Of a stretch of 64,000 bases of DNA, positions 1 to 64,000 are shown piece by piece; within the stretch, counting starts at the first letter, position 1, and every line of letters starts with the position of its first letter. The DNA is from Agrobacterium tumefaciens str. B6 (GTDB lineage Bacteria > Pseudomonadota > Alphaproteobacteria > Rhizobiales > Rhizobiaceae). The stretch is taken from assembly GCF_001541315.1 (NCBI RefSeq), contig NZ_LMVK01000001.1:310001-374000 (forward strand), written 5' to 3'. The translations under genes were made by a program, and so were the position numbers. The notes below the pieces were generated by a model, which did no database searches, was not told where the DNA came from, and saw only the letters and a program-made list of their open reading frames with translations.

Positions 1-723
1 ATGTCCTTCGCTTTGTGGGCGACGGTCGGGGCCATGGCGCAAATTGCCGCCACGTTCCTGCTGGTGCACCTGTTCTCCTTCCGCAACTTTGCAGTGGGAA
101 CGGCCTATTCCCGCACAGAGCCGGCGCAGGCGGCACTGTTCGCGCTTATCTTCATCGGTGAAAGCGTCAATGGCGGCACATTGGCTGCTATCGCCATCTC
201 GGTCGCCGGTGTCATGCTGATTTCGGTGGCACGCACGGAAGTCACGCCCGCTTCCTTCCTGACCTCGATCTTCAGCCGGACGGCGGTCATCGGCCTCGCC
301 TCAGGCGCTTTCTTCGGCCTGTCGTCGGTTGCCTACCGATCGGCATCGCTCGCGCTTGCGCCGAGCCTTCCCGTTCCGGACGCGATGATGCAGGCGGGCT
401 TCACGCTCGTCGTCGTCATCGTCATGCAGACGGTGTCGATGTTCCTGTGGATCATCTGGCGCGAGCGGGAAGAATTGCGGCGTATCGCCAAGGTTTGGAA
501 ACCGTCGCTTGCTGTCGGTTTCGTGGGCGCCACGGCCTCATTCGGCTGGTTCACGGCGATGACCCTGCAGCAGGCCGCCGTGGTGAAGGCGCTGGCGCAG
601 GTGGAGATGCTCTTCGCCTTCGCCTCGACCGTGCTCTTCTTCAAGGAGAAGATCAACCGGCTCGAACTCTCCGGTTGCCTGCTGATTGTGGTGGGTGTGC
701 TGTCGCTTCTGGCATTCGGTTGA
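1..723 (+). CDS. EamA/DMT family inner-membrane transporter, 5' end outside the window
   Basis: Predicted polytopic membrane transporter of the drug/metabolite transporter (EamA) superfamily; the substrate cannot be read from sequence. The 240 visible residues are almost all hydrophobic helices. They include a typical repeat end (SRTEPAQAALFALIFIGE) and a C-terminal half with a charged loop (WREREELRR) followed by AQVEMLFAFASTVLFFKEK, the usual end of an EamA repeat. Family members are about 290-300 residues, so roughly 50-60 N-terminal residues probably lie upstream and the ATG at base 1 is likely internal. A nine-base-pair inverted repeat follows the stop. Confidence 0.8.
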   Translation: MSFALWATVGAMAQIAATFLLVHLFSFRNFAVGTAYSRTEPAQAALFALIFIGESVNGGTLAAIAISVAGVMLISVARTEVTPASFLTSIFSRTAVIGLASGAFFGLSSVAYRSASLALAPSLPVPDAMMQAGFTLVVVIVMQTVSMFLWIIWREREELRRIAKVWKPSLAVGFVGATASFGWFTAMTLQQAAVVKALAQVEMLFAFASTVLFFKEKINRLELSGCLLIVVGVLSLLAFG

Positions 724-732
724 AGGCCTGTC

Positions 733-759
733 GTGGCGGACAGGCTTGCCGTCCGCCAC
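733..759. terminator. Hairpin between convergent DMT gene and argB
   Basis: GTGGCGGAC and GTCCGCCAC form a perfect 9-bp stem around a 9-base loop between two convergent genes. There is no clear U tract, so this is a possible bidirectional terminator only. Confidence 0.4.
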
Positions 760-769
760 CTGAAGCACA

Positions 770-1654
770 TCAGGGCACGATGAGCGTGCCGGCGCCTTCC
801 GTGAAGATTTCCAGAAGGACGGAATGGGGCGTCTTGCCGTTGAGGATCACCACGCCCTGAACACCGGCCTTGATGGCGTCGATGCAGGTCTCGACCTTCG
901 GGATCATGCCACCGGAAATCGTGCCGTCCTTGATGAGCGCACGCGCCTGCGAGACGGTGAGTTCCTTGATGAGTTCCTTGTTCTTGTCGAGAACGCCGGG
1001 AACGTCGGTGAGAAACAGCAGACGCGAGGCGTGAAGCGCGCCCGCAATCGCGCCGGCGAAGGTATCGGCGTTGATATTGTAGGTGGCGCCATCGCGGCCA
1101 GGCGCGACCGGGGCGATGACCGGGATCATTTCCGACTTGGCGAGCAGGTCGAGCAGGGTGCGGTCGACTTCGGTGACTTCGCCGACGAAGCCGAGATCGA
1201 GCACACGTTCGATATTGCTGTCAGGATCGATGACGGTCTTTTTCGCCTTTTCGGCGAAGACCATGTTACCGTCCTTGCCGCACAGGCCGATCGCCCATTC
1301 ACCCGTCTGGTTGATGAGGGCGACGATTTCCTTGTTGATCGATCCGGCCAGAACCATTTCGACGATCTCGACCGTCTTGGCGTCGGTAACGCGAAGGCCG
1401 CCCTCGAACTTCGATTCGATGCCCATCTTGGTCAGCATCGCGCCGATCTGCGGGCCGCCGCCATGCACGACGATCGGGTTTATGCCTGATTGCTTCAACA
1501 GCGCGATGTCTTCCGCGAAAGCCTTGCCGAGTGTGGAATCCCCCATGGCGTGGCCGCCATATTTCACCACGATGGTCTTGTTCTCGTATTTCTGCATAAA
1601 AGGCAGAGCCTGTGCGAGCAGCCGCGCCTGAGTTTCGCTTTCGGAAGACGTCAT
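770..1654 (-). CDS. argB: Acetylglutamate kinase
   Basis: Phosphorylates N-acetyl-L-glutamate with ATP, the second step of arginine biosynthesis, in the cytoplasm. The 294-residue length is normal for the amino acid kinase family. Visible motifs are the N-terminal phosphate-binding stretch [11 protein letters not shown] (about residues 28-38), [10 protein letters not shown] (about 62-71) for acetylglutamate binding, the [12 protein letters not shown] nucleotide-binding segment, and [18 protein letters not shown] near the C-terminus. In rhizobia argB often follows engB; here a small plus-strand gene sits between them. argD and argF lie about 51 kb away in the same window. Confidence 0.97.
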
Positions 1655-1925
1655 CTAAAAACCTCGGTCTGTGGTTGCGGCTGTTGAGAGCCTGTCACCG
1701 CTCTAAAGCAAGTCTTTGACGGATGAAATAACCTCTCGGCCTTATTGTGTCGGCAGCAGTCAAATTTCTTTTTTTTGGCGTTCCGGGCCCTGTAATGCGA
1801 TTGACATAAAGGCCCAATGGGACCAGCCTTGCAGGGGAAAGGGGAGGGGTTAATTCAGGGCGACAGAAGATGTCGCGCGCCGCGCAAGCGATGCTGACCT
1901 GAACGACCGAGGAGCGAGAGGCCAC

Positions 1926-2303
1926 ATGACGGCACCCGATCGAGACAAGCAAAGCGGTTTGCGGGACGAAGTCCTTGCGGGCGAATATGTGCTGGGTGCC
2001 TTGCCGCCGGAAAGCATGGCGGAGCTTGCCAAACGCATCAAACGTGACCGCCAGTTCGCGGCCATGGTCAGGCGCTGGCGGGACAATCTGGCGGAAACCG
2101 AAAACCGCGAAAATGCGACCGTCGCCGCGCCGCTGGAACGGGATCCAAACCGCTCCGGCCTGCCATTCAGGAGCCAGCCGCTGCGCGGTGGCAGCATGTT
2201 CGCAGCCATGCTTTCGGAGGTCTGGCATTCGGTGCGCTTCTGGCGTCTTCTGGCACTGACGGCGATGCTGTGGACCGCCGTTCTGCTTTTCACTATCGCC
2301 TGA
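1926..2303 (+). CDS. Short RskA-like anti-sigma factor N-domain with one membrane helix
   Basis: A 125-residue protein. Its first part (LAGEYVLGALPPESMAELAKRIKRD, then FAAMVRRWRDNLAE) resembles the cytosolic N-terminal domain of RskA/ChrR-type anti-sigma factors, which hold an ECF sigma factor at the membrane. A single hydrophobic helix (FWRLLALTAMLWTAVLLFTIA, about residues 103-125) runs to the last residue, so the usual extracytoplasmic C-terminal domain is absent; family members are about twice as long. No ECF sigma gene is adjacent, although these pairs are usually cotranscribed. It may be a minimal anti-sigma factor, a degraded remnant or an unrelated regulator. The ATG lies after a purine-rich AGGAGCGAGAGG stretch. 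Confidence 0.6.
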   Translation: MTAPDRDKQSGLRDEVLAGEYVLGALPPESMAELAKRIKRDRQFAAMVRRWRDNLAETENRENATVAAPLERDPNRSGLPFRSQPLRGGSMFAAMLSEVWHSVRFWRLLALTAMLWTAVLLFTIA

Positions 2304-2315
2304 GGGGCGCGCCTC

Positions 2316-2969
2316 TCAAAGGGAGATCGTTCTGACGATCTCGGCCCGCAGGCTATCCAGCCCGAATGATTTTTCCGAGGACGTGGCGAGAACTTCCGGA
2401 TAGGCGGCAGGGCGCTTGCGGATTTTTTCCAGCGTTTCGCCGATCAGCCGCGGAACGCCGACATCCTTGATCTTGTCCGTCTTCGTCAGCACGATCTGGT
2501 AGGACACGGCGGCCTTGTCGAGCAGGGTCAGAACCTCCTCGTCATTCTTTTTCACGCCATGGCGGGAATCGATCAGCACGTAAACGCGCTTCAGCGTCGC
2601 ACGGCCGCGCAGATAATCGAAGACAAGCTTCGTCCAGGCGTCAACATGATCCTTGGGGGCCTGCGCATAACCGTAACCGGGCATGTCGACCAGCGCCATC
2701 GGCGGCAGGTCGCCCGCTTCGCCGGAATAACCATCCGGAACGAAGTAGTTGAGTTCCTGCGTGCGTCCGGGCGTGTTGGACGTGCGGGCAAGCCCCTTGT
2801 GGCCCACCAGCGCATTGATGAGCGAGGACTTGCCGACATTCGAACGACCGGCGAAGGCAATCTCCGGCGGGCCTTCGGGCGGCAGGAATTTCATTGCGGG
2901 AACGCCGCGAATGAAAATCCAGGGTCGCCCGAACAGGGGCTTTTCGGTTGCCGTGCCGGTCTCACTCAT
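2316..2969 (-). CDS. engB: Ribosome biogenesis GTP-binding protein EngB (YsxC/YihA)
   Basis: Essential TRAFAC-class GTPase for late assembly of the large ribosomal subunit. The 217 residues carry G1 GRSNVGKS (41-48), the switch stretch [10 protein letters not shown]3 DMPGYG (95-100), G4 TKTD (162-165) and a G5-like SSEK. Its ATG overlaps the yidC stop in an ATGA, so it is probably translationally coupled to yidC. Confidence 0.96.
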
Positions 2970-4774
2970 TTCGATTGCACCGGCTTTCGCTTGAACAGCC
3001 CCTTGATATTATCGAACAGCTCGATCTTGGCGCCCTGGCGCTTCATGATGACGGCCTGCTGGGTGATGGAGAGCGTATTGTTCCATGCCCAGTAGATGAC
3101 CAGACCGGCCGGGAAGGAGGCCAGCATGAAGGTGAAGATCAGCGGCATCCAGTTGAAGATCATTGCCTGCGTCGGATCGGGCGGCGTCGGGTTCATGCGC
3201 ATCTGCAGGAACATGGTGATGCCCATGACCAGCGGCCAGACGCCGATCATCAGGAAATGCGGCACGTCGTAAGGCAGAAGGCCGAACAGGTTGAAGAGCG
3301 ATGTCGGATCGGGCGCGGAAAGGTCGTGAATCCAGCCGAAGAACGGTGCATGCCGCATTTCGATGGTGACGTAGATGACCTTGTAGAGCGCGAAGAAGAC
3401 CGGAATCTGCAGAAGCATCGGCCAGCAGCCGGCAACCGGATTGATCTTCTCTTCCTTGTAGAGCTGCATCATCGCCTGCTGCATGGCCATGCGGTCATCG
3501 CCATGCTTGGCCTTCAGCTCCTCCATCTTCGGCTGCACGCGCTTCATGTTCGCCATGGAAGCATATTGCTTGCTGGCGAGCGGGAAGAAGAGCGCCTTGA
3601 CGACGATGGTGGTGAGCAGGATGGCCACGCCGAAATTGCCAAAATAACGGAAGAAGAAATCCATCATTTTGAACATCGGCTTGGTGATGAAGTAGAACCA
3701 GCCCCAGTCGATCAGAAGGTCGAACTTCGGAATGGAATATTCTTTTTCATAGCGGTCGACCAGCGGCACTTCCTTGGCGCCGGCGAAGACAAGGCTCTTC
3801 AGCTCGATGGACTGGCCGGGCTCGACCGTCATCGTGTCGCTCTTGAAATCCGCCTGATAGCTCGGCTGATTGCCGGTGATATGCGAAAAGCGGGTTTCGA
3901 ACGGCGTTGTCTGCGGCGGAACGATGGCAGCAGCCCAATATTTGTCAGTAATGCCGAGCCAGCCGCCGGTTGCCTTGGCAATAGTTACCGGTGCTTCTTC
4001 AACATCCTTGTATTTTTCTTCCGTCAGGCTGCCGTCTTTGCCCGAAACGCCGAGAAAGCCTTCATGGATGACGAAGACGGGCGGGATGGCCGGCTTGTTG
4101 TTGCGCGTCACGCGGCCATAGGTGGCGAAGGAGACCGCAGCCTGTCCCGGGTTCTCGACCTTGTCGGCGACCGAGATCATGTAATGCTCGTCGATCGAAA
4201 TCGTACGGGAGAAAATCACGCCCTTGGAATTGGTGTAGGTGAGGGTGACCGGGGTGGTTTCCGTCAGCTTCTCGCCGCTTGCCAGCGTCCAGACGGTGGT
4301 CGGACCGGGAACGCCGCCGACTTCCTGTGCAGCAACAAAACCGAGTTCGGTGAAGTAGCCGTCCTTGGTGTCGGAGGGCGAGAACAGCGTGATGATCGGG
4401 CTCGAGTCATCAACGGTCTCATGGTAATCCTTGAGCCGGATGTCATCGAAACGGGCGCCGGCGAGATTGATCGAACCGGCGATGGCGTTGGTGTCGATGG
4501 CCACACGCTGGGTTCTTGCAATTGACTCTTCACGGGTCGCCGTTGCGGCGGTCTGCGGCGAAGAGGCGGGCGGGGTGCCTTCGACGGCTGCACCCGGCGC
4601 GGCACCGGGTGCCGGCTGCTGTTGCTGCGTCGTCTGCTGCTGCTGCGCCTGGCGGGCCTCTTCGGCGCGGCGCTGCTGCTCGATACGCGGATTCATGTAA
4701 AGGAATTGCCAGGCGAGGACGATGACAACCGAAAGGGCTATCGCGATGAAGTAATTGCGGTTCTTTTCCATCAT
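2966..4774 (-). CDS. yidC: Membrane protein insertase YidC
   Basis: Inner-membrane insertase/chaperone for Sec-dependent and independent membrane proteins. It has 602 residues: an N-terminal anchor (about 7-24), a Gln/Pro/Ala-rich linker (about 40-75), a large periplasmic P1 domain, then the conserved helical core. The core includes [25 protein letters not shown], a cytoplasmic hairpin ([16 protein letters not shown]) and a C-terminal KRKP tail. The low-complexity Q-rich linker is in frame and typical of Gram-negative YidC. It overlaps rnpA upstream and engB downstream by four bases each, giving a tightly coupled operon. Confidence 0.97.
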
Positions 4775-5154
4775 TCTTTCCTGGAGCGGGTCTCCTGGGA
4801 CCGTTTCGGTTTCGCCGTTCCTTCAATGCGCTCGGCAAGGAGAGACTGAAGTTTCGGGAAGGCTGTATCGAGCACATCCCTGCGGGCGACAATCACATAG
4901 TCATGACCGGGCTTCATTGCGACCCCGGCAGAAAGCCTGACGGCTTCCCTGAGACGGCGGCGCATGCGATTTCGCTCGACCGCGTTGCCTTGTCTTTTTG
5001 TTACGGTAAAACCGACGCGAGGCTCGGTTTCCGGGGCTTTCCGGTCAAGCACTTCCAGAAGAAAGGTGCTTCCCCGCCGTTTTTCCCCCGCCTGAACGGC
5101 AAGAAACTCCGACCGGTTTTTAAGCCGGCCGGGGTGTTTTTCAGTCTTGCTCAT
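4771..5154 (-). CDS. rnpA: Ribonuclease P protein component
   Basis: Protein subunit of RNase P, which matures the 5' ends of tRNAs together with the M1 RNA. I place the start at the ATG at 5154 (127 residues), because the protein then begins [20 protein letters not shown], the normal N-terminus; an upstream in-frame start would add 12 atypical residues. The basic RNR motif of the family is present as [13 protein letters not shown] (about 60-75), followed by GHDYVIVAR. It sits between rpmH and yidC, the classical bacterial order, and overlaps yidC by ATGA. Confidence 0.93.
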
Positions 5155-5190
5155 GTGCCCACGACTTTCATCGGGCCACAGGCTCGGCAA

Positions 5191-5328
5191 TTAAGCCGAC
5201 AGACGTGCGCGGCCGCGCGCACGGCGGGCTGCGAGAACCTTGCGGCCGCCGGCGGTAGCCATGCGGGCACGGAAACCATGACGACGCTTGCGAACAAGCT
5301 TGGACGGTTGGTAAGTACGCTTCGACAT
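5191..5328 (-). CDS. rpmH: 50S ribosomal protein L34
   Basis: A 45-residue, very basic protein of the large ribosomal subunit. The start is [19 protein letters not shown] and the end GRARLSA, which is essentially the family consensus at normal length. The stop is 36 bases upstream of the rnpA ATG on the same strand, the usual rpmH-rnpA arrangement. A good sigma-70 promoter lies about 120 bases upstream. Confidence 0.97.
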
Positions 5329-5445
5329 TTATTTAATACCGCGGTGTGCGGCCCTTCTTGAATTTGCAATTATTTGCAAGAGCGTTTCGTTTTTTGCACG
5401 GCTAACCCCGCCTGGGCGAGCTTTCAATGGCCGAGCGTGCGCGGC

Positions 5446-5474
5446 TTATAAGGGCATAGGCCGAGCAAAGTCAA
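5446..5474 (-). promoter_or_regulatory. Predicted sigma-70 promoter of the rpmH operon
   Basis: Reading the minus strand, TTGACT (5474-5469) is followed after exactly 17 bases by TTATAA (5451-5446). This leaves a leader of about 110 bases before rpmH and is the only strong promoter I see for rpmH-rnpA-yidC-engB. Confidence 0.7.
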
Positions 5475-5679
5475 TTGCCGAAGGGGTTTTCGCGGTTCAC
5501 CTTTTGCGGAAAACGCACCGCAATCTCCTTCGCCGACTGCCTATAGAGGCTGATTCCGACGCGCAATCGATAAAATCCGAAATTCTTTCTTAACGCCGCA
5601 TTGATAAATCTTGTGACGCGAAAAGTTATGCCAGCTTCCCATTTTCATTGCGCGGCTGGTTTTTGTTGGGGGAACGAAA
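5475..5679. other. Intergenic region between the divergent rpmH operon and chemoreceptor gene
   Basis: No convincing coding sequence or RNA was found. The half nearest the chemoreceptor gene is AT-rich and presumably carries its promoter. Its SD-like GGGGGAA (about 5669-5675) precedes the TTG start at 5680. Confidence 0.5.
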
Positions 5680-7728
5680 TTGAGAATTCGCGGTCGTATC
5701 AATCTACTTGTCGGGCTTATGAGCCTTGTTGCCTGCACCATCGGCGGGCTGTCCATCTATGCGATCAACGAATTCCGGGTCCGGTCGCATCATTTCGAGG
5801 AAGCTGCCGAAAGGGCCTACAAGGGTGAGGCGCTTAACCGTCTGGTGACGGCGGTCGTCATGGAGGCGCGTGGTGTCTATGCGGCAGCCGATGTGGCCGC
5901 AGCCACCCCCTTTGCCGACGGCATGGTCAAAAACCTCGATGCCATGGAAAAGCTGATTGCCAGCTGGGCTCCGCTCGTGCCGGCGGAACAGCGGGCGAGT
6001 TTCGACAAGCTTGTCGGCCGGTCCAAGGAATTCCGGACCTTCCGTCTGGAGACTGTCCGACTGGCGAAGGAGAGCGGGCCGCAGGCAGCCGCCCAGCAGG
6101 GCAACAATGAGGCGAACCGCGCCAACCGCAAGGCCTATCAGGCGGAGATCGATGGTGTCGTGAAAAACGACATTGCCGAACTGGAAGTCGTAAAGGCAGG
6201 AATGGATTCTTTCAGCACCGCCATATTCTGGGCGATCGTCGCGGTGACGGTTGCAGGTGTCGGCGCGGGAGCCGCCTTCGGTCTCTACATCGGAACGCGG
6301 CAGCTCAGCGCGCCCATCCGCCGGGTTTCGCAGGTGATGAATGCGGTGGCCGATGGAAATCTGGACGCGGAAGTCCCCTATCTCGGCCGCAACGACGAGA
6401 TCGGCGAAATGGCTGCCGCCGTCGAGGTCTTCAAGAACAACGGCCGCGAGGTGCGCCGCATGAATGCGCAGGAGACCGCCATGCGCGCCAAGAGCGACGA
6501 CCTGCAGGCCGGCATGGCCGTCGTCGTCGACGCTGCGGCCCAGGGCGATTTCAGCCGCCGCATCAACAAGGATTATGGCGACGAAAACCTCAATCGTTTC
6601 GCCGCGACGATCAATTCGCTCCTCACGGGGGTCCATAACGGCGTATCCGAGACCAGCCGCGTCATTGAAGGTCTGGCGCGGGGTGATCTGACGGAGAGGA
6701 TGGACGGCGAGTTCCGCGGCGTGTTCGGCGAACTCCAGGAGAACGTCAACCAGACGCTGACCAAGCTGCGCGAGACAATGAGGGAGGTGCGCGGCAGCAC
6801 GGAAGGCATCAGCGGCAACGCAAGCGAACTGCGCTCGGCGGCCGACGACCTGTCGAAGCGGACGGAACAGCAGGCTGCGGCGCTGGAGGAAACCTCCGCC
6901 GCACTGGACGAAATCACCGCCGTCGTCCGCAATTCCACCGACCGTGCGCAGGAAGCCAGCGCCATGGTTGCCGAAACCAAGCAGAAGACGGAGGAATCCG
7001 CCAGTGTCGTGCGCGATGCCGTCTCCGCCATGGATCGCATCGAGCATGCCTCGCGTGAAATCAGCCAGATCATCAACGTCATTGACGAGATCGCCTTCCA
7101 GACGAACCTTCTCGCGCTGAACGCAGGCGTGGAAGCGGCACGTGCCGGCGAGGCCGGCAAGGGCTTCGCCGTCGTCGCGCAGGAAGTGCGGGAACTGGCG
7201 CAGCGTTCCGCAACGGCTGCGAAGGACATCAAGGCGCTGATCACCAAATCCGGCCAGGAGGTCGGACGCGGCGTGTCGCTGGTGCAGAAAACCGGCAGCG
7301 CACTGAGCGAGATCGAGACCCGCGTTCTGGCGATCAATGAGCACATCCATTCGATCGCCACGGCGGCCAGGGAGCAGTCCACCGGTCTGCACGAGGTGAA
7401 TACCGCCATCAACCAGATGGATCAGGTGACGCAGCGCAATGCTGCCATGGTGGAGGAGACCTCGGCCGCAACCCACAAGCTGAGCAGCGAGGCGGATCAT
7501 CTCGTGACGCTGGTGACTCGTTTCAATGTTGGCGCCGAAAATGTGCAGCACAGCCACCGTTTCGAGCAGCCCGCAAGACCGGTAACGGCATCCACCGGAC
7601 CGGTTGCGGTCTCCGGCAGGACGGCGGCGGTGGCGTCCCCGGCCCGCAAATTGATGAACAGCGTCAGTCGTGCACTCAATGCCCAGCCCGCTGCAGCACC
7701 GGCGCATGGCGACTGGCAGGAATTCTAG
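5680..7728 (+). CDS. Methyl-accepting chemotaxis protein with a C-terminal pentapeptide
   Basis: Transmembrane chemoreceptor feeding CheA/CheW; the ligand is unknown. Of 682 residues, there is a first membrane helix (about 8-30), a predicted helical periplasmic sensor (about 31-180), a second helix (about 185-208) and a HAMP domain beginning [17 protein letters not shown] second HAMP-like stretch ([24 protein letters not shown]) and a methylated helix bundle follow. The kinase-control hairpin contains [33 protein letters not shown] in two contiguous blocks. The last five residues, DWQEF, match the W-x-x-F tether that binds CheR/CheB in other bacteria. The start is TTG after a GGGGGAA Shine-Dalgarno. 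No che genes are nearby. Confidence 0.95.
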
Positions 7729-7766
7729 GCGACCTGCAGTTCCGCTTCAAACAGGCTTACGCTGCG

Positions 7767-7798
7767 AACGCCGCCCTTTTCGGGCGGCGTTTGTTTTC
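7767..7798 (+). terminator. Intrinsic terminator after the chemoreceptor gene
   Basis: AACGCCGCCC and GGGCGGCGTT form a 10-bp GC-rich stem with a five-base loop, followed by TGTTTT. It lies 38 bases after the chemoreceptor stop. Confidence 0.85.
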
Positions 7799-7945
7799 CG
7801 GCAATGAAAACGTTTGTTTTGCAGCGCATTGGAAAAATATCCATTAGGTCCTATTATCGTCGCTGCATATAAACCGAGCCGTTCCACGCAAGCAGCGGCG
7901 CGCATACAGGATCATGGCCCGGTGTTTTCTAAAGGCGTAGACAGC

Positions 7946-9397
7946 TTGGACCGCACGCAAGACGATCCGGTGCACTGCATGCCGGGATTGACCGCCGGTC
8001 TTTCCGGACGGCTGCTGCTGCTCACGGTCATTTTCGTGATGATCGCCGAAGTGCTGATCTTCGTGCCTTCCGTCGCCAATATGCGTCTTTCCTGGCTGCA
8101 GGACCGTCTGAATACGGCCGCCGCCGCCGGCGCGGTGATTGATGGCCTGCAGGCCGAACTGCCGCGAAGCGTGCAGAACGACACGCTGATGGCAACCGGG
8201 GCAAAGCTTATCGCGCTGCGAAAGGACGGCACCTCGCGCCTGCTCGCAGTGGCGGAAACACCGCCCGGTGTCGACGAGCAATATGATCTTTCCGATGTTT
8301 CGCAGGTGGCGGCGGTGCGGGATGCCTTCTCCACCCTGCTGTTCGGCGGCAACCGCGTCATCCGCGTCTTCGATGTGGTGGGCGACAGCGATACCATCAT
8401 CGAACTGGTGCTGGGCGAAAACAAGCTGCGGGCGGCGATGCTTGCCTATGCCCGCAACGTTTTCCTGATTTCCATCGTCCTGTCGCTGATCACGGCCGGC
8501 CTGATATTCATCTCCATCAACCGCATCATGATCCGGCCGATACGCCGGCTGACGCTCGGCATGCAGAATTTCTCCGAGGATCCAGGCAATCCCGAGCGGA
8601 TTTTCGTGCCCGAGGAGGGGACGGACGAACTGTCGGTTGCGGGCCGCCATCTTGCGGATATGCAGACCGAACTGCAGAAAACCCTGCGCCAGCAGAAGAA
8701 CCTTGTGGATCTCGGCCTTGCGGTGTCGAAGATCAACCATGACATGCGCAACATCCTCTCCTCCGCGCAGCTGATGTCCGACCGGCTTGTGGATGCCAAG
8801 GACCCGATGGTCAGGAGCTTCGCGCCGAAACTGCTACGCACCATCGACCGCGCCGTGGCCTATACGGGCGAGGTTCTAGCCTATGGCCAGGCGACCGAAG
8901 GCGCGCCGAAACGCAAGATGGTGCAGTTGAGCCTTCTGGTGCGGGACGTACGCGACATTCTGGCGCTCGATCCCGACAGCGGTATCGAGTTTCACGACAG
9001 CGTCCCCCCGGATCTCACGATCGATGCGGATTCCGAACAGCTTTTCCGGGTCATCCATAATCTCTGTCGCAATGCCGTCCAGGCTCTGCAGTCCGATGCC
9101 ACAAATGCCGCGCCGAGGCACCTTTCCATCCTGGCCCAGAGAGCCGGCAGCGTCGTCAGCATCGTCATCGACGACAATGGGCCGGGAATGCCGCGCAAGG
9201 CCAAGGAGAACCTGTTTTCCGCTTTCCGGGGTTCGGCCCGCTCCGGCGGCACGGGCCTCGGGCTGGTCATTGCCCGCGAACTCGTGCTCGCCCATGGCGG
9301 CACCATCGCGCTCGTCGAAAAGCCCGGTCCCGGCACGCAGTTCCGCATTGAAATCGCCGACCGCGCCGCCTCCGTGCAGGCCGCCAGAACCGCCTGA
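7946..9397 (+). CDS. Orphan two-component sensor histidine kinase
   Basis: Membrane-bound sensor kinase; signal and partner are unknown. A first hydrophobic helix (LLLLTVIFVMIAEVLIFVPS) precedes a periplasmic segment of about 120 residues. A second helix (FLISIVLSLITAGLIFISI) and a HAMP-like linker (RIMIRPIRRLTLGMQNF) follow. The phosphoacceptor box is KINHDMRNILSSAQL; the ATPase domain has HNLCRNAVQAL (N box), DDNGPGM (G1) and GTGLGLVIAREL (G2). The start is uncertain: I chose TTG 7946, which has AAAGG upstream, over ATG 7979, which lacks one; both keep the first helix. No response regulator gene is adjacent. Confidence 0.9.
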   Translation: MDRTQDDPVHCMPGLTAGLSGRLLLLTVIFVMIAEVLIFVPSVANMRLSWLQDRLNTAAAAGAVIDGLQAELPRSVQNDTLMATGAKLIALRKDGTSRLLAVAETPPGVDEQYDLSDVSQVAAVRDAFSTLLFGGNRVIRVFDVVGDSDTIIELVLGENKLRAAMLAYARNVFLISIVLSLITAGLIFISINRIMIRPIRRLTLGMQNFSEDPGNPERIFVPEEGTDELSVAGRHLADMQTELQKTLRQQKNLVDLGLAVSKINHDMRNILSSAQLMSDRLVDAKDPMVRSFAPKLLRTIDRAVAYTGEVLAYGQATEGAPKRKMVQLSLLVRDVRDILALDPDSGIEFHDSVPPDLTIDADSEQLFRVIHNLCRNAVQALQSDATNAAPRHLSILAQRAGSVVSIVIDDNGPGMPRKAKENLFSAFRGSARSGGTGLGLVIARELVLAHGGTIALVEKPGPGTQFRIEIADRAASVQAARTA

Positions 9398-9614
9398 AAA
9401 ACCCGCACCGCAGCAGGCCCGTGAAATCATTATCTCCGCCGGAATGGACATGGTCTCAGGCCCGTGGAAAATGAGGCGCATGGAATTTTCAATATAATCA
9501 ACAGGATACAGGAATTGCTGCGGAAAAATGACAATTTCCAAACGAAATCGCTTGCATTCGGAATGAGGACGTTTTAGAGGATCGCCACGCCACCGGAAAC
9601 GACCGGAACGGCAC

Positions 9615-9691
9615 GCACCCGTAGCTCAGCTGGATAGAGCACCAGACTACGAATCTGGGGGTCAGGAGTTCGAATCTCTTCGGGTGCGCCA
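9615..9691 (+). tRNA. tRNA-Arg (ACG)
   Basis: A 77-base cloverleaf: acceptor GCACCCG/CGGGTGC, D arm GCTC-AGCTGGATA-GAGC, anticodon stem CCAGA/TCTGG with loop CTACGAA (anticodon ACG), and a T arm with GTTCGAAT. CCA is encoded. A34 would need deamination to inosine by TadA to read CGN codons. There is no integrase or repeated 3' end nearby. Confidence 0.97.
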
Positions 9692-9866
9692 TTTCCTTTC
9701 CTAAAAACAGGTCCTGAAACACGCGATGTTTCTCGCTCGCCATGTGGCTTGAAACGGTAAGTCCGTTCCGCCAGATGCTTCGGCCGCTGCGACACCCGGC
9801 AGGACCGAACGAATTCCGAACCTTCCGAATATATGTTAAAATCATCCGGTCATCAGATGGCCCGGG

Positions 9867-10688
9867 GTGAAAGCCATGTTGGAAGCGGACAAGGTATTTG
9901 CAGGTTCGATTCCGGAACATTACGACCGCTATATGGTGCCGTTGATTTTTGCGCCGTTCGCCACTGATCTGGCGCGACGGGCGGCGGCTTTGATGCCGAT
10001 TAATATTCTGGAGATTGCTGCGGGAACCGGTGCCGTCACGCGCGAACTGGCTCCCCGATTATTGCCTGCCGCAAACTATGTGGTGACCGATCTCAATCAA
10101 CCTATGCTCGATTTTGCCGCGTCGCGGCAGGCGCCGGATCACCGCATAAGATGGCAACAGGCGGACGCCCAGACCCTGCCTTTTGAAAACACTGTTTTCG
10201 ACCTCGTCTTCTGCCAGTTCGGTGCGATGTTTTTCGGTGATCGCCCGTCGGCCTATCGAGAGGCAAAGCGGGTGCTGAAGCCCGGTGGGCATTATTTATT
10301 CAACGTCTGGGATCGCATCGAGGAAAACCACTTCGCGAATGATGTGACGAACGCCTTGGCACGCCTGTTCCCCGATGATCCGCCGTGCTTCATGGCCCGT
10401 ACCCCGCATGGTTATCATGATGTGGCCGTGATCCGCCGTGAACTGGAGGATGCCGGGTTTTCGCGCGTGACGATCGAGACGGTGGCGATGCAAGGCCGCG
10501 CCTCTTCGCCGCGTATTCCAGCTGTCGCTTATTGTCAGGGAACTGTTCTGCGGACGGAGATCGAGGCAAGGGCTCCGGGGAAGCTGGATGCCGCGACAGA
10601 CTACGTCGCCGCGGCCATTGAAGCGCGCCATGGCGGCGGTGAGGTTGCCGCCAAAATTCAGGCGCATGTGATTCTCGCCGCCGTATAA
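9867..10688 (+). CDS. Class I SAM-dependent methyltransferase
   Basis: Predicted small-molecule methyltransferase of 273 residues; the substrate is unknown. The Rossmann fold signatures are clear: motif I LEIAAGTGAVTREL, an acidic end of strand 2 (YVVTDLNQPML), the DAQTLPFENTVFDLVFCQFGAMFF segment, and the post-motif EAKRVLKPGGHYLFNVWD. This pattern is that of the UbiE/COQ5-like Methyltransf_11 group. It stands alone on its strand between tRNA-Arg and the ABC importer. The start may instead be the methionine at residue 4. Confidence 0.85.
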   Translation: MKAMLEADKVFAGSIPEHYDRYMVPLIFAPFATDLARRAAALMPINILEIAAGTGAVTRELAPRLLPAANYVVTDLNQPMLDFAASRQAPDHRIRWQQADAQTLPFENTVFDLVFCQFGAMFFGDRPSAYREAKRVLKPGGHYLFNVWDRIEENHFANDVTNALARLFPDDPPCFMARTPHGYHDVAVIRRELEDAGFSRVTIETVAMQGRASSPRIPAVAYCQGTVLRTEIEARAPGKLDAATDYVAAAIEARHGGGEVAAKIQAHVILAAV

Positions 10689-10903
10689 ATCGGTGTCTCA
10701 AGGCTGGTTTCTCAGTCTATAAACAAGCACCGGGAATATTCGGAAATATCCCCCAATATTAGTGGTTTTGGGTAGAGGCCTACACAGCAAGGTTTTCCGA
10801 TCACCCGACATTTCCGGGCTTTCGAGTGTCATCGAACTTTCCCCGAACCTTCGTCATATTGTCATACAATAAAAGCATATGCGCTCCAGAAAAGGAGCGC
10901 AGA

Positions 10904-12045
<1,142 letters not shown>

Positions 12046-12049
<4 letters not shown>

Positions 12050-12972
12050 CGGCGGTTGATTTCTCCTCGGCTGCACGGGCGAAGGCTCGCCCGCGGCTGT
12101 CGAAGGCGGACCGGCGGATGATCTGGCGCGGCCTGATGTTCGCAGCCCCCGCAAGCCTGCTGCTTCTGGCGATCTATATTGTTCCGATGCTCGTTCTGGC
12201 CGGTTTTTCCGTCACCGATTACCAGCTGGGTTCGCTCTCCACCCGCTTTGTCGGTCTTGGAAACTTCGTCAAGGCGTTTCAGGATCCGGTTTTTCTGCGC
12301 GCCCTAGCCAACACAGCCATCTATGCGCTCATCGTCATTCCCTTCGGCGTCTTTCTGGCGCTCGGTGTGGCTTTGCTCGTATATAACCGCAAGCGCAGCC
12401 GCGCTTTCTGGGAAGTGGCTTATTTTCTCCCCGTCACCGCAACACTCGTCGCCATGGCGACCGTGTGGCAGTTCCTGCTGCACCCTTCGCTTGGTCCGGT
12501 GAATGCGGCGATCAAATGGCTTGGTCTCGAACCGGTCGCCTTCCTCTCCAATCCCGTACTCCTCATTCCCACCATGGCGCTGATGGGCGTCTGGCAGATC
12601 CTCGGGTTCAACATGGTGCTGTTCCTTGCCGGCCTCACGGCCATTTCGAAGGATCTGCACGAGGCGGCGCGGCTGGATGGCGCCAAGAACCCGGTCGACC
12701 GGTTCCTGACCGTGACCTGGCCGATGCTTGGGCCGACGACCATGTTCGTGGTGGTCACCACCTCCATTTCGGCCTTCAAGGTGTTCGAGACGGTGGCTGT
12801 GTTGACCAAGGGCCGCTTCGGATCGGAAACCCTGCTGTTCGATCTTTATCTCGAAGGTTTCGAATATTCCAACACCGGTTATGCCGCCGCGCTGACGATT
12901 ATCTTCCTCGCGATCGTGCTGGTCCTGTCTATCGGCCAGACGCTGCACATGGACCGGAAGGTGCACTACTGA
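12046..12972 (+). CDS. ABC sugar/phosphoester permease, UgpA-like
   Basis: First inner-membrane permease subunit of the importer, 308 residues with six predicted helices. The N-terminus is cytoplasmic and basic (RAKARPRLSKADRRMIWRG). The permease coupling loop is present as EAARLDGAKNPVDRFLTVTWPMLGPTT (EAA motif, about 205-230). This matches the MalF/UgpA branch of CUT1 permeases. It overlaps the ATPase gene by four bases and the next permease by one (TGATG). Confidence 0.93.
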
Positions 12973-13793
12973 TGGCAGCATTGCGCAAATATTTCCCGCA
13001 TCTCGTGCTTGCGCTGGGCGCTTTCGTGATGCTCCTGCCGTTCTACTGGATGGTGTTGACCTCGATCCGCTCGCCGGCGGAAATCTTCGATGTCTCGCTC
13101 TGGCCGATCCCGCAAAAATTCGACGCTGTCGATAATTACGCCCGGGCGGCAGGTCAGGTGCCGATGGCGCGTTTCATGCTGAACGGCGTCATTGTCTGCG
13201 TCGGCATTCTCGTCGTGCAGGTGCTGACATCGGTTCCGGCTGCCTATGCGCTGGCAAAGCTCCGGTTCCCGGGCCGCAAGCTGCTGCTGGGCCTCGTTAT
13301 TGCGGCGCTCTGCGTTCCCATTCAGGCGCTTGCATTGCCGCTTTTCGTTGGTCTGGCCAAGACGGAACTTCTGAATACCTATTTCGCGATGATGATGCCG
13401 TTCTTCCTTTCGGTCTTCGCTATCTTCCTGTTCAACCAGTCCTTCCGCAGCTATCCGAATGAAATCATTGAGGCTGCCCGCATGGACGGGTTCTCGGAAA
13501 TGGAGATTTGCTGGGGACTGGTCCTTCGCGGGTCGTTGCCTTCGCTCGCCGCCTTCTCGATCTTCTCGCTCGTTGCCCACTGGAACGACCTGTATTGGCC
13601 GATGATCGTGGTCTCCGACACCAATCTCGCCCCGCCGCCGCTTGGCATGATGCTTTTCGCCGATGTCGAATCCGGCGCGAATTATGGTGCGCTGATGGCG
13701 GGCGCCACACTGATTACCGCGCCGATGGTGCTGTGCTTCCTCCTCGCACGACGGCACTTCATCGCCGGTATTACCATGACCGGCGTCAAGTGA
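12972..13793 (+). CDS. ABC sugar/phosphoester permease, UgpE-like
   Basis: Second permease subunit, 273 residues, beginning MAALRKYFPHLVLALGAFVMLLPFYWMVLTSIRSPAEIF, typical of MalG/UgpE proteins (shown as two contiguous blocks of that N-terminus). The EAA coupling motif is EIIEAARMDGFSEMEICWGLVL. The ATG at 12972 shares its A with the stop of the upstream permease, so I take it as the start rather than the far longer upstream reading frame. The binding-protein gene follows after 42 bases. Confidence 0.93.
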   Translation: MAALRKYFPHLVLALGAFVMLLPFYWMVLTSIRSPAEIFDVSLWPIPQKFDAVDNYARAAGQVPMARFMLNGVIVCVGILVVQVLTSVPAAYALAKLRFPGRKLLLGLVIAALCVPIQALALPLFVGLAKTELLNTYFAMMMPFFLSVFAIFLFNQSFRSYPNEIIEAARMDGFSEMEICWGLVLRGSLPSLAAFSIFSLVAHWNDLYWPMIVVSDTNLAPPPLGMMLFADVESGANYGALMAGATLITAPMVLCFLLARRHFIAGITMTGVK

Positions 13794-13835
13794 CGCCGTT
13801 CAGACTTCCTCCTCCCAACCTCTCTGGAGACTGAC

Positions 13836-15128
13836 ATGAAACTCAACCGACGCGCTGTGATGGGCGGTCTGGCTCTCGGCATGGCTTTTGCGGGCCTTGC
13901 TCAGCCGGTTCTGGCCAATGAAATCACGCTCAACGTTCTCTACAACCTGCCGGGCTTCACCAAGTTTCATCAGCCGCTGGCCGATGAATTCATGAAGAAG
14001 AACCCTGATGTGAAGATCAACTTCCTCGCTCCGGCTGCCGGTTACAACGAAGGCCAGCAGCAGGTTCTGCGCTCTGCCGTCACTGGCAATCTGCCTGACG
14101 TTTATTTCTCGGGTTACAACCTGACGGCGGAACTCGTTCACACGCTTGCACCGCGCAACCAGATCACCGATCTCGGCCCGTTCATTCAGGCTGAAGGCGG
14201 TCAGGCTTTCCTCGACAAGAACTACAGCCCGAAGATGGCGGCACTCGGCCAGATCGACGGCAAGCAGTACGGCCTGCCGGTCAACGCCTCCTCGCCGATC
14301 ATCTACATCAACTCCGACCTCGTCACCAAGGCTGGCGGTGATCCGGACAAGATGCCGACGACCTTTGCCGAGCTCATTGCTCTTGCAAAGAAGATCAAGG
14401 CTCTCGACCCCAAGTTCGCCGGCATGAGCTACGACATTAACGGCTGGCCGGATGACTGGTTGTGGCAGGCGCTCATCGTCGAACAGGGCGGCAAGCTCGT
14501 TGACGAGAAGGCCAAGACCGTTGGCTTCGACAACGAGATCGGCCTCAACGCTCTGAAGATGACCCGCCAGTTCGTCACCGAAGGCGGCCAGAACCTGCTC
14601 GACTGGGATCAGTCCCGCCAGCAGTTCGGTGCAGGCCTTACCGGCTTCATCTTCTCGACGCCCGCCCACGTTCAGACGATCCAGGGTCTGGTCGGCGACC
14701 GCTTCAAACTGAAGACGGCGACCTTCCCGCTCGACAACAAGGAAAAGGGCGGCGTTCCGACCGGCGGCAACTCGGCTGTTATCCTGACCCAGGAAAAGGC
14801 CAAGCAGGACGCTGCCTGGAAGTACCTGAAGTGGATCACCGGTCCGGAAGCGCAGAACACCATCGTTCGCATCACCGGTTACCTGCCGACCAACAAGCTG
14901 GCAACCGGCCCGGACTTCCTCGCTCCCTATTATGTCGAGAACCCGAATGTGAAGACCGCTTCGCTTCAGGCTGACCGTTCTCTGCCCTGGGCCGGTTATC
15001 CGGGTGGCGATTCCGTCCGCATCTGGCGCACGCAGCGCGACATCATCGGCACGGTCATGCGCGGTGAGGTGACGCCGGAAGCCGGTCTCAAGCAGATCGT
15101 CGAGCAGACCAACGCCCTGCTGAAATAA
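13836..15128 (+). CDS. Periplasmic solute-binding protein, UgpB family
   Basis: Extracytoplasmic binding protein of the importer, 430 residues. A signal peptide with a hydrophobic core (VMGGLALGMAFAGLAQPVLA) probably ends after residue 27, before NEITLNVLYNLPG. The body has the features of family 1 solute-binding proteins, such as QYGLPVNASSPIIYINSDLVTKAG and TPAHVQTIQGL. The UgpB-like group binds glycerol-3-phosphate, glycerophosphodiesters or oligosaccharides. The downstream phosphodiesterase favours a phosphodiester or phosphomonoester ligand, which is inference. A good Shine-Dalgarno (CTCTGGAGAC) precedes the ATG. Confidence 0.92.
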   Translation: MKLNRRAVMGGLALGMAFAGLAQPVLANEITLNVLYNLPGFTKFHQPLADEFMKKNPDVKINFLAPAAGYNEGQQQVLRSAVTGNLPDVYFSGYNLTAELVHTLAPRNQITDLGPFIQAEGGQAFLDKNYSPKMAALGQIDGKQYGLPVNASSPIIYINSDLVTKAGGDPDKMPTTFAELIALAKKIKALDPKFAGMSYDINGWPDDWLWQALIVEQGGKLVDEKAKTVGFDNEIGLNALKMTRQFVTEGGQNLLDWDQSRQQFGAGLTGFIFSTPAHVQTIQGLVGDRFKLKTATFPLDNKEKGGVPTGGNSAVILTQEKAKQDAAWKYLKWITGPEAQNTIVRITGYLPTNKLATGPDFLAPYYVENPNVKTASLQADRSLPWAGYPGGDSVRIWRTQRDIIGTVMRGEVTPEAGLKQIVEQTNALLK

Positions 15129-15144
15129 GCAGAACGCCTGAAAA

Positions 15145-15178
15145 GGCTGCGGGGAAATCCGTTCCCGCAGCCATTTTG
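15145..15178 (+). terminator. Hairpin between binding-protein and phosphodiesterase genes
   Basis: GGCTGCGGG and CCCGCAGCC form a 9-bp stem followed by ATTTTG. Inside an apparent operon this would lower expression of the phosphodiesterase relative to the binding protein. Confidence 0.65.
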
Positions 15179-15194
15179 CGCAGAAAGAGCCGTT

Positions 15195-15995
15195 ATGAAG
15201 ATCATCCAGATCACCGACACCCATCTCGTACCGCCCGGCATTGCTGTAAACGGCGTCGACCCGGAAAAGCAGCTGCGCGCGGCGGTGGCCGATATTGTCG
15301 AAAAACACGCCGACGCTGATCTTCTTGTCATGACGGGTGATCTTTGTAATTACGGCGAGCCGGAAGCCTATGAGCTGCTTCGCGATATCCTCACACCGGT
15401 CTCCATGCCGGTGAGGCTGATGCTCGGAAATCATGACCGTCGACCGGAATTCGTGGCCGCCTTTCCCGAGCAGCCGCGCGACGATAACGGTTATATCCAG
15501 TCCTTCATCGATACGGATTTTGGCCGTTTGCTGTTTCTCGACAGCCACGAAGCCGATGTCATAGGCGGCATGTATGGCGCGGATCGTCTGGCATGGCTGG
15601 AGAGTGCGCTGGAAGGCGCAGGCGATCTGCCGGTGACGGTTTTCATTCACCATCCGCCGATGGATTGCGGCATCCGCCATTTCGAACATATCGGCATGCA
15701 TGATGACGGTGCTGTCATGCGCCGCCTCTCCGCCCATCCGGCCGGCATACGTCACATCATTTTTGGCCACATCCATGTGCCGATGGCGGGCACGACGGCG
15801 GAAGGCATAGCTTACAGCTCCGGTCAGGCTTGCGCGCACCGTTTCATCACCGATATCGATGTTGTCGATCCGCTGTGGACGGGCGGCAATCCCTGTTACC
15901 GGGTCATAAGCCTCGGCGCATTTGGCCTGCGTGCCTATGATGCGGAGGTGGGGCAGGTCGTGCTCGGTCAGGCTCCTGTCTGCGAAGGCCCCTGA
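15195..15995 (+). CDS. Metallophosphodiesterase, GpdQ/CpdA-like
   Basis: Calcineurin-like dinuclear metallohydrolase of 266 residues. All metal-ligand motifs are present: D8-x-H10 (ITDTH), TGDLCNYG (GD at 48-49), LGNHDRR (GNH at 78-80), FIHHPP and FGHIHVP. The class III phosphodiesterase group includes cAMP phosphodiesterase CpdA and glycerophosphodiesterase GpdQ. There is no signal peptide, so the enzyme is cytoplasmic. It lies 66 bases after a UgpB-like binding protein, which fits hydrolysis of an imported glycerophosphodiester rather than cAMP turnover. The exact substrate cannot be read from the sequence. Confidence 0.9.
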   Translation: MKIIQITDTHLVPPGIAVNGVDPEKQLRAAVADIVEKHADADLLVMTGDLCNYGEPEAYELLRDILTPVSMPVRLMLGNHDRRPEFVAAFPEQPRDDNGYIQSFIDTDFGRLLFLDSHEADVIGGMYGADRLAWLESALEGAGDLPVTVFIHHPPMDCGIRHFEHIGMHDDGAVMRRLSAHPAGIRHIIFGHIHVPMAGTTAEGIAYSSGQACAHRFITDIDVVDPLWTGGNPCYRVISLGAFGLRAYDAEVGQVVLGQAPVCEGP

Positions 15996-16195
15996 CACCG
16001 GACGATTTCCGTGTTGCAAAGAGATGACCTCCGCCTCGTCGCCTGTTGCGGGTGGTGAGGGAGAGGTCTTTGCCGACTACAAGGCTGCGGTGGTGAGAAG
16101 ACCCCGCGGCCTGTCGCGCCGATGCGTCACTTGAGGTTTGTTGAACGGATTTGATACGCGAGAGCCATGGTTCCGTTCGCACCCTTGATCTATGT

Positions 16196-16215
16196 CAGTT
16201 TCATCGATGAAACTG
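16196..16215. promoter_or_regulatory. Perfect 20-bp palindrome upstream of the CoA-transferase gene
   Basis: CAGTTTCATCGATGAAACTG is a perfect inverted repeat with no spacer, 70 bases before the CoA-transferase start. The form is typical of an operator for a dimeric repressor; no regulator gene is adjacent to identify it. The surrounding gap (15996-16285) contains nothing else I can support. Confidence 0.6.
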
Positions 16216-16285
16216 CGCGCCATAGTCGCCGTGAGGTGGCCAGCCAAATGCCGTGCCATCGTGATGACAGATCATGGAGAAGTGC

Positions 16286-17782
16286 ATGCTTGAAAAGCGT
16301 ATCCGCAACGCGTCCCTCTTGAACAGGATCGTCAGCGCCGAAGAGGCCGCCAGTCTCATTCAGGATGGCATGACGGTAGGCATGAGCGGCTTTACGCGGG
16401 CCGGGGAAGCGAAGGCCGTGCCGCTGGCGCTGGCCGAGCGCGCCAAGACACATCCCATGAAAATCACCCTTATGACCGGTGCGTCGCTGGGCAACGATCT
16501 TGACAAGACCATGGTCGAGGCGGGAATGCTGGCGCGCCGCATGCCGTTCCAGTCCGATCCGGCTTTGCGCAGGGCGATCAATGACGGCAAGGTGATGTTC
16601 ATTGATCAGCATCTTTCCGAAACGGTCGAGCAATTGCGCGGCGGCCAGATTCACGGGGTCGATATCGCCATTGTCGAGGCCGTGGCGATTACGGCGGAAG
16701 GCGGCATCATTCCTACCACCTCCGTCGGCAATTCCGCGAGCTTCGCCATTCTGGCCGACAAGGTCATCGTCGAGATCAACCTGTCGCAGCCCGAGGTGCT
16801 GGAGGGGCTGCATGACATCTTCATTCCCGCCAGGCGCCCGACCCGCATGCCCATTCCGGTGGTGGCAACGGATAGCCGTGTTGGCCTGCCGTTCATTCCG
16901 GTGCCGCCGGAAAAGATCGCGGCCATCGTTCTGAGCGACAAGAGCGACAGTTTTTCAACCGTGCTGCCGCCTGACGATGGGACCAAGGCCATTGCCGGCC
17001 ATCTCACCGAGTTCCTGTTGAACGAGGTGCGTCACGGCCGCATGACCCATGAACTCCAGCCGCTTCAGGCCGGCATCGGCACCATTGCCAATGCTGTCAT
17101 GCATGGTTTCATCGATACGCCGTTTCACGACCTCAAAATGTATTCGGAGGTCTTGCAGGATTCGACTTTCGAACTGTTTGATGCGGGCAAGCTGACCTTT
17201 GCCTCGGGTTCATCGATCACCCTGTCTTCCGCCATGAACGAGCAGGTCATGCCGCGATTGGCCGATTACAAGAGCAGATTGATCCTGCGCCCGCAGGAGG
17301 TCAGCAATCACCCGGAAGTCATCCGCCGCCTTGGCATTATCGGCATCAACACGGCGCTGGAATTCGATATTTACGGAAACGTCAATTCCACCCATGTCGG
17401 CGGAACGCACATGATGAACGGCATCGGCGGCTCGGGGGATTTCGCCCGCAACGCCTATATGTCCATCTTCGTCACCAAATCGATCGCCAAGGGCGGAGCC
17501 ATTTCCAGCGTAGTGCCCATGGTCAGCCATGTCGATCATACCGAACATGATGTCGATATTCTCGTGACCGAGACCGGGCTTGCCGATCTGCGCGGTCTCG
17601 CACCTCGCGAGCGCGCGGCGGTTATCATCGCGAACTGTGTGCACCCCCAATATCGTGATGCGCTGACGGATTATTATCAGCGCGCGGTGGCGCGGGGAGG
17701 GCACACGCCGCATCTCATTGAAGAGGCGCTATCCTGGCATGAGGCGCTGCGCGAAAGGGGCACGATGCTGCCGCAGAAATAG
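16286..17782 (+). CDS. Acetyl-CoA hydrolase/transferase family enzyme (succinyl-CoA:acetate CoA-transferase type)
   Basis: Predicted to move CoA between carboxylic acids such as succinate, acetate or propionate, or to hydrolyse acetyl-CoA. The protein has 498 residues from ATG 16286, which has GGAGAAG just upstream; an ATG 12 bases earlier lies within that ribosome site. Both halves of the family are present (SLIQDGMTVGMSGFT near the N-terminus). The likely catalytic Glu is E288 in MYSEVLQD, aligned with the TEM/TEV Glu of the family. Conserved GNVNSTHV and GIGGSGDFARNA follow. Overall it most resembles AarC-type succinyl-CoA:acetate CoA-transferases. It is monocistronic, with a 20-bp palindrome upstream. 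Confidence 0.9.
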   Translation: MLEKRIRNASLLNRIVSAEEAASLIQDGMTVGMSGFTRAGEAKAVPLALAERAKTHPMKITLMTGASLGNDLDKTMVEAGMLARRMPFQSDPALRRAINDGKVMFIDQHLSETVEQLRGGQIHGVDIAIVEAVAITAEGGIIPTTSVGNSASFAILADKVIVEINLSQPEVLEGLHDIFIPARRPTRMPIPVVATDSRVGLPFIPVPPEKIAAIVLSDKSDSFSTVLPPDDGTKAIAGHLTEFLLNEVRHGRMTHELQPLQAGIGTIANAVMHGFIDTPFHDLKMYSEVLQDSTFELFDAGKLTFASGSSITLSSAMNEQVMPRLADYKSRLILRPQEVSNHPEVIRRLGIIGINTALEFDIYGNVNSTHVGGTHMMNGIGGSGDFARNAYMSIFVTKSIAKGGAISSVVPMVSHVDHTEHDVDILVTETGLADLRGLAPRERAAVIIANCVHPQYRDALTDYYQRAVARGGHTPHLIEEALSWHEALRERGTMLPQK

Positions 17783-17970
17783 GCCTGCGTTTTTTAAAGG
17801 TGCCCCTGCTGCCGGCTCAACCGCCATACAATTGGGTCCGTTTGGACACACCGGGGCGGAAATTGTCCGCTCTAGTGGTCAGGTTGCTGGCGCGGCGGTT
17901 CCGCCTCCGGTAGAAAATCCTCTCCCCCGGCTGCTTTCCGGCTGCCTCTGGGTTGTAGGAGAGTGATGTG

Positions 17971-19293
17971 ATGCCCATTCGCTTCGTGGCCGTAATCGCC
18001 ATTGTCGCCCTGCTCGCCGGTTGCGGGGGGCGTCCGATCGGGGTCATGACGCCGACGGGGCAGACCGTGGCGGGAACCACGCCGGTCAATCTTCTCGTCG
18101 CCACCACCCGTGCGCCATCTGAAAACGCCGCCGTGCTTTTTGGCGGCGAGCGTGGAACGGGTCTGAAGGTGGATGCGGTGACGGTTTCCATTCCGCCCAA
18201 CGCCAACCGCAAGGTCGGGCAGGTGCAATGGCCGAAGAAGCTGCCGCCCAATCCGCTGAAGGATTTCACCACGGTGGCGGTGGAGCCCATTCGCTCCGAA
18301 GCCGAGACCAGAAGCTGGATCGGCAGACACATCCAGAAGGACCGGCGCGTGCTGGTCTTCGTTCACGGTTTCAACAACCGGTACGAGGAATCCGTTTATC
18401 GCTTCGCGCAGATCGTCCATGATTCCGGCACTGACGTCGTGCCCGTCGTCTTCACCTGGCCGTCGCGAGCGAGCATCTTTGACTATAACTACGACAAGGA
18501 AAGCACCAACTATTCGCGCGATGCGCTGGAGGAGATGCTGACCCGCCTCGCCAAGGACAGGTCCATCGGCGAGGTCACGGTCATGGCCCATTCCATGGGC
18601 ACCTGGCTTGCGGTGGAGGCGCGGCGCCAGATGGCCATCCGCAATGGCCGTGTCGATCCGAAGATCGGCAATGTCATCCTCGCGGCGCCGGATCTGGATG
18701 TGGACGTATTCAGCCGGCAATTCGCAAGCCTCGGCAAAACCCCGCCGAAATTCACGCTTTTCGTTTCGCAGGATGACCGCGCGCTCAGCCTGTCGCGCCG
18801 CATTTCCGGCAATGTCGACCGTCTCGGCCAGATCGATCCATCGGTCGAGCCCTATCGCAGCGAGCTTGAAAAAGCCGGTATCACCGTTCTGGATTTGACC
18901 AAGCTGCAATCCGGTGACCGACTGAACCATGGCAAATTTGCCGAGAGCCCCGAGGTCGTGCGTCTGATTGGCGACCGCCTTATCGCCGGGCAGACGGTAA
19001 CGGATTCCGACGTCGGTCTCGGTGAAGCTCTTGGCGCTGTCAGCATTGGTGCTGCGCAAACCGTTGGGACGGCGGCCAGCGTGGTGGTCAGCGCACCGAT
19101 TGCAGTTTTCGATCCGCGCACGCGGGAAAATTATGGCAGGCAGGTGGAAAGACTGGGCCGCTCCATGGAAAACACGGTCGGATCGGTGGGCGATACGGCC
19201 GGCTCCGTGGTGGACGATCAGGCGCTTCAATCGTCAAGGGTGAACTGCGATGCTGCTGCCAATCGAAACCGGGCGGAATGCCGTAACCGCTAA
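17971..19293 (+). CDS. Lipoprotein alpha/beta hydrolase (DUF900 family)
   Basis: Predicted membrane-anchored esterase or lipase-like hydrolase of unknown substrate, about 440 residues. The signal ends in the lipobox LLAG|C, so Cys19 would be lipidated. The hydrolase core contains VLVFVHGFNNRYEE, VVPVVFTWPSRAS and the nucleophile elbow MAHSMGTW, which is the DUF900 pattern. The last 100 residues (GLGEALGAVSIGAAQTVGTAAS and onward) are Gly/Ala/Ser/Val-rich with no recognised domain. The start is ATG 17971, or GTG three bases earlier, after AGGAG. Confidence 0.87.
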   Translation: MPIRFVAVIAIVALLAGCGGRPIGVMTPTGQTVAGTTPVNLLVATTRAPSENAAVLFGGERGTGLKVDAVTVSIPPNANRKVGQVQWPKKLPPNPLKDFTTVAVEPIRSEAETRSWIGRHIQKDRRVLVFVHGFNNRYEESVYRFAQIVHDSGTDVVPVVFTWPSRASIFDYNYDKESTNYSRDALEEMLTRLAKDRSIGEVTVMAHSMGTWLAVEARRQMAIRNGRVDPKIGNVILAAPDLDVDVFSRQFASLGKTPPKFTLFVSQDDRALSLSRRISGNVDRLGQIDPSVEPYRSELEKAGITVLDLTKLQSGDRLNHGKFAESPEVVRLIGDRLIAGQTVTDSDVGLGEALGAVSIGAAQTVGTAASVVVSAPIAVFDPRTRENYGRQVERLGRSMENTVGSVGDTAGSVVDDQALQSSRVNCDAAANRNRAECRNR

Positions 19294-19356
19294 AATACGA
19301 TGCGAGAGAGGGGGGCGGAAACGCTAAGCGTTTTTGTCATCCCGCTCCCGTAGTTT

Positions 19357-19376
19357 TGTATACAGCTTGTATTTTT
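19357..19376. promoter_or_regulatory. Possible GntR-type operator upstream of the proline racemase family gene
   Basis: The palindrome TGTATACA (19357-19364) is followed by a second TTGTAT half-site, in the promoter region 58 bases before the next gene. Such sites occur for FadR-subgroup GntR regulators. No regulator gene is adjacent, so the assignment is tentative. Confidence 0.3.
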
Positions 19377-19421
19377 ATCTGTATGGTCCGGTTAACAGCT
19401 CAACTTCCGGAGTAAGACCCC

Positions 19422-20459
19422 ATGCGTTGGAAACGCACTCTCCAGCTTCTCGATGTCCATTGCGAAGGCGAAATCGGCCGTGTCGTCACCGGGGGCGCGC
19501 CGAAAATTCCCGGCAATACCGTGGCCGAACAGCTTCACTGGATGAATACCGATCCGCAGGGTGAGGCTCTGCGCCGCTTTCTGACGCTGGAACCGCGCGG
19601 CACGCCCATGGGCTCGGTCAATCTTCTCCTGCCGCCGAAACATCCGGATGCGCATGCGGCTTTCGTCATTCTCCAGCCGGATCAGGCGCATGCCAGCTCG
19701 GGCTCGAATTCCATCTGCGCAACGACGGCGCTTCTGGAAAGCGGCATGGTGGAAATGCAGGAACCGGAAACCGTCATCATTCTGGAAACGGCTGCCGGTC
19801 TGGTAAAGGCCACGGCCACCTGCCGCGACGGACGCTGCGAAAAGGTCAAGCTGACCATGGTGCCGTCCTTCGTGCACGAGCTGGATGTCAGCATCGACAC
19901 CCCCGAATGGGGCAAGGTGACGATGGATATCTCCTATGGCGGCATTTTTTATGCGCTGGTCGATGTCCGCCAGATCGGTCTCACGATCGAAAAGGCCAAT
20001 GCCGCGAAGCTGGTCTCGGCGGGCATGATCCTGAAAGATTTGGTCAACCGCGAAATGACCGTCGTCCATCCTGAAATCCCGGCCATCTCAGGCGTCGCCT
20101 ATGTGATGTTCCGGGATGTGGATGCGGACGGTTCCATCCGCACCTGCACCACCATGTGGCCGGGCCGGGCGGATCGTTCGCCCTGCGGAACCGGCAACTC
20201 CGCCAATCTTGCCACGCTTTATGCGCGCGGCAAGGTGAAGGTGGGAGATGAATATAAATCCCGCTCGATCATCGGTTCGGAATTCGATGTCGGCCTTTCC
20301 GCCGTCACCGAGGTGGCGGGCCGTCCTGCCGTCATTCCAACCATCGCCGGGCGCGGCTTCACCTTCGGTCTGCATCAGGTTGGTCTCGATCCCTTTGACC
20401 CCCTGGCTGATGGTTTCGCGATGACCGATGTCTGGGGTCCGGAGGCGGGTAACATCTGA
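19422..20459 (+). CDS. Proline racemase superfamily enzyme, Ser/Cys type (hydroxyproline epimerase-like)
   Basis: A 345-residue protein of the PLP-independent proline racemase superfamily, which includes proline racemase, 4-hydroxyproline 2-epimerase and 3-hydroxyproline dehydratase. The second catalytic Cys is intact (C255 in DRSPCGTGNSANLA). The first site, normally MCGHG, reads SSGSNS, putting Ser93 where the first Cys would be. Ser/Cys members are known in this superfamily. The N-terminus (LLDVHCEGEIGRVV) is family-typical. No hydroxyproline catabolic genes (aldehyde dehydrogenase, deaminase, oxidase) are adjacent, so the substrate is not settled by context. It appears monocistronic. Confidence 0.88.
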   Translation: MRWKRTLQLLDVHCEGEIGRVVTGGAPKIPGNTVAEQLHWMNTDPQGEALRRFLTLEPRGTPMGSVNLLLPPKHPDAHAAFVILQPDQAHASSGSNSICATTALLESGMVEMQEPETVIILETAAGLVKATATCRDGRCEKVKLTMVPSFVHELDVSIDTPEWGKVTMDISYGGIFYALVDVRQIGLTIEKANAAKLVSAGMILKDLVNREMTVVHPEIPAISGVAYVMFRDVDADGSIRTCTTMWPGRADRSPCGTGNSANLATLYARGKVKVGDEYKSRSIIGSEFDVGLSAVTEVAGRPAVIPTIAGRGFTFGLHQVGLDPFDPLADGFAMTDVWGPEAGNI

Positions 20460-20572
20460 GCCACGCCTCAAAAAAATGACATTTACAGCTGCCTGATGGA
20501 CTTTGGCGGCTGTTTTCCCGCGGCAAAAGATGCTAAGCGGGCGCCAATTCCGTCATGCTCCGAGGTATCCCG

Positions 20573-21610
20573 ATGAAGTCGCTCACCCTGCGCCGCCCTG
20601 ATGACTGGCACCTGCACCTGCGTGACGGGGCAATGCTGGAAGGGGTGATCGGGGATACGAGCCGCCATTTCGCCCGTGCCATCATCATGCCGAACCTGGT
20701 GCCCCCGGTCGTCACCACGGCCGATGCCCGCGCCTATCGCGAACGCATTGTCAGGGCCATTCCGGCGGGCGATCGTTTCGAGCCGCTGATGACCCTCTAT
20801 CTGACTGAAGACACGCAGGCCGACGACGTGGAAGAGGGCAAAAAAAACGGTCTCATCACCGCCGTAAAGCTCTATCCGGCCGGCGCGACGACCAACTCCC
20901 ACGGCGGTGTGCGCGATTTCAACAAGGCCATGCCGGTTCTGGAGCGCATGGCGAAGATCGGCCTGCCGCTCTGCGTGCATGGCGAGGTAACGACACCGGA
21001 AGTCGATATTTTCGACCGCGAGAAAGCCTTCATCGATACGGTTCTGGAACCTCTGCGCCAGCGTCTGCCGGAACTCAAGGTGACGATGGAGCACATCACC
21101 ACCCGCGACGGCGTGGATTATATCAAGTCGTCCAAGGCCAATCTGGCCGGCTCGATCACCACGCACCACCTCATAATCAACCGCAATGCCATTCTGGTTG
21201 GCGGTATCAAGCCGCATTATTATTGCCTGCCCGTTGCCAAGCGCGAGGAGCACCGGCTGGCGCTGCGGGCTGCTGCGACTTCGGGCGACGCCCGCTTCTT
21301 CCTCGGCACGGATTCCGCCCCGCATGTGGACCCGCTGAAGGAATGCGCCTGCGGCTGCGCCGGCATTTACACCTCCATCAACACCATGAGCTGCCTTGCC
21401 CATGTCTTCGAGGATGAAAACGCCCTCGATAAACTGGAAGCCTTCGCTTCGCTCAACGGCCCGGCCTGGTATGGTCTTGCACCGAACGAGGAGACGATCA
21501 CGCTGATCAAACGCGAGGAGCCGGTGTCGTTTCCCGCCAAGATCGAGACGGGCGCCGGGCCGGTGACCGTATTCGACCCGATGTTCCCGCTCCATTGGGA
21601 TGTAAGCTGA
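20573..21610 (+). CDS. pyrC: Dihydroorotase, class II
   Basis: Zinc amidohydrolase that interconverts N-carbamoyl-aspartate and dihydroorotate in pyrimidine synthesis. With the start at ATG 20573 (GAGG ten bases upstream) it has 345 residues and begins [20 protein letters not shown], containing the first metal-binding H-x-H. The carbamylated Lys region is [12 protein letters not shown], further ligands are CVHGE and TTHHL, and the catalytic Asp lies in [10 protein letters not shown]. This is the E. coli-like class rather than the PyrC' paralogue. pyrE follows after a terminator. Confidence 0.96.
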
Positions 21611-21619
21611 TTTTTTTGA

Positions 21620-21642
21620 CCGCCGGCACTGCCGGCGGTTTT
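21620..21642. terminator. Intrinsic terminator after pyrC
   Basis: CCGCCGGC and GCCGGCGG form an 8-bp stem with a three-base loop, followed by TTTTG and preceded by a run of seven T. Confidence 0.85.
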
Positions 21643-21781
21643 GTTATGGTCCTCAGGCATCCACCCATAAATTTCGGTGCCGCCTGCGGATGCCTGCAAT
21701 GCTGAATCGAGATGCTGTGCTTTCCGAAAACCGATCCGGGTTTTCGGAGCGATAAACCAAGGCCGAAAAAGGAGAACGCCT

Positions 21782-22480
21782 ATGAACCATTTCACATTCA
21801 CTGACCGCACCGTTGTTGCGGAACTGGTTGCGAAGATGTTGTGGGAAATCAAGGCGGTCCATTTCAATTCCGAAAGCCCCTACACCTTCGCTTCAGGCAT
21901 GAAGAGCCCGGTTTACATCGATATGCGCAAGCTCATCTCCTTCCCGCGCATCCGCTCGGCGGCAATGGATTTTGCGGCGGCGGCTGTCATGCGCGAGGCC
22001 GGTTTCGAGAAGTTCGACTGTGTGGCGGGCGGTGAAACGGCCGGCATTCCCTTTGCCGCCTTCCTTGCCGAGCGCCTTGGCCTGCCGATGATCTATTGCC
22101 GCAAGAAGCCGAAAGGCCATGGCCGCAACGCCCAGATCGAAGGCCATATGCCGGAAGGCGCACGCGTTCTCGTCATCGAGGATCTGACGACGGCCGGCGG
22201 CTCGATGTTCACCTTCATCGACGCCATCCGTGCGGCGGGCGGTATCGTCGATCACGGCATTGCGCTCTTCTATTACGGCATCTTCGAAGAGGCCGAAGCG
22301 CGCTTCGCCAACGGCAATGTCAAGCTGCATTACCTGACGACCTGGCGCGACGTTCTGGCGGTCGCCCGCGCTGAAAAACTGTTTGACGAAGAGACCCTGT
22401 CCGAGGTCGAGGCCTTCCTCGATAACCCCCTGCCGTGGTCGGCAAAGCGCGGCGGTGTCAGCGAATTGCCGCAATCGTGA
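21782..22480 (+). CDS. pyrE: Orotate phosphoribosyltransferase
   Basis: Transfers orotate to PRPP to give orotidine 5'-phosphate in pyrimidine biosynthesis. The 232-residue protein starts at ATG 21782 after AAAGGAGAA. The type I PRTase PRPP loop is seen as [17 protein letters not shown] (about 123-139), the catalytic loop as [15 protein letters not shown], and [20 protein letters not shown] is the N-terminal orotate-binding region. It is separated from pyrC by a terminator and so is probably transcribed on its own. Confidence 0.96.
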
Positions 22481-22490
22481 TTTCGGATGC

Positions 22491-22515
22491 GGCCAGCCCG
22501 GTTTTGCGGCTGGCC
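22491..22515 (+). terminator. Hairpin after pyrE
   Basis: GGCCAGCC and GGCTGGCC form an 8-bp stem around CGGTTTTGC. There is no U run, so termination here is uncertain. Confidence 0.4.
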
Positions 22516-22579
22516 TTCCGATCGATCTTCGTCTAAATCGATTTAAGTCCATTTGATTTGCTGTTTGAGGAGGACCGTA

Positions 22580-23506
22580 ATGATCCTGTGTTGTGGTGAA
22601 GCCCTGATCGACATGCTGCCCCGGCAGACGACGCTGGGTGAGGCTGGTTTTGCCCCCTATGCAGGCGGAGCGGTCTTCAACACGGCGATTGCGCTGGGGC
22701 GTCTCGGCGTCCCATCCGCGTTCTTCACAGGTCTTTCCGACGACATGATGGGCGATATCCTGCGGACAACCCTGCGGGCGAGCAATGTGGATTTCAGCTA
22801 TTGCGCAATGCTTTCGCGGCCGACCACGATCGCCTTCGTCAAGCTCATCGATGGCCATGCCACATACGCTTTTTATGACGAGAATACCGCCGGCAGGATG
22901 ATTACCGAGGCCGATCTTCCGGCGCTTGGCGCGGATTGCGAGGCGCTGCATTTCGGCGCCATCAGCCTCATTCCGGAACCCTGCGGCAGTACCTATGAGG
23001 CGCTGCTGGTACGCGAGCACCAAAGCCGCGTCATTTCGCTCGATCCGAATATCCGCCCCGGTTTCATCAAGGACAAGCAGGCGCATATGGCCCGCATCCT
23101 CCGTATGGCGGCGAAGTCTGACATCGTAAAATTCTCCGACGAGGACCTTGAATGGTTCGGAGTGGAAGGCGACGAGGAGACGCTCGCACGCCACTGGTTG
23201 CATCATGGCGCAAAACTCGTCGTGGTCACCCGGGGCGCCAAGGGTGCCGTTGGTTATTCGGCCAATTTCAAGGTGGAAGTGGCGTCCGAGCGAGTAGAGG
23301 TAGTCGATACGGTCGGTGCGGGCGATACATTCGATGCCGGCATTCTCGCTTCGCTGAAAATGCAGGGCCTTCTGACCAAGGCGCAGGTTGCCTCGCTGAC
23401 GGAAGAGCAGATCAGGAAGGCTTTGGCGCTGGGTGCGAAGGCTGCTGCGGTCACGGTCTCGCGGGCCGGCGCGAATCCACCCTTTGCGCATGAGATCGGT
23501 TTGTGA
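22580..23506 (+). CDS. PfkB-family carbohydrate kinase, probable fructokinase
   Basis: Ribokinase-superfamily sugar kinase of 308 residues. The start ATG 22580 follows GAGGAGGA. N-terminal substrate motif CCGEALIDMLP and GGAVFNTAIALGRLG match bacterial fructokinases. The C-terminal signature DTVGAGDTFDAGIL contains the catalytic base Asp in GAGDTF. SLDPNIRPGF is the usual sugar kinase strand. pgi lies 2.8 kb further on the opposite strand, so fructose entering here would join the same hexose-phosphate pool. Substrate assignment is by family resemblance. Confidence 0.85.
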   Translation: MILCCGEALIDMLPRQTTLGEAGFAPYAGGAVFNTAIALGRLGVPSAFFTGLSDDMMGDILRTTLRASNVDFSYCAMLSRPTTIAFVKLIDGHATYAFYDENTAGRMITEADLPALGADCEALHFGAISLIPEPCGSTYEALLVREHQSRVISLDPNIRPGFIKDKQAHMARILRMAAKSDIVKFSDEDLEWFGVEGDEETLARHWLHHGAKLVVVTRGAKGAVGYSANFKVEVASERVEVVDTVGAGDTFDAGILASLKMQGLLTKAQVASLTEEQIRKALALGAKAAAVTVSRAGANPPFAHEIGL

Positions 23507-23630
23507 TGGGCGCGGTTGAACCATTTTGAACAGGTGGTTCAACACTCTCCCCGCCGCTAAAGCCGTAAAAAACCGTTATTTCGATATTATGAAGCTTGTG
23601 TCCGCTGTTTTTTCACGAAACAAGCATCGC

Positions 23631-24596
23631 ATGAGCGTTCCCAAGTCCCATCCTTTTGATTTCGACCCGACCTATGGCATGCAGCGTGAACAGTTGCTGG
23701 CCATCACCCCGCCCGAGGCGCCGCCGGGCTTCGATGATTTCTGGAAAAAGCGCTATCGCCGCGCACTCGCCACAGATCCTCGACCGGTACTGCGCAAGAG
23801 CAGGCTCAGCGACCCCCGCTGGCATGTCCTCGATATGACCTACACCTCCACCGGCGGTTTTCGTATCGGCGGGTGGCTGCTGCTACCGCGCGAGGGGCAG
23901 GTGCGTCGCGGCCTCGTTGTGGGCCATGGTTACGGCGGTCGTGAGGCTCCTGATTTCGACGTGCCGGTGGAAGAAACAGCCGTGCTGTTTCCCTGTTTTC
24001 GCGGGCTTTCGCTGAGCGCCTGTCCGCCGATCTCGTCCGACCCGGCGCTCCATGTTCTCTATAATATAGACAGGAAAGACGATTACATCATTGGCGGCTG
24101 CGTCGATGATCTGTGGGTTGCCGTTTCCACGCTCATAGCCCTCTATCCCTGGCTGGAAGGGCAGGTGGGTTATAGCGGCATCAGTTTCGGCGGCGGCATC
24201 GGTGCCCTGGCCATCCCTTTCGACGAGCGCATTGATCGCGGCCATCTTGTCGTGCCGACATTCGGACACCGGCCGTTCTGGCTGACGCTGCCCCCCGTCG
24301 GCAGCGCGGATGCGGTTCAGACGTACCAGAAGACCCATGCCAATGTGCTTGAAACGCTGCGCCTGTTCGACGCCGCCTGCGCCGCCGCCCGCATAAAAGT
24401 GCCGATGCTGGTCGCGCCTGCGCTTTTCGATCCGGCAGTGGCGCCACCTTGCCAGTTCGCCGTGGCCAATGCTCTGCCACAATCAAAATTTAATGAAATC
24501 TTCATCCTCGACGCCGGGCATTTCGATTACCCTGACAGCGCATCGCAAGATGCGGTCCATAAGGACAAGGTCAGACGGTTTTTCAAGGTGCCATGA
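23631..24596 (+). CDS. Acetyl xylan esterase/cephalosporin deacetylase-like hydrolase
   Basis: Alpha/beta hydrolase of the AXE1 family, 321 residues from ATG 23631, deacetylating an unknown ester. The N-terminus has the AXE1 feature FDDFWKKRYRRAL. The nucleophile elbow is YSGISFGGG (G-I-S-F-G), the oxyanion RG motif is CFRGLSLS, and the catalytic His is probably in LDAGHFDYP. There is no signal peptide. Its stop overlaps the next esterase gene by ATGA, so the two are translationally coupled. The upstream in-frame extension to 23526 lacks a ribosome site and looks non-coding. Confidence 0.85.
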   Translation: MSVPKSHPFDFDPTYGMQREQLLAITPPEAPPGFDDFWKKRYRRALATDPRPVLRKSRLSDPRWHVLDMTYTSTGGFRIGGWLLLPREGQVRRGLVVGHGYGGREAPDFDVPVEETAVLFPCFRGLSLSACPPISSDPALHVLYNIDRKDDYIIGGCVDDLWVAVSTLIALYPWLEGQVGYSGISFGGGIGALAIPFDERIDRGHLVVPTFGHRPFWLTLPPVGSADAVQTYQKTHANVLETLRLFDAACAAARIKVPMLVAPALFDPAVAPPCQFAVANALPQSKFNEIFILDAGHFDYPDSASQDAVHKDKVRRFFKVP

Positions 24597-25321
24597 AACG
24601 CGAATATCTCCGTTGGTATAGTCAAAGGCTCCATCGCGACATGGAGCTGTTAATATTCGGACATTCTGGCGCCAAGGTGCTGATGTTTCCCACCCGCGAC
24701 GGGCGTTTCTTCGAATATGAGGAACTGGGCCTTGTTGGCAGTCTGGCCGACAAGCTGGAGGCGGGCCACCTTCAGCTCTATTGCATAGAGGGGCTGGCCA
24801 GAGAGACCTTCTATGCGGCCGGGCATCATCCCGCCGATCGCATTCGCAGGCATGCCGCTTTCGAAGAGTATATTCTGAACGAAGTGCTGCCGCTGATGGC
24901 CGAGAAAAACCCGAATAGTGACACGATCGTGCAGGGCTGCAGTCTCGGTGCGTTTCAGGCCGCCAGCCTCGTCTTTCGCCACCCGCATCTTTTTCGCAAG
25001 CTCGTCGCCTTTTCCGGTCGTTATGATCTGACGATGAAGGTGGAATCTTTCGGTGACCTGTTCGACGGCTATTACGACGACGATGTTTATTTTCTCATGC
25101 CGAGCCATTTTCTGCCGGGCCTCGCCTGCCCATGGCGGCTTGATCACCTGCGCCGCATCGACATGGTCTTCGCCATCGGCGATGCCGACCCGTTTCTGGA
25201 CAACAATCATCATCTGAGCCGGGTTCTGTCGGACAAGCAGGTGGGGCATCAGATGCATGTCTGGGATGGCCGCGCCCACCGTGCGGGCGCGTGGCGCAAG
25301 ATGGCTGCGCTTTATATTTGA
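24593..25321 (+). CDS. Esterase-family alpha/beta hydrolase
   Basis: A 242-residue protein resembling the putative esterase (esterase D/mycolyltransferase-like) group. The segment FGHSGAKVLMFPTRDGRFFEYEELG is followed by the nucleophile elbow IVQGCSLGAFQAASL (G-C-S-L-G). An acidic candidate is in AIGDADPFLDN, and the C-terminal HVWDGRAHRAGAW holds a candidate catalytic His. No signal peptide is present. It is coupled to the preceding AXE1-like esterase by a four-base overlap, suggesting related substrates. Confidence 0.82.
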   Translation: MKREYLRWYSQRLHRDMELLIFGHSGAKVLMFPTRDGRFFEYEELGLVGSLADKLEAGHLQLYCIEGLARETFYAAGHHPADRIRRHAAFEEYILNEVLPLMAEKNPNSDTIVQGCSLGAFQAASLVFRHPHLFRKLVAFSGRYDLTMKVESFGDLFDGYYDDDVYFLMPSHFLPGLACPWRLDHLRRIDMVFAIGDADPFLDNNHHLSRVLSDKQVGHQMHVWDGRAHRAGAWRKMAALYI

Positions 25322-25337
25322 GGCCGGGCCTCACCTC

Positions 25338-26207
25338 TCAGGCGAGCAGGAATTCCATCAGGGCATTCTGGGCATGTAGGAGAAATGCCTTCGCTGCCCG
25401 GCTCTGGCAGGCCGGGTGCACCATGGCGTCCGTCGTCACCTCCTGACCACGCGCGACTGGCGGGCAGGGCAAAAAGATCGCATCGGGCCGCATCCTGTCG
25501 AGAAGGGATGCGGATATGCTATAATCCATCAGATGATGATCTGCGCCGGTGGGCCAGGAATCGGTAATGACCACATCCGCATCCAGCAACTCTGCCATCT
25601 CAGTGCTTACCTGGAAGTTCGGATTGATGAGGGCGGCATCGGTGACGTGCCATTGATCGGGATAAACCTGCGTGACCTGAATGGGCAGGGAAATCGAGGC
25701 TTCGACCCATGAGCGTAAAATATTGGCATCCGGTGCCACACCGACGATTTTGAGGCCGTCTATCCGGCCCCTCACGCTTTTGACATAGGCCAAATCGCCA
25801 AGCGTTTCGCATGGATGATTGGACTTTGTCCGCGCGTTGATGACAGGCGCGCGCATTTCGGCTGCAAGCGCCCGGAGGGTCGAGAGTTCTTTCGTGCGGA
25901 CGATCAGCAGATCGAACCAGTTGTCGAGATAGCCCGCCAGATCGGCAATGTCTTCGCGGCCGTTAAAGCTGATCGGAACGGTGACGCAAATGCCGCCCAT
26001 CGCCTGAATGCCAAGATCAAAAGCTGCGGTATTGCGCCAGCCGGTGTCATCAACGATCAGCCCGATGCGCTTTCCCTTGAGGGTCTGTGGCATCGTGGCC
26101 TTTGACCAGTCCTCGGCCAGAGCGCACGCGCGGTCGATGATCGAGAAGACCGCATCCGCAGGCAGGTCGTGAAACTCCAGAAAGTCCTTGCCCGGCTGCA
26201 ACGGCAT
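25338..26207 (-). CDS. Divergent aspartate/ornithine carbamoyltransferase paralogue lacking STRTR
   Basis: A 289-residue relative of ornithine carbamoyltransferase (argF is at 53.6 kb). I set the start at ATG 26207, with GGAGG five bases upstream. The fold is recognisable: an N-terminal LEFHDLPADAV, APVINARTKSNHPCETLGDLAYVKSVRG, GLKIVGVAPDANIL, VVITDSWPTG and a C-terminal FLPCPPVARGQEVTTD. The carbamoyl-phosphate motif S-T-R-T-R is replaced by DDTGWRNT, and the [10 protein letters not shown] site is altered to LPCPPVARGQEV. HPCE partly keeps the HPxQ motif. It is therefore unlikely to be a standard ornithine carbamoyltransferase. It may use a different carbamoyl acceptor or phosphate donor, or be non-enzymatic. 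Confidence 0.8.
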   Translation of the reverse strand: MPLQPGKDFLEFHDLPADAVFSIIDRACALAEDWSKATMPQTLKGKRIGLIVDDTGWRNTAAFDLGIQAMGGICVTVPISFNGREDIADLAGYLDNWFDLLIVRTKELSTLRALAAEMRAPVINARTKSNHPCETLGDLAYVKSVRGRIDGLKIVGVAPDANILRSWVEASISLPIQVTQVYPDQWHVTDAALINPNFQVSTEMAELLDADVVITDSWPTGADHHLMDYSISASLLDRMRPDAIFLPCPPVARGQEVTTDAMVHPACQSRAAKAFLLHAQNALMEFLLA

Positions 26208-26245
26208 ATGCGCCTCCAAAACGACATTCGACCAACGCTGCATTG

Positions 26246-26273
26246 AAAAAGCCGGAAGTCTCCTTCCGGCTTT
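26246..26273 (-). terminator. Inverted repeat upstream of pgi, terminator-like on the minus strand
   Basis: AAAGCCGGAAG and CTTCCGGCTTT form an 11-bp stem with a TCTC loop; read on the minus strand it ends in TTTTTC. It would stop transcription leaving pgi before the carbamoyltransferase gene. Confidence 0.8.
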
Positions 26274-26295
26274 CGTAAATTGCGGCGTGTGGGGT

Positions 26296-27921
26296 TTATC
26301 CCGCCAGTCCCGCCCGCGCCTTCACCAGTCCCTGCGTCGAGCTGTCATGGCCGGCAGCACTTTCCTTGCCTTCAACGACGGGAAGCAGGCCGGTCGCCAA
26401 TTCCTTGCCAAGCTCCACGCCCCACTGGTCGAAGGAGTTGATGCGAAACAGCACGCCTTCGACGAAAACGCGATGCTCGTAGAGCGCGATCAGGCGGCCA
26501 AGCGCAAAAGGCGTCAGCTTGTCGTAGACGAAGGTGATGGACGGACGGTTGCCGGTGAAAACGCGGTGCGGCGCGATGAAATCGGCGAGTTTGTCTTCCA
26601 TGCCCTTGGAAGTGAGCTGGGCTTTCGCTTCGGCAAGCGTGCGGCCCTTCATCAGCGCTTCCGATTGCGCCAGGCAATTGGCGATGAGAAGCTGGTGCTG
26701 GTGGCGCAGTTCTGGCTCAAAACCGTTGGCGGCGATCATGAATTCCGCCGGAATGACGCTCGTGCCCTGGTGGATGAGCTGATAGAAGGCGTGCTGGCCG
26801 TTGGTGCCGGGTTCGCCCCAGACAACCGGGCCGGACTGGCCTTCGACCGGCGTGCCGTCGATGGTCACACCCTTGCCGTTCGATTCCATGTCGAGCTGCT
26901 GCAGGTAGGCGGGGAAACGCGAGAGCCGCTGGTCATAGGGCAGGATCGCCCGGGTTGGATAATTCAGCACGTTGCGGTTATAAAAACCGATGAGGCCGAG
27001 CAACATCGGCAGGTTTTCGCGGATCGGCGCCTCGCGGAAATGCCTGTCCATGGCGTGCGCGCCATCCAGAAACTTGCCGAAATTATCCGGCCCGATGGCG
27101 ATCATCAGCGGCAGGCCGATGGCGGACCAGATCGAATAACGCCCGCCGACCCAGTCCCAGAAACCGAAGATGCGGTCGCTTTCGATACCGAAGGCAGCCA
27201 CCTTGTCGAGCGCGGTCGAAACGGCGGCGAAGTGATGCTTGACGGCTGCTTCACCCAGCTTTTCGGCGATGAAACGGCGCGCCGTGGCGGCATTCGTCAT
27301 CGTTTCGATGGTGGTGAAGGTTTTCGAGGCGACGATGAAAAGCGAGGTCTCGGGGTCAACCAGCTTCAGTGTGTCGGCAATATGTGCGCCATCGATGTTG
27401 GAAACGAAATGCGCGCGTGGGCCATCATGGAAAGGCGCCAGCGCCAGCGTCGCCATGACAGGGCCGAGATCGGAGCCGCCGATGCCGATATTGATGACGT
27501 CGGTAATCTTCTTGCCGGTCGCGCCCTTGAGCGAGCCGGAGCGGATCGCATCGGCAAACTTGCCCATGGCCGCCAGAACGGCGTTCACATCAGCCATCAC
27601 GTCCTTGCCATCAACGAGAACCGGCGTATTGGAGCGGTTGCGCAGCGCGGTATGCAGCACGGCGCGGTCTTCGGTGAAGTTGATTGCCTTGCCGGAGAAC
27701 ATCTCCTCGCGCTTTGCCTCGACGCCGCCTTCGCGTGCGAGCTGTTCGAGAAGCGTGACGATCTCCTCATTCACGGCGCATTTGGAATAATCCATCAGCA
27801 GGTCATCGAATTTGGCGCTGAAACGGCTGAATCTCTTGTCGTCGGCCGCAAAGGCGGCGCGAAGATCGGTTGCGGCTGTGCTGCTCGCCGTTGCTTTCAG
27901 TTTTTCGATGGTGGCCTGCAT
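26296..27921 (-). CDS. pgi: Glucose-6-phosphate isomerase
   Basis: Interconverts glucose-6-phosphate and fructose-6-phosphate in the cytoplasm. The 541-residue protein shows [13 protein letters not shown], the phosphate-binding [13 protein letters not shown], the [13 protein letters not shown] family signature and [15 protein letters not shown] near the C-terminus, all typical of the classical phosphoglucose isomerase family. It is followed by an intrinsic terminator and lies downstream of fadD on the same strand with a terminator between them. Confidence 0.97.
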
Positions 27922-28022
27922 CTTGTGCTCCTCGGCTTCCGTGGAAGGATGAGGAAACTATTCTTTTTCAGGCGGCCAAATCAAGGCGACTTTGATAAAA
28001 GAAAAGGGCCGGGATGAAAGAA

Positions 28023-28042
28023 AGAGCCGGTTGCCCGGCTCT
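28023..28042 (-). terminator. Intrinsic terminator after fadD
   Basis: AGAGCCGG and CCGGCTCT form an 8-bp stem with a TTGC loop; read on the minus strand it is followed by TTCTTTC. It lies 19 bases past the fadD stop. Confidence 0.75.
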
Positions 28043-28060
28043 CCCCATTGGCTGAGACAA

Positions 28061-29773
28061 TCAGTTCAGATTGCGCAATTCGCGCCGCAAGATTTTGCCG
28101 ACATTCGATTTCGGCAGCTCGGTGCGGAACTCGATGATTTTCGGCCGTTTGTAGTTCGTCAGGTTCTTGGCGCAGAAGGCCTTGAGCTCCGCTTCCGTCA
28201 GGGACTGATCCTTCTTGACCACGAAAAGCTTGACGGTTTCGCCGGAATGTTCATCCGGAACACCGATTGCCGCGCATTCCAGCACACCCGGATGGCTGGC
28301 CGCCACTTCTTCCACCTCGTTCGGATAGACGTTGAAGCCGGAAACGAGGATCATGTCCTTCTTGCGGTCGACGATCTTGGTGTAACCGCGCTCGTCCATG
28401 AAACCCATGTCGCCTGATCGGAAGAAGCCGTCCGCGGTCATGGCCTTTGCCGTTTCATCCGGCCGCTGCCAGTAACCGGCCATGACCTGCGGACCACGGA
28501 TGCAGATCTCGCCGACTTCCCCCGTTGGCAGGCTGTTGCCGTCCTCATCGCGAATATCGATTTCGGTCGAGGAAATCGGCAGGCCGATGGTGCCGCTGAA
28601 TTCCGTGGAATCGAGACGATTGACCGTTGCAACGGGTGATGTCTCGGAGAGGCCGTAACCTTCGGCAATCGGGCAGCCGACGATGGAAAGCCAGCGCTCC
28701 GCAACGGGCCTTTGCACCGCCATGCCGCCGCCGAGAACCAGAATGAGGGACGACAGATCGAGCTTGCGGAAATCCTCGTTGTTCATCAGCGCGTTGAAAA
28801 GCGTGTTGATGCCGGGGAAAACATGCGGCTGATAATGCGCCAGCTCCTTCACGAAGCCGGGAATATCGCGCGGATTGGCGATCAGCAGGTTATGGCCACC
28901 GAGCGCAATGCCCATCAGCGAATTCACCGTCAATGCGAAGATGTGGCAGAGCGGCAGCGCGCAGATGAAGTTGAGAACCTCCGGGCGATCTTTTTTGCCA
29001 TTGAAGGCCGCGTCCAGCCACAGGCTAATCTGGACCTTGTTGGCCAGAAGGTTGGCATGGGTGAGAACCGCACCCTTCGATACGCCCGTTGTGCCACCGG
29101 TATATTGCAGGAAGGCGATGTCCTGCGCCGTGAGGCTGACCGGCTTCAACGAAAATCCCTGACCTTCCTTCAGCATCGCCTTGAAGCCGATGGAGCCGGG
29201 GATGGTGTAGGCGGGCACCAGTTTCTTGACCTTGCGAACCACCAGATTGACGATATGTCCCTTGAGACCAAGCAGATCGCCCATCGCCGCGACGACCACA
29301 TGCCGGACGGCGGTTTTTGGCACCGCCTGCTGCGCCACATGGGCGAAGTTTTCCAGCACAAAGATCGCCTTTGCGCCGGAATCCTTAAGCTGATGTTCCA
29401 GTTCGCGCGGTGTGTAGAGCGGATTGACATTGACCACGACCATGCCAGCTCGCAGGATCCCGTATACGGCGACGGGATTTTGCAGGATATTCGGCATCAT
29501 CACGGCAACCCGGTCGCCTTTTTCCAGTCCTCTGGATTGCAGCCAGGCGGCGACCGCGCGGGTTTCAGCGTCCAGTTCCCGATAGGTCAGGGACTTTCCC
29601 ATGCTGGAAAAGGCCTTGCGGTCGGCAAATTGCGCACAGCTCTTTTCGAGAAGTTCGACAAGGGAGGCATGGGCGGATGCGGGGATTTCGGAAGGTACGC
29701 CCGGCGGATAGGATGCCAGCCAGCGCTTCTGTGCGCCGACATTTTCCGGGTGTCCCAGGGACAGTTCACTCAT
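28061..29773 (-). CDS. fadD: Long-chain fatty acid-CoA ligase
   Basis: Activates fatty acids to acyl-CoA with ATP for beta-oxidation. The start is ATG 29773 with GGGAGGAGA upstream, giving 570 residues. Adenylate-forming signatures are present: FLQYTGGTTGVSKGAVLTH (P-loop), EGYGLSETSP, GEICIRGPQVMAGYWQRPDET, SGDMGFMDERGYTKIVDRKKDM (hinge) and a C-terminal Lys in PKSNVGKILRREL. It lies at the membrane as a peripheral enzyme in the E. coli model. A TTGACG-containing palindromic motif lies about 235 bases upstream, close to a similar motif before the nitronate monooxygenase gene. Confidence 0.95.
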   Translation of the reverse strand: MSELSLGHPENVGAQKRWLASYPPGVPSEIPASAHASLVELLEKSCAQFADRKAFSSMGKSLTYRELDAETRAVAAWLQSRGLEKGDRVAVMMPNILQNPVAVYGILRAGMVVVNVNPLYTPRELEHQLKDSGAKAIFVLENFAHVAQQAVPKTAVRHVVVAAMGDLLGLKGHIVNLVVRKVKKLVPAYTIPGSIGFKAMLKEGQGFSLKPVSLTAQDIAFLQYTGGTTGVSKGAVLTHANLLANKVQISLWLDAAFNGKKDRPEVLNFICALPLCHIFALTVNSLMGIALGGHNLLIANPRDIPGFVKELAHYQPHVFPGINTLFNALMNNEDFRKLDLSSLILVLGGGMAVQRPVAERWLSIVGCPIAEGYGLSETSPVATVNRLDSTEFSGTIGLPISSTEIDIRDEDGNSLPTGEVGEICIRGPQVMAGYWQRPDETAKAMTADGFFRSGDMGFMDERGYTKIVDRKKDMILVSGFNVYPNEVEEVAASHPGVLECAAIGVPDEHSGETVKLFVVKKDQSLTEAELKAFCAKNLTNYKRPKIIEFRTELPKSNVGKILRRELRNLN

Positions 29774-30000
29774 GCTTCTCCTCCCAGAGTCTTTGTTGCG
29801 CCGCGCATTCATTGAAATACGTTAACGGCGCTTTCGGCTGCCTGATGTTCACGAGGCTCCCGCATTCAACCGGCCCAATCGGCCGGGTTGAGGAAACCTC
29901 ATGTGGCGTCACCGGATCGACCGCTCCTCTCGCTCCCCGGTAACGAATGATAGACGCGTAATCCATTGGCGTCCATCTCGTCGGCAAAACCTATTTAACT

Positions 30001-30022
30001 CTAACGTAAACGTCAATATTGC
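30001..30022 (-). promoter_or_regulatory. Candidate LiuR/MerR-type operator-promoter for fadD
   Basis: On the minus strand TTGACG is followed after 17 bases by TAGGTT, with ACGTTTACGTTA inside or beside the -35. Sites of the TTGACGTTTACG type are described for MerR-family LiuR regulators of branched-chain and fatty acid catabolism. A related sequence lies before the nitronate monooxygenase gene at 40611-40639. Confidence 0.35.
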
Positions 30023-30086
30023 TGCCGCACATCTCGCCAACTCGTGAAGGGAAATACATTTTTCCCGGCTTTTTTGACTTTAATCC

Positions 30087-30101
30087 TGATTTGAGCGATC
30101 A
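30087..30101. promoter_or_regulatory. Iron-responsive operator (RirA-type box) 1
   Basis: TGATTTGAGCGATCA fits TGA-N9-TCA, the iron-responsive operator consensus of RirA in Rhizobiaceae. It lies 31 bases upstream of the iron ABC ATPase start. Confidence 0.7.
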
Positions 30102-30132
30102 ACATAATTCGCAAAGCAGGGCAGGATTGGAA

Positions 30133-31182
30133 ATGGCAGGCAGGGCAGCGCTTGAACTGAAATCGGTTGGGAAAAGATTCGGCGATACGGACGTGCTGTC
30201 CGATATCGATCTTTCCGTCGAACGTGGCGAAATCATTTGTCTGGTGGGGCGCTCCGGCTGTGGAAAATCGACCCTGCTGCGCATTGTGGCGGGCGTGGAG
30301 ACGCCGGATCATGGCAGCGTTTCCCTGAACGGCGCTGTCGTTGCCGGCCCCGCTGTTTTCGTGGAGCCGGAAAAGCGCAATATCGGTTTTGTCTTTCAGG
30401 ATTACGCGCTGTTTCCGCATCTCACCGTCGAGCAGAATGTCATGTTCGGTCTTCGCACTTTGCCGAAGGTAGAAGCCCGCCGCCGCGCTGCCGAGATGAT
30501 CGAACATGTTCACCTGCAGGCGCTGGCAAAACGTTATCCGCATACGCTTTCGGGCGGTGAGCAGCAGCGCGTGGCGCTTGCCCGCGCGCTTGCACCACAG
30601 CCCGGCCTGCTGTTGATGGACGAGCCCTTTTCCAATCTGGACAGGGGATTGCGCGACAGCGTGCGCGAGGAAACGCTCGGCCTCCTGCGGCAACGGGGCA
30701 CGACGGCGATCATGGTCACCCATGATCCGGAGGAGGCGCTTTCCGCAGGTGACCGTGTGGTTCTGATGCAGCGCGGACGTATCGTGCAGAGCGGCACGGG
30801 TTACGAAATCCACGACAATCCCAAAACCCGCTATGCCGCCGATTTTTTCTGTGCCTTCAACAAGATCGAGGGCCGGGTGAGAGAGGGTCGCGTCGAAACG
30901 CCGCTCGGGCTGTTGGGTGACGCCTCCGATCTGCCCGATGGTCTCGCCGCCGTCGCTTATGTTCGCCCCAATGCGATTTCGATCATCGAGGACGGCGCCG
31001 CGAAAGAGGGGATTGCCGGCGAAATATCGAGCCGCGTTTTTCTCGGCGAGATCGAGCAGCTTGGCATAGCCGTGCCCGGACTGCCTTCCGACCTGCGGGT
31101 CAGGACGATGCAGCGCACACCCGCCCGGACCACGGCGGTGCGCTTCGGTATAGACCCCAAAGGGGTTCTCATCTTTACCTGA
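30133..31182 (+). CDS. Ferric-iron ABC transporter ATPase (FbpC/AfuC-like)
   Basis: Energises Fe3+ import with the binding protein and permease encoded downstream. The start ATG 30133 follows AGGATTGGAA, giving 349 residues. Walker A GRSGCGKST, Q-loop VFQDYALFPHLTV, signature LSGGEQQRVALARAL, Walker B LLMDEPFSNLD and an intact H-loop VTHDPEEAL are all present. The C-terminal part (about 230-349) is a TOBE-like regulatory domain. A TGA-N9-TCA box sits just upstream. It has its own promoter region rather than following the permease gene as in the usual fbpABC order. Confidence 0.9.
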   Translation: MAGRAALELKSVGKRFGDTDVLSDIDLSVERGEIICLVGRSGCGKSTLLRIVAGVETPDHGSVSLNGAVVAGPAVFVEPEKRNIGFVFQDYALFPHLTVEQNVMFGLRTLPKVEARRRAAEMIEHVHLQALAKRYPHTLSGGEQQRVALARALAPQPGLLLMDEPFSNLDRGLRDSVREETLGLLRQRGTTAIMVTHDPEEALSAGDRVVLMQRGRIVQSGTGYEIHDNPKTRYAADFFCAFNKIEGRVREGRVETPLGLLGDASDLPDGLAAVAYVRPNAISIIEDGAAKEGIAGEISSRVFLGEIEQLGIAVPGLPSDLRVRTMQRTPARTTAVRFGIDPKGVLIFT

Positions 31183-31270
31183 GGTTGAATGAATGGACTG
31201 GCGCTTTTATTCCCTGTCTATTTTCAACTCTTGGTGATCGCAGCGGCTCAAAAAACCAGGAAATAAAACT

Positions 31271-31285
31271 TGATTTGGGCCGTCA
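31271..31285. promoter_or_regulatory. Iron-responsive operator (RirA-type box) 2
   Basis: TGATTTGGGCCGTCA fits TGA-N9-TCA and shares TGATTTG with box 1. It ends two bases before a TATGAT hexamer (31288-31293) that could be the -10 of the binding-protein promoter, a good position for repression. Confidence 0.7.
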
Positions 31286-31337
31286 TGTATGATGTCTGCT
31301 CCCCCTATATTGCCGCTATCGGAGAGGGAGACAAAAC

Positions 31338-32354
31338 ATGACGAAATTTACGAGATTTACCCTGCTTGCCAGCACGGTTGCCTTTGCGGCCGGAACGGCC
31401 AGCGCTGCTGAACTCAACATCTACACTACCCGCGAACCGGGCCTGATCCAGCCCCTGCTGGAATCCTTCACCGCTTCGAGCGGCGTCAAGGTCAACACCG
31501 TGTTCCTGAAGGACGGTCTTGCGGAGCGCGTTCTGAGCGAAGGCGCAAGCTCGCCGGCCGACGTTCTGATGACCGTGGATGCCGGCAACCTCGTTGATCT
31601 CGCTGAAAAGGGCGTCACCCAGGCGGTTGAATCCGAAACCCTGACGAAGGCTATTCCCGCCGAGCTTCGCGACGCCAAGGGCCATTGGTTCGCGCTTTCC
31701 ATGCGCGCCCGCGTTCTCTACGCGGCGAAGGATGTCGATCTCGCCTCCTTCAACTATGAAGATCTGGCGGATGCGAAGTGGAAGGGCAAGGTTTGCATTC
31801 GCGCCGGCCAGCATCCCTATAACACGGCGCTGTTTGCCGATTACATCGCCCATTACGGCGCTGCGGACACCGAGAAGTGGCTTGCCGGCGTCAAGGAAAA
31901 CCTGGCCCGCAAGGCAGGCGGCGGCGACCGCGACGTTGCCAAGGACATCCTCGGTGGCATTTGCGACATCGGCATCGCCAACTCCTATTATGTCGGCCTG
32001 ATGCGCTCGGGCAAGGGCGGCGAGGAGCAGGTGAAGTGGGGCGACGCCATCAAGGTGGTTCTGCCGACCTTCAAGAACGGCGGCACGCAGGTCAATATCA
32101 GCGGCGCGGCTGTGGCCAAGAATGCTCCGAACAAGGCGGAAGCCGTCAAGCTGCTGGAATATCTCGTTTCGGACGAAGCCCAGAAGATCTATGCTGAAGC
32201 CAACTACGAATATCCGGTCAAGCAGGGTGCTGCTCTCAACGAGATCATCGCTTCCTTCGGCACGCTGAAGATCGATAACAAGCCGCTGACGGAAATCGTC
32301 TCGCATCGCAAGCAGGCGAGCGAGCTGGTCGACAAGGTCGGTTTCGACAAGTAA
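31338..32354 (+). CDS. Ferric-iron ABC transporter substrate-binding protein (FbpA/FutA-like)
   Basis: Periplasmic Fe3+-binding protein, 338 residues. A signal peptide (LLASTVAFAAGTASAA) ends around residue 23, before ELNIYTTREPGLIQPLLESF, the typical start of FbpA-class proteins. GGGDRDVAKDILGGICDIGIANSYYVGL contains the paired tyrosines expected as iron ligands. It is followed by the permease gene after 73 bases. The gene is preceded by a TGA-N9-TCA box, consistent with repression in iron-replete cells. Confidence 0.93.
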   Translation: MTKFTRFTLLASTVAFAAGTASAAELNIYTTREPGLIQPLLESFTASSGVKVNTVFLKDGLAERVLSEGASSPADVLMTVDAGNLVDLAEKGVTQAVESETLTKAIPAELRDAKGHWFALSMRARVLYAAKDVDLASFNYEDLADAKWKGKVCIRAGQHPYNTALFADYIAHYGAADTEKWLAGVKENLARKAGGGDRDVAKDILGGICDIGIANSYYVGLMRSGKGGEEQVKWGDAIKVVLPTFKNGGTQVNISGAAVAKNAPNKAEAVKLLEYLVSDEAQKIYAEANYEYPVKQGAALNEIIASFGTLKIDNKPLTEIVSHRKQASELVDKVGFDK

Positions 32355-32427
32355 AGGCCAATCAGCGATAACATGGTGGAAGGCGTTCGCATCTGCGGGC
32401 GCCTTTCCGCGTATTTTCCAAAAGCAC

Positions 32428-34104
32428 ATGAATCCAGACGCCATCCAGCCATTGACACCTCGTGCCCGAGCCAGGTTTTCATCCACCTTCTGGTGGCTGT
32501 GTCTCTCCGTGCTGGCGGTCTGTGGCGCCATGGTGCCGGTTCTGGCGCTCGTCTCACAGGCTTTGCAGGGGTCTGAAGGCCTTTGGGCGCATCTTGGCTC
32601 GACCGTGCTCTGGACGGCGCTTCCGGATACGGCGATCCTTCTCGCTGGTGTCGGGCTGCTGGCCGGTGTCATTGGAACCTATGCCGCCTGGCTGGTCACC
32701 GCCTATGATTTTCCCGGCCGCAGATTATTGGAATGGGCACTGCTGCTGCCGCTGGCCATGCCCACCTATATCGTTGCCTATGCCTATCTCGATATCCTGC
32801 ATCCCATCGGGCCGGTGCAGGGTGCGATCCGCTGGCTGCTCGGTTATTCAAGCCCACGAGAATTCCGCCTGCCGGACATAAGGTCGATGACGGGCTGCAT
32901 CGTTCTCCTCGGCTTCGTGCTGTTTCCCTATGTCTATATTCCCGTGCGCGCCATGTTCCTGACGCAAGCGGGCAACCTGCTGGAAGCGGCCCGCACGCTC
33001 GGCGTTTCAAGACGCGCGGCTTTTTTCAAGGTCGCGGTGCCGCTGGCGCGCCCGGCGATCGCGGTCGGTATCAGCCTAGCCTTGATGGAAGCGCTGAATG
33101 ATATCGGCGCATCGGAATTCCTCGGCGTCCGCACCCTCACCGTTTCCGTCTACACCACATGGGTCACGAAATCCGACCTTCCGGGTGCGGCACAGATCGC
33201 GCTCTCCATGCTGTTCATCGTTGTCGCCCTTGTGGCGCTCGAGCGCTGGGCGCGGCGCAAGCAACGTTACGCGGTTTCTGCACAGAAAAGCAGGGAACTG
33301 GAACCGCTGCGGCTCACCGGCCTGAAGGGCTGGGTCGCCTTCGTGCTCGGCAGTCTGCCGGTCCTGATCGGCTTCGTAGCACCCGCGAGCTATCTCGTCA
33401 TTGAGGCTTGGAAGCGCTTCCGCTTCAGCGGCCTGTCGGCCCGTTTCGCCGATGAGGCTCTTAACACCATCCTCTTTGCCGGGCTGGCGACGGTGATCAC
33501 GCTTATCCTGGGCCTTGCCGTTGCTTACGCCATGCGCGTTGCACCGGGACGTCTCGCGCTCTGGTCCTATCGTCTTTCGACAGTGGGTTATGCTGCCCCC
33601 GGCACGGTCATCGCCATCGGGGTACTGATTGCACTCGGCGGTTTCGACCGGTTTGTCGACCAGACCATGCGTGACTGGTTCGGCATCTCCACCGGCCTGA
33701 TCTTCATCGGCAGCGGCGCGGCCCTCATCTATGCCTATTCGGCGCGTTTCCTCACCATTGCCGCGGGCGGCGTCGATGCCGGCCTCAGCCGCATCCCGCA
33801 ATCCTTCGATCACGCCGCGCGTACGCTCGGGCGATCCGCGACGCAGACATTCCGCCAGATTCATCTGCCGCTTTCCAAGGCGTCGCTTGCGGCTGCGGCA
33901 CTGCTGATCTTTGTCGATTGCGTCAAGGAGCTTCCCGCCACGCTTCTCCTGCGGCCGCTCAACTTCGAAACCTTCGCAACTCATCTTTATGGCGAAGCGG
34001 CGCGCGGCACCTATGAAGAGGCGTCTATCACAGCCCTGGCAATTGTCGTCATCGGCATGCTTCCCGTGGTGCTGCTTGCGAGGATCGGCCGGCGTAAGGG
34101 CTGA
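32428..34104 (+). CDS. Ferric-iron ABC transporter permease (FbpB/AfuB-like)
   Basis: Fused double-domain inner-membrane permease of 558 residues with about twelve helices. Two permease domains each carry the coupling loop: LEAARTLGVSRRAAFFKVAVPLARPAIA (about 187-214) and FDHAARTLGRSATQTFRQIHLPLS (about 460-484). This duplicated architecture is characteristic of FbpB/SfuB Fe3+ permeases. It lies directly downstream of the binding-protein gene and is presumably cotranscribed with it. Confidence 0.93.
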   Translation: MNPDAIQPLTPRARARFSSTFWWLCLSVLAVCGAMVPVLALVSQALQGSEGLWAHLGSTVLWTALPDTAILLAGVGLLAGVIGTYAAWLVTAYDFPGRRLLEWALLLPLAMPTYIVAYAYLDILHPIGPVQGAIRWLLGYSSPREFRLPDIRSMTGCIVLLGFVLFPYVYIPVRAMFLTQAGNLLEAARTLGVSRRAAFFKVAVPLARPAIAVGISLALMEALNDIGASEFLGVRTLTVSVYTTWVTKSDLPGAAQIALSMLFIVVALVALERWARRKQRYAVSAQKSRELEPLRLTGLKGWVAFVLGSLPVLIGFVAPASYLVIEAWKRFRFSGLSARFADEALNTILFAGLATVITLILGLAVAYAMRVAPGRLALWSYRLSTVGYAAPGTVIAIGVLIALGGFDRFVDQTMRDWFGISTGLIFIGSGAALIYAYSARFLTIAAGGVDAGLSRIPQSFDHAARTLGRSATQTFRQIHLPLSKASLAAAALLIFVDCVKELPATLLLRPLNFETFATHLYGEAARGTYEEASITALAIVVIGMLPVVLLARIGRRKG

Positions 34105-34203
34105 CATCGAAGCTTAGCCCGATAAATGACGGGCGCAAAACTGTGCGAGAAGCCAATAAGCTTCAAATCCGCCCCGAAAACGACAAGCATCCCCACTTAA
34201 TCA

Positions 34204-34218
34204 TGATGTAAACACTCA
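34204..34218. promoter_or_regulatory. Iron-responsive operator (RirA-type box) 3
   Basis: TGATGTAAACACTCA fits TGA-N9-TCA and lies 65 bases upstream of the TonB-dependent receptor start, in an AT-rich promoter region. Confidence 0.65.
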
Positions 34219-34283
34219 TCTTAATTGAGGTGCTGCGGCCTGTCGGATAGGGACATCGACCGCGATCTGTTTCGGGGCATATC

Positions 34284-36473
34284 TTGAAAAATTTGCATGG
34301 GATGTTTTTGAGCCGTCTGGCTTTGGGCACGGCCGCCATTGTTTTGCTGGCGCCAGCGATGGGCCACGCGCAGGACACGACCGTTCTGCAGCAGATTACC
34401 GTTGAAGGGCAGGGCGCGGGAAACGCGACTGGCCCGGTCCGCGGTTATGTCGCGAAGAAAAGCGCCACCGGTTCGAAAACCGAGACGGAAACCAAGGATA
34501 TTCCGCAATCCGTATCGGTCGTCGGCCGCCAGGAAATGAACGACCGCGGCGCGGTGACGAAAATCGATGAAGTGCTGCGTTACACCCCCGGTGTGACGGC
34601 GGAACCCTTCGGCACGGACCCGGACACGGACTGGATTTATATTCGCGGTTTTCAGGCAACCCAGACCGGCGTGTTCCTCGATGGGCTGAACCTGTTCAGC
34701 TACGGTTTCGGCGGTTTCCAGATGGATGCCTACGGTCTGGAGCGCGTGGAGGTCCTGAAAGGCCCCGCCTCGGTGCTTTACGGCGGCGCCAATCCCGGCG
34801 GCATTGTGCAGATGGTCCGCAAGCGCACGCAGGATGAGTCGGTGCGGGAAACGGAAATCGGCATCAATAATTTCGGCAATGCCTTCTTCGGCTTCGATCT
34901 CGGCGACAAGGTCGATGAGCAAGGCGTGTGGAAATACCGCGTCACCGGCAAGGTCTCCGGCGGCGACAATTACACCGACTATTCCGAGGATTTGCGCGGC
35001 TTCATCATGCCGCAGATCACCTTCGAGCCGGATGCGCAGACAAGCGCTACGCTCTACGGCTATTTCTCGGCGCTCGATCAGGTCCATATCGGCAACGGCT
35101 TCCTGCCCTATGTCGGCACGGTCGTGGACGCGCCCTTCGGCAAGCTCGATCGCAAGGCCTTTTATGGTGAGCCGGATATCGATAATGGCCGTGTCTACCA
35201 GTCGATGGTGGGTTACGAAGTCAGCCATGAATTCGACAATGGCTGGAAGATCAGCCAGAACGCCCGTTACGGCCACCTCTACAAGCACGAGACCGGACCC
35301 TATGCGGGCGGCTGGGCCAATGCGGACGCTAATGGCCAGCCGATCCTCGATGCCACCACCAACGACTATATGCTGACCCGCTTCGGTTATGACGGCGTGT
35401 CGAAGGTCGACAGCTTCGGCGTGGATAACCGTGTTGAAGGCGAGTTCGATACCGGCGCGGTCAACCATTCGCTGCTCTTTGGCCTCGACTATAAATATTA
35501 CCGGCTGGATCAGGTGCAGGCCTGCTGCGGATCGAATTCGATCGGCGCGCTCAACCCGGTCTATGGCTCGACGCAGGGAACGAATTTCGTTTATGCCGAC
35601 AATATCGTGACCCAGCAGCAGATCGGCATCTACGCCCAGGATCAGCTGCGTTTCGGCGATGGCTGGCTGGTCACGCTGAACGGCCGTTACGATTATGTCG
35701 ATACGGAACTGAACAACAGGCTGCCTGCCGGCCTGTCCCGCCGCTCCAATGACGATGCGTTAAGCGGCCGCGCCGGTCTCGCCTATGAATTCGACAATGG
35801 CCTGACGCCCTATGTCTCGGCTGCCACCTTCTTCAATCCCCTCATCGATACGCTTGCCGACGGCCCCCCCGCCGTACCGGAGGAGGGACACCAGTTCGAG
35901 GCGGGTATCAAATATGAGCCGACCTTCTTTGACGGCAGCATCACCGCCTCCGTCTTCAAGCTGGTCAAGGACAATGCCATCGTGTCCTATACGGCGGGCG
36001 GCGTGACCACGAGCGGCCAGTTCGGGCAGGTGGAATCCACCGGCCTCGAGCTGGAGGCCAAGGCCAATCTCAGTGATAACTGGAAGACCATCGCGTCCTA
36101 TTCCTATACCGATCTCGATATCACCAAGGATGCCAATCCCAACCTGATCGGCAAATCACCATGGATCGTGCCCGCCCACACCGCCTCGCTGTGGCTGGAT
36201 TACGCCTTCACCAATGATGCGCTGGAAGGCCTAAGCCTTGGCGGCGGCGTGCGGTATCAGGGCAAATCCTGGGCGGATGCGGCCAATACGCTGCGCGTGC
36301 CGGATGCCGCCGTCTTCGACGCCGCAATCCGTTATGAGAAGAACGACTGGACCGCATCGATCAACGTCGCCAATGTCTTCGACAAGGAATATGTGAAGAG
36401 CTGCGCCGGGGTCTCCGTCTGCGGCTGGGGCGATAGCCGCACCATCACTTTCAAGCTTTCCAAGAAGTGGTGA
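34284..36473 (+). CDS. TonB-dependent siderophore receptor (FhuA/FoxA-like)
   Basis: Outer-membrane gated channel for a ferric siderophore, most like the hydroxamate receptor group. It has 729 residues with TTG as likely start (GGGG six bases upstream). After a signal peptide ending near GHAQ, a TonB-box region (TVLQQITVEGQG) precedes the plug domain (DIPQSVSVVGRQEM, IYIRGFQATQTGVFLDGLNL, LERVEVLKGPASVLYGGANPGG). A 22-strand barrel follows, ending in FKLSKKW with the terminal aromatic expected of outer-membrane proteins. The IRO box upstream and AraC regulator downstream point to iron-starvation induction. Confidence 0.95.
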   Translation: MKNLHGMFLSRLALGTAAIVLLAPAMGHAQDTTVLQQITVEGQGAGNATGPVRGYVAKKSATGSKTETETKDIPQSVSVVGRQEMNDRGAVTKIDEVLRYTPGVTAEPFGTDPDTDWIYIRGFQATQTGVFLDGLNLFSYGFGGFQMDAYGLERVEVLKGPASVLYGGANPGGIVQMVRKRTQDESVRETEIGINNFGNAFFGFDLGDKVDEQGVWKYRVTGKVSGGDNYTDYSEDLRGFIMPQITFEPDAQTSATLYGYFSALDQVHIGNGFLPYVGTVVDAPFGKLDRKAFYGEPDIDNGRVYQSMVGYEVSHEFDNGWKISQNARYGHLYKHETGPYAGGWANADANGQPILDATTNDYMLTRFGYDGVSKVDSFGVDNRVEGEFDTGAVNHSLLFGLDYKYYRLDQVQACCGSNSIGALNPVYGSTQGTNFVYADNIVTQQQIGIYAQDQLRFGDGWLVTLNGRYDYVDTELNNRLPAGLSRRSNDDALSGRAGLAYEFDNGLTPYVSAATFFNPLIDTLADGPPAVPEEGHQFEAGIKYEPTFFDGSITASVFKLVKDNAIVSYTAGGVTTSGQFGQVESTGLELEAKANLSDNWKTIASYSYTDLDITKDANPNLIGKSPWIVPAHTASLWLDYAFTNDALEGLSLGGGVRYQGKSWADAANTLRVPDAAVFDAAIRYEKNDWTASINVANVFDKEYVKSCAGVSVCGWGDSRTITFKLSKKW

Positions 36474-36512
36474 TGGGCGGCCAAAGGCCGTAGTTGCGGG
36501 AAAATTGGTTTG

Positions 36513-36552
36513 CCACTATAAACATGAATAGATTTATCATGTTATAGTGGCG
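36513..36552. promoter_or_regulatory. Iron-responsive operator 4 inside a 14-bp inverted repeat, upstream of the AraC gene
   Basis: TGAATAGATTTATCA (36525-36539) fits TGA-N9-TCA. Its ends are the inner ends of a larger inverted repeat whose right arm is TCATGTTATAGTGG and whose left arm is the complement CCACTATA(A)ACATGA with one extra A. It lies 28 bases before the AraC start. The structure could be both a RirA site and an RNA hairpin or a site for AraC autoregulation. Confidence 0.6.
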
Positions 36553-36580
36553 CCATGGCGCCCTGCGGGATCGAGAGGCC

Positions 36581-37462
36581 ATGGCTTTCCGCGTGCGGAT
36601 GGAAAATGAGATCGAGGGTTTTGCCGTCATTGGCGGCCCGCGCTCGAGGGTGTGGAACGGCATCGTCGCCGATCTCTGGGACGTGCGCTGCGCCCCGAAG
36701 GCGGGTGGCCGTTATGTCGGCAAGGACCCGCGTTTCGTTTTCCTGCTCGATATGGATGGGACGGATGACGGCCGCTTCATGATGAACCGCTGCCGCCGCG
36801 ATAATTACGGGTCGTCAAAGGCGAACCGGATTTCCTTCGTTCCCGCCGATCTGGATGTTCATGCGGAACTGAGCAATGTCTCCTTCGTGCGCCACCTCGA
36901 TCTGCATTTCGATGCGGGATTGCTGGGTGCCCGGCTGGTACAGGGCTTCGATCCGCACGGGCTGCTCGATCCGCATCTGATGTTCGAGGATGAGCGCCTG
37001 CTGGCGCTGGCGCGACTGATTGCTGCCGAATGCGATAATCCCGATCCGCTGCACGACCTCTATGGCGAAAGCCTCGTGCTGGCGCTGCTCACGGATTTCC
37101 TGAAAGTGAAGCGGGAACCGGTCAAGAAACGCAGCAAGCTCGCCGCCTGGCAATTAAGGGCGGCGACGGACTATATCCGCGAACATTGCCTGCGGTCGAT
37201 CCGGCTGGAGGAGCTGGCGGAACTCACCAACCTCTCGCAATCCCATTTCAGCCATGCCTTCAAGGCCTCTACCGGCGTGCCCCCACACCAGTGGCAGATG
37301 CAGGCGCGCATTGATCGCGTCAAGGAATTGATGATGCGGACCGACATGGCGTTGACCGACATCGCCATCGCTGCCGGTTTTTCGGACCAGGCGCATTTCT
37401 CCCGCGTCTTTCGCAAGATGGTCGGTGTTTCCCCCTCCGTCTGGCAGAAGATCCGTCAGTAG
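36581..37462 (+). CDS. AraC-family transcriptional regulator, siderophore-type
   Basis: Regulator of 293 residues with a C-terminal AraC DNA-binding domain. The first helix-turn-helix is RLEELAELTNLSQSHFSHAFK and the second LTDIAIAAGFSDQAHFSRVFRKMVGVSPS, which matches the family signature. The N-terminal 190 residues are a presumed ligand-binding domain without a recognised motif. Placement directly after a TonB-dependent siderophore receptor suggests a siderophore-responsive activator like PchR or RhrA. The start ATG follows CGAGAGG; a separate overlapping frame at 36555 is not used. Confidence 0.9.
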   Translation: MAFRVRMENEIEGFAVIGGPRSRVWNGIVADLWDVRCAPKAGGRYVGKDPRFVFLLDMDGTDDGRFMMNRCRRDNYGSSKANRISFVPADLDVHAELSNVSFVRHLDLHFDAGLLGARLVQGFDPHGLLDPHLMFEDERLLALARLIAAECDNPDPLHDLYGESLVLALLTDFLKVKREPVKKRSKLAAWQLRAATDYIREHCLRSIRLEELAELTNLSQSHFSHAFKASTGVPPHQWQMQARIDRVKELMMRTDMALTDIAIAAGFSDQAHFSRVFRKMVGVSPSVWQKIRQ

Positions 37463-37591
37463 GCACGGATTTCGTTCCATTTTCCTCCAAAAAAATTCCC
37501 GCCGAGGCGTCTGAAACGCGGCGGAACGAATTGTCCGTCGCGGGGTTTACCAGACGTGACATCAAAGAGGAAAAACAAGGAGGAAAGGCAC

Positions 37592-37984
37592 ATGATGCAT
37601 CAGGAACCCCGCGCCGGACAGGACCCCTATGTCAAGGATACGCCGAGCCTGATCGCCAGCGACAAGGTGGAAGGCACCCGCGTTTATGGTGCTGATGGCA
37701 AGCATATCGGCTCGATCCAGCGCATCATTCTGGAAAAACGCGGCGGCCGCGTCGCCTATGCGGTATTGAGCTTCGGTGGCTTTCTCGGAATCGGCGACGA
37801 CTATTACCCACTGCCCTGGGAAAAGCTGCATTATGACGAAGAACTCGACGGCTACCGTATCGATCTTACCAAGGAAGAGATCGAAAACGCGCCGCACTTT
37901 GCCAATCTGGATGATAATGACCTGCTGAACGCCAGGGACCGCAAGGTCTACGACTATTACGGCGTCGCTCCGTACTGGATGTAA
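37592..37984 (+). CDS. PRC-barrel domain protein
   Basis: A 130-residue cytoplasmic protein. The start ATG 37592 has AAGGAGGAAAGG upstream. A PRC-barrel beta domain covers about residues 25-95 (GTRVYGADGKHIGSIQRIILEKRGGRVAYAVLSFGG, shown from two adjacent strands, and GDDYYPLPWEKLHY). Such domains bind RNA or protein partners, as in RimM and photosynthetic reaction centre H subunits. Stand-alone copies with this sequence are common in rhizobia and have no established function. A terminator follows at 38041. Confidence 0.88.
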   Translation: MMHQEPRAGQDPYVKDTPSLIASDKVEGTRVYGADGKHIGSIQRIILEKRGGRVAYAVLSFGGFLGIGDDYYPLPWEKLHYDEELDGYRIDLTKEEIENAPHFANLDDNDLLNARDRKVYDYYGVAPYWM

Positions 37985-38040
37985 AATCTGCTAAAAGGCG
38001 CTTCCGGCTGTTCTATCTCCGGAAGTGTCTCACATAAAGG

Positions 38041-38067
38041 AACGGCTCCTTTTCAGGAGCCGTTTTT
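38041..38067 (+). terminator. Intrinsic terminator after the PRC-barrel gene
   Basis: AACGGCTCC and GGAGCCGTT form a 9-bp stem with a TTTTCA loop, followed by TTTC. It lies 57 bases after the stop and 12 bases before the convergent DUF982 stop. Confidence 0.85.
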
Positions 38068-38078
38068 CGTTTGGCGCG

Positions 38079-38321
38079 TCAATGCGTGTTGTTCTGCATC
38101 TCGGAAACCGCATCGGTAAAGCACTTGCGTGCCTCTTCGGGCGATTTGCGCCCGTCAAGAGCGGCGCGGCAGGCGCTTCTCGCTCTTACGAAGCTCAACC
38201 CCCCGATTTTGGGCCAGCCTTCGGTCAACAATGTCAGTGCTTCGAAGGGGCCGGCGATGACACTCTTGCCATTCGCCTCAAGATTGACCTCTACAGGTTC
38301 TGTCCATCTCTCGTTCTTCAT
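38079..38321 (-). CDS. DUF982 family small protein
   Basis: An 80-residue protein matching the rhizobial DUF982 pattern: an N-terminal TEPVEVNLEANGKSVIAGPFEAL, then LLTEGWPKIGG, ARSACRAALDGRKSPEEARKCFTDA. The start ATG 38321 follows GGGAGGTGCACG. No function is known for the family. It neighbours other small proteins in a stress/envelope-like cluster. Confidence 0.8.
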   Translation of the reverse strand: MKNERWTEPVEVNLEANGKSVIAGPFEALTLLTEGWPKIGGLSFVRARSACRAALDGRKSPEEARKCFTDAVSEMQNNTH

Positions 38322-38440
38322 CGTGCACCTCCCAGAGCAACGCGATCCCGAAATACACCCGACAGCGAAGCAACCCATGAACGCAGTCGTGTGTCACTGC
38401 TGCTTAGGATATGCGCAAGCGATCGAATTGACAACGGGGA

Positions 38441-38515
38441 TCAGCGGAAGCCGAAAAACGACAGGATCGCCAGAACGATGACGACGAGGCCGACGATGTA
38501 GATGATCTGGTTCAT
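38441..38515 (-). CDS. 24-residue single-pass membrane peptide
   Basis: A very short reading frame: start MNQIIYIVGLVV, end SFFGFR, essentially one hydrophobic helix flanked by polar ends. The ATG at 38515 has an excellent AAGGAG Shine-Dalgarno seven bases upstream, and no plausible longer start exists. Similar short peptides beginning MNQIIYIVG occur widely in rhizobia and are usually left as hypothetical. No function is known. Confidence 0.7.
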   Translation of the reverse strand: MNQIIYIVGLVVIVLAILSFFGFR

Positions 38516-38638
38516 GATTTTCTCCTTGGCTGGTGTCATCACCATAACGTGAGGGAGAAGACGAGGTTCCAGCGGCCAATGAGAATTTAATCACGTACTA
38601 AAATGTTGCGAACATCTCATCGTCGATAAAAGGCTATG

Positions 38639-38797
38639 TCACCTGCGCAGGATTACCCAGATGGCGTGAATGATGCCGGGAACATAGCCGCAGAGTGTCA
38701 GGAGAATGTTGATCCAGAAATGCAGGCCGAGCCCGACCTGAAGAAAAACGCCGACGGGCGGAAGGATGATGGCGATCAGGATACGGATGACGTCCAC
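38639..38797 (-). CDS. Pmp3/YqaE family small membrane protein
   Basis: A 52-residue, two-helix membrane protein of the UPF0057 family, linked to membrane potential and salt tolerance in yeast. The family core DVIRILIAIILPPVGVFLQVGLGLHFWINILL is evident (two blocks). I start it at GTG 38797, which reproduces the family's usual N-terminus MDVIRIL; TTG at 38821 would extend it by eight residues. The ribosome site is weak for both, so the start is uncertain. Confidence 0.85.
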   Translation of the reverse strand: MDVIRILIAIILPPVGVFLQVGLGLHFWINILLTLCGYVPGIIHAIWVILRR

Positions 38798-39056
38798 GGT
38801 GGGTGCTTTCAAGTTAACCAAGACTAGACAATCAACGTAAGTGGAGCCCGGTTGGTTTCAACGTCCTATTGATGACGAATACCTTCCTTCATCTGGCAAC
38901 CGGAAGCCGCCAATTCTGAGGGATCCACTCCCGTGTGATGCATTAGGCGAGCGGGCTCAGCACCATTCAGCCCTCGTTCAGGCCTGCCGCATCACTCTTG
39001 CTCACGGAACCGAGGACACAGACAGACGTTGAGGTCCGTCATTGGGAGATGAGATC

Positions 39057-39320
39057 ATGAAGATTCTAACCGCAGCAATCTGCCTCCTATCGGTCGGCAT
39101 CCTGAGCGGATGCGTTGACGATGGTGGTTACCGCACAGGCGGATATTACTCGTCCGGCGTCTATTATCGATCTTATGATCGAGACAGATATTACCGGGAT
39201 TACGACCGCCGGAACTGGCGACAACACAGAGAGTGGCGGGATCGCAGGGATTGGCGCGGTGACTATCGTCACCGCCCGCGCCCACCGTCTTACGGTCAAT
39301 ATGGTGTGATTGTTCGTTAA
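39057..39320 (+). CDS. Small Tyr/Arg/Asp-rich lipoprotein
   Basis: An 87-residue protein with a lipoprotein signal (MKILTAAICLLSVGILSGC); the Cys in LSGC would be lipidated and become the mature N-terminus. The mature part is a low-complexity Y/R/D-rich tail (SYDRDRYYRDYDRRNWRQH). Short tails of this kind are frequent in rhizobial lipoproteins of unknown function. The start ATG 39057 follows GGGAGATGAG. Confidence 0.75.
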   Translation: MKILTAAICLLSVGILSGCVDDGGYRTGGYYSSGVYYRSYDRDRYYRDYDRRNWRQHREWRDRRDWRGDYRHRPRPPSYGQYGVIVR

Positions 39321-39418
39321 CGGCGGCGTTCTTATCGCGCCGGTCTGCATGGCCGGCCATGTGATTCGGGTGATTCCCGACAGCGCGCGTCTATTTAGAT
39401 AATAGTCTGGGAGAAAAA

Positions 39419-39494
39419 TGGTGCCGCTTACGTGACTCGAACACGTGACCCCGTCATTACGAATGACGTGCTCTACCAACTGAGCTAAAGCGGC
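39419..39494 (-). tRNA. tRNA-Thr (CGT)
   Basis: A 76-base minus-strand cloverleaf: acceptor GCCGCTT/AAGCGGC, D arm GCTC-AGTTGGTA-GAGC, anticodon stem CGTCA/TGACG with loop TTCGTAA (anticodon CGT), T arm with GTTCGAGT, and encoded CCA. No integrase or duplicated 3' end is nearby. Confidence 0.97.
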
Positions 39495-39630
39495 CCGATT
39501 GTGACCCGTTTGTTGCGGATCAGCTTCATGGCGGGCTGATACAGGCAATGCTGACGGATTTCAAGCCTTGAATGTACCGGTTTTGAAATTTCCGCAAAAA
39601 GCTTTGCCTGTCCGTTGTTTGGCGGTGGCG

Positions 39631-40593
39631 TCAGCCTTTCCCGCAGATGCGGTTTTTGGCCGTTTCATATTCATTTGCCAGACGATCGACGAGTGCTGCC
39701 ACGGGTTCCACCGTTTTCACGGCGCCGATGCCTTGCCCAGCGCCCCAGATGTCCTTCCAGGCCTTTGCGCCACCGGTGGCGGTTTCAAAGTCCATCTTCG
39801 AGGGGTCGGCTTCGGGCAGATTGTCGGGGTCCATGCCGGAGGCGACGATCGAGCTTTTCAGGTAGTTTCCGTGCACGCCCGTGAAATAGTTCGAATAAAC
39901 GATATCCTTGGCCTGGGCTTCCACAATCGCCTGCTTGTAACCTTCGGAAGCGCGCGCTTCCTGAGTGGCGATGAAGGGGGTGCCGATATAGGCCATGTCA
40001 GCACCCATGGCCGGCGCGGCGGGAATGGAGCCGCCATTGGCGATGGCGCCGGCCAACAGCAGCGGGCCGTCGAACCACTCGCGGATTTCCTGAACGAGGG
40101 CGAAGGGCGAAAGTGTGCCCGCATGTCCGCCGGCACCCGCCGCGACCGCAATCAGCCCATCCGCACCCTTGCGGATGGCAGAGCGGGCATGGCGGTCGTT
40201 GATGACGTCATGTAGCACGATGCCGCCATAGGAATGCACGGCTGCATTGACCTCTGGCACCGCGCCAAGCGAAGAAATCACCACCGGCACTTTGTATTTC
40301 ACGCAAAGGCCGAGATCGTGTTCCAGCCGCCGGTTGGACATGTGCACGATCTGGTTGACCGCGAAGGGTGCGGCCGGGCGCTCGGGATTGGCACGGTTGT
40401 GCGCGTCGAGTTCCTCGGTGATCATCGCCAGCCACTCGTCGAGCTGGCTTTCGGGTCGCGCGTTGAGCGCCGGGAAAGCGCCGATGACGCCGGCCTTGCA
40501 TTGCGCCAGCGTCAGTTGCGGATGTGAAATAATGAATAGCGGTGATGCTATGACCGGAAGACGCAGATTGTCTTTCAGCACGGACGGTAGCAT
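39631..40593 (-). CDS. Nitronate monooxygenase (2-nitropropane dioxygenase family)
   Basis: FMN-dependent TIM-barrel enzyme that oxidises alkyl nitronates, possibly detoxifying 3-nitropropionate. The start ATG 40593 follows GGGAGGAGAC and gives 320 residues. Motifs include LRLPVIASPLFIIS, CVKYKVPVVISSLG, DGLIAVAAGAGGHAGTLSPFALV (FMN phosphate site) and GGSIPAAPAMGADMAYIGTPFIATQEA. Related FMN proteins include trans-enoyl-ACP reductase FabK; the GGHAG motif and catalytic region fit nitronate monooxygenases better. A shared motif with the fadD upstream region suggests a fatty-acid link. Confidence 0.88.
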   Translation of the reverse strand: MLPSVLKDNLRLPVIASPLFIISHPQLTLAQCKAGVIGAFPALNARPESQLDEWLAMITEELDAHNRANPERPAAPFAVNQIVHMSNRRLEHDLGLCVKYKVPVVISSLGAVPEVNAAVHSYGGIVLHDVINDRHARSAIRKGADGLIAVAAGAGGHAGTLSPFALVQEIREWFDGPLLLAGAIANGGSIPAAPAMGADMAYIGTPFIATQEARASEGYKQAIVEAQAKDIVYSNYFTGVHGNYLKSSIVASGMDPDNLPEADPSKMDFETATGGAKAWKDIWGAGQGIGAVKTVEPVAALVDRLANEYETAKNRICGKG

Positions 40594-40610
40594 GTCTCCT
40601 CCCACGAATT

Positions 40611-40639
40611 ACGTTTACGCGCACGTAAGTCAATATCGC
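40611..40639 (-). promoter_or_regulatory. Candidate operator-promoter for the nitronate monooxygenase gene
   Basis: Reading the minus strand, GCGATATTGACTTACGTGCG (from 40639) leads into GTAAACGTAAT. The TTGAC element and the ACGT-rich spacer resemble the region upstream of fadD (30001-30022); GTCAATAT(T/C)GC is common to both on the plus strand. Confidence 0.35.
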
Positions 40640-40848
40640 GTTCGGGAGCAGATTGAAAGCGAAAACAGCGTGGCACTTGCATCTCGAATCTGCGTTCGTA
40701 GCGCCACAATGGATCGATTTTCCTGAAAGCAATCCGGTCTTTATCATAAACGAAGCTTGCGGAGGGGCGGTATAGCCGTTACCGAATCGTGAACCCATGG
40801 CGCAGCGCCGCATATTTTTTGCAAAGCGTAATAGAACAAGGATCGGTC

Positions 40849-41994
40849 GTGAGCGGACTGGAAACGGCAATTAGAAATGCTCTGGAAAAATCGGACAGAT
40901 CGAACGCCGAAGTTCGTGCACGGATTTACCAATCGTCCCGTCAGGCACTGGAAGCAGGGCTGCGCAAGCAGGGCATAGACGATCCACAGGTCGTCGCCCA
41001 GCAGCGGCAGCGGCTTGAAGGCCTGATCCACCAGATCGAGAATGAAGAGCGCAACAGTCTTCTGGACAGGGTGGAGCAGCAATTGCGCCCGCCAGCAGCG
41101 GAAAGTCCGGCACAGGATGATCACGCGGTCGATCCCGTTTCGCAGACGCCTCACCACGGCGATTTGGGTGTTGAGCCGGAACTGCGTGGTGAAACGCGCG
41201 ATGTGCGACCGGGTGCTGCCGTCGCTCCGGCGCCGCTGAATGCGGGCCAGCGCAATGGAAAGCCGCCGAAGAGAGGCTCCCGCACCAGCGATTCCTCGCT
41301 TGCCTTCCGTCCGGAAGGCGCGGTTGGCCGCCGCAAGCGCCGGGGGCTTTTCGCCCGCCTTTTTATCTACGTGACGCTTCTGGCCTTTATCGGTTTTGGC
41401 GCCTGGTGGGTTTATTCTTCCGGCCTCCTGCTGTCGCCGGAACAACGTGATACCAGCGTACCCAATCCGCCGGCGCAGGTGCAGTCGGAGGACTTCAACG
41501 GGACGGAGCCTGCGCCGAGCCTTTCGGCCGGTCGCGGTTTTTCCGACGACTGGGTTGAGGTCTTCAATGCCGAGCGTGGCAGTTCCGGCGTTTCGGCCGG
41601 CCAGCGCGCCAATGTCGAAAACATCGCCACACCCGCCGGCAAGGCTATAAAGATAACCTCGAGAAGTGTGGCGCAGGATGGCGCCGTCAGTGTCGAGGTT
41701 CCGGTGGAGGTGATGCGGGATATGGCGGGCAAGTCCTCGACCATATCGATCACGCTGCAATCCTCCAGCGACCGGCAGACCCAGGTTTCCGTGGCCTGCG
41801 ATTTCGCAACCCTTGGCGATTGCTCCCGCCACCGCTTCACCGCCACGGCCGAGCGCGCGGACATGCTGCTGAACACGACATTCGAACGATCTCTCGCCCC
41901 CAATGCGCCGGGGAAGATCTTCATCAACAGCGATATCGACGGCAGCGGCCGCCCGGTTAATCTTTATTCCGTGCGCATTCTGCCGGGCCAGTAA
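40849..41994 (+). CDS. Single-pass membrane protein with coiled N-terminus and beta-rich periplasmic domain (unknown)
   Basis: A 381-residue protein that I do not recognise. I start it at GTG 40849, with AAGGA upstream; the frame is open 60 bases further but without a ribosome site. Residues 1-85 are charged and helical, possibly coiled (ALEKSDRSNAEVRARIY). A disordered Pro/Arg/Gln-rich linker follows. One membrane helix (LFIYVTLLAFIGFGAWWVYSSG) lies near residues 168-189, with basic residues (GRRKRRG) just before it, so the C-terminus should be periplasmic. The last 145 residues are beta-rich, with SSTISITLQSSSDRQTQVSV suggesting a jelly-roll-like sandwich. Confidence 0.75.
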   Translation: MSGLETAIRNALEKSDRSNAEVRARIYQSSRQALEAGLRKQGIDDPQVVAQQRQRLEGLIHQIENEERNSLLDRVEQQLRPPAAESPAQDDHAVDPVSQTPHHGDLGVEPELRGETRDVRPGAAVAPAPLNAGQRNGKPPKRGSRTSDSSLAFRPEGAVGRRKRRGLFARLFIYVTLLAFIGFGAWWVYSSGLLLSPEQRDTSVPNPPAQVQSEDFNGTEPAPSLSAGRGFSDDWVEVFNAERGSSGVSAGQRANVENIATPAGKAIKITSRSVAQDGAVSVEVPVEVMRDMAGKSSTISITLQSSSDRQTQVSVACDFATLGDCSRHRFTATAERADMLLNTTFERSLAPNAPGKIFINSDIDGSGRPVNLYSVRILPGQ

Positions 41995-42046
41995 CGGAAA
42001 AACGACAGGCGCCTCGAGTGGCGGCGCCTGTCATCGCCTGCCGGCC

Positions 42047-42928
42047 TCACTTGAGAAAAGCCGGGCCTGATCCCAATATCTTGTCGTCGATTTCGCCGAT
42101 CGCCTTCTCGTCCTTGCCCTCATAGTCGAGCGCAAGAAGAATGTGGCGGATGAGGTTCACCCGCGCGCGGCGCTTGTCGTTGGCGCGCACCACTGTCCAG
42201 GGGGCGGCATCGGTGTGGGTCTTTTCCAGCATCTCGTCGCGCTTTTGCGTGTAGTCGTCCCATTTCGTCAGCGCGGCTATGTCCATATCCGAAAGCTTCC
42301 AGCACTTCAGCGGGCTGTGGCGGCGATCATGGAAGCGCTCGATCTGCGTTTCGCGACCGATGTCGAGCCAGAATTTGAAAAGATTGATGTCTTCATGGGC
42401 CAGCATCTTTTCCAGACGCGGCGTTTCCTTGAGGAAGAGCTTGTGTTCTTCCGGCGTGCAGAAACCCATGACCGGCTCGACCCCGGCGCGGTTATACCAT
42501 GAGCGGTCGAAGAGAACGAATTCGCCGGCGGTCGGAAAATGCGAGATATAGCGCTGGAAATACCATTGGCCGCGCTCGGTTTCCGTGGGTTTGGTCAGCG
42601 CCACCACGCGGGCATAGCGGGGGTTGAGATAGGCCCGGGCCGCGAAGATCGCGCCACCCTTGCCCGCCGCATCGCGGCCTTCGAAAACCGCCATGACCCT
42701 TTTGCCGGTCGCCTGCAGCCAGAACTGAACCTTGACCAGTTCCACCTGCAGCGCCTCGAGAGCGGTGTCGTAGTCCTCCCGCTTCATCTTCTTGTCGTAG
42801 GGAAAATTGCCGGCGGAAAGTTTCTTTTCCTCAACCCATTCAGGAAGAACCGGATTGTCGATGTCGAAGCTGCGCAGTTTGCCGCCAATGGTGATCTCGA
42901 CCGTCCGCTTCTTCGTTTCTTCGCCCAT
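42047..42928 (-). CDS. ppk2: Polyphosphate kinase 2
   Basis: Transfers phosphate between polyphosphate and nucleoside diphosphates. The 293-residue length corresponds to a one-domain PPK2. Walker A is [13 protein letters not shown], Walker [15 protein letters not shown], and the lid region has [20 protein letters not shown], all family hallmarks. The ATG follows GGAGGAACCC. It is divergent from phoR, which heads the phosphate uptake/regulation cluster, so phosphate limitation is likely to affect it through the shared 233-base intergenic region. Confidence 0.93.
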
Positions 42929-43095
42929 GGGTTCCTCCAGATGTTGTTGTGTAAAGGCAACTCACCGCCAATGAGTTCACATCCATTGCCAGAATTCAAG
43001 TGAAACAGGACCGGTTGACGGGGATGCGGCGGCGGGAGCGATTGCCGCGTCGATTTTGCGCATATACGTTGTGGAAAATGCGCGATGATGAATCT

Positions 43096-43113
43096 CTGTC
43101 ATGAAGCTGGCCT
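43096..43113. promoter_or_regulatory. Candidate Pho box between ppk2 and phoR
   Basis: CTGTCAT-GAAG-CTGGCCT matches the two 7-base repeats spaced by four bases of the PhoB box (CTGTCAT-N4-CTGTCAT), with the second repeat degenerate. It ends 48 bases before phoR; another CTGTCAG occurs at 43130. Confidence 0.5.
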
Positions 43114-43161
43114 ATGAGATTTCGATGCGCTGTCAGATGAGAATGGAAAGAGCAGGCTGAA

Positions 43162-44433
43162 ATGGCAGTCATGAAAGGCGATGGTGGATTAAGGCTTTTG
43201 GGAAGGAAGCTCGGCCGGAACTGGTTGCCCGTTCTCATCGTCAGCATGCTCGCCATCGTGGCCGTTGCGGAACTCCATACACCCTATATGCCCGCCGCCC
43301 TTTGGCTTTGCGCCGTCATTGCCATTCTGGCCGTTGCGGAGGGCCCGGCGGCCGCCTCCGCAAAGGACGGAGTTGCGGCGGCGGAGACGGATGAGCCGGA
43401 AGTGCCCGGCGAAAACGTCATTTCGGGCGTAAGGGCGGGCCTCGCGGTTCTGGATACCCCCGTTTTCATTCTCGACAAGAACGCCAGCGTGCTGTTTCAG
43501 AACGGTGCGGCCGAACGCGCCTTCGGCCAGCTGCTTGCCGGTGCACATATTTCCGCCCGGCTGCGCTCTCCCGGCCTGCTGGATGTCATTCGCGAAACCA
43601 TCACCACCGGCCAACCCAACCAGGTCGAACATTCGGAGCGCTTTCCTTCCGAACGGGTCTTTATCGTCCGCATCGCCCGTGCGGATGTAGGAGAGGGGGC
43701 CAGTCCGCCGTTCTACATCCTGTCGTTCCGCGACGTTTCGGAGCTGCGTCGCATCGACCGCATGCGTAGCGACTTCGTCGCCAATGCGAGCCATGAATTG
43801 CGCACCCCGCTCGCCTCGCTCCGCGGTTTCATCGAAACCATGCAGGGGCCGGCGCGCAACGACCCGAAGGCACAAGAGCGTTTCCTTGCCATCATGCTGG
43901 ATCAGGCAACCCGCATGAGCAGGCTGGTGGACGATCTCATGTCCCTTTCGCGGCTGGAACTGCGCGCAAACATCGCGCCCGACCAGAAAGTCAATCTCGT
44001 TCCCGTCATCGGCCATGTGCGCGATACGCTGCTGCCCCTTGCCGACGAGCTTGATGTAACCATCACGCTGCACCTGCCGGACCGGCCGGCGGAAGTGCAG
44101 GGGGATCGCGACGAACTGGTGCAGGTATTCCAGAACCTAGTTGAAAATGCTTGCAAATATGGTCAGGAAGGCAAGGTCGTGGATGTCTGGCTGCGCGCCG
44201 AACCCGGCAAGCCGGTGGAGGTGAGTGTCATCGACAAGGGGCCGGGCATTCCCGCCGAACATGTGCCGCGCCTGACGGAGCGTTTTTATCGTGTCAGCGT
44301 CGCCGACAGCCGCTCGAAAAAGGGCACGGGCCTCGGGCTTGCCATCGTCAAGCACATCCTCACCCGCCACCGCGCCCGCCTCATCATTAAATCGGAATTG
44401 GGCAGCGGCACGGACTTCACCGTGAGATTCTGA
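43162..44433 (+). CDS. phoR: Phosphate regulon sensor histidine kinase PhoR
   Basis: Membrane sensor kinase for PhoB, 423 residues. Two hydrophobic segments near the N-terminus (LPVLIVSMLAIVAVAEL, MPAALWLCAVIAILAV) anchor it. A PAS-like domain follows (FILDKNASVLFQNGAAERAF). The H box is FVANASHELRTPLASLRGFIETM, the N box NLVENACKYG, G1 DKGPGIP and G2 GTGLGLAIVKHIL. The absence of a large periplasmic domain is typical of PhoR, whose input comes through the Pst complex and PhoU. It stands at the head of the pst cluster on the same strand. Confidence 0.94.
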   Translation: MAVMKGDGGLRLLGRKLGRNWLPVLIVSMLAIVAVAELHTPYMPAALWLCAVIAILAVAEGPAAASAKDGVAAAETDEPEVPGENVISGVRAGLAVLDTPVFILDKNASVLFQNGAAERAFGQLLAGAHISARLRSPGLLDVIRETITTGQPNQVEHSERFPSERVFIVRIARADVGEGASPPFYILSFRDVSELRRIDRMRSDFVANASHELRTPLASLRGFIETMQGPARNDPKAQERFLAIMLDQATRMSRLVDDLMSLSRLELRANIAPDQKVNLVPVIGHVRDTLLPLADELDVTITLHLPDRPAEVQGDRDELVQVFQNLVENACKYGQEGKVVDVWLRAEPGKPVEVSVIDKGPGIPAEHVPRLTERFYRVSVADSRSKKGTGLGLAIVKHILTRHRARLIIKSELGSGTDFTVRF

Positions 44434-44494
44434 CATAAAATATGCATCTGCTTTTAACGTCGTGAATATTTATAAATTAAATCAGTAATTTAGA

Positions 44495-44512
44495 CTGTCA
44501 CAAATCTTTCGT
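44495..44512. promoter_or_regulatory. Candidate Pho box upstream of pstS
   Basis: CTGTCAC-AAAT-CTTTCGT matches the PhoB-box layout of two 7-base repeats with a four-base spacer, in an AT-rich promoter region 117 bases before pstS. The second repeat is degenerate. Confidence 0.6.
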
Positions 44513-44628
44513 CAAAGTGACATAAAAGGATGTGGCTACGGTGGTTAAGAAAAGGTCGCCGAGCGCAAGCTAAGAGCGAGTGTCGCTATCGGCTGCGTCC
44601 ACAACAAAGCCCACGACGGGAGAGACAA

Positions 44629-45663
44629 ATGAACATCGTTAAATTTTCCGCAGCAGCTCTGGTGGCTTCTGTCGCCTTCGCTGGCGCCGCCGCTGCTCGC
44701 GACCAGATCCAGGTTGCCGGTTCCTCCACGGTTCTGCCCTACGCCAAGATCGTTGCCGAGACTTTTGCCGAAACCTTCCCGAACTTCAAGGCTCCGGTTG
44801 TTGAGTCCGGCGGCACGGGCGGTGGTCTGAAGGCATTCTGCTCGGGCGTGGGCGAAGGCACCATCGACATTGCAAACGCTTCGCGCAAGATCAAGAGCGA
44901 CGAACTGGCTGCCTGTAAGGCTGCTGGCGTCACCGACGTTCAGGAAGTGAAGATCGGTTACGACGGTATCGTCTTTGCGATGGACTCTTCCAACAAGGAC
45001 ATCAAGCTCGAGCCGAAGGATCTTTACCTCGCGCTCGCTGCTGAAGTCGTCAAGGACGGCAAGCTCGTTGCCAACCCCTACAAGAAGTGGTCGGAAATCA
45101 ACAAGGAACTGCCTGACGTAGCGATCGCCGCTTACATCCCGGGTTCCAAGCACGGCACGCGCGAAGTCTTCGAAGAGAAGATCATGGCTGACGGCTGCAA
45201 GGAAGCCAAGGCGACCGACGTCATCAAGACGCTCATCACCGACGCCAAGCAGGCTGCTGCAAAGTGCGTTGCAGTCCGTAAGGACGGCGCAGCTGTCGAC
45301 ATCGACGGCGACTACACCGAAACGCTCGCTCGTATCGATGCCAACAAGACCGGCCTTGGCGTTTTCGGCCTGGCTTTCTATGAAAACAACGCTGACCGTC
45401 TGAAGGTCGCGACCGTTTCGGGCGTCGTTCCGTCCACCGAAACCGTTGCCAGCGGCAAGTACCCGGTTTCCCGCCCGCTGTTCTTCTACGTGAAGAAGGC
45501 TCACCTGGGCGTTATCCCGGGCCTTAAGGAATATGTCGAGTTCTTCGTTTCCGACGAGATGATCGGCCCGGATTCCCCGCTCGCCAACTACGGCCTGGTT
45601 GCCGCCCCGGACGCAGAGCGCGAAGAAATCCGCTCGAAGTTCTCGGCCGGTTCCACGATGTAA
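44629..45663 (+). CDS. pstS: Phosphate-binding periplasmic protein PstS
   Basis: High-affinity periplasmic phosphate receptor for the PstCAB importer. The start ATG 44629 follows GGGAGAG, giving 344 residues with a signal peptide ending around AGAAAARD. The phosphate site is seen in VAGSSTVLPYAK and ESGGTGGGLKAFCSGVGEG, where the Thr/Ser-Gly loop binds the anion, and in GSKHGTREVFEEK. Two Cys-containing segments (CSGVGEG and ACKAAG) may form disulfides. The longer in-frame start at 44530 lacks the signal sequence position and is rejected. Confidence 0.96.
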   Translation: MNIVKFSAAALVASVAFAGAAAARDQIQVAGSSTVLPYAKIVAETFAETFPNFKAPVVESGGTGGGLKAFCSGVGEGTIDIANASRKIKSDELAACKAAGVTDVQEVKIGYDGIVFAMDSSNKDIKLEPKDLYLALAAEVVKDGKLVANPYKKWSEINKELPDVAIAAYIPGSKHGTREVFEEKIMADGCKEAKATDVIKTLITDAKQAAAKCVAVRKDGAAVDIDGDYTETLARIDANKTGLGVFGLAFYENNADRLKVATVSGVVPSTETVASGKYPVSRPLFFYVKKAHLGVIPGLKEYVEFFVSDEMIGPDSPLANYGLVAAPDAEREEIRSKFSAGSTM

Positions 45664-45670
45664 TAGAAAG

Positions 45671-45695
45671 AGGGGTGCGGCTCTGCCGTGCCCCT
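45671..45695 (+). terminator. Hairpin between pstS and pstC
   Basis: AGGGGTGCGGC and GCCGTGCCCCT form an 11-bp stem with two G-U pairs around TCT, eight bases after the pstS stop. There is no U run, so it probably stabilises the abundant pstS message or attenuates transcription rather than ending it. Confidence 0.55.
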
Positions 45696-45924
45696 CATTC
45701 CACTTCGCTGAGGCCGTTATCCGCGGTTGACAGTTCCTACTCATCGCCATCCACATGATTGTCGATGGATTACAGATGGATAGGATGTATCAACCTTGAC
45801 GCTTGCCAGACGATGATACAGTCAGGCGGCAGGCATCATGGGATGGTCCAGCGGTCTCGTTTTGATGACTTTTTGATTTGCCCGATATCGCACCGTGCTC
45901 TTGAGGCACGCCGAGGGAACTCTA

Positions 45925-47409
45925 ATGAACACATCGATCCTTTTGCTGATACTGGCGCTCATCGGCATCGGCAGCTATCTGCTCGGCAGCCGCCGCGCCG
46001 TTGCCCTGTCTGGTGGTCGCCCCTCCAGCATGCATTCCCGTGTCGGTTATCACGGCTCTTACGCGGTCGTCTGGGCTGTTTTGCCCGCGGCGTTCATTCT
46101 CTGTGCCTGGCTCGTTATCAGCCCCCTGTTCGTCACATCGGCGGTGCGCGGTAATTTCCCCGAGGACGTGCGGGCGCAATCCGAAGCGCAGCAGAGCCTG
46201 ACCTATGGTATGGTGACCTCCATCGCCCGCGGTCTTCAGCGGCTGACGCCGGAAGAAACCGCTCAGGTTGAGGCCGATACGGCTGCGGTCCGGCCTCTTC
46301 TGGCATCGAAGGGTGTGGCGATCGCCGGTGATCCCGAGCGCTTCATGGTTGATGCCGCCCAGACGCTCAACGGCATGACCTCCACCAGCCGCATCGCGAT
46401 GATTGCCGTCGTGCTGCTAGCCGCGCTCGGCGGGGGCGCCTATGCGCTGCGTGCGATCGCGCCGCGCTTCCGGGCGCGCAACCAGGTCGAGAAGGTCATT
46501 CTTGCGGCCCTGCTCGTCGCCTCGTCCATCGCTATCCTCACGACCATCGGTATCGTCCTGTCGATGCTGACGGAGGCGATCCAGTTCTTCACCATGGTCC
46601 CGGCGCACCAGTTCTTCTTCGGAACGGTATGGGATCCGCGTTTTGCGGCAGCCGGTGCGACCGACTCCTCCGGCCAGTTCGGCCTGATCCCGCTGCTCGC
46701 AGGTACGCTTTACATCGGCTTCGTCGCCATGCTGGTCGCGGTTCCCGTGGGTCTGTTTTCGGCGATATACATGTCCGAATATGCCTCGCCGCGTCTGCGC
46801 TCCGTGGCAAAGCCGCTGCTCGAAGTGCTCGCCGGCATCCCCACCATCGTCTACGGCTTCTTCGCGCTGACGACGGTTGGTCCTTTCCTCAGAGACATTT
46901 CCACGCAGATCAATGGTCTCGCGACGGGTAATTACGCCAACTTCATCCAGGCGCAGAGCGTCATCACCGCCGGCTTCGTCATGGGCATCATGCTGATCCC
47001 CTATGTCTCGTCGCTGTCGGACGATATCATCACCGCCGTGCCACGCTCGCTGCGTGACGGTTCCCTCGGTCTCGGCGCCACGCGGTCCGAAACCATCAAG
47101 AGGGTCATCGTTCCCGCCGCTCTTCCCGGCATCGTCGGCGCTGTGCTGATGACGGCATCGCGCGCCATCGGCGAAACCATGATCGTGGTTCTCGCGGCCG
47201 GCGTTGCGGCCCGCCTGCAGCTCAATCCATTCGAGCCCATGACCACCGTGACGGTCAAGATCGTCAGCCAGCTGACCGGCGACCTTGAATTCACCTCGCC
47301 GCAGACGCTGGTCGCCTTTGCGCTCGGCATCACGCTTTTCGCCATCACGCTTTGCCTGAATATCTACGCGCTTTACATCGTGCGCAAATACCGGGAGCAA
47401 TATGAATGA
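45925..47409 (+). CDS. pstC: Phosphate ABC permease PstC
   Basis: Membrane subunit of the phosphate importer. The start ATG 45925 (GAGGGAAC upstream) gives 494 residues, well above the 320 of enteric PstC. The extra N-terminal portion (about 1-175) contains membrane helices and a soluble segment, a layout also known in other alphaproteobacteria. The conserved C-terminal permease core carries FGLIPLLAGTLYIGFVAMLVAVPVG and the coupling loop DGSLGLGATRSETIKRVIVPAALPGIVGA (two blocks). The stop overlaps pstA by ATGA. Confidence 0.94.
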   Translation: MNTSILLLILALIGIGSYLLGSRRAVALSGGRPSSMHSRVGYHGSYAVVWAVLPAAFILCAWLVISPLFVTSAVRGNFPEDVRAQSEAQQSLTYGMVTSIARGLQRLTPEETAQVEADTAAVRPLLASKGVAIAGDPERFMVDAAQTLNGMTSTSRIAMIAVVLLAALGGGAYALRAIAPRFRARNQVEKVILAALLVASSIAILTTIGIVLSMLTEAIQFFTMVPAHQFFFGTVWDPRFAAAGATDSSGQFGLIPLLAGTLYIGFVAMLVAVPVGLFSAIYMSEYASPRLRSVAKPLLEVLAGIPTIVYGFFALTTVGPFLRDISTQINGLATGNYANFIQAQSVITAGFVMGIMLIPYVSSLSDDIITAVPRSLRDGSLGLGATRSETIKRVIVPAALPGIVGAVLMTASRAIGETMIVVLAAGVAARLQLNPFEPMTTVTVKIVSQLTGDLEFTSPQTLVAFALGITLFAITLCLNIYALYIVRKYREQYE

Positions 47410-48728
47410 CCGACATCGTCTCTCCCGCAGCCGGCGCGAACGCCGCGAACAGGGCCACGCGCCGTGATATCGGCATCAAGCGCCGTTATGCCGCCGAACG
47501 CCGCTTCCGTGCTTACGGCATGGCAGCGATTTCCTTCGGCCTCATCTTTCTCTTCTTGCTGCTCTTCTCGGTGGTTTCCAAGGGTTACACCGCCTTCCAG
47601 CAGACGATGATCACCGTTCCGGTCGAGTTTTCCGAACAGATCATCGATCCGAAAAATGAGCGCGCCACCAATCCGGCGAAGCTGATGACGGCCAATTATC
47701 CCGTTGTTGCCCGTGACGCGGTCGCCAAGGTCCTTGGTGTTGCGCCGACGGACCGCGCCGGTCTTCGTGCCGTCAACCTCTTGATCTCCGACAGCGTGCG
47801 CACGCAGCTTCGCGACATCGTCGTCGCCGATCCCGCCGTCATCGGCACCACGCGCACGGTCACGCTCCTGGCCTCGGGCGACGTCGACAGCGCCTTCAAG
47901 GGCCAGGTCGATATGACCGCCGATGAAGCCAATCGGCGTATCTCGAACCAGCAGCTCGGCTGGATGAACCAGCTCGCCGAAAGCGGCCAGCTCGGCAAAC
48001 ATTTCAACACCGGCATTTTCGTCAACGGCGCTTCGAGCCGTCCGGAAGCGGCGGGTGTCGGCGTGGCGCTGATCGGTTCCTTCTACATGATGCTGATCGT
48101 GCTGGTGCTGTCATTGCCGATCGGCGTCGCGGCCTCGATCTATCTCGAGGAATTCGCCCCGAAGAACCGTCTGACGGATCTTATCGAGGTGAATATCAAC
48201 AATCTCGCGGCTGTTCCTTCGATCGTTTACGGTCTGCTCGGCCTCTCCGTCTTCATCAACTTCATGGGCTTTCCGCGCTCGGCTTCGCTGGTCGGCGGTC
48301 TCGTCCTGACGCTGATGACCCTGCCGACGATTATCATCGCGACCCGCGCTGCCCTGAAAGCCGTGCCGCCGTCTATCCGCGCCGCAGCCCTCGGCCTCGG
48401 CGCTTCCAAGATGCAGACGATCTTCCACCATGTGCTGCCGCTCGCCATGCCCGGCATTCTGACCGGCACCATCATCGGTCTCGCCCACGCGCTGGGCGAA
48501 ACGGCGCCGCTGCTCCTGATCGGCATGGTGGCATTCGTTGCGAATTACCCGACGACGCCGATGGATCCGTCCACGGCCCTGCCGGTGCAGATTTACATGT
48601 GGGCGAACGAAGCCGAGCGCGCCTTTGTCGAAAGGACATCCGGCGCTATCATCATCCTGCTTTTGTTCCTCATCGTCATGAATGTTGGCGCAATCCTGTT
48701 GCGTCGCCGCTTCGAGCGGCGCTGGTAG
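47406..48728 (+). CDS. pstA: Phosphate ABC permease PstA
   Basis: Second membrane subunit, 440 residues, again longer than enteric PstA because of an N-terminal soluble insertion (about 70-200). The C-terminal permease domain includes SFYMMLIVLVLSLPIGVAASIYLEEFAP and the coupling loop IRAAALGLGASKMQTIFHHVLPLAMPGI. The gene begins in the ATGA overlap with pstC and ends 14 bases before pstB. Confidence 0.94.
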   Translation: MTDIVSPAAGANAANRATRRDIGIKRRYAAERRFRAYGMAAISFGLIFLFLLLFSVVSKGYTAFQQTMITVPVEFSEQIIDPKNERATNPAKLMTANYPVVARDAVAKVLGVAPTDRAGLRAVNLLISDSVRTQLRDIVVADPAVIGTTRTVTLLASGDVDSAFKGQVDMTADEANRRISNQQLGWMNQLAESGQLGKHFNTGIFVNGASSRPEAAGVGVALIGSFYMMLIVLVLSLPIGVAASIYLEEFAPKNRLTDLIEVNINNLAAVPSIVYGLLGLSVFINFMGFPRSASLVGGLVLTLMTLPTIIIATRAALKAVPPSIRAAALGLGASKMQTIFHHVLPLAMPGILTGTIIGLAHALGETAPLLLIGMVAFVANYPTTPMDPSTALPVQIYMWANEAERAFVERTSGAIIILLLFLIVMNVGAILLRRRFERRW

Positions 48729-48742
48729 AGGGAGATTGAGCA

Positions 48743-49558
48743 ATGAACATGTTGTCGGAAGCAGCAGTTGAAAAGGCGCTGGACAAGAAAATGAATGAAG
48801 TCTCATACAAGATGATCGGCAAGGACGTTTCGGTTTATTACGGCGAAAAGCGCGCGCTTTACGACGTGAACCTCAACGTTCGGGAAAATACGGTGACCGC
48901 GCTTATCGGCCCGTCCGGCTGCGGTAAATCCACCTTCCTGCGCACCCTGAACCGTATGAACGACACGATCGACGGTTGCCGGGTCACCGGCAAGATCACG
49001 CTCGATACCGACGATATCTACGATCAGGCGATCGACGTTGTGGAATTGCGCGCCCGCGTCGGCATGGTGTTCCAGAAGCCGAACCCCTTCCCGAAGTCGA
49101 TCTACGAGAACATCGCCTATGGCCCGCGTATCCACGGCCTTGCCCGCAACAAGGCGGATATGGACCAGATCGTCGAGCACAGCCTGCAGAAGGCGGGTCT
49201 CTGGAACGAAGTGAAGGATCGCCTGCTGGAGTCCGGCACCGGCCTTTCCGGCGGTCAGCAGCAGCGCCTGTGCATCGCGCGCGCGGTTGCCGTCAGCCCG
49301 GAAGTGATCCTGATGGACGAGCCCTGCTCGGCGCTGGACCCGATCGCGACCGCCAAGGTCGAGGAATTGATCCACGAGCTGCGTACCAATTACACGATCG
49401 TCATCGTTACGCACTCCATGCAGCAGGCGGCGCGTGTTTCCCAGCGCACGGCCATGTTCCACCTTGGTCATCTTGTCGAAGAAAACGAAACCGACAAGAT
49501 GTTCACCAATCCGGACGACCAGCGCACGCAGGACTACATCATGGGCCGCTTCGGCTGA
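48743..49558 (+). CDS. pstB: Phosphate ABC ATPase PstB
   Basis: ATPase subunit of the phosphate importer, 271 residues. Walker A is GPSGCGKST, the Q-loop [20 protein letters not shown], the signature [15 protein letters not shown], Walker [17 protein letters not shown] and an intact switch His is in [12 protein letters not shown]. The [12 protein letters not shown] and [12 protein letters not shown] sequences are specific to PstB. The ATG follows GAGGGAGATTGAGCA. Confidence 0.97.
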
Positions 49559-49654
49559 TCCCGGCCGGCGCTTTATCGAAACCGAACAAGACTGGTGCCT
49601 CTGCCGTGCCCGCTTCCGGGTACGCGCATGCAGGCCAAGCCGGAGGACTAGACC

Positions 49655-50380
49655 ATGACACAGACAACGACCCATTCGCATATCCTGTCGGCCTATGACG
49701 ACGAACTGAAATTCCTGACGCGCCGCATCGCCGAAATGGGCGGTCTCGCGGAACAGATGTGTGCCGATGCCGTGCGTGCGCTCGTCAATTCCGACGCCGC
49801 GCTCGCTCAGAAGGTCATTTCCGATGACGCGATCCTCGATCATTCCGAGCGCGAGATCGGCGACAAGGCCATCGTCACCATCGCCAGACGCCAGCCGATG
49901 GCGGCCGACCTTCGCGAGATCATCGGCACGCTGCGTATCGCCGGCGACCTTGAACGCGTTGGCGACCTTGGCAAGAACACTGCCAAGCGTGTGATCGCGG
50001 TTGCCGGAACCGGTGTGCCGCGCAAGCTCGCCCGCGGCATAGAGCACCTGTCGGAGCTTGCGCTGGTGCAGCTCAAGGAAGTCCTCGACGTCTATTCCAC
50101 GCGTTCCGCCGAGAAGGCCAATGCCATCCGCGAGCGCGACGAGGAAATCGACGCCATGTATACGTCGCTCTTCCGTGAGCTTCTGACCTACATGATGGAA
50201 GATCCGCGCAACATCACCACCTGCACGCATCTTCTGTTCTGCGCCAAGAACATCGAGCGTATCGGCGACCACGCCACCAATATCGCCGAGACGATCTATT
50301 ACATGACCACCGGCAGCCAGCCGGAAGGTGAGCGTCCGAAGGACGACAGTTCCAACACGCTCGGTTCGGTGACCGAGTAA
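49655..50380 (+). CDS. phoU: Phosphate signalling protein PhoU
   Basis: All-helical cytoplasmic protein of 241 residues, built as two copies of a three-helix bundle (repeats near LRIAGDLERVGDLGKNTAK and CAKNIERIGDHATNIAETI, which are the metal-cluster helices). PhoU links the Pst complex to PhoR and restrains PhoB when phosphate is ample. It sits 96 bases after pstB. Confidence 0.96.
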   Translation: MTQTTTHSHILSAYDDELKFLTRRIAEMGGLAEQMCADAVRALVNSDAALAQKVISDDAILDHSEREIGDKAIVTIARRQPMAADLREIIGTLRIAGDLERVGDLGKNTAKRVIAVAGTGVPRKLARGIEHLSELALVQLKEVLDVYSTRSAEKANAIRERDEEIDAMYTSLFRELLTYMMEDPRNITTCTHLLFCAKNIERIGDHATNIAETIYYMTTGSQPEGERPKDDSSNTLGSVTE

Positions 50381-50410
50381 CAGACGAGCAGCGGCTTGCG
50401 GAGTTAGCAT

Positions 50411-51094
50411 ATGGTGCCCAAGATTGCAGTTGTGGAAGACGAGGAAGCGCTGAGCGTCCTCCTTCGTTACAATCTCGAGGCTGAGGGATATGACGTCGAC
50501 ACGATACCCCGTGGAGACGAAGCAGAAATCAGGCTGCAGGAACGTATTCCGGACCTTCTTATCCTGGATTGGATGCTTCCCGGCGTTTCCGGTATCGAAC
50601 TGTGCCGTCGGCTCAGAATGCGGCCGGAAACAGAACGCCTGCCCATCATCATGCTGACGGCGCGCGGCGAAGAAAGCGAACGGGTTCGCGGCCTTGCCAC
50701 CGGCGCCGACGACTATGTCGTCAAGCCGTTTTCGACACCGGAACTCATGGCCCGGGTCAAGGCCATGCTGCGCCGGGCCCGTCCCGAGGTTCTCTCCTCG
50801 GTGCTGAAGTGCGGTGATATCGAGCTGGATCGCGAGACCCATCGCGTTCACCGCAAGAGCCGCGAAGTGCGCCTCGGCCCGACGGAGTTCCGCCTGCTGG
50901 AATTCCTGATGACCTCTCCAGGCCGGGTTTTCTCCCGCTCGCAATTGCTGGATGGCGTGTGGGGTCACGATATCTATGTGGATGAGCGCACCGTCGACGT
51001 GCATGTCGGGCGCCTGCGCAAAGCGCTCAATTTTTCGCATATGCAGGATGTCATCCGTACCGTGCGCGGCGCCGGATATTCGATGGAAGCCTGA
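50411..51094 (+). CDS. phoB: Phosphate regulon response regulator PhoB
   Basis: OmpR-family response regulator of 227 residues. The receiver domain (about 1-118) has acidic VEDEEALS, the phosphoacceptor Asp in LLILDWMLPG, and Lys in YVVKPFSTPEL. The winged-helix DNA-binding domain (about 130-225) contains LGPTEFRLLEFLMTSPGRVFSRSQLLDGVWG and DERTVDVHVGRLRKAL. It is the last gene of the cluster and would bind the Pho boxes before phoR and pstS. A bidirectional terminator follows. Confidence 0.96.
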   Translation: MVPKIAVVEDEEALSVLLRYNLEAEGYDVDTIPRGDEAEIRLQERIPDLLILDWMLPGVSGIELCRRLRMRPETERLPIIMLTARGEESERVRGLATGADDYVVKPFSTPELMARVKAMLRRARPEVLSSVLKCGDIELDRETHRVHRKSREVRLGPTEFRLLEFLMTSPGRVFSRSQLLDGVWGHDIYVDERTVDVHVGRLRKALNFSHMQDVIRTVRGAGYSMEA

Positions 51095-51135
51095 GCAAGA
51101 CTCGACCGACGAGTTAGACTCGGGGCAACATCCCG

Positions 51136-51188
51136 CCAAAAACCGAAAGGCCCGAAACCGGAATGGTGTCGGGCCTTTCGGTTTTTGG
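51136..51188. terminator. Long bidirectional terminator after phoB
   Basis: CCAAAAACCGAAAGGCCCGA and TCGGGCCTTTCGGTTTTTGG are perfect 20-base complements separated by 13 bases. The long stem with a T run on both strands should stop transcription in each direction. Confidence 0.9.
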
Positions 51189-51359
51189 ACGTCCCCAACC
51201 ACGACGGCTTCATCCTTCTTGATGGGATGACGGACAATTGGCTGAAATCCCGCCCGCTCAATCGGGATTGTGGGTCGGGTTCGACAGCGATGGAGGATAG
51301 GGTTCGGCGCTTCGCCCGTGAGTTGACCCCCGGAACCGCCTGAATTTTGTCATAAAAAA

Positions 51360-51377
51360 ACGGGCCCGAAGGCCCGT
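51360..51377 (-). terminator. Intrinsic terminator of gcrA
   Basis: ACGGGCC-CGAA-GGCCCGT is a perfect 7-bp stem with a four-base loop; on the minus strand it runs into TTTTTT. It lies 32 bases past the gcrA stop. Confidence 0.85.
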
Positions 51378-51409
51378 AGTTTTTGAGTGTCGAATGCGTG
51401 CCGCAACAC

Positions 51410-51943
51410 TCAAGCCTTGCGGCGCTCGCTTACCGGCTGATAGGCGAGTTTCGCATGGAACTTGCAATAGGGCGAAGATTCCAGCGCTTCACAACCGCAG
51501 AAATGGAAATCATCCTTCAGCGGATCGCCGACCGGCCACTTGCAGGTGCGCTCCGTCAGTTCCGTCAGCGTCAGGCGACGGGAAATCGGCGAGACCACGT
51601 TTTTGGAAGGAACGTAATCGAGAACCTGTGCGGTCTCGATGTCGATCTCCTCATTCAGCGCGGTTGCCGCGTTCGAACGGGTGAGAATCCGCGCCGGCGC
51701 TGCATTGACGCGGCCTGCAAAGGTTGTCGCGCGTGGGGCAGGTGCAGCGGTGCGCTTGGGCGCAGAGCGCGCCGAAGTGACCGGACCGCCAGCCTTGACG
51801 CGTCCCGGCAGATTGAGGCGATGGACCTTGCCGATCACGGCATTACGGCTGACGCCGCCGAGCTGCGCTGCAATCTGGCTGGCGCTAAGGCCCTCGGACC
51901 ATAATTTCTTGAGTTTCTCGACTCGTTCGTCTGTCCAGTTCAT
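51410..51943 (-). CDS. gcrA: Cell cycle regulator GcrA
   Basis: Alphaproteobacterial master regulator that binds CcrM-methylated GANTC sites with sigma-70 RNA polymerase. The 177-residue protein starts with the characteristic helix-turn-helix MNWTDERVEKLKKLWSEGLSASQIAAQLGGVSRNAVIGKVHRL (two blocks). A linker follows, then a C-terminal domain with RTCKWPVGDPLKDDFHFCGCEALESSPYCKFHAKLAY (two blocks), the sigma-interaction domain. The last lysine-rich tail is short. A cluster of GANTC sites lies directly upstream, consistent with methylation-dependent control of its own promoter. Confidence 0.97.
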   Translation of the reverse strand: MNWTDERVEKLKKLWSEGLSASQIAAQLGGVSRNAVIGKVHRLNLPGRVKAGGPVTSARSAPKRTAAPAPRATTFAGRVNAAPARILTRSNAATALNEEIDIETAQVLDYVPSKNVVSPISRRLTLTELTERTCKWPVGDPLKDDFHFCGCEALESSPYCKFHAKLAYQPVSERRKA

Positions 51944-52089
51944 GCCGCTTCTCCGCTCGTCGCGTATAATGTCGGCAGAATCCTTCTCCGTCTCGCGGGC
52001 GTGCCGCGAGCGTGGTTTCTGCCGGATTTTTGGTGACTAGTTCCGCCGCAATGCAGTCTAGTAATTAGCGATTAACCTAGTGCCACGCA

Positions 52090-52165
52090 GACTCCGTGGC
52101 AAGAGTCGCGGGATTCATCTCGAATCGATTTTCCGGTTTTCCCCAACTTGCTGGCGAGTTGAGTC
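52090..52165. promoter_or_regulatory. Cluster of GANTC (CcrM) sites upstream of gcrA
   Basis: GACTC, GAGTC, GATTC, GAATC and GAGTC occur at 52090, 52103, 52112, 52122 and 52161: five in 76 bases, the first four within 37. Two more are at 51978 and at 51920 inside gcrA. One per 256 bases is expected by chance at equal base composition. Confidence 0.65.
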
Positions 52166-52239
52166 TGAAAGGCAACACCTTGGGCCTCGCAGGCCGCCAC
52201 CTACTAGGGCTTGAGAAGCCCGGGAAATACGGACTTTTG

Positions 52240-52268
52240 TTGACATCGGCAGGCGAAGTGACAATAGT
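52240..52268 (+). promoter_or_regulatory. Predicted sigma-70 promoter of argD
   Basis: TTGACA (52240-52245) and AATAGT (52263-52268) are separated by 17 bases, about 107 bases before the argD ATG. Confidence 0.55.
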
Positions 52269-52274
52269 GCCCCT

Positions 52275-52296
52275 GCCGCCGCGAGGCGGCATTTTT
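52275..52296 (+). terminator. Terminator-like hairpin at the start of the argD leader
   Basis: GCCGCC-GCGA-GGCGGC followed by ATTTTT. It begins about seven bases after the predicted -10 and so would be at the extreme 5' end of the transcript; it may stabilise or attenuate it, or end transcription arriving from upstream. Confidence 0.45.
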
Positions 52297-52374
52297 GATT
52301 TTCAGGCGAGGGATAACCCTCAGAGCCTATTGACAACCGTCTGACAGCGCATCCGCGCAAGGAGTGATACAGCC

Positions 52375-53574
52375 ATGGCCGAAGCCGCCGCGCCATTGTT
52401 CGATACGTTTGCAAGAGCCCCCCTGCGCTTCGAGCGAGGCGAGGGCGTCTGGCTGTTCACGGAGAGCGGCGAACGATATCTGGATTTTGCGGCCGGCGTA
52501 GCGGTCAATTCGCTGGGCCACGCCCATCCGCACCTCGTGGAAGCGATCAAGACCCAGGCCGAGAAGGTCTGGCACGTCTCGAACCTTTATGAAGTGCCGG
52601 GCCAGGAAAAGCTCGCCAAGCGCCTGACGGAAGCGACCTTCGCAGACAAGGTCTTCTTCACCAATTCCGGTGCGGAAGCGCTGGAATGCGCGATCAAGAC
52701 CGCGCGCCGTTATCATTATTCCAAGGGGCATCCGGAAAAGTTCCGGATCATCACCTTCGAAGGCGCCTTTCATGGGCGTACGCTGGCGACGATCGCCGCC
52801 GGCGGCCAGCAGAAATATCTCGAAGGTTTCGGTCCCAAGGTCGAAGGTTTCGACCAGGTGCCCTTCGGTGACGTTGATGCGCTGAAAGCCGCCATCACGG
52901 CCGAGACGGCTGCACTTCTGATCGAGCCCATTCAGGGCGAGGGCGGCATCCGTGCGCCCAGCAAGGAATTCCTGCAGCTGCTGCGGTCGCTCTGCGATGA
53001 GCATGGCATGCTGCTGATTTTCGATGAGGTCCAGACCGGCGTCGGCCGCACGGGCAAGCTGTTTGCCTATGAGCAGACGGGTGTCGCGCCCGATATCATG
53101 GCGGTGGCCAAGGGTATCGGCGGCGGTTTCCCGCTCGGCGCATGCCTTGCGACGGCGGATGCCGCTTCCGGCATGACGGCGGGCGTGCACGGCACCACCT
53201 ATGGCGGCAACCCGCTGGCCATGGCTGTGGGCAATGCCGTGCTCGATGTCGTCCTCTCCGAGGGCTTTCTGGAGAAGGTCCGTGATGTCGCGCTGGTCTT
53301 CCGCCAGGGCCTTGCTTCGCTGAAGGATCGTTATCCTGATGTCATCGAGGAAATTCGCGGCGAAGGCCTGCTTCTCGGCATCAAGGCGAAGGTCCCGTCG
53401 GGCGAACTGCTGCAGGCCATGCGCGGCGAGCATCTGCTCGGCGTGCCCGCGGGCGACAACGTCATCCGTCTCCTGCCGCCGCTCGTTACCACGGCGGAAG
53501 AAGCCCGTGAGGGGCTGGCACGCGTGGAAGCGGCCGCCGCTTCCCTGACAGCGAAACAGGCAAAAATCGCCTGA
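52375..53574 (+). CDS. argD: Acetylornithine aminotransferase
   Basis: PLP enzyme converting N-acetylglutamate semialdehyde to N-acetylornithine, the fourth step to arginine. The 399-residue protein has [17 protein letters not shown], the aromatic [31 protein letters not shown], and the PLP Lys in [14 protein letters not shown], all class III aminotransferase signatures. The ATG follows AAGGAGTGATACAGCC. argF follows after 56 bases on the same strand, forming an argD-argF-hslO group. Confidence 0.96.
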
Positions 53575-53630
53575 GGAAACAATAAAGGGCGGGCCTCTTC
53601 CCGGAGGCTCGCGAGCATGGGACGTTTGAA

Positions 53631-54548
53631 ATGGCTTCACCTAAACATTTTCTTGACCTGTCGGCCGTCAGCTCGCAGGACCTGCGGGCAATTCTCGACG
53701 ATGCCCGCGCGCGCAAGGCCGCAACCAAGGCCGGAACGGCGGAAAAGCCGCTTGCCGGCAAGATGCTGGCAATGATCTTCGAAAAGCCCTCCACCCGCAC
53801 CCGCGTCTCCTTTGATGTCGGCATGCGCCAGCTTGGTGGCGAGACGCTTTTCCTCTCCGGTACTGAAATGCAGCTCGGTCGTGCCGAAACGATCGGCGAT
53901 ACGGCCAAGGTGCTGTCGCGTTATGTCGACGCCATCATGATCCGCACGACGGATCATTCGCGCCTGCTGGAGCTTGCCGAGCACGCAACCGTGCCAGTTA
54001 TAAACGCCCTGACTGACGACACGCATCCCTGCCAGATCATGGCTGACATCATGACCTTCGAGGAACATCGCGGCCCGGTCAAAGGCAAGACCATTGCCTG
54101 GACGGGTGACGGCAACAACGTCCTGCATTCCTTCGTGGAAGGCTCGGCCCGCTTCGGTTACCGCATGACAATGGCGGTGCCGATGGGTTCCGAACCCCAT
54201 GACAAGTTCCTGAACTGGGCCCGCAACAATGGCGGCGAAATCATGTTGTGCCACGATGCCGACAAGGCCGTGGCCGGGGCCGATTGCGTCGTCACCGATA
54301 CCTGGGTTTCCATGAACCAGGAACACAAGGCGCGCGGCCACAACATCTTCCAGCCCTATCAAGTCAACGAAGCCCTGATGGCCAAGGCGGAAAAAGACGC
54401 GCTGTTCATGCATTGCCTGCCGGCCCATCGCGGTGAAGAAGTGACGGATGCCGTGATCGACGGTCCGCAATCGGTGGTCTTCGACGAGGCGGAAAACCGC
54501 CTCCACGCGCAGAAGTCCATCATTGCCTGGTGCATGGGCGCCATCTGA
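53631..54548 (+). CDS. argF: Ornithine carbamoyltransferase
   Basis: Makes citrulline from ornithine and carbamoyl phosphate. The 305-residue protein has the full catalytic set: carbamoyl-phosphate motif [27 protein letters not shown] (HPxQ), WVSMNQE (ornithine-binding), and [15 protein letters not shown]. This contrasts with the divergent paralogue at 25.3 kb, which lacks STRTR. Its ATG follows a GGGACG-containing leader 56 bases after argD. Confidence 0.97.
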
Positions 54549-54786
54549 GCAATCCCCCGGCCTGACACGCCTCACGCCGGGTGCTTGAACTTGCCCGCAT
54601 AGATTACCATCTGTGGGACTTCGAAGAGGCTCGTCGGTTTTGCTGGCGGGCCATCATCACGATTTGCACGTTTTTCCCGGAAGCGGTTTCTCTTCCCGGG
54701 TCTCTGTGCGACAAGCGGAAAAAGCACATTTTAAAAGCCGGACTTTTGGACGGTAGCGGCGCGACGGCTGCGCCAAGGAGTATGAC

Positions 54787-55776
54787 ATGGCAGATGTAAC
54801 GGTTGAACTGGACGATCTCGATTTTGCTGGCGACGACAAGGTTGTGCCCTTTCAGGTCGAAGGTCTGGATGTGCGCGGCCGCGCCGTACAGGTTGGGCCG
54901 CTGCTGAATGCCATTCTCGAGCGGCACGATTATCCTGCCGCCGTCGCCCGCCTGCTGGCGGAAGCGACTGTTCTGACGGCGCTGATCGGCACGTCGCTCA
55001 AGTTTTCCGGCAAGCTGACCCTCCAGACCAAGGGCGACGGCCCGGTTGACCTGCTGGTCGCGGATTTTACCGCGCCTGAAAGCATGCGCGCTTACGCCCG
55101 TTTCGATGAGGAGCGGCTGGCGGCGGCGATTGCGGAAGGCGCAACCTCGCCGGAGCAATTGCTCGGCACCGGCATTCTGGCCTTCACGATCGATCAGGGC
55201 GCGGGCATGCAGCCCTATCAGGGCATCGTGCCGCTCGATGGCTCGTCGCTGGAAGACATTGCCGGGGTTTATTTCCGTCAGTCGGAACAGCTGCCTACCC
55301 GCGTGCGGCTGGGCGTTGCCGAGTTCTTCGACCGTGATGGCGAAGGCAAGCCGCGTCATGGCTGGCGTGCGGGCGGCGTTATCGTGCAGTTCCTGCCGCA
55401 GGCGCCCGAGCGGCTGCGTATGCGTGACCTGCATGGCGGCGACGGCGATGAAAGCGGTCACGAGGTGCAGGAGGATGATGCCTGGATGGAAGCCGTCACG
55501 CTGTTGAACACGGTGGATACCGACGAGCTGACTGATCCGCAGGTGCCGGTGGAACGCCTGCTCTTCAGGCTTTTCCATGAGAGCGGCGTGCGCATCTATG
55601 ATCCGCAGGCGGTTTTCGACCGTTGCAGCTGCTCGCGGGACAAGATCAAGGGTGTGCTGTCAGGCTTCACCGCCGAAGAGATCAAGGCGAGCGAGGAAGA
55701 CGGCGCCATTGCCGTGACCTGCGAGTTCTGCTCCACCACCTATCGCTACGATGTCAGCGAATTTGAAAATGCCTGA
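54787..55776 (+). CDS. hslO: Hsp33 redox-regulated chaperone
   Basis: Cytoplasmic chaperone activated by oxidation, releasing zinc to hold unfolding proteins. The 329-residue protein has the C-terminal zinc-binding redox switch FDRCSCSRDKIKGVL and TCEFCSTTY, i.e. CxC plus CxxC. The N-terminal domain covers about residues 20-230. The ATG follows CCAAGGAGTATGAC. A terminator follows the stop. It lies 238 bases after argF, a common placement in alphaproteobacteria. Confidence 0.95.
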   Translation: MADVTVELDDLDFAGDDKVVPFQVEGLDVRGRAVQVGPLLNAILERHDYPAAVARLLAEATVLTALIGTSLKFSGKLTLQTKGDGPVDLLVADFTAPESMRAYARFDEERLAAAIAEGATSPEQLLGTGILAFTIDQGAGMQPYQGIVPLDGSSLEDIAGVYFRQSEQLPTRVRLGVAEFFDRDGEGKPRHGWRAGGVIVQFLPQAPERLRMRDLHGGDGDESGHEVQEDDAWMEAVTLLNTVDTDELTDPQVPVERLLFRLFHESGVRIYDPQAVFDRCSCSRDKIKGVLSGFTAEEIKASEEDGAIAVTCEFCSTTYRYDVSEFENA

Positions 55777-55782
55777 ATAGAG

Positions 55783-55813
55783 AGCCGTGCCCCACAAAGG
55801 GTGCGGCTTTTTC
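55783..55813 (+). terminator. Intrinsic terminator after hslO
   Basis: AGCCGTGCCC and GGGTGCGGCT form a 10-bp stem with two G-U pairs, followed by TTTTTC; it also faces the convergent apaG. Confidence 0.8.
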
Positions 55814-55829
55814 ATTGCCGGGCGAGTGG

Positions 55830-56222
55830 TTAGTTCAGAACCCGCATCAGGCCCGGTGAATCCAGCGAAAAGGCGGGTATGGTGACGTTGAACACCTCGC
55901 CATTTTCCGTTTCCATTTCATAGTGGCCGAACATCAGGCCCGAAGGTGTGTCCAGCGGGCAACCGGAGGAATATTCGTAGCTGTCGCCGGGTTTAAGATG
56001 TGGCTTCTCACCCACGACGCCAGGCCCATAGACCTCATCGACCTGTCCGTTCTGATCGGTGATGTGCCAATAGCGATTGACGAGGGTAACCGGAATATCG
56101 GAGTTGTTCGCGATCACGACTTTGTAGCCCCAGACGTAACGATCGTCATCCGGGTCGGATTGTTCCTCGAGATAATACGGGTCGACCGTTACCTCGATAT
56201 CCCTTGTCAGAGCACGATACAT
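55830..56222 (-). CDS. apaG: ApaG protein (Co2+/Mg2+ efflux-associated fold)
   Basis: A 130-residue beta-sandwich protein of the ApaG/DUF525 family, first named in E. coli beside apaH and linked to cobalt resistance; its molecular role is not established. The N-terminus [23 protein letters not shown] and the core [31 protein letters not shown] are family-typical. ATG 56222 is preferred to an in-frame GTG at 56231 because it has GAGG at normal spacing and gives the family's standard length. Confidence 0.92.
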
Positions 56223-56455
56223 ACGCGCCACACCTCGATATTATGCCTGCCGCCACATCCTACACTATAGGTTCTGGCTATCGTCAAGAAAATGAATGAC
56301 TTGACGGGCAGGGGGCATCTCCTGTTGCGCTGCTTTCCACCGTTAGGGATAACGGGAAAGGTAAATATTGGTTGCCTGATAGGGTCTTTTCGGACCGCAC
56401 CGGCGAACCATGGCCCGACACGCGGTCAGGCCATGGCGATTTGCCGATTGAATTT

Positions 56456-57640
56456 TCAGGCCGAAACGGCCGCCAGACCCTTCGCCAGATCTTCCAGCAG
56501 ATCGTCGGTATCCTCGATGCCGCAGGAAAGGCGCAGGGTGCCGCCGGAAATACCGAGTTCAGCACGCGCCTCGTCGGAGAGGTTCTTGTGCGTCGTCGTG
56601 CCGGGATGGGTGATAAGGCTCTTGGCGTCGCCGAGGTTGTTGGAAATCTTCACGATTTCCAACGCGTTCTGCAGCTTGAAGGCCGCTTCCTTGCCACCCT
56701 TCAACTCGAAGGCCACCAGCGTCGAACCGCCGGACATCTGCCGTGCGATGATGTCGGCCTGCGGATGGTCGGCGCGGCCGGGATAGATGACCTTGGCGAC
56801 CTTGCCGTTATCGGCGAGAAAATCGGCGATTTTGCCGGCATTGGCCGTCTGCTGTTTCACACGCAGCGGCAGGGTCTCGATGCCTTTCAGTAGCGTCCAG
56901 GCATTGAACGGCGACATGGCCGGGCCGGTATGGCGGAAATAATCCTGCAGCTCTTCTTCAATCCACTTCTTGTCGGAAAGGATCACGCCACCGAGGCAGC
57001 GGCCCTGGCCGTCAATATGTTTGGTGGCCGAATAAACAACGATATGGGCGCCGAGTTCGAGCGGCTTCTGGAAAAGCGGCGTCGCAAAGACGTTGTCGAC
57101 CACTACCTTGGCGCCGATCTGGTTGGCGAGCTTCGCCACGCCGGCAATATCCACCACTTCGAGCGTCGGATTGGTCGGGCTTTCGAGGAAGAACAGCTTG
57201 GTGTTCGGCTGGATCGCCTTTTCCCAATTGCCGAGATCGCGACCGTCGATCAGCGTGCATTCGATGCCGTATTTCGGCGCGAGCGTTTCGACCACCCAGC
57301 GGCAGGAGCCGAAAAGGGCGCGGGCAGCAACGATATGGTCGCCGGCGCGCAGCTGGCACATGATGGCGGCGGTGACGGCGGCCATGCCCGACGCAAGTGC
57401 GCGGGCGTCTTCAGCGCCTTCCAGCAGGCACATGCGCTTTTCGAACATGTCGTTGGTAGGGCTCGCATAACGGGCGTAGATGAACCCGTCCGTTTCACCC
57501 TTGAAGCGCGCTTCGGCGGCTTCGGAGTTTTCGTATACGAAACCCTGGGTCAGATAGATCGCTTCCGACGTTTCACCGTAAGGGGAGCGTAGCGTACCGC
57601 CGTGAACGAGCTGGGTTGCCGGGCGCCATTTATTGCTCAT
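56456..57640 (-). CDS. metZ: O-succinylhomoserine sulfhydrylase
   Basis: PLP-dependent enzyme making homocysteine from O-succinylhomoserine and sulfide, the direct route to methionine. The 394-residue protein is of the Cys/Met metabolism family: YARYASPTNDMFEKRMCLLEGAEDARALASGMAA (two blocks), FFLESPTNPTLEVVDIA, and the PLP Lys in VVYSATKHIDGQGRCLGG. SGGTLRLSCGIEDTDDL ends the C-terminal domain. Expression is controlled by the SAM-II riboswitch and terminator directly upstream, as expected for a methionine biosynthesis gene. Confidence 0.96.
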   Translation of the reverse strand: MSNKWRPATQLVHGGTLRSPYGETSEAIYLTQGFVYENSEAAEARFKGETDGFIYARYASPTNDMFEKRMCLLEGAEDARALASGMAAVTAAIMCQLRAGDHIVAARALFGSCRWVVETLAPKYGIECTLIDGRDLGNWEKAIQPNTKLFFLESPTNPTLEVVDIAGVAKLANQIGAKVVVDNVFATPLFQKPLELGAHIVVYSATKHIDGQGRCLGGVILSDKKWIEEELQDYFRHTGPAMSPFNAWTLLKGIETLPLRVKQQTANAGKIADFLADNGKVAKVIYPGRADHPQADIIARQMSGGSTLVAFELKGGKEAAFKLQNALEIVKISNNLGDAKSLITHPGTTTHKNLSDEARAELGISGGTLRLSCGIEDTDDLLEDLAKGLAAVSA

Positions 57641-57657
57641 GTGATCACCTTCAAAAC

Positions 57658-57687
57658 AAAAAAACCGGCCGCAAAAGCAGACCGGTT
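57658..57687 (-). terminator. Rho-independent terminator in the metZ leader (riboswitch expression platform)
   Basis: On the minus strand AACCGGTCTGC, a TTTT loop and GCGGCCGGTT are followed by a T run (TTTTTTTG). It lies between the SAM-II element and metZ. An upstream ACCGGG/GACCGG segment can pair with the same strand, allowing mutually exclusive structures. Confidence 0.75.
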
Positions 57688-57699
57688 CCTAGCACCCGG

Positions 57700-57757
57700 T
57701 CTTTTTAGCCACTTGTTTAACGTGGCTGCAAGCCGACCGGCCAAATCACCACGGGAT
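57700..57757 (-). ncRNA. SAM-II riboswitch upstream of metZ
   Basis: On the minus strand the sequence CGTGGTGATTTGG is followed by CGGCTTGCAGCCACGTTAAA and CAAGTGGCTAAA. P1 pairs CGTGG (57753-57749) with CCACG (57725-57721). These elements match the conserved SAM-II (metA motif) consensus, an alphaproteobacterial riboswitch for S-adenosylmethionine. High SAM should favour the downstream terminator and shut off metZ. Confidence 0.93.
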
Positions 57758-57835
57758 AAGCTTGCCATACTGCCGTTACCGGCTTGCGTCAATGCTTTCC
57801 TTTTGGTTTTGTCGCCGTAAAAAGGAATGATGACC

Positions 57836-58933
57836 ATGACGAGAACCACGGGCATTTTGGCGGATGGCGCGATCAAGGCGCTGTTTGCAGGCGGCAAGCT
57901 GAAGAGCGAGGCCGATCTCGATGCTGATCAGGTGCAGCCTGCCAGCCTTGATCTCAGGCTCGGCTCGAAGGCCTATCGCGTGCGCGCCAGCTTTATGCCC
58001 GGCCCCGGAACCCACGTCCTCGACAAGCTCAATCGTCTCAGCCTGCACGAGATCGACCTCACCCAGGGCGCGGTGCTAGAAACCGGTTGCGTTTATATCG
58101 TTCCCTTGATGGAAAGCCTTGCGCTGCCGGCGGACATGTCTGCCTCGGCCAATCCGAAAAGCTCGACCGGCCGTCTCGATATCTTCACCCGCGTGATGAC
58201 CGATAATGCGCAGGAATTCGACAAGATACCGGCCGGTTATGTCGGCCCGCTCTATCTGGAAATCAGCCCGCGCACATTCCCCATCGTGGTGCGCCGCGGC
58301 TCACGCCTGTCGCAGATCCGCTTCCGCATTGGCCATTCGCTGCTCAATGAAAGTGAACTGCTGAAGCTGCACGAGACGGAAATGCTGGTCGCAAGCGAAA
58401 CGCCCAACGTGACCGGCGGCGGCATCGCGCTTTCGATCGACCTCAAGGGTTTCGGTGAAAACGGGCTGATCGGTTATCGCGGCAAACATCACACCGCGGT
58501 GGTGGATGTCGACAAGAAGGCCCAGCACGACGTTCTCGATTTCTGGGAACCGCTCTACGCACGCGGCCGCGCCGAATTGATCCTCGACCCGGATGAATTC
58601 TATATTCTCGTCTCACGCGAAGCTGTCCACGTTCCGCCGCTTTACGCGGCTGAAATGACGCCCTTCGACCCGTTGGTGGGCGAGTTCCGTGTGCATTACG
58701 CCGGCTTCTTCGATCCGGGCTTCGGCCATGCGCAGGCGGGCGGCACCGGCAGCCGCGCCGTGCTCGAAGTGCGCAGCCACGAGGTGCCCTTCATTCTGGA
58801 ACACGGGCAGATCGTTGGCCGGCTTGTTTACGAGCACATGCTGCAGAAACCGGAAGGCCTCTATGGCAGCGGCCTCGGCTCCAACTATCAGGCCCAGGGG
58901 CTGAAGCTTTCCAAGCATTTTCGCACCGAATAA
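57836..58933 (+). CDS. dcd: Double-length 2'-deoxycytidine 5'-triphosphate deaminase
   Basis: Deaminates dCTP to dUTP in pyrimidine nucleotide metabolism. The length (365 residues from ATG 57836, which has AAAGGA upstream) is about twice that of enteric Dcd, corresponding to the tandem form known in alphaproteobacteria. A first trimer-family half has QPASLDLRLGSKAYRV and SSTGRLDIFTRVMTD. The second half ends with HEVPFILEHGQIVGRLVYEHM. Alternative starts at 57827 and 57830 add three or two residues. Confidence 0.9.
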   Translation: MTRTTGILADGAIKALFAGGKLKSEADLDADQVQPASLDLRLGSKAYRVRASFMPGPGTHVLDKLNRLSLHEIDLTQGAVLETGCVYIVPLMESLALPADMSASANPKSSTGRLDIFTRVMTDNAQEFDKIPAGYVGPLYLEISPRTFPIVVRRGSRLSQIRFRIGHSLLNESELLKLHETEMLVASETPNVTGGGIALSIDLKGFGENGLIGYRGKHHTAVVDVDKKAQHDVLDFWEPLYARGRAELILDPDEFYILVSREAVHVPPLYAAEMTPFDPLVGEFRVHYAGFFDPGFGHAQAGGTGSRAVLEVRSHEVPFILEHGQIVGRLVYEHMLQKPEGLYGSGLGSNYQAQGLKLSKHFRTE

Positions 58934-58988
58934 CGAAACCGGCGGGTGCTTGACACCCGCTGCGAACTATCCGATGTCTTATGCGCGC

Positions 58989-59062
58989 GCGGGTGTAGCT
59001 CAATGGTAGAGCAGCAGCTTCCCAAGCTGAATACGAGGGTTCGATTCCCTTCACCCGCTCCA
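58989..59062 (+). tRNA. tRNA-Gly (CCC)
   Basis: A 74-base cloverleaf: acceptor GCGGGTG/CACCCGC, anticodon loop TTCCCAA (anticodon CCC) in a CAGC/GCTG stem, T arm with GTTCGATT, encoded CCA. The next gene is kptA, 58 bases downstream. No integrase is adjacent. Confidence 0.96.
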
Positions 59063-59120
59063 GCGATGCCGCGATCCATGTGCCGGAATATTAAAGGTCA
59101 TAAGAGAAAGCCGCATCCCG

Positions 59121-59669
59121 ATGGCGCAGTCCCTCAGCGAGATCAGTAAATTTCTAAGCTATGTCCTTCGTCACAAACCGGATGCGATCAGTATCGAACT
59201 CGACGCGGAAGGGTGGGCCAATATCGACGAGTTGATAGCAAGAGCCGATATTCCCCTTACGCATGAGTTGCTGCTTGAGATTGTCGATACCAGCGACAAG
59301 AAGCGGTTCGCCATTTCTGCCGATGGGCAATTCATCCGGGCCAATCAGGGCCATTCGGTGGTGGTGGATCTCGGTCTCGAGCCTGTCGAGCCACCCGTTT
59401 TGCTCTATCACGGCACAGCCACCCGTTTTCTCGGCAGCATCAGGGAAAAGGGATTGCTCCCGCAGAACCGGCAATATGTCCATCTCTCCGCTGATAAAGA
59501 AACAGCGAGAAGAGTTGGAGAAAGGCACGGAAAACCCGTCATTCTGACGATCTCCGCCCTGGCGCTGCATCAGGGAGGCCATCGTTTCTTTCAGGCCAAA
59601 AATGGTGTCTGGCTTACGAATGAGATAGAGCCGGGCTCTCTTCCGGGGCTGCCGGAAGAGGTGGGCTGA
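59121..59669 (+). CDS. kptA: RNA 2'-phosphotransferase (Tpt1/KptA)
   Basis: NAD+-dependent enzyme that removes a 2'-phosphate from RNA, giving ADP-ribose 1'',2''-cyclic phosphate. The 182-residue protein is of normal bacterial length. N-terminal LSEISKFLSYVLRHKPDAISIELD and GWANIDELI are the RNA-binding winged helix. The NAD-binding half has LYHGTATRFLGSIREKGLLPQNRQYVHLSAD and a C-terminal ALALHQGGHRFFQAKNGVWLT. Bacteria have no tRNA splicing of the eukaryotic type, so its role is unclear. It follows tRNA-Gly. Confidence 0.92.
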   Translation: MAQSLSEISKFLSYVLRHKPDAISIELDAEGWANIDELIARADIPLTHELLLEIVDTSDKKRFAISADGQFIRANQGHSVVVDLGLEPVEPPVLLYHGTATRFLGSIREKGLLPQNRQYVHLSADKETARRVGERHGKPVILTISALALHQGGHRFFQAKNGVWLTNEIEPGSLPGLPEEVG

Positions 59670-59823
59670 AGCCACTATTTTCCGCGGAACATCCTGAAAT
59701 GGTGGGGATACGGTCTTGGCCGGATCGTCGTGGAGCCGGCTTTTGGGAGTAGTACACAATTTAGCTTGACTACGATTAAATTGCACGTAATAGTTGATGC
59801 AGTCGTAACATAGGGGAAGTGTT

Positions 59824-60549
59824 ATGAGTCGCAAACTTCTTTCGGAATTTCTGGGAACCTTTTGGCTCGTGTTCGGAGGATGCGGCAGCGCGGTTTTTGC
59901 CGCCGCCTTTCCCGAACTCGGCATCGGCTTCCTTGGTGTCGCTTTCGCTTTTGGTCTGACCGTTCTGACCATGGCCTACGCGGTTGGCGGCATTTCAGGC
60001 GGTCACTTCAATCCGGCTGTTTCAGTTGGCCTCACGGTTGCCGGTAAATTCCCGGCGGCAAGCCTCGTGCCTTATATCGTGGCGCAGGTTCTGGGGGCGA
60101 TCGTCGCGGCTGCGGCGCTTTATGTCATCCTCACCGGCAAGGCAGGGGCTGACATTGGCGGTTTTGCCGCCAATGGTTATGGCGAACATTCGCCGGGCGG
60201 ATATTCTCTCGTATCGGCGCTGCTGATCGAAGTCATTCTGACGGCATTTTTCCTTATCGTCATTCTGGGGTCGACGCATGGCAGGGTTCCGGCCGGCTTC
60301 GCGCCGATCGCCATCGGTCTTGCCCTTACCCTTATTCATTTGATTTCCATTCCGGTCACCAACACATCCGTCAATCCGGCCCGCTCGACGGGACAGGCGT
60401 TGTTCGTCGGCGGATGGGCGCTGCAGCAGCTCTGGCTGTTCTGGCTCGCTCCGATCCTTGGCGGCGCCATCGGGGCCGTGATCTGGAAAATTTTCGGCGA
60501 GGAAGAGAAGGCCGGCCACACCGGTTCGGTTCAACCTGCGCAGACATGA
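59824..60549 (+). CDS. aqpZ: Aquaporin Z
   Basis: Inner-membrane water channel of 241 residues with six helices. Two half-helix NPA motifs line the pore: [11 protein letters not shown] and [13 protein letters not shown]. An Arg directly after the second NPA (NPAR) and the short C-terminus fit AqpZ rather than glycerol facilitators. The ATG follows a GGGGAAGTGTT leader. The 97-residue glycine-rich gene follows on the same strand. Confidence 0.94.
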
Positions 60550-60563
60550 ATAAGAGGCTTTGT

Positions 60564-60583
60564 TTCCTCGAATGGTCGAGGAA
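60564..60583 (+). repeat. Short hairpin in the leader of the glycine-rich gene
   Basis: TTCCTCGA-ATGG-TCGAGGAA is an 8-bp stem with a four-base loop, 17 bases upstream of the following start and close to its ribosome site (GAGGAGG). It might modulate translation. Confidence 0.4.
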
Positions 60584-60600
60584 CGACTGAGGAGGATGAC

Positions 60601-60894
60601 ATGGATCTTGCTTCGATATTGGCCCAAATCGTTGGCGGTGCGGTAGGCGGCACGGCCGGTGGAAAGATAGTGAAGGACTCCGATCTTGGTTCGCTCGGCA
60701 ACCTGATTGCCGGCGCCATTGGCGGCCTCGGCGGCGGAACCGTGCTCGGATCGCTGCTCGGCGCGGCCGGAGGTGCAGCAGCTGGCGGCGTGGATATCGG
60801 CGCTCTTGCCGGTCAGCTCGTTGGCGGCGGTGTCGGTGGTCTGATCGTGCAGATCATCGTCGGCCTGATCAAGAACAAGCTCGTTGCCAAGTAG
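60601..60894 (+). CDS. Glycine/alanine-rich hydrophobic small protein (unknown)
   Basis: A 97-residue protein with no recognised domain. It consists largely of glycine-zipper-like repeats (GGAVGGTAGGK, GAIGGLGGGTVLGSLLGAAGG, GGGVGGLIVQIIVGLIKNKL). The hydrophobic character suggests membrane association or oligomerisation, comparable to small glycine-zipper proteins. The ATG follows GAGGAGGATGAC. It may be cotranscribed with aqpZ (51-base gap). Confidence 0.75.
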   Translation: MDLASILAQIVGGAVGGTAGGKIVKDSDLGSLGNLIAGAIGGLGGGTVLGSLLGAAGGAAAGGVDIGALAGQLVGGGVGGLIVQIIVGLIKNKLVAK

Positions 60895-60928
60895 AGCGGT
60901 TCGGTCGCCTTCAGGATGAAATGACGGA

Positions 60929-60960
60929 CCTTGCCGAAGGAGGAGCTTCGTTCGGCAAGG
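60929..60960. terminator. Inverted repeat after the glycine-rich gene
   Basis: CCTTGCCGAA and TTCGGCAAGG form a perfect 10-bp stem with a 12-base loop. There is no U run. The gap up to 61106 is otherwise empty. Confidence 0.45.
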
Positions 60961-61106
60961 CATTGGCTTCTATTATTGATGACACCGGTAATGCAAGGCC
61001 TGAAGCGGCTTTGCGGATAACAGCATGTCGCTGAAACCATGAAGCGTCGCCGCGGTTGGCCGAAATAAGCACCAAACCTATTTTGACTGTTTTCGAAAAT
61101 GCCGGG

Positions 61107-63038
61107 TCAGTCGGTTTTTTTGACGACCGGCGCGTGTGGTGTCTTGTTCCATGTGAAGGGTTTGGTTTTGAGCTCCACCACGGCCCGCCAGGCCGCGACT
61201 GATAACATCAGCCAATATGCGGGCATCGCCAGCCATCGCCTTCCGACATGTCGTCTTTCATAGGCGATCATTCTGCTTCGACCCATCAGCACGAAGATCG
61301 TGTAGCTCCCGGCGATATTCAGCACATCGATAAAAAACAGCAGACCTTGCCAGGTGAGTAGCAGATCAGCACCGTTTTCCCGGATGGCGATAATCATGAA
61401 TGCCAGGGAAACGAAGAGCAGGGGATGGGCAAGCGACGACAGAAGCATGCCGCCGATCAGCAGCTGAAAAACCATATAGGCAAACCATCCCATGTCGCGC
61501 GCGGTCGTAAAAGGCGCACGGGTCATCACCAGCCAGCTTTGCAGCCAACCCTTGTACCAGCGTGTTCGCTGGTTCAGCCACACGGGCAGCGAGGTCGGCG
61601 CGTCCTCCAGCGTCTGTCGCCGGATGACGCCGCAACGATAACCGAGCCGATGCAGCCTGAGTCCGAGATCGGCGTCCTCGGTTACATTATAGGGATCCCA
61701 GGCGCCGGCCCGCCGCAGCACGGCGGTCCGGAAATGATTGGAGGTGCCGCCAAGCGGCAGCGGCAAGCCGTGTGTGGATAGCACAGGTAACATGCAGCGG
61801 AAGAGACCGGAATATTCCAAGGCGAAACAGGCGCTGAGCCAGGAGGAAGAGGCATTGCTGATGATAAGCGGCGCCTGCAGGCAGGCCACCTCGTCTGGCT
61901 CATTGCGGAAGGCGGTATAGGCTTCACGCAATTGCTGCGGATGGGGCCGGTCCTCGGCATCATAGACCACAACGAATGCGCCGCGCGCGCCGGAAAGCGC
62001 ATAGGTGAGGGCTTTGGGTTTCGTGCGCGGCAGGGAAGGCGGCACCCTGACAACCTCTATATGTGGGCCGGGGTTTATCCGCCGGATCGCCTCGATCGTT
62101 GCGTCGTCGTCAGCCTCGCAGACAAGCTTGATGTCCAGTCGGGATCTGGGCCAGTCCAGACGTTCCAATGCGCCGATGAGCTGCCCGACGACGGCCTCTT
62201 CTCGATAAAGCGCCACCAGAACGGTATAGACAGGCGGTTCGTTTTCCTGCCGAGGAAGCGAGACAGCACCGTTTTCCGTGGGTGCATGGACGAGGGCGAA
62301 CAGCCTGAAAAGCAGGGTAAAGAGGTAAAGAAGCGTCAGGGTAACATGCAGATAGGCAAATGCCGCTTCCGTATAAAACAGCAGCGATAGAATGAGCAGG
62401 GTAACGAGAACGCCACTGCAGAAACCCTGCTGGCCGTGCAGCGTGATCCTGGCGGAATGGTGTGGCGCCGTATTGAAAAGCCGCTGCTGGGTTTCCGCCA
62501 GGCGGCGGGCCTCGCCCGCTTTCCAGATTGCGTTGCGCATGGCTTGCGGTGTGGTTACGGCAAATTCGTCGAGAAGACGCGGGCGCTGATCCAGCATGTT
62601 TTTCAGAGACGCCATCCGCGCCAGTTCCGGCACGATCAGCAGCGTCGGCGTGCCGTGTAGCGGTGTCAGCCGCAGCAACCTTGGTTCGGCAAGTTGAGTG
62701 TCCAGTCGGTTCAGGTCCACCACCCGGCCCGGGCTTATTTCCGGAAGAAATGGCAACCGCAGCAATCTGGCGAAAGCGCTGAAATAGGCATCCGCCGTTA
62801 CGAGACTGCTTGCCAGCAATTCGTCTTCTACAGTCGAGCCATTTTCCAGCGCCCGCTGTTCGAATGCCTCGATATAGGGCTTGCCAAATCCCAGCGAAGA
62901 GAGAAAGCGGGCTTGTTCGGCCTGGTCCTGTTCGGAAGCGGCCCAAAGCGGATCATCGCTGGTACGGGAAAATGCAATTTTTCGTGTCGCCGGCGTCGTA
63001 CAAAACGAATCTCGTGTATATTGCCTAAAATAATCCAT
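61107..63038 (-). CDS. Membrane glycosyltransferase family 2 with N-terminal GspE-N-like domain
   Basis: A 643-residue polytopic membrane protein. The catalytic domain shows VLVALYREEAVV, VCEADDDATIEAI, VVYDAEDRPHPQQL, EDADLGLRLHRLGY and QRTRWYKGW (D,D,D,QxxRW), the set for processive and related GT2 enzymes. The N-terminal 170 residues (SSLVTADAYFSAFARLLRLPF) resemble the MshEN/GspE-N domain, an accessory nucleotide-binding domain. Two helices precede the GT2 domain and several follow. Export of a polysaccharide is possible but no partner genes are nearby. The ATG has a weak ribosome site, so the start is uncertain. Confidence 0.87.
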   Translation of the reverse strand: MDYFRQYTRDSFCTTPATRKIAFSRTSDDPLWAASEQDQAEQARFLSSLGFGKPYIEAFEQRALENGSTVEDELLASSLVTADAYFSAFARLLRLPFLPEISPGRVVDLNRLDTQLAEPRLLRLTPLHGTPTLLIVPELARMASLKNMLDQRPRLLDEFAVTTPQAMRNAIWKAGEARRLAETQQRLFNTAPHHSARITLHGQQGFCSGVLVTLLILSLLFYTEAAFAYLHVTLTLLYLFTLLFRLFALVHAPTENGAVSLPRQENEPPVYTVLVALYREEAVVGQLIGALERLDWPRSRLDIKLVCEADDDATIEAIRRINPGPHIEVVRVPPSLPRTKPKALTYALSGARGAFVVVYDAEDRPHPQQLREAYTAFRNEPDEVACLQAPLIISNASSSWLSACFALEYSGLFRCMLPVLSTHGLPLPLGGTSNHFRTAVLRRAGAWDPYNVTEDADLGLRLHRLGYRCGVIRRQTLEDAPTSLPVWLNQRTRWYKGWLQSWLVMTRAPFTTARDMGWFAYMVFQLLIGGMLLSSLAHPLLFVSLAFMIIAIRENGADLLLTWQGLLFFIDVLNIAGSYTIFVLMGRSRMIAYERRHVGRRWLAMPAYWLMLSVAAWRAVVELKTKPFTWNKTPHAPVVKKTD

Positions 63039-63091
63039 GCATCGCCGCCGCCGTCATGGTGCCGCCCCACTTTCTGTCACGGATAGTATAG

Positions 63092-63970
63092 ATGAGAATG
63101 ACGAATGTAACGCGGAATATAGGTATCGGTTTTACTTTAGCTCTCGCTTTACAATTGACTGGTTTTATTGGTGAAGTTCGTGCGGAGGGATTGTCGGACG
63201 GAAACCGGATGCCGGTGTTGTTCGATGCGCAGGAGCGATTTCCGGGCGGCGACCTTTCTTCAGTTCCCCGCATCAGATTTCTGATGTCGGTCGATTTTCC
63301 GCCGTTCAATTTTACCGATCAGGAAGGCCGGCTTGCAGGTTTCCATGTCGATCTGGTGCGTGAAATCTGCGCCCAGTTGAAGGTCGAAAGCAAATGCCAG
63401 GTGCAGGCGCTGCCGTTTGACGAGCTGGAGGCGGCGCTTGAAATGGGGGAGGGCGAAGCGGTCATTTCCGGCCTCGCCACCACTGCCGATCTGCGCAAGA
63501 GTTTCACTTTCTCGCGGCCCTATCTGTTGATGCCTGCCCGTCTTGCGGTGAACAAGGCGGCGAAATTCACCGGCTCCGGCGCTGATGCGCTTTCTGGAAA
63601 GAAGGTGGGTGTGGTTGCCGGTTCTCGGCACGAACAGATGCTGAAAGCTTTCTTTCCAAAGGCCGCGGCCGAGGGTTTCGAGGGCTATGAACCCATGTAT
63701 GACGCGTTGAAGAAAGGCAAGGTGGACGCCATCCTCGCCGACGGTCTGCGCCTGCCTTTCTGGGTTTCGGGAAGCGCGTCCGAAGGCTGCTGCGCGCTCT
63801 TCGGTGGTCCCTATATGTCCGACAGGTTTCTCGGCGAAGGCCTGTCCATCATGACCGTCGATCCCGACAACGTGCTTGTTCCGGCTTTCGATCAGGCGCT
63901 GGCGGCCCTTTCCCGCAACGGCCGGCTGGAAGAAATATACCGGCGTTATTTCCCTTACGGGCTCTATTAG
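63092..63970 (+). CDS. Solute-binding protein family 3 (amino-acid-type), orphan
   Basis: Periplasmic binding protein of 292 residues with a signal peptide (GIGFTLALALQLTGFIGEVRA). The family 3 pattern is visible: RFLMSVDFPPFNFTDQEGRLAGFHVDLVREICAQL (two blocks), SGLATTADLRKSFTFSRPYLLMPARLAVNK and GKKVGVVAGSRHEQML. No permease or ATPase follows within the window, and only about 30 bases remain after its stop. It diverges from the glycosyltransferase gene with 53 bases between starts, so a shared promoter region and related function are possible. Confidence 0.88.
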   Translation: MRMTNVTRNIGIGFTLALALQLTGFIGEVRAEGLSDGNRMPVLFDAQERFPGGDLSSVPRIRFLMSVDFPPFNFTDQEGRLAGFHVDLVREICAQLKVESKCQVQALPFDELEAALEMGEGEAVISGLATTADLRKSFTFSRPYLLMPARLAVNKAAKFTGSGADALSGKKVGVVAGSRHEQMLKAFFPKAAAEGFEGYEPMYDALKKGKVDAILADGLRLPFWVSGSASEGCCALFGGPYMSDRFLGEGLSIMTVDPDNVLVPAFDQALAALSRNGRLEEIYRRYFPYGLY

Positions 63971-64000
63971 AGAGAGCCGGCCACCAGATCGGTTCTGACG

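Follow-up and report, generated by a model that had tools for sequence, protein, structure and literature searches.

The natural product of the ornithine carbamoyltransferase (OTC) pocket is citrulline. The motifs SxRT, HPxQ, and HxLP are given in the 2015 review of Shi and colleagues (PMC4581275) as characteristic of all known transcarbamylases, and Table 1 of that review, which supplies the active-site map and the Escherichia coli OTC numbering used here, lists R57, R106, and H133 as carbamoyl-phosphate contacts and has Gln at the Q136 position in 9 of 9 enzymes. The second substrate of the YgeW-encoded transcarbamylase (YTCase) is described there as unidentified. The review also remarks that essential motifs are missing from some bacterial sequences, for which new functions are possible; sequences as odd as those described below were therefore foreseen in general terms. 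ArgK (PsROTC), the phaseolotoxin-insensitive enzyme of Pseudomonas syringae, is presented in PMC10765591 as an active OTC with a protective role that has the sequence SGRTS but is unaltered at HCLP, at SMG, and at the remaining substrate residues.

The locus described here lies in a 64,000-nucleotide stretch of the genome of Agrobacterium tumefaciens str. B6 (the window; contig NZ_LMVK01000001.1, positions 310,001 to 374,000) and encodes a protein in which all three motifs are altered. A literature search, mostly of openly readable papers, gave no account of this motif set or of the clade that carries it among the matches listed. Judged from its sequences, the clade is an unusual variant of a known fold family, and the role assigned to it at the level of substrates is a prediction.

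Gene, Family Membership, and Predicted Fold

The features of the locus are collected in Table 1. The longest open reading frame at the locus is 25338 to 26243 on the minus strand, but in three orthologues (L007, L011, and L002) an in-frame stop stands just before the start at 26207; the upstream ATG at 26243, which is not conserved, is therefore disfavored, and the ATG at 26207 is most likely the true start.

Table 1. Positions, in window coordinates, of the gene, its active-site segments, and adjacent features
Feature	Position	Strand	Remarks
Gene of OTC-fold protein, 289 amino acids plus stop	25338..26207	-	coding 26207..25341, stop to 25338
GWRN, residues 56-59, where SxRT is expected	26031..26042	-	Arg58 = E. 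coli OTC R57
Arg104 = OTC R106, conserved carbamoyl phosphate-binding Arg of strand beta4	25896..25898	-	76/76 rows
NHPCE, residues 130-134, where HPxQ is expected	25806..25820	-	Glu134 = OTC Q136
Asn162 = OTC N167 (ornithine contact)	25722..25724	-	76/76 rows
Residues 216-222	25542..25562	-	Asp216 = OTC D231, kept; then SMG loop shortened, not conserved
PCPPVARGQE, residues 247-256	25440..25469	-	replaces HxLP-region motif
KAFLLHAQN, residues 273-281	25365..25391	-	Lys273 new; Leu276 at OTC R319 position
Ordinary ArgF, comparison gene	53631..54548	+	
DNA of ~909 bp missing from otherwise matching sites in relatives	25327..26235	.	single-gene content
Terminator-like hairpin between pgi and gene	26247..26274	-	by eye; a scan of the region did not list it
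Upstream neighbor, presumably pgi-like	26296..27921	-	
Convergent downstream neighbor, presumably esterase-like	24593..25321	+	

Both halves of the protein exceed the Pfam gathering scores (PF02729 and PF00185, 80.9 and 51.9 bits versus 29.9 and 29.4), with E values in the longer reading frame of 1.3e-22 for OTCace_N and 1.2e-13 for OTCace, and Pfam gave no further domain above the cut-off. Fourteen NCBIfam models matched at E ≤1, every one below its cut-off: the best, PRK00779, reached 152.6 bits (cut-off 306), TIGR00658 (ornithine carbamoyltransferase) 107.2 (280.85), TIGR04384 (putrescine carbamoyltransferase) 85.7 (500), the aspartate carbamoyltransferase models PRK00856 and TIGR00670 62.9 (263) and 52.7 (236.95), and PRK04523 (N-acetylornithine carbamoyltransferase) 44.8 (288). 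The initial annotation had placed a normal ArgF at 53.6 kb, and that protein indeed has STRTR, HPCQ, and HCLP and passes the cut-offs of both OTC models, PRK00779 and TIGR00658. Because the Pfam E values are strong and the substitutions described below are invariant in the rows examined, the family resemblance combined with the substitutions is, on these comparisons, not attributable to chance.

An AlphaFold2 model made with 58 clade sequences (pLDDT 94.4, pTM 0.92) groups with OTCs in Foldseek (E 3.4e-22 to 4f2g), and VIA-align superimposes model residues 6-289 on the solved OTC of Arabidopsis, 8qev_A, with a Z of 37.2 and an rmsd of 1.7 over 284 residues. The predicted structure has the OTC/transcarbamylase fold, as had initially been proposed, but it should be recognized that a common fold alone leaves the reaction undemonstrated.

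Active-site Substitutions

In an alignment of the clade protein with the window ArgF, to which it is 27% identical, EKPSTRTR corresponds to DDTGWRNT and a second 12-residue stretch of ArgF to LPCPPVARGQEV, so that the replacement of STRTR and that in the HxLP region, both pointed out in the initial annotation, are confirmed. HPCE had been regarded as a retained motif, but the canonical form given in PMC4581275 is HPxQ and HPCE is thus a third substitution; three family motifs are altered together, SxRT to GWRN, HPxQ to HPCE, and HxLP to PCPP. The altered OTC positions are K53 (Asp54), S55 (Gly56), T56 (Trp57), T58 (Asn59), Q136 (Glu134), L274 (Pro249), and R319 (Leu276), and those kept are R57 (Arg58), R106 (Arg104), H133 (His131), N167 (Asn162), D231 (Asp216), and C273 (Cys248). 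S235 and M236 of OTC are absent along with the SMG loop; of the DxxxSMG ornithine loop, Asp216 is kept and the commonest residues at positions 220 and 221 reach fractions of 0.29 and 0.49. Two new polar residues, Arg126 in place of Leu and Lys273 in place of Ala, are invariant. The changes of K53 and R319, the loss of the SMG loop, and the two new basic residues had previously been missed. At the position of OTC Q82*, in the 80's loop, the residue is variable, being Ser in 0.32 of clade rows, and Arg84 is present in 50 of 75. A side-chain count (K53 to Asp, R59 to Thr60, Q136 to Glu, R319 to Leu, plus Arg126 and Lys273) gives a loss of about three positive charges, in which it should be noted that K53 is Lys in 0.72 of ArgF rows and that R59 is not a listed contact. 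The earlier description of a protein without its carbamoyl-phosphate motif is correct in that the phosphate motif is remodeled, but is overstated, since the equivalents of R57, R106, and H133 are invariant.

The ornithine loop of the window ArgF is SMN, and 25 ArgF-type rows comprise 14 with SMG, 9 with SMN, and 2 with SMH; in these sequences the last letter of SMG varies among real OTCs.

Conservation and Selection

Relatives were collected by a scan of genome contigs with the peptide patterns NHPCE[TI]LG and A[GA]YL[DGA]NWF, which yielded 148 stretches and 128 relatives. Conservation was scored in the best 80 of the 128, the 48 weaker ones being excluded, so that the counts describe the nearer relatives. 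Among these best 80 loci, a frameshift or stop interrupts 5, and the matched region is uninterrupted in the other 75; L113 is a truncated copy, and in the remaining 74 the open match is nearly full length. The window protein and the 75 open loci make up the 76 conservation rows. GWRN, which was not a search pattern, is present in 75 of the 75 rows having residues there, and CPPV, also not a search pattern, in all 76, with Pro before CPP in 75. HPCE is found in 76 of 76 rows, a count biased by its use as a search pattern, but it also occurs in L031 to L036 and L121, all of which were found without that pattern. Asp216 and Lys273, like Arg104 and Asn162, are each present in every one of the 76 rows.

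When 82 clade rows are considered, at least 95% invariance is observed at 13 of 16 OTC active-site positions versus 69 of 273 others (Fisher p 9e-6) and, with the search-pattern stretches removed, at 11 of 14 versus 59 of 259 (p 3e-5), p values that take no account of relatedness. At 23 positions one residue is present in at least 95% of clade rows and a different one in at least 90% of the 25 ArgF-type rows; 15 of these positions belong to the last helix or to the three motifs and their immediate surroundings. Conservation of the changed residues among relatives had been proposed as a check, and they are invariant or nearly so; random decay is rejected for the clade, and the substitutions, as far as sequence comparison goes, mark a clade and not decay.

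Values of dN/dS within the host genus range from 0.113 to 0.198 (mean 0.139, 15 pairs), and the means in five other groups from 0.145 to 0.226. The corresponding means for neighboring genes in five genomes, whose products we take to be pgi, esterase-like, hydrolase-like, and sugar-kinase-like, are 0.033, 0.075, 0.052, and 0.041, respectively. These ratios indicate that the gene is constrained but is under weaker purifying selection than its neighbors. Its dS is 0.36-0.83 versus 0.29-0.61 for pgi and is the higher of the two in 8 of 10 comparisons (10 of the 15 genus pairs); values near or somewhat above those of pgi would fit inheritance at the pgi site within the genus.

Distribution and Phylogeny

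In the host genus, 11 of 37 genomes carry the gene, including the genome studied here, and 24 genomes from other families of the order gave no match above 32% identity. A draw of genomes from the phylum contained 5 carriers in 398, again with its own genome included, and a draw from the order 5 in 347, G000 and three others being common to both draws. A sixth genome above the threshold in the phylum draw (G201) was rejected, its match being an ordinary ArgF. The named hosts are species of Rhizobium, Neorhizobium, Agrobacterium, Bradyrhizobium, Pseudomonas, and Roseomonas, together with plasmids of Rhizobium, Variovorax, and Pantoea. The copy in Rhizobium johnstonii 3841 (L110) is frameshifted, and this strain is not considered a gene-bearing host; a plasmid of Rhizobium sp. 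WYJ-E13 has a piece-wise 43% match.

A quick tree of 57 rows, in which support is given as SH-aLRT only, places the clade as one group apart from the alphaproteobacterial ArgFs (SH-aLRT 98 without L128 and 100 with it); row L138 is a wrong reading frame (branch length 10) and meaningless, and L134 is a 209-residue fragment. Variovorax nests with Bradyrhizobium, and Pseudomonas stands beside Rhizobiales, placements that are as expected of transfer. The gene had initially been described as a paralogue, but with 27% identity to the window ArgF and a clade of its own, it is better regarded as a homologue that was acquired horizontally, and in the genomes and tree examined the clade is sparsely distributed and separate from ArgF.

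Locus L128 (L128:280-1149) encodes an OTC-like protein on a mobilizable Frondihabitans plasmid, beside recombinase and IS3 transposase genes. The protein keeps SLRT and has NHPCE, PCPP, and the equivalents of Lys273 and Leu276. It is 30% identical to the window protein and joins the clade on a long branch in the quick tree, a placement that is unsure, as the tree tool warned, since long branches meet there. It is possibly a sister of the clade or an evolutionary intermediate; if truly a sister, a lead to be followed would be that HPxQ and HxLP changed before the phosphate motif. A search of plasmids for more such sisters gave 148 matched records, of which 147 were less than 60% identical and the remaining one was the L128 record itself, and there were none in viral contigs.

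Clade members are also present on mobile elements. The Ti plasmid pTiL51_94 (L136/L113) has a truncated, unannotated copy among toxin-antitoxin and transposase genes, and Pantoea sp. At-9b has copies on two plasmids, L034 (pPAT9B01) and L035. In L034 the first copy has a fos gene directly upstream, and a duplicated block contains a second, partial copy. Two IMG/VR contigs, L157 and L158, contain a clade member, GWRN having been part of the search pattern. The member in L158 (1176-2030) is 48% identical, with a nearby open reading frame that has a weak match to a tail protein (E 9.7e-5) and another that is presumably chorismate-mutase-like; the region is perhaps a prophage border. No family of anti-phage defense in PADLOC-DB matched at E ≤1, and of 17 matches in phage records the ten best listed are ≤27.9% identical, as would be expected of ordinary OTCs. 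On these PADLOC-DB and phage-record comparisons, a phage or defense gene was rejected.

Genomic Site

The pgi locus was compared with that of 14 genomes of the genus that are without the gene there, two of which (G002 and G027) carry it elsewhere. In 7 of the 14 (L143 to L148 and L150), the pgi terminator region lies directly after the end of the esterase gene, and in L143, L146, and L150 the junction can be placed to within a few bases; L149 has a different spacer, and in 6 of the 14 genomes the esterase side did not align. No direct repeat of at least 12 bases was found. From this alignment the ~909 bp are an indel that holds one gene, and either gain or loss would fit. The hairpin between pgi and the gene leaves little space for a promoter; a promoter scan gave a single match, on the plus strand and inside the gene (shuffles mean 0.4, S.D. 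0.7).

Neighbors were surveyed at loci L031 to L116, minus L035, L081, L103, L108, L109, L112, and L113; a Pfam scan of 40 neighbors left 6 without a match at E 1e-5. The surveyed neighbors vary by lineage and include, besides the presumed pgi, triosephosphate isomerase with CTP synthase, poly-hydroxybutyrate (PHB) polymerase with MAPEG, nucleotidyl transferase, ribosomal protein L19, aldehyde dehydrogenase, a GntR-aminotransferase regulator, GNAT, EamA, and others. An operon partner was rejected, because the surveyed neighbors are unrelated and change between lineages. The CTP-synthase-like neighbor in L090 was rejected as a second paralogue; it follows the triosephosphate isomerase gene and is probably an ordinary pyrG. 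GNAT, EamA, LysE, and FosA-like neighbors (LysE and fos being named in an annotated record, and the LysE of L121 a name that we presume) might suggest accessory cargo, but genes of these kinds are frequent and no weight is given to the suggestion.

Discussion

The phosphate-binding motif is remodeled and its new form is conserved across orthologues, and a changed donor and/or acceptor, one of the possibilities raised in the initial annotation, is the best reading. That the protein belongs to a discrete OTC-fold clade and is a re-purposed enzyme whose donor or reaction differs from that of OTC is a view to which we give about an even chance. The sequence suggests that it is probably an enzyme acquired by horizontal transfer, in which binding of an ornithine-like amino acid persists and the donor pocket is remodeled, and that it is thus probably not an OTC. 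It would form the usual trimer, in which Asn162 and Asp216 would continue to hold an ornithine-, citrulline-, or arginine-like amino acid; an ornithine-like head is likely because the equivalents of N167 and D231 are invariant. Loss of the SMG loop may leave a more open entrance, with space for a larger or differently capped amino acid. The donor half would retain a core for binding anion and carbonyl groups, formed by Arg58, Arg104, His131, and main-chain amides, and would have exchanged Ser55, Thr56, Thr58, Gln136, and Arg319 for Gly, Trp, Asn, Glu134, and Leu276 with the addition of Arg126 and Lys273. That the region would be about three charges less positive argues against ordinary carbamoyl phosphate as the sole donor. 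The most likely reaction would act on an amino acid or an antimetabolite and would transfer or hydrolyze a related group, either ureido, amidino, or another acyl phosphate, in an accessory nutritional or detoxification function that may be carried by one gene.

It should be noted that the motif change is not proof of the loss of carbamoyl phosphate, since R57, R106, and H133 are kept, the main-chain amides would remain, and ArgK is active with SGRTS. The interrupted copies in some strains and a selection weaker than that on neighboring genes also count against the best reading, and the analysis brought to light no pathway, partner gene, or substrate. The protein could still be a transcarbamylase that depends on carbamoyl phosphate but cradles the phosphate unusually, by means of Arg58, Arg104, Asn59, main-chain amides, and perhaps Lys273 for Arg319, and that has a novel amino acceptor of greater size than ornithine. 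We estimate the likelihood of this at one chance in four, as the invariance of the equivalents of R57, R106, H133, C273, N167, and D231, the activity of ArgK (PMC10765591), and the presence of SLRT with HPCE and PCPP in the possible sister L128 all speak for it, as does the Lys at the R319 position of YTCase and the diaminopropionate and diaminobutyrate transcarbamylases (DPTCase and DBTCase) in Table 1 of PMC4581275, although the Lys is here three residues earlier. However, the protein departs from SxRT, HPxQ, and HxLP simultaneously, the 80's loop does not supply a conserved additional contact, and the replacement of Gln136 by Glu is invariant, whereas all nine enzymes of that table have Gln. 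A conserved pocket would also be expected of a ligand sensor, and the loss of the defining motifs and the stand-alone accessory distribution are compatible with a non-catalytic pseudoenzyme acting as a sensor, as a decoy for an OTC-directed antimetabolite, or as a subunit mixing with ArgF. Against this, which we consider rather unlikely, are the invariance of His131, Arg58, Arg104, Cys248, Asn162, and Asp216, the lack of any other domain above the Pfam cut-off, and the spread among distant hosts, where the ArgFs encountered are only 26-32% identical, which does not favor an obligate partnership with the local ArgF.

An improbable further reading is that the site accepts guanidino or amidino amino acids (arginine, canavanine, homoarginine, or a related antimetabolite) for deiminase, hydrolase, or amidino-transferase chemistry. 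Glu134 would then bind a cationic amidine where OTC binds a neutral carbamoyl group, contacts to phosphate would be dispensable, Cys248, His131, and Glu134 might constitute a new catalytic set on the transcarbamylase fold, and the compounds would be ones that plant-associated bacteria use or detoxify. The retention of Arg58 and Arg104 weakens this proposal, unless an anion binds too. An ordinary OTC arising by duplication of ArgF and a decaying pseudogene are very improbable even when taken together. The former is hardly to be expected, for although the top NCBIfam match is the OTC model PRK00779 and public records name clade proteins ornithine carbamoyltransferase (for example WP_233943161.1 and WP_013511294.1), the PRK00779 score is half of the cut-off, the motifs and SMG loop are changed, the clade is separate, and an intact ArgF is present. 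The latter, which we credit least, could draw on the 5 of the best 80 of 128 loci that have a frameshift or stop, L110 among them, and on the truncation of L113, but 74 of the 80 are open, dN/dS is ~0.14, and conservation is higher at active-site positions than elsewhere in the protein.

At the least, the public annotations of clade proteins as ornithine carbamoyltransferase, and the metabolic models built on them, need correcting. If the protein is an enzyme, SxRT, HPxQ, and HxLP no longer characterize every transcarbamylase, and the clade would be a natural experiment in the rebuilding of this pocket, with L128 as a possible intermediate. Rhizobia, Agrobacterium, and other soil bacteria would then also be exchanging a metabolic trait that consists of one gene.

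The clade resembles OTC (ArgF, TIGR00658) in its fold, in its similar length, and in the equivalents of R57, R106, H133, N167, D231, and C273, but differs in having GWRN, HPCE, and PCPP, Leu for R319, and Asp for K53, and in the absence of an SMG loop. ArgK likewise has an altered S*RTR motif and comes from a second gene of the OTC fold, but according to PMC10765591 it keeps HCLP and SMG, which the clade does not. YTCase shares a Lys at the R319 position, whereas it is knotted and keeps SxRT, HPxQ, and HxLP (PMC4581275). The diaminopropionate and diaminobutyrate transcarbamylases are similar in belonging to the OTC branch and in having changed HxLP and SMG motifs, but, unlike the clade, they are described as keeping SxRT and HPxQ (PMC4581275; PMC6022934). 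L128 has HPCE, PCPP, Lys273, and Leu276 in common with the clade and differs from it in keeping SLRT.
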